This document shows positions 1 through 9,668 of a DNA stretch of 9,668 bases, one piece after another (the stretch's first letter is position 1; each line of letters begins with the position of its first letter). Where the stretch lies: the NCBI GenBank assembly GCA_030610325.1, contig JAUWRZ010000051.1:1-9668 (forward strand), read 5' to 3'. The stretch comes from Sulfurimonadaceae bacterium (GTDB taxonomy: Bacteria > Campylobacterota > Campylobacteria > Campylobacterales > Sulfurimonadaceae). The position numbers were made by a program, and so were the translations under genes. The notes under the pieces are model-generated. The model was not told the origin of the DNA, did not search any database, and saw nothing but the letters and a program-made list of their open reading frames with translations.

Positions 1-29
1 AAAATAGTTTCTAGAAGTTCCAAAATACC

Positions 30-62
30 TTAACACTGAGCTAACACTCACTCCGTTATTAT
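30..62 (+). promoter_or_regulatory. Putative response-regulator operator and -10 element of the DUF2202 gene
   Basis: Two half-sites, TTAACACT (30-37) and CTAACACT (41-48), form a direct repeat with an 11-base period. Eight bases later comes a -10-like TATTAT (57-62). A start near base 69 would give a leader of about 27 bases before the ATG at 96. No good -35 hexamer is visible; the second half-site sits where one would be, as in promoters activated by OmpR/PhoB-family regulators. The same half-site, period and 8-base spacing recur on the minus strand at 8890-8858. The repeats are seen directly; regulator binding is inferred. Confidence 0.55.
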
Positions 63-95
63 TCATCATACAAATACGAATAATAAGGAACTATC

Positions 96-695
96 ATGAA
101 AGAGAATAGACGCGAGTTTTTATCCAATGTCATCAAAACTGCCGGCATCGCTGCCGGTGTAGGTCTACTGGGTGCGACAACACTCCATGCAAAAGGTGGA
201 AAAGGGAAAAAGGGAAAAGGAAAGGAAGAGGATGTCACTGAACTATCTGACCATCTAAAAGAGGAGATCTTCTATATCTACCAAGAGGAGAAAGTCGCCA
301 GAGATGTCTACATCACACTGGGTGAGCTCTATCCGGATGAGAACACCTTTGCCATGATCCAACTCTCTGAGCAGAAGCACATCGATGCTGTTGCCAGACT
401 TTGTGATACTTATGACATCTACACCCTAAACGTCGATCTCAGTGAGAGTGGTGTCGGGATCTTTGAACTAAAAAAACTGCAAGAACTCTATACCGTCCTT
501 GTCGAACAAGGGAGAATCGGACTGAAAGAAGCTCTATATGTCGGTAGAGATATAGAGGTCCTTGATATCAACGATATAGAGGCTGCTAAAGAGGGTATGC
601 CAGAAGATGTCGTCAGTGTCTTTGACAACCTTCTCAAAGGAAGCCAAAACCATCTCGAAGCATTTGAAAGAGCCATCGAGAGAGCAAAAAGCTAG
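96..695 (+). CDS. Tat-exported ferritin-like DUF2202 protein
   Basis: A 199-residue protein of the DUF2202 family, which has a ferritin-like helical bundle; its biochemical role is not established. The N-terminus carries a twin-arginine signal (RREFL at 5-9, hydrophobic stretch 15-30, likely cleavage after the Ala of LHA at 32), suggesting export in folded form, perhaps with bound metal. A Lys/Gly-rich linker (33-43) follows. Residues 50-199 hold the family pattern: EEKVARD (64-70), SEQKH (91-95), VGRDIE (149-154) and GSQNHLEAF (182-190), with Glu/His residues placed as possible metal ligands. AAGGAA at 85-90 supports the ATG at 96. The gene stands alone, convergent with the large minus-strand operon, but its promoter resembles that operon's, so co-regulation is likely. 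Metal binding or oxidase activity is inferred from the fold only. Confidence 0.88.
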   Translation: MKENRREFLSNVIKTAGIAAGVGLLGATTLHAKGGKGKKGKGKEEDVTELSDHLKEEIFYIYQEEKVARDVYITLGELYPDENTFAMIQLSEQKHIDAVARLCDTYDIYTLNVDLSESGVGIFELKKLQELYTVLVEQGRIGLKEALYVGRDIEVLDINDIEAAKEGMPEDVVSVFDNLLKGSQNHLEAFERAIERAKS

Positions 696-722
696 TATTT
701 AGCTTAAGATGCCAAACGATAT

Positions 723-762
723 CTCCCGTTAAATATCATGCTGGGAGCATGGTATTAGGGAG
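723..762 (+). other. Strong hairpin in the convergent gap (3' UTR of the DUF2202 gene)
   Basis: A 10-pair stem, 732-741 with 747-756, closes a 5-base loop (TGGGA). It is extended by a CTCCC/GGGAG stem (723-727 with 758-762) across a small asymmetric internal loop. One pair (736/752) is U-G in a + strand RNA but A-C in a minus strand RNA, which favours the + strand as the structured transcript. No U-tract follows, so it is not a classical intrinsic terminator. A weaker stem, AAGCTA/TAGCTT (689-694 with 700-705), lies over the DUF2202 stop codon. Possible roles are 3'-end protection or part of a small RNA with the neighbouring element at 763-875. Confidence 0.55.
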
Positions 763-875
763 TAAGATGACATCAATAGATGCAGCAGGCCCTCGCACTG
801 TTTGCATTCTATGCTTTGAAATGGCATAGAACAGACCTGCTCTTGGGTTACTCGCCTCAAACTTTTGTCATCTTA
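763..875. repeat. Nested inverted repeats, candidate structured RNA or hairpin element
   Basis: Three nested complementary segments are visible. The outer stem is a perfect 10 bases (TAAGATGACA, 763-772, with TGTCATCTTA, 866-875). The middle stem is AGCAGG (784-789) with CCTGCT (836-841), optionally continued by CTG/CAG (798-800 with 832-834). The apical stem is TTCTATGC (807-814) with GCATAGAA (824-831), loop of 9. The single-stranded sides of the outer bubble are unequal, about 11 bases on the left and 24 on the right. No ORF fills the region. The long-hairpin-with-bubble shape recalls regulatory RNAs, but I could not match it to a known family. It starts directly after the hairpin at 723-762. 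A small mobile palindromic element is the main alternative. Confidence 0.5.
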
Positions 876-893
876 TACCTTTTCGCTTAAATC

Positions 894-917
894 ACTAGCC
901 CCTTGAAAGGGGCCAGT
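894..917 (-). terminator. Terminator-like hairpin downstream of the histidine kinase operon
   Basis: A GC-rich stem, GCCCCT (898-903) with AGGGGC (908-913), has a 4-base loop and is extended by ACT/AGT (894-896 with 915-917). The pair between (897/914) is A-C on the + strand but U-G on the minus strand, so the stem is continuous (10 pairs) only in minus-strand RNA. It lies about 45 bases past the kinase stop codon. The tract after it on the minus strand (GATTTAAG) has few U residues, so termination efficiency is uncertain. Confidence 0.5.
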
Positions 918-961
918 AGTACCTCTATCTTTCACATATCTGACCTTAAGATATATTTGAC

Positions 962-2035
962 CTATCGATGACCAAACTCCAGTCTCACCTTTGTACCGAC
1001 ACCCTTCTGCGAATCAAAACTGATACCCAGACCCATCGACTGTGAGAGCCTCTGTACGATATGCATGCCAATACCATGTCCTTGACTATGTTCACTGTAT
1101 AACCGTTCAAACACCTTCTCGGGATGCCTCATCCCGATACCATTGTCCTTTATCTCCAGCGTGTTCTTCTCCAGCACTATTTCGACCATGGGGTCACTCT
1201 CACTGCTGTATTTGCATGCGTTTGCCAGTAGGTTTCCCAAGATCTGCTCAAATGTCTGTCTATCGATCTTCTGGACACTCTCCTTTGGAAGCTCCAGCTT
1301 AAAGAGTATGTCAGGGTAAAGCTCTTTAAACTGTTCACTCACATCAATGACGATACTCACGATATTCTGCTTTATCGATTCGACTTTATGCTCGTTCAAC
1401 AAGATCGAGAGATTCTTGTAGAGTGAGAGTATCTCATTAGTCGAGGACTCTATACGCTCGATGCGTTTGGCATCATTGGCGCCACTTTTTGTACGTAGAA
1501 GTCTGGCATTGAGCAGTATTGAAGTCGCGGGGGTATTGAGATCATGGACCAGGTCTTTTAGAAAGACATCCAGGTTACGTATCATCATCTTTAATGGTCG
1601 AACAGCCTTTAGTGCCAGGATCCAGGAGAGGAAGGAGAAAAGTCCCAAGAGGAGCAGGACTGTCGTTGAGATCTTAATAAGCAGTGCTTCACGGATCTCA
1701 TCATAAGGGTCTGTACGTTTTTTGATGACCAGAAACTCATTTGGCCTTTGTGTAGGTGCTTCATAGATGAAAGACCCGCCCTCTCTTCGCATGACACTCT
1801 TCTCATACCAGGGCCTGTACTGACTTTTAATATCGAAACTAAAGTGCAGCTCAGCATAACTGTTACCCGTATATTGTTGCATCTTCGCATAGTGCAATAT
1901 AGAATCATGTTCATGTGAGAGTGAGACCGCTTTTTGCTCATGAAAATAGAAAGTACCTGCACTGATGATCAAGATGGCGACACTTCCGAAATAGATCCAG
2001 AAGAAGTGCAGTAACGAGTGGTTCTTATAGGGCAT
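962..2035 (-). CDS. Membrane sensor histidine kinase
   Basis: A 357-residue inner-membrane kinase. TM1 is about residues 12-30 and TM2 about 119-142, bracketing a periplasmic sensing region of roughly 90 residues with no recognisable domain. The phosphoacceptor is His164 in the H-box LVHDLNTPA (162-170). The ATP-binding domain shows an N-box (N268, N272), a G1 box DNGIGM (297-302), an F-box (VFERLY, 308-313) and a G2 box GHGIGM (319-324). Only about 22 residues separate TM2 from His164, too few for a normal HAMP domain, so the signal passes more directly from membrane to dimerisation helix. The start overlaps the response-regulator gene by 11 bases; the two are almost certainly a cognate pair. 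It is the last gene of the operon, which suggests it senses something linked to the envelope functions encoded upstream. Confidence 0.93.
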   Translation of the reverse strand: MPYKNHSLLHFFWIYFGSVAILIISAGTFYFHEQKAVSLSHEHDSILHYAKMQQYTGNSYAELHFSFDIKSQYRPWYEKSVMRREGGSFIYEAPTQRPNEFLVIKKRTDPYDEIREALLIKISTTVLLLLGLFSFLSWILALKAVRPLKMMIRNLDVFLKDLVHDLNTPATSILLNARLLRTKSGANDAKRIERIESSTNEILSLYKNLSILLNEHKVESIKQNIVSIVIDVSEQFKELYPDILFKLELPKESVQKIDRQTFEQILGNLLANACKYSSESDPMVEIVLEKNTLEIKDNGIGMRHPEKVFERLYSEHSQGHGIGMHIVQRLSQSMGLGISFDSQKGVGTKVRLEFGHR

Positions 2036-2675
2036 TGAGCTTATACCCTACTCCACGGATGTTCTCGATGGCAATGCCCATCTTTTTGAGTTTACTCACA
2101 TGCACACGAAAAGCATTACCACTTGCTTCCTCATCAGGAGCAAGCTCATAGAGCATATCCTCTTTGCGTACTACCTGTCCAGGCGGTTTGATAAGCATGG
2201 TCAAGATCCTATGCTCATAGGGTGTAAGACTAAGGCCCACACCTTCGAGTGTGAACTTCTCTCGCTGAAGGTCCAGGACCAGACCTCCGCAACGTACCTC
2301 TTTGGAGTGACTGGCGAATGAACGCTCTATAGCCACACGGATACGGATCAGCAGCTCATCCATATCAAAGGGTTTACGGATATAATCATCCGCACCCACA
2401 TCAAAGCCTCTTTTTAAAGAGTTTACATCCACTAAGGCGGTGACAAAGATAGCCGGAGTCTCATCACCACTCTCACGCAGACTCTTAAGCAGCTCAAAAC
2501 CATTGATGAACGGGACATTGACATCAAGCAGTAGCAGGTCAAAATGTGAGACGAAGGTACTGTCAAGTGCTGCTTCACCATCTTTTACCCACTCGACATC
2601 ATACTCCTCACCCTCAAGCAGATCACAGATCGTCTCACCTAAGACCTTATCGTCTTCGACTAAAAGAAGCTTCAT
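2025..2675 (-). CDS. OmpR/PhoB-family response regulator
   Basis: A 216-residue regulator. The receiver domain (1 to about 115) has the acidic pair D8/D9, the phosphoacceptor Asp51 in LLLLDVNVP, Thr79 and Lys101 in the KPF motif. The winged-helix Trans_reg_C domain covers about 129-214, with the conserved end IRGVGYKL. Proteins of this type bind direct repeats with about 10-11-base phasing as tandem dimers. Two such repeats lie in this window (30-48 and 8890-8872), each 8 bases before a -10 element, so it probably activates the DUF2202 gene and its own operon; that is inference. Its start (ATGA) overlaps the stop of the TPR gene by 4 bases, and its end overlaps the kinase start by 11. Confidence 0.95.
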   Translation of the reverse strand: MKLLLVEDDKVLGETICDLLEGEEYDVEWVKDGEAALDSTFVSHFDLLLLDVNVPFINGFELLKSLRESGDETPAIFVTALVDVNSLKRGFDVGADDYIRKPFDMDELLIRIRVAIERSFASHSKEVRCGGLVLDLQREKFTLEGVGLSLTPYEHRILTMLIKPPGQVVRKEDMLYELAPDEEASGNAFRVHVSKLKKMGIAIENIRGVGYKLNAL

Positions 2676-3274
2676 CGTTTACGATTCAGATATTTGATAG
2701 CATCAGGATTGACCGGGTCAAGGATGATGACATCCGTATAGACACCTTCAGCCAGGACATCCTGCTTTTTATGGATATAGATCTGGGCCAGACTGGTAAG
2801 AAAAAAGACATCGGTAGGGTAATACGCCAGCATCTTGTAGATGACTTTCAAAGAGGGGTCATATTCGCCCGTAGTGTTCAAGGAGGTGACAAGATAACGA
2901 TTTGCATAATAGTTATAAAGATCGCTTTGCAAGATATCATAGATCATCCGTTTTGCATCATCATGCCTACTCTGCGCCTGATAGACCTCGATCAGTCCAA
3001 GCTTGGCTTCTGAAGAGGTCGGGACGATAGTGATGGCTGCCTGGTAGTGCTTGATAGCATTGGAATAGTTCCTGTTTAGATAGAAGAGCCAACCTAAGCG
3101 AAAGTTTGGAGTATAGACCTTGGGATAACGGTCATAGACCACCTTGATCGCTTTGATCGCATCAGGATAGTTCTCCATCTTCTCATAATTGTACGAATCA
3201 TAATAGGCCTTTTGGACAAACTCTTCGTACGACCAAAGTGTGACAGCAAAAAATAATACAAGAATAATACGCAT
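2672..3274 (-). CDS. Secreted tetratricopeptide-repeat protein
   Basis: About 200 residues: a short signal peptide (hydrophobic 3-14) followed by several TPR helical pairs over about 20-195, with typical spacing of A/G/Y and closing P residues (for example YPDAIKAI, SNAIKHYQAAI, DDAKRMI). TPRs are protein-binding scaffolds, so a periplasmic adaptor role is likely. Two ATGs are adjacent; I choose the second (3274) because AGGAGG at 3284-3279 is 4 bases from it but only 1 base from the ATG at 3277. It lies 11 bases after the beta-barrel gene. In YaiO-type proteins a TPR region and an outer-membrane barrel can be fused; here they are separate neighbours, which supports a physical pairing. No enzymatic motif is seen. 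Confidence 0.85.
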   Translation of the reverse strand: MRIILVLFFAVTLWSYEEFVQKAYYDSYNYEKMENYPDAIKAIKVVYDRYPKVYTPNFRLGWLFYLNRNYSNAIKHYQAAITIVPTSSEAKLGLIEVYQAQSRHDDAKRMIYDILQSDLYNYYANRYLVTSLNTTGEYDPSLKVIYKMLAYYPTDVFFLTSLAQIYIHKKQDVLAEGVYTDVIILDPVNPDAIKYLNRKR

Positions 3275-3285
3275 CATACCTCCTA

Positions 3286-4146
3286 TTAAAAACGATGGTT
3301 GAGAAAGCCGCTCAACGCAGTCGATGAAGCCTTGGAAAAGTCCGGCTCTTTAAAACTCTCATAGCCATATTGGACTTTAAGACCCGAGCGGTCTGAGAAG
3401 GCATAATGTACAGAAAGCTCAGCGCCTCCTCTATGTTCTTCGTTAAGATTGTACATCACAAAACCCTCATTTCTCATAGCAAACACCTGTTTACCCGCCC
3501 AACCGCCTACAGTCGTCGTCCATTTACCATTAAAGTTCTTCAATGAGATAGCAGCGGAGTGATAACTGTCACGTAGTTGAGCGAGACCCTCGTTCTCAGG
3601 TCTTATATAATCATAGGACAACTTGGCATAAAAGCTGCCGATACTACTGTAGTACTGACCAAATGTAAACCCTATGCTTGGTACTATCTGTATGACATCC
3701 AACCCTTTCGTCGCCTGATCATCAGAGAGGTAGTCATCATAAGTACTATAGTAACCATCTACCCCCATATCGAAAGCATAACCCTCAAAATATTTTATAC
3801 CTGCGAAGAGACTGTAGGCTCCATCAGAAAGTATATCGTTACTGTCGATATAGTGTCCACCAAGACGAACACTATAGCTACTGCTCAGATAGTGCGTCCA
3901 GATGAGGGTGAAATCATTTTGCTTCAGAGCCAACGTATCCACATCGATATAATCGACCTCGGTACGCTCATAAGCGAACTCCAGTCGGTCTTCTACCAAA
4001 CTCTTCTGAAAGTAAGCTCCGGCAAACCAGCCATTGTCTTTAGATGAATCACTATACTCAAGGGCCCCGCCATAAAGGACTATGTCACTTTGCGCATGGA
4101 CGACTACTGCAGTCATAAGCCAAACTGTCGTTATTATCACCTTCAT
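3286..4146 (-). CDS. Outer-membrane beta-barrel protein, YaiO-like
   Basis: A 286-residue protein with a Sec signal peptide (1-18, cleavage likely after HA at 17-18). The rest alternates aromatic and hydrophobic residues with short polar turns, as in transmembrane beta-strands (many Y/F/W, Gly-rich hairpins), and it ends in Phe, the usual barrel-assembly signal. Length and pattern fit the YaiO type of barrel, found near polysaccharide and envelope genes; this assignment is by eye and moderate. The ATGA start overlaps the end of the transporter-peptidase gene, and the TPR gene follows. It would give the operon an outer-membrane component, either a pore or an anchor. The strand count and whether it forms an open channel cannot be judged here. 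Confidence 0.75.
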   Translation of the reverse strand: MKVIITTVWLMTAVVVHAQSDIVLYGGALEYSDSSKDNGWFAGAYFQKSLVEDRLEFAYERTEVDYIDVDTLALKQNDFTLIWTHYLSSSYSVRLGGHYIDSNDILSDGAYSLFAGIKYFEGYAFDMGVDGYYSTYDDYLSDDQATKGLDVIQIVPSIGFTFGQYYSSIGSFYAKLSYDYIRPENEGLAQLRDSYHSAAISLKNFNGKWTTTVGGWAGKQVFAMRNEGFVMYNLNEEHRGGAELSVHYAFSDRSGLKVQYGYESFKEPDFSKASSTALSGFLNHRF

Positions 4147-6209
4147 CGTCTCATCCTTATGATATGCTCTTGTACTTCGATATAGTCAATACCATTACTC
4201 TGATCAAGCCCAACGGCTACCTTCTGCTCGGGATGACTGAAGAGCACACCTTCGATCCTCTGTTCATCCTTAAACTGCCACTTCCCTTTTGTGATATAGG
4301 CTCTGGGAAAGGCTATGGCCCCTATAGACAATAGGTAGGTCAGGTGTGTTCTCAGTGCATAGCGCGCCGGAAGATAATCGTTCCAGGTAAGTCCTTTTCT
4401 ATAGACCAAAGGAATACGCGGGATGGCTATATAGATCTTTTGCAGCCAGGACTCATCTTTGCCCTCATAATCATACAGGTAGAACATCCCCGCCTCTTTG
4501 GCAAGATGCAGACGGTTCCCTTTTTGATCCTCAAAATAGAACCGGCCACTAAAACGGTTCATCTTTACCTTCAGCTCAAAAGTGTCAATGATCTTCTCAC
4601 CATGATACACATCATAACTGTATCTGCTGTCCAAGGTAAAACTCAGTCGCTTATCCAGAGACTTGTCATTGAAATAGGATTCGACCTCTCTCTTCTCAGG
4701 CGGGTCATCATAGAACTGTACATGATCGTCTTCAATATAACTGACAAACTGAAAAGGCAGAGTCTTACTGCCAAGCAGCACACTCTCTTGCACCTGTATA
4801 TGGATATGTGGCTGCGGCGAGTAACCACTGTTCCCACAAAGCCCCAGTATCTGCCCGGCTTCCACATAGTCACCCTTTTTGACTTTTATTGAAGCCCTCG
4901 CAAGATGTGAGATCTCGATGAAATGCCCAAGCTGACTCTGGATGATGATGTAGTTCCCCCAGTTCTCTATGGTGTTCACATGACCTATGAGGTTATCCTC
5001 AACACTATCTTTAAGATCAAGCACATAGCCCGACACCGGGGATAGTACCGGCTTTTTATAAGCAAAATAGTCTTCAAGATGATTCCCCTCACCTTTAAAG
5101 CTCTCCCCATCTTTCATGATGACAAAATCATAAGCATAACGCCACTCTCCCTGATGGGTCCACTCTCCATCAAAGGCCTGATAGACACTCCACTTTCCCG
5201 AAAATGGTAAAAAGAGGTTGATATCACCAAGTCTGAAACGAAAGAAAGAGAGGATATAAGAGCGCAATGTCAACTCAGGTGTCTTTTTGATGTCATACGC
5301 GAACTCCCGGAAGCGAACACTTTGCAAGACGAAGAGAAAGGAGATGACTATGACATTAAAAGGAAGCGTAAAGACAGGGATCTTGTAGATGGCCCAAAAC
5401 GATGCGGAGGCATCGATGAAGAGCACACTCATCGCCACTCCGATCATAGCGATCAGGATACTTCTGATCGAGGGTACCAGGAAGATCGCACCCAAAGCGA
5501 TCGCGATCAGGATGTAGTTAAAGGTATAGGGGTTCGAAAGTGCCAAATGCCAAGAACCCAGCATCATACTATGGACAAATACTCCCACATAAAAACCGGC
5601 TATAGAGAGTAGGAACATGATACGTGAATAGCTTAAGATACCTATGACAAAGAGCAGGCCAACACCACTATAGGGCAGGAACAAGATCGTACCCATCGCT
5701 TTAAGATACATACTCAATATGACAGGCAAGAAGGTGAGATCGACAAAGGCCGGTTTGATGTAAAGTGCCTGTGTATACAAAGAGGTATAGTTAAGCGATG
5801 CCAGATAGATCAGGGTACTCACAAGGGTAAAAGGGAGCGAAAGGATAGGAATAGAGGCTTTTAAGAAGAGATGATAGAGCACAATGGTCAGCAAAAAAGT
5901 AAAGATCGCTGCCATCATGATGAGCAGAGCCGATACTGCTGTCACCTCAAAGATATAGCCTATTGACATCCCGACGAGCAAGGGATTATAGATGTAAAAT
6001 CCGTTTTGCAGGAACTCCACCTCCATGCGGATGAAGTAGGCAAAAGCAAGTACCGTAAAGACGGCGATCAGACCAGAGAGTGTGGTGTTGACATTAATAA
6101 AGGAGATCAGCAGCAGAGCCAGTCCATAACGGGGGTTCTGTAGAAAAAGTATCTCCGCGTAGGAGGAGATGACTGCCGTGAAGTACGACTTCATCGTCGC
6201 ACTATTCAT
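4143..6209 (-). CDS. Urea-transporter-like membrane protein fused to an M23 (LytM) peptidase domain
   Basis: 688 residues from the ATG at 6209. Residues about 20-300 are membrane-embedded and show the internal duplication of the urea transporter (UT) family: IYNPLLVG (73-80) with LPFTL (125-129), then FNYILIAIALG (230-240) with LPFNV (282-286). Residues about 340-490 form an M23 zinc-peptidase-like domain: His352 and Asp361 (H-x8-D), His435 in SHL, and HIH at 468-470. Residues about 500-688 are a soluble region I do not recognise. M23 enzymes normally cut peptidoglycan peptides in the periplasm, so the membrane part should place the C-terminus outside. UT proteins pass urea or short amides; no urease or amidase genes are nearby, so the cargo is open. 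The longer GTG start at 6269 would add 20 residues read across the decarboxylase end; 6209 or 6194 fits the UT start better. The ribosome site is weak in all cases, so coupling is likely. Confidence 0.85.
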   Translation of the reverse strand: MNSATMKSYFTAVISSYAEILFLQNPRYGLALLLISFINVNTTLSGLIAVFTVLAFAYFIRMEVEFLQNGFYIYNPLLVGMSIGYIFEVTAVSALLIMMAAIFTFLLTIVLYHLFLKASIPILSLPFTLVSTLIYLASLNYTSLYTQALYIKPAFVDLTFLPVILSMYLKAMGTILFLPYSGVGLLFVIGILSYSRIMFLLSIAGFYVGVFVHSMMLGSWHLALSNPYTFNYILIAIALGAIFLVPSIRSILIAMIGVAMSVLFIDASASFWAIYKIPVFTLPFNVIVISFLFVLQSVRFREFAYDIKKTPELTLRSYILSFFRFRLGDINLFLPFSGKWSVYQAFDGEWTHQGEWRYAYDFVIMKDGESFKGEGNHLEDYFAYKKPVLSPVSGYVLDLKDSVEDNLIGHVNTIENWGNYIIIQSQLGHFIEISHLARASIKVKKGDYVEAGQILGLCGNSGYSPQPHIHIQVQESVLLGSKTLPFQFVSYIEDDHVQFYDDPPEKREVESYFNDKSLDKRLSFTLDSRYSYDVYHGEKIIDTFELKVKMNRFSGRFYFEDQKGNRLHLAKEAGMFYLYDYEGKDESWLQKIYIAIPRIPLVYRKGLTWNDYLPARYALRTHLTYLLSIGAIAFPRAYITKGKWQFKDEQRIEGVLFSHPEQKVAVGLDQSNGIDYIEVQEHIIRMRR

Positions 6210-7551
6210 GTTGAAGGTACTCTGGCAACCGCTCTCTGGCTTCGACATCATGAAGCTCTTCTGTCTCACGTATCAGATGGGTCTGACCCTGCATATCTAT
6301 CAAGACTACAGAGGGACGGTAACGGATGAACTGCATCCACTGTGTCACACTGTACGCACCGACTGGTGAGATGACCATCTTCGACCCACGTTTGAGACGG
6401 GGCAGCATCACACTCTCATCGATCACATCGATGTTCATACACAGGGGACCATTTACCAATGCAGGTTCCATCATACCGTCTTGTCGCTCAGTAAGCTCAA
6501 GATCATATTTGAACCAAAAAGCAGTATAGAGAAGGTTCACCCCTGCATCCATGATGTAGTTTCGCCTGCCATCGGGAAGACGTTTGGTACCCGTCATGGT
6601 CGTGATAAGATAACCTGCCTCATCGATGAGATGGCGACCGGTCTCAAGATAGAGCCTTGGATAGTTCCCATGCTCTAAGTGCTCATAGAGTGCCGAGGTG
6701 ATCGCCTCCGCATAATCATCAATACTCGGGACCACGACTTCCGGCGGCTGATAGATCCCTTTCAGGTGTGCTTTCGAAGCAAACCCGCCACCCACATCCA
6801 GATAGGTGATGATGTAGTCAGTATGCGCCTCGATCTCTTTCATCAACAGCACCATCTTTGTCGTCTGCATCTTATAGGCATTCGTATCGAGCATAAAGGT
6901 CCCGATATGTGAATGCAGACCATTTAGGTCAAGCTTTCCCCCCGCTTCTATACGTCGTACCGCATCCATCGCCTGACCACTTTCGATGTTAAACCCAAAC
7001 CGGCTCCACTGCGGCTCGATCCCAATATCCATGTTTAGACGAATAGCGACCGGTATCGTCATCCCAAGCTCATCAGCGACCTTCTCAAGATCACTGATCT
7101 CATCAAAGGTATCTATGTGGATCTTCGCACCCTCTGAGGCTGCGGTCTTTAAAGAGTCATAAGGTTTATAGGGACCGTTATAGATGATATCTTTACCTTC
7201 AATACCAAACTTTCGAGCCTTCTCATACTCAAACTCACTCACCACTTCTGCGATAGCACCCTCTTGATGAAAGACTGAGCAGATGGCCTGAAGATAGTTG
7301 GTCTTGTAACTCCATCCAAACTGCACGTTAGGATAACGTGAACTAAAAGCCTCATAAGCTTCTTTGTAAAGCTTACGCATCTTTTGCTCACTAAAGACAA
7401 AGAGAGGAGAGCCGTACTCATCACTCAATGCATGGATGTCTACACCATCGATATCCTTACGGATCTTCTGCTGCATGGAGGGCAAGCCAGCCTTACTCAT
7501 GGAACTCTCTATCTTGATGATCGTCGGACTCTCATATGGCTTCTTACCCAC
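6202..7551 (-). CDS. Fold-type III PLP-dependent decarboxylase, diaminopimelate decarboxylase-like
   Basis: A 449-residue cytoplasmic enzyme of the alanine-racemase/DAP-decarboxylase fold. The PLP lysine is Lys83 (YKTNY); the barrel continues with HSHIG (213-217) and GGGF (254-257) for phosphate binding. ETGR (303-306) replaces the usual EPGR, and Cys371 in GPLC is the partner-subunit cysteine. Tyr400 (GAY) is kept, but the segment after it (FIRYRP) departs from housekeeping DAP decarboxylases, so the substrate is probably another amino acid or a conjugated one. The first 25 residues precede the fold and carry YESPTI (6-11), a leader-like Y-x-x-P-x-I motif. The start is GTG, with AGGAG 6 bases upstream, overlapping the ATP-grasp gene by 8 bases. 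Its end overlaps the transporter gene by 8 bases. A separate lysA elsewhere is expected but not visible here. Confidence 0.88.
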   Translation of the reverse strand: MGKKPYESPTIIKIESSMSKAGLPSMQQKIRKDIDGVDIHALSDEYGSPLFVFSEQKMRKLYKEAYEAFSSRYPNVQFGWSYKTNYLQAICSVFHQEGAIAEVVSEFEYEKARKFGIEGKDIIYNGPYKPYDSLKTAASEGAKIHIDTFDEISDLEKVADELGMTIPVAIRLNMDIGIEPQWSRFGFNIESGQAMDAVRRIEAGGKLDLNGLHSHIGTFMLDTNAYKMQTTKMVLLMKEIEAHTDYIITYLDVGGGFASKAHLKGIYQPPEVVVPSIDDYAEAITSALYEHLEHGNYPRLYLETGRHLIDEAGYLITTMTGTKRLPDGRRNYIMDAGVNLLYTAFWFKYDLELTERQDGMMEPALVNGPLCMNIDVIDESVMLPRLKRGSKMVISPVGAYSVTQWMQFIRYRPSVVLIDMQGQTHLIRETEELHDVEARERLPEYLQHE

Positions 7552-8590
7552 GGCTCTCTCCTTGTGTCGCCAGATGACTCAGGTCTGATACATCGGCTAT
7601 TGTCTCATAGGTGTAACGTATCATCATCTTGCCTGCAGTATACTCTGATGATCGGTCGACCTCTTTACCTTGGACAAAGTCCACCATCCTCTGCGGCAGG
7701 TTGATACCCAGAGCCGTAGCAAAATAGACCCAGGCTGGAAAACGGGGGTTTATCTCGATCATATAGATCCGGTCACCATCGACCATACACTCCAGCTCAA
7801 ACGGCCCCTTCCATGAGGTCTGTTCGACAAACTTTCCTGCAATAGCCAACAACTGCTTATGCCCGATAGAGACACCGTTCCAGAACTTTCCCAGTGCAGT
7901 CGTCGTCATCTTCTTTGCCGCTACCAATCCTAAAGTACCGCCCTCTCCATCACCTACACCGACGACATTAAGCTCTTCACCATGGACAAGTTCCTGGACT
8001 AAGATGGGATAACCCCACTCATTGGCGATCTGGGTGAAACGCAAGATCGCATCAGGCAGGTTTTGAACGATGTAGGCTTTATAGTAGTTCCCTTTTACGA
8101 CTGCAGGGAAGTCAACGATTTTCAGTGCTTTTCTCAGATCATCGATGCTAAAGACCTTATGCGTCTGCGGGTAACTGATGCCAAGCTTCTCTGACACAGC
8201 TTCAAGATGCTCTTTTGCACGGAGATCAAACTGTGCCTGTGTCGGTAAAAAACTCTTTATACCATCTTGAGCCAGTTCAGCCTGATACCTGATGTAAAGT
8301 GGAAGCTCGGCATCAAGGTTGGGGATGATCATATCCAGGCCGCTTTGCTCTTTGATCTTCTTCAGATGCATAGAGATCGCTTCCCACCCTTTGTTTGGAT
8401 AAGGGAGTATGTAACTCTTATCGATCACAAAACCCATATAGTTACCGGGATCTTGGATATCATAACTCAGGCCGATCGTGGTGATAGATGCGTCTGAGTC
8501 TTTGAGACTGCGTGCCACTCCTATGCCCGGACCAGGGTTATCAGTGTCGTTGATACCGCTTAATGCTATCTTCAACTCTTTTTTGACCAT
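7544..8590 (-). CDS. ATP-grasp ligase of unknown specificity
   Basis: A 348-residue enzyme resembling short carbamoyl-phosphate-synthase-like ATP-grasp proteins. It has an N-terminal Rossmann-like pre-ATP-grasp domain with PGPGIGVARSLK (19-30), then the ATP-grasp core: Lys166 in FPAVVKG, the adenine-binding segment VQELVHGEE (198-206), Glu265/Glu267, and the metal-binding E-x-N-P-R motif (279-283) continuing as FPAW. Such enzymes join a carboxylate, through an acyl-phosphate, to an amine or thiol. With a decarboxylase directly downstream and a PqqD-like protein directly upstream, it probably ligates an amino acid or acts on a peptide; the substrate is not readable from sequence. It starts 1 base after the PqqD-like stop with no strong ribosome site, so translation is probably coupled. 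It ends overlapping the decarboxylase start by 8 bases. Confidence 0.9.
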   Translation of the reverse strand: MVKKELKIALSGINDTDNPGPGIGVARSLKDSDASITTIGLSYDIQDPGNYMGFVIDKSYILPYPNKGWEAISMHLKKIKEQSGLDMIIPNLDAELPLYIRYQAELAQDGIKSFLPTQAQFDLRAKEHLEAVSEKLGISYPQTHKVFSIDDLRKALKIVDFPAVVKGNYYKAYIVQNLPDAILRFTQIANEWGYPILVQELVHGEELNVVGVGDGEGGTLGLVAAKKMTTTALGKFWNGVSIGHKQLLAIAGKFVEQTSWKGPFELECMVDGDRIYMIEINPRFPAWVYFATALGINLPQRMVDFVQGKEVDRSSEYTAGKMMIRYTYETIADVSDLSHLATQGESRG

Positions 8591-8591
8591 C

Positions 8592-8831
8592 TCAGTCGAC
8601 CAGTCTAAACGATTTCAGCTGCTTGATAAAATCCAGGACATCAGTGAGGCTGTCAAGTGCCTCGACATCATACATCTCACTCAACGCCTCAGCGATCTCA
8701 CGTTCATGTTTACCTGCTTTGAGTGCTTTGATGATCTCTACTGCCGTCGCATTGAGGGTAAAACTCTCACCACTCATAGGATCAAAGGCAAAACCTGTAT
8801 CGTTGATAGCCATCATCTCTACTCTACTCAT
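8592..8831 (-). CDS. PqqD-like small protein (RRE-type peptide-binding fold)
   Basis: 79 residues from the ATG at 8831. GFAFDPMSGESFTLN (13-27), followed by a helix with AVEIIKAL, then EIAEAL and VLDFIKQL, matches the PqqD/RiPP-recognition-element pattern: an N-terminal beta-sheet and a three-helix bundle. Known members bind leader peptides and hand them to modifying enzymes; others are poorly understood. No radical SAM gene or obvious precursor peptide is visible here, so its client may be one of the operon's own proteins. A GTG one codon earlier (8834) is possible, but GGAG at 8840-8837 lies 5 bases before the ATG and only 2 before the GTG, so I take the ATG. It is the first gene of the operon, directly behind the promoter at 8890-8858. 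Confidence 0.85.
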   Translation of the reverse strand: MSRVEMMAINDTGFAFDPMSGESFTLNATAVEIIKALKAGKHEREIAEALSEMYDVEALDSLTDVLDFIKQLKSFRLVD

Positions 8832-8857
8832 CACAACTCCATTAGTGTATTATTGTT

Positions 8858-8890
8858 ATTATATGGCTCATACCATTAATGCAGTGTTAA
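8858..8890 (-). promoter_or_regulatory. Putative operator and -10 element of the eight-gene operon
   Basis: On the minus strand, TTAACACT (8890-8883) and TTAATGGT (8879-8872) form a direct repeat with an 11-base period. After 8 bases comes a consensus TATAAT (8863-8858). A start near 8851 gives a leader of about 20 bases before the PqqD-like ATG at 8831. The first half-site is formed by the last sense codons of the upstream lipoprotein gene. Half-site, period and spacing equal those at 30-62 on the + strand. I infer binding by the operon's own OmpR-family regulator. Confidence 0.6.
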
Positions 8891-9499
8891 GGGGTGCTGT
8901 TCTCTGCACTCATCTTCAAGCCACTGCGTCAACTCAAGTTCAAACTTCCCTGTCCCCTGACTCCATGCCAAGACAGCGTTCTCGACATCTCCAGGCATCT
9001 CCGTCACTCTATAAGTAAACCTTTTCTGAGCAAGAAGAGCCCGGCTGTACTGATCTACCAACACCGCATAGAGTCTTAGCACTGTATCTGCACTGCCATC
9101 ATCTGCTATCTGCTGCTCCATCTCTTCAAGCCGTACTTCCAGTAACCACTCATCTTTAGCCAGAGACTTATAGGGGATGACACCTTTATATAACTCACTG
9201 TCTGTCACAGCCTGTTCGATCAGTTGCTGTAACTGATCCGTTGGTGTCTCTTCCCAGCGAGCTCGCGTGTAGCGGTAGCGTCTGTTATGTCCATCACTGT
9301 AGAAGATACTCGTACTTTTGAGCCATTTAGGACTCTGTATCAACGCTACACGGATGACACGCTCACGACACCCCTGTTCAGAAGAGCTCACGACCTCCAT
9401 TCGTGTGTCCAGATGATAACTCACTGACGGCGGCACCTCTCTCGTCAATGAACAAGCACTAAAGAACAGCATGATCCCAGCCAGTAATAACGCTCTCAT
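8876..9499 (-). CDS. ABC-transport auxiliary lipoprotein, PqiC/DUF330-like
   Basis: A 207-residue protein with a lipoprotein signal peptide: hydrophobic 3-13 and a lipobox FSAC with the lipidated Cys16. The body has the layout of the ABC_trans_aux (DUF330, PqiC) family: an early YHLDT strand, repeated I/V-R-V-A and W-L-K-S elements, a helix around LQQLIEQAV, and a C-terminal helix with AVLAWSQGTGKFELELTQWL. Members work with MCE (MlaD/PqiB) proteins and an ABC permease and ATPase in lipid movement between membranes. It starts with ATGA overlapping the MCE gene's stop by 4 bases, with GGGAGAG just upstream. It is probably the last gene of that operon. No terminator is visible before the next gene, so read-through into the PqqD-like operon is possible. 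Confidence 0.85.
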   Translation of the reverse strand: MRALLLAGIMLFFSACSLTREVPPSVSYHLDTRMEVVSSSEQGCRERVIRVALIQSPKWLKSTSIFYSDGHNRRYRYTRARWEETPTDQLQQLIEQAVTDSELYKGVIPYKSLAKDEWLLEVRLEEMEQQIADDGSADTVLRLYAVLVDQYSRALLAQKRFTYRVTEMPGDVENAVLAWSQGTGKFELELTQWLEDECREQHPLTLH

Positions 9500-9668
9500 C
9501 TTCTCTCTCCCGGACCCACCATCGGTGGTCGATGTTCAAACAAAATATCTGAGGGACTCTCACCATAACGGACAAGTATCTGGTTGAGTAAGATCAGGCT
9601 CTCTTGCATATCATGCATAGTCATCTCAAATTGACGCATCCCCGGCCCTACATGCTCTTTGACACTGT
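9496..9668 (-). CDS. MCE/MlaD-family protein, C-terminal end only
   Basis: The open frame enters from the right edge of the window and ends with a TGA at 9498-9496; the last 56 residues are visible. They show a helix-like stretch (MRQFEMTMHDMQESLILLNQ) followed by the tail YGESPSDILFEHRPPMVGPGE. A P-S-D-I-L-F...GPGE ending is typical of MCE (MlaD/PqiB-like) substrate-binding proteins after their C-terminal helix. The following lipoprotein of the PqiC type supports this strongly. The ATP-binding and permease genes would be expected beyond the window. Not in the supplied list of long frames because it is partial; read directly from the sequence. Confidence 0.75.
   Translation of the reverse strand, partial: SVKEHVGPGMRQFEMTMHDMQESLILLNQILVRYGESPSDILFEHRPPMVGPGERR

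Follow-up and report, generated by a model that had tools for sequence, protein, structure and literature searches.

An eight-gene operon of a Sulfurimonadaceae bacterium with a conserved four-gene core that may make and export a small amide

Organisation of the operon

Eight neighbouring genes, encoding among others a ligase, a decarboxylase and a urea-type channel joined to a peptidase, raise the question of what such a set makes and where its product goes. In the window (the whole stretch of DNA analysed, 9,668 nucleotides) they were found as eight ORFs of the ORF list, all on the minus strand, from 8834 to 962:

8834-8592, minus strand: pqqD, 80 aa, with an alternative in-frame ATG at 8831
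8590-7544, minus strand: ATP-grasp ligase, 348 aa
7551-6202, minus strand: PLP-dependent decarboxylase of alanine-racemase fold, 449 aa
6269-4143, minus strand: UT-M23, 708 aa, with urea-transporter, M23 peptidase and further beta-rich domains
4146-3286, minus strand: barrel-like secreted protein, predicted outer-membrane, 286 aa
3277-2672, minus strand: TPR protein with a signal-peptide-like N-terminus, 201 aa
2675-2025, minus strand: OmpR-type response regulator, accessory, 216 aa
2035-962, minus strand: histidine kinase, accessory, 357 aa

The likely start of UT-M23 is the ATG at 6209, which gives a 688-aa form and an 8-base overlap with the decarboxylase gene. From pqqD to the kinase gene the gaps are 1, -8, -68 (-8 from the ATG start), -4, 8, -4 and -11 bases, and the coordinates bear out the original prediction of eight genes on one strand with tiny gaps or overlaps. 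Pfam backs the domain names of all window copies but the barrel. The single promoter also predicted was not recovered: a consensus scan for sigma-70-type sites turned up nothing promoter-like on the minus strand directly before pqqD. The lipoprotein gene at 9499-8876 lies on the same strand and stops 41 bases short of pqqD, so that read-through into the operon is possible. No RNA element in the window scored above the Rfam gathering scores. A role in anti-phage defence was rejected, as the five proteins submitted gave no PADLOC match.

Conservation and distribution of the core genes

In a survey of the phylum covering 397 genomes, 19 had the ATP-grasp, and UT-M23 was found in the identical 19; the decarboxylase was present at E <= 1e-90 in 18 of these and broken in the nineteenth. 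The three families, whose co-occurrence had been put forward as a check on the original prediction, are not scattered. The genes for PqqD, ATP-grasp, decarboxylase and UT-M23 adjoined one another in the same order and on the same strand in all 25 other loci read, each time with the PqqD homologue directly upstream of the ATP-grasp, a recurrence beyond chance. Therefore, we conclude that the first four genes are a conserved unit. The gaps between the ATP-grasp, decarboxylase and UT-M23 genes were at most 12 bases, two broken loci excepted. A single-protein scan of the genome contigs returned one locus.

Distances between the core proteins correlate among themselves (r = 0.85-0.92), and the correlation with the core is lower for the barrel (0.74-0.84) and the TPR protein (0.55-0.66). 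This comparison covered 22 loci, with PqqD included for 11, and omitted L033 (a near-duplicate), L039 (at a contig end), and L066 and L076 (broken frames); the UT-M23/decarboxylase rows of L038, L063 and L067 were cut at the stop codon between the in-frame neighbours, which left the correlations unchanged. Residue counts were taken from alignments of 77 UT-M23 proteins (A1), the window copy with 82 ATP-grasp proteins (A2) and the window copy with 57 decarboxylases (A3), each out of the best 120 of a larger number, and alignments A4, A5 and A6 cover 14, 10 and 12 of the 26 loci. Domains, gene order, joint distribution and conserved active-site residues are direct readings of the sequences.

The core families are present too in Magnetococcales, Persephonella and Verrucomicrobiota, and the unit apparently also in Nitratifractor salsuginis and Nitrosophilus alvini. 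Their source annotations are 'urea transporter', 'diaminopimelate decarboxylase' or 'alanine racemase', and 'carbamoyl-phosphate synthase large subunit'; families annotated apart are here joined as one co-inherited unit of several bacterial phyla, and the annotations are corrected. Such a unit points to a small molecule not yet known. Among the papers listed by literature searches, none was recognised as describing this gene set, in agreement with the earlier statement that no described pathway with it was known; PMC9088363 and PMC12407830 had no bearing on it.

Barrel, TPR and two-component genes

Homologues of the barrel and of the TPR protein were each found in 24 of the 26 loci; L034 is without the barrel and L036 without the TPR gene. 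The window copy of the barrel had no Pfam match, and OMP_b-brl (PF13505) was matched by one of the 14 aligned family members (E 5.5e-4); each of the 14 has a signal-peptide-like N-terminus and F or Y as its last residue. Several TPR models of Pfam scored above cut-off for the TPR protein.

The response regulator matches PF00072 and PF00486, and the histidine kinase PF00512 and PF02518. Of the 26 loci, 5 have an adjacent kinase and 17 an adjacent regulator on the same strand. The kinase does not belong to the core, and the claim of a sensor as a core part of the operon was not supported. When seven short regulators were aligned, five had no aspartate at the phospho-acceptor position and all seven were without the five residues that follow it.

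ATP-grasp and PqqD

The ATP-grasp protein matched PF15632 at 30.6 bits (cut-off 29.1), and its structure model (pLDDT 94.8) was nearest to 2pn1. The nearest folds were a carbamoyl-phosphate-synthase-like protein and biotin carboxylases, with no known amide ligase among them. K126, K166, E206, E265, E267, E279, N281 and R283 were found in 83 of 83 ATP-grasp sequences (from the best 120).

PqqD reached 46.8 bits for PF05402 (cut-off 23.4) and, in the window copy, 39.7 bits for TIGR04353 (PqqD_rel_X; cut-off 35); 10 of 12 PqqD members matched PqqD_rel_X at E <= 0.001. Its last residues differ from locus to locus, on which ground a role as C-terminal carrier was rejected. With gaps of at most 12 bases, the intact loci leave no room for a precursor peptide gene between ATP-grasp, decarboxylase and UT-M23, and none was found there; peptide recognition by PqqD is a putative role. 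By its score above the TIGR04353 cut-off the window PqqD resembles that of the HPr-rel-A system, but this system was rejected since an HprK_rel_A kinase above cut-off was found in 0 of 25 carriers. Matches to HprK_rel_A below cut-off occurred in four of the 25; G001 has two (105.9 and 95.6 bits; cut-off 200) and G000 none whatever.

The decarboxylase

The window decarboxylase matches PF02784 and PF00278. Its closest solved relative is 7kh2, the N-citrylornithine decarboxylase FslC/FigC (E 6.9e-56). For TIGR01048 (LysA) it scored 218.0 bits, under the cut-off of 297.9, and the 25 cluster copies scored 199-236.2 bits; a separate LysA gene above this cut-off was present in 24 of the 25 carrier genomes. 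In LysA of M. jannaschii, R343 is the arginine that binds the distal carboxylate (PMC7857480), and this position is T343 in all 58 decarboxylases aligned (from the best 120). LysA identity was rejected on these three grounds: the score, the lost DAP-binding arginine and the separate LysA of the carriers.

The score for NF041039, the N-citrylornithine decarboxylase model, was 221.1 bits, under the curated cut-off of 500. The FigC citrate contacts H357 and R387 are replaced by I374 and Q404 in 58 of 58 decarboxylases (from the best 120), and with the loss of these contacts this identity was rejected as well. In 58 of 58 (from the best 120), T343 and M372 align with T327 and M355 of FigC, which stand where other family members have charged side-chain contacts (PMC7857480). 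The loss of charged contacts as in FigC, together with the absence of the citrate contacts, suggests that the substrate is probably another acylated amino acid, not N-citrylornithine. Passages of PMC7857480 consider clade members that are neither DAPDC nor D-ODC more likely to belong to specialised metabolism.

The UT-M23 channel-peptidase

Fold search and the alignment of 77 proteins (from the best 120) revealed that the UT domain keeps the urea-transporter fold and the urea-type filter residues. It differs from dvUT, UT-A and UT-B in the fused M23 and further domain, in its score for TIGR03441 (96 bits, under the cut-off of 274.6) and in T or A at the position of dvUT E187 in 73 of 77 proteins (from the best 120). 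H352, D361, H435, H468 and H470, which we take to be the metal and catalytic (active-site) residues of M23, are kept in 77 of 77 (from the best 120).

To place the M23 domain, UT helix ends were taken from the AlphaFold model and loop sides were assigned after the UT-A2 placements given in PMC4357013 (T5a-Pb loop outside; T2a end and T4b start inside), with the sites mapped onto UT-M23 by our own count. K and R of the UT loops came to 8.95 inside versus 1.65 outside, the inside value being higher in 77 of 77 proteins (from the best 120), and this positive-inside bias, with the termini inside, persisted in 77 of 77 (from the best 120) with both tails left out. With E312 and R324 in all 77 (from the best 120), the segment behind the last UT helix is unlikely to cross the membrane. 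Loop charges and UT topology predict a cytoplasmic M23 domain in 77 of 77 (from the best 120), and its earlier placement in an envelope-spanning set was not borne out. Such a location would be unusual, since M23 peptidases with solved relatives here work outside the cytoplasm. The domain would differ from LasA, lysostaphin and related M23 peptidases in being joined to a channel and cytoplasmic; an M23 facing the cytoplasm at a urea-type pore would, if true, revise the view of this peptidase family.

Urease-linked urea uptake was rejected. PF00449 (urease) was matched at E <= 0.001 in 4 of 25 carriers, two of them above cut-off, and all these matches were short and partial, in frames of 397-426 aa; a full urease-like match was found in none of the 25, which speaks against the import of urea to feed a urease.

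Proposed function

We propose, with a probability of about 0.38, that the operon makes a small decarboxylated amide, which is trimmed by M23 and exported by UT and the barrel. The gene set (ligase, decarboxylase, urea-type channel) fits the synthesis and transport of a small amide in the original prediction, whereas the core sensor and single promoter attached to it found no support. The ATP-grasp would form a bond between a carboxylate and the side-chain amine of a diamino acid or a comparable compound, PqqD being the likely helper that holds or guides the substrate. Judging from its pocket residues, the decarboxylase would then strip the alpha-carboxylate off the side-chain-masked amino acid, as FigC does on N-citrylornithine, with a masking group other than citrate. 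The cytoplasm-facing M23 at the channel is predicted to cut an amide bond, giving a fragment that fits the pore, and this fragment would leave through UT, pass the periplasmic TPR protein and exit through the barrel. Substrate, product and transport direction are what we infer here.

Several points count against this model: the nearest ATP-grasp structures include no known amide ligase, a cytoplasmic M23 would be unusual, no precursor peptide gene for PqqD turned up in the core, barrel and TPR distances track the core less closely, and L034 and L036 are without the barrel and the TPR gene, respectively. The urea-type pore is narrow, and passage of a diamine amide may fail. In a more far-reaching and rather doubtful version, the ATP-grasp builds an intermediate under the guidance of PqqD, and a zinc peptidase hung on the channel in the cytoplasm cuts the small decarboxylated amide off it and feeds this directly into the pore. 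If true, this would be a new kind of machine for release and export, combining a cytoplasmic channel-coupled M23 with a biosynthetic route common to several phyla.

With UT reversed or otherwise, M23 could lie in the periplasm and open or bind peptidoglycan, and channel, TPR protein and barrel would form a trans-envelope conduit for the product. The fold-search relatives of M23 are peptidoglycan peptidases, and barrel and TPR protein look secreted; however, the positive-inside bias puts the termini inside in 77 of 77 (from the best 120), tails excluded too, the UT-A2 placements agree (PMC4357013) and the E312/R324 segment is unlikely to cross the membrane, which makes this arrangement unlikely. 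PqqD might otherwise bring a peptide encoded elsewhere to the ATP-grasp and decarboxylase, with M23 as leader or core peptidase. The window PqqD scores above cut-off for a PqqD family that bears the name of a peptide chaperone, and ATP-grasp and PqqD are both known from ribosomal peptide pathways, as passages of PMC8939145 describe. The core gaps, however, hold no precursor gene, and we consider peptide modification improbable.

Quite improbable, in our estimate, is uptake and breakdown, in which a small amide would enter through barrel and UT and be processed by M23, ATP-grasp and decarboxylase as a source of nitrogen or carbon. Transport through urea-type channels is passive and can run either way, and the urea-transporter fold and filter suit import; an ATP-consuming ligase beside a decarboxylase better suits synthesis, however, and no full urease was found in the 25 carriers, the PF00449 matches in 4 of them being partial. 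The ATP-grasp could also join bicarbonate to an amine prepared by the decarboxylase, and the urea-type molecule formed would exit through the pore. The carbamoyl-phosphate-synthase-like and biotin carboxylase folds nearest to the ligase and the urea-type filter agree with such a ureido or carbamoyl route, but the fold is common to the whole ATP-grasp superfamily, whatever the substrate, and by Pfam the window encodes no glutaminase or ammonia source; we regard it as similarly improbable.

Comparison with known biosynthetic systems

BtrJ of the butirosin set BtrI-BtrJ-BtrK is an ATP-grasp, as is the ligase of the operon, and BtrK shares a clade with the operon decarboxylase, which matches 7ru7 at E 1.4e-20. 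The substrate of BtrK is the glutamylated small protein BtrI (PMC7857480); BtrI is a carrier, whereas the operon has a PqqD with locus-variable C-terminal residues. Francisella rhizoferrin synthesis (FslA/FigA and FslC/FigC) uses a NIS synthetase instead of an ATP-grasp, the passages of PMC7857480 on it show no counterpart to PqqD or UT-M23, and the citrate contacts H357 and R387 of its FigC are I374 and Q404 here (58/58, from the best 120). It is like the operon in that a ligase makes a side-chain amide on which a related alanine-racemase-fold decarboxylase acts, and T327 and M355 of FigC are T343 and M372 in the operon enzyme.

Distribution and order of the core genes

The genes for PqqD, ATP-grasp, the decarboxylase and UT-M23 (a urea-transporter domain and an M23 peptidase domain in one protein) form one unit. 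Across the phylum, UT-M23 was found in 19 of 397 genomes (E ≤ 1e-40); these come from four families and 11 of the 69 genera, so the counts are not independent. ATP-grasp was found in the identical 19 genomes (E ≤ 1e-30) and the decarboxylase in 18 (E ≤ 1e-90), all among the UT-M23 carriers; in the nineteenth, G259, the decarboxylase frame (locus L076) is split in two. At these thresholds none of the 397 genomes had ATP-grasp or the decarboxylase without UT-M23. The three genes, for which the original prediction had proposed a co-occurrence search, are therefore joint in 18–19 of 397 genomes and not scattered. Among 60 close relatives, the window's own genome (G000) counted, nine gave long UT-M23 matches (E ≤ 1.5e-159), the remaining matches being mostly short M23 stretches; G001, of the same genus, also carries the cluster.

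The order PqqD–ATP-grasp–decarboxylase–UT-M23 was kept on one strand in all 25 other loci read, including three imperfect ones: L066 and L076 with broken frames and L039 at a contig end. In L066 (genome G100) and L076 the decarboxylase and UT-M23 frames are broken and PqqD and ATP-grasp are still open, reflecting either decay or sequencing error. With the window included, a barrel homologue was present in 24 of 26 loci (missing in L034, fragmentary in L076; it precedes pqqD in L074 and L075) and a TPR gene also in 24 (missing in L036, partial in L035 and L076); the L039 contig stops short of both positions. Inter-locus protein distances correlated at r 0.85–0.92 within the core, 0.74–0.84 between core and barrel, and 0.55–0.66 between core and TPR protein, a pattern consistent with envelope partners that are tied less closely to the core; since shared ancestry alone also yields such correlation, these values are supporting evidence only.

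The proposal that the operon has its own sensor did not extend to most loci: a histidine kinase adjoins in 5 of 26, and a response regulator is adjacent on the same strand in 17. Five of seven short regulators aligned lack an aspartate at the phospho-acceptor position of the window copy, and in all seven the five residues that follow are missing. In L040, L062, L063, L064 and L068 the regulators are orphan OmpR-like proteins of about 190–203 aa that lack the aligned aspartate.

Beyond the phylum, protein searches named Magnetococcales, Persephonella and other Aquificae, and Verrucomicrobiota; Nautiliaceae were also among the names. Gene order was read within the phylum, and co-location of hits to different genes elsewhere is suggested by equal record sizes: proteins P0022, P0145 and P0267 on one 79,859-base contig of Magnetococcales bacterium HHB-1, P0033 and P0269 on one of 38,058 bases in Persephonella, P0029 and P0219 on one of 14,846 bases in Verrucomicrobiota, and P0014 and P0138 on one 1,807,889-base sequence of Nitrosophilus alvini.

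Decarboxylase and proposed function

The decarboxylase has an alanine-racemase fold, with complete PLP residues in all 58 copies aligned, the window's own and 57 of the best 120 matches. Its nearest solved structure is an N-citrylornithine decarboxylase (7kh2, E 6.9e-56), followed by DAP decarboxylases (best E 4.8e-38), enzymes for lysine/ornithine and for D-ornithine/D-lysine (about 1e-24), BtrK entries (about 1e-20) and ornithine decarboxylases (best E 3.1e-14). Substrate-setting residues of the family are named in PMC7857480, according to which T327 and M355 of FigC, the N-citrylornithine decarboxylase of the Francisella rhizoferrin pathway, replace charged side-chain contacts of related enzymes, and H357 and R387 are modelled citrate contacts. 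By alignment (offset 19, verified at K63, C354, H357 and R387), the former pair is T343/M372 and the latter I374/Q404 in 58 of 58 aligned copies. One pair being kept and the citrate contacts replaced, the substrate side chain is probably masked by a group other than citrate. Assignment as LysA was rejected: the 25 cluster copies score 199–236.2 against a cut-off of 297.9, and 24 of 25 carriers have a separate LysA above the curated cut-off; in G031 the match is partial and lies at the end of a contig.

The gene set fits a pathway that makes, trims and exports a small decarboxylated amide, with substrate, product and direction of transport inferred. The ligase, masked-amino-acid decarboxylase, peptidase and small-amide channel would make, trim and export the amide, which may cross the outer membrane via the barrel and TPR proteins. 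A bold reading would make M23 a cytoplasmic peptidase coupled to the channel. The rhizoferrin pathway is closest in logic, but the decarboxylase's partners are exchanged here, and we therefore class this as a specialised-metabolite operon. No description of the gene set was found in a literature search that had little reach into subscription journals. Urea import for a urease was also considered and rejected: the urease model PF00449 matched in four of 25 carriers (E ≤ 0.001; two above cut-off), all short, partial matches in frames of 397–426 aa.

ATP-grasp, PqqD and UT-M23

The ATP-grasp model (pLDDT 94.8) is nearest to 2pn1, recorded as a carbamoyl-phosphate synthase large subunit, and next to biotin carboxylases. 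Eight residues, which we take to be catalytic, are invariant in 83 of 83 copies aligned, the window's own and 82 of the best 120 matches. The window PqqD exceeds the cut-off of TIGR04353 (PqqD of the HPr-rel-A system), which 10 of 12 members match at E ≤ 0.001. The kinase of that system was above cut-off in none of the 25 carriers; the two matches in G001 fall short of it, at 105.9 and 95.6 bits versus 200. In UT-M23, all 77 copies aligned from the best 120 matches keep C458 (688-aa numbering), a cysteine beside the M23 active site.

Operon layout in the window

The window is the entire 9,668-base contig C310 of a fragmented genome (539 contigs, 83% complete). PqqD, ATP-grasp, PLP decarboxylase, UT-M23, barrel-like protein, TPR protein, response regulator and histidine kinase follow one another on the minus strand from 8834 to 962 with gaps of −68 to +8 bases, confirming the predicted single-strand run of eight genes with tiny gaps or overlaps; no overlap exceeds 11 bases if UT-M23 starts at the ATG at 6209. 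A single promoter for all eight had also been predicted, and is not supported by the consensus scan of the window for sigma-70-type sites, which found no minus-strand promoter-like site directly ahead of pqqD. The pqqD transcript could be shared with the gene upstream:

8876–9499, minus strand: ABC_trans_aux lipoprotein gene (PF03886), 3′ end 41 bases upstream of pqqD

None of the other loci read has a gene labelled as its counterpart next to the cluster, and no Rfam match was found anywhere in the window. At 96–695 on the plus strand lies a DUF2202 protein (PF09968, 102.3 bits), whose N-terminal RREFL and following hydrophobic stretch resemble a twin-arginine signal. The inverted repeat ttctatgc...gcatagaa at 807–831, between convergent genes, is perhaps a terminator.
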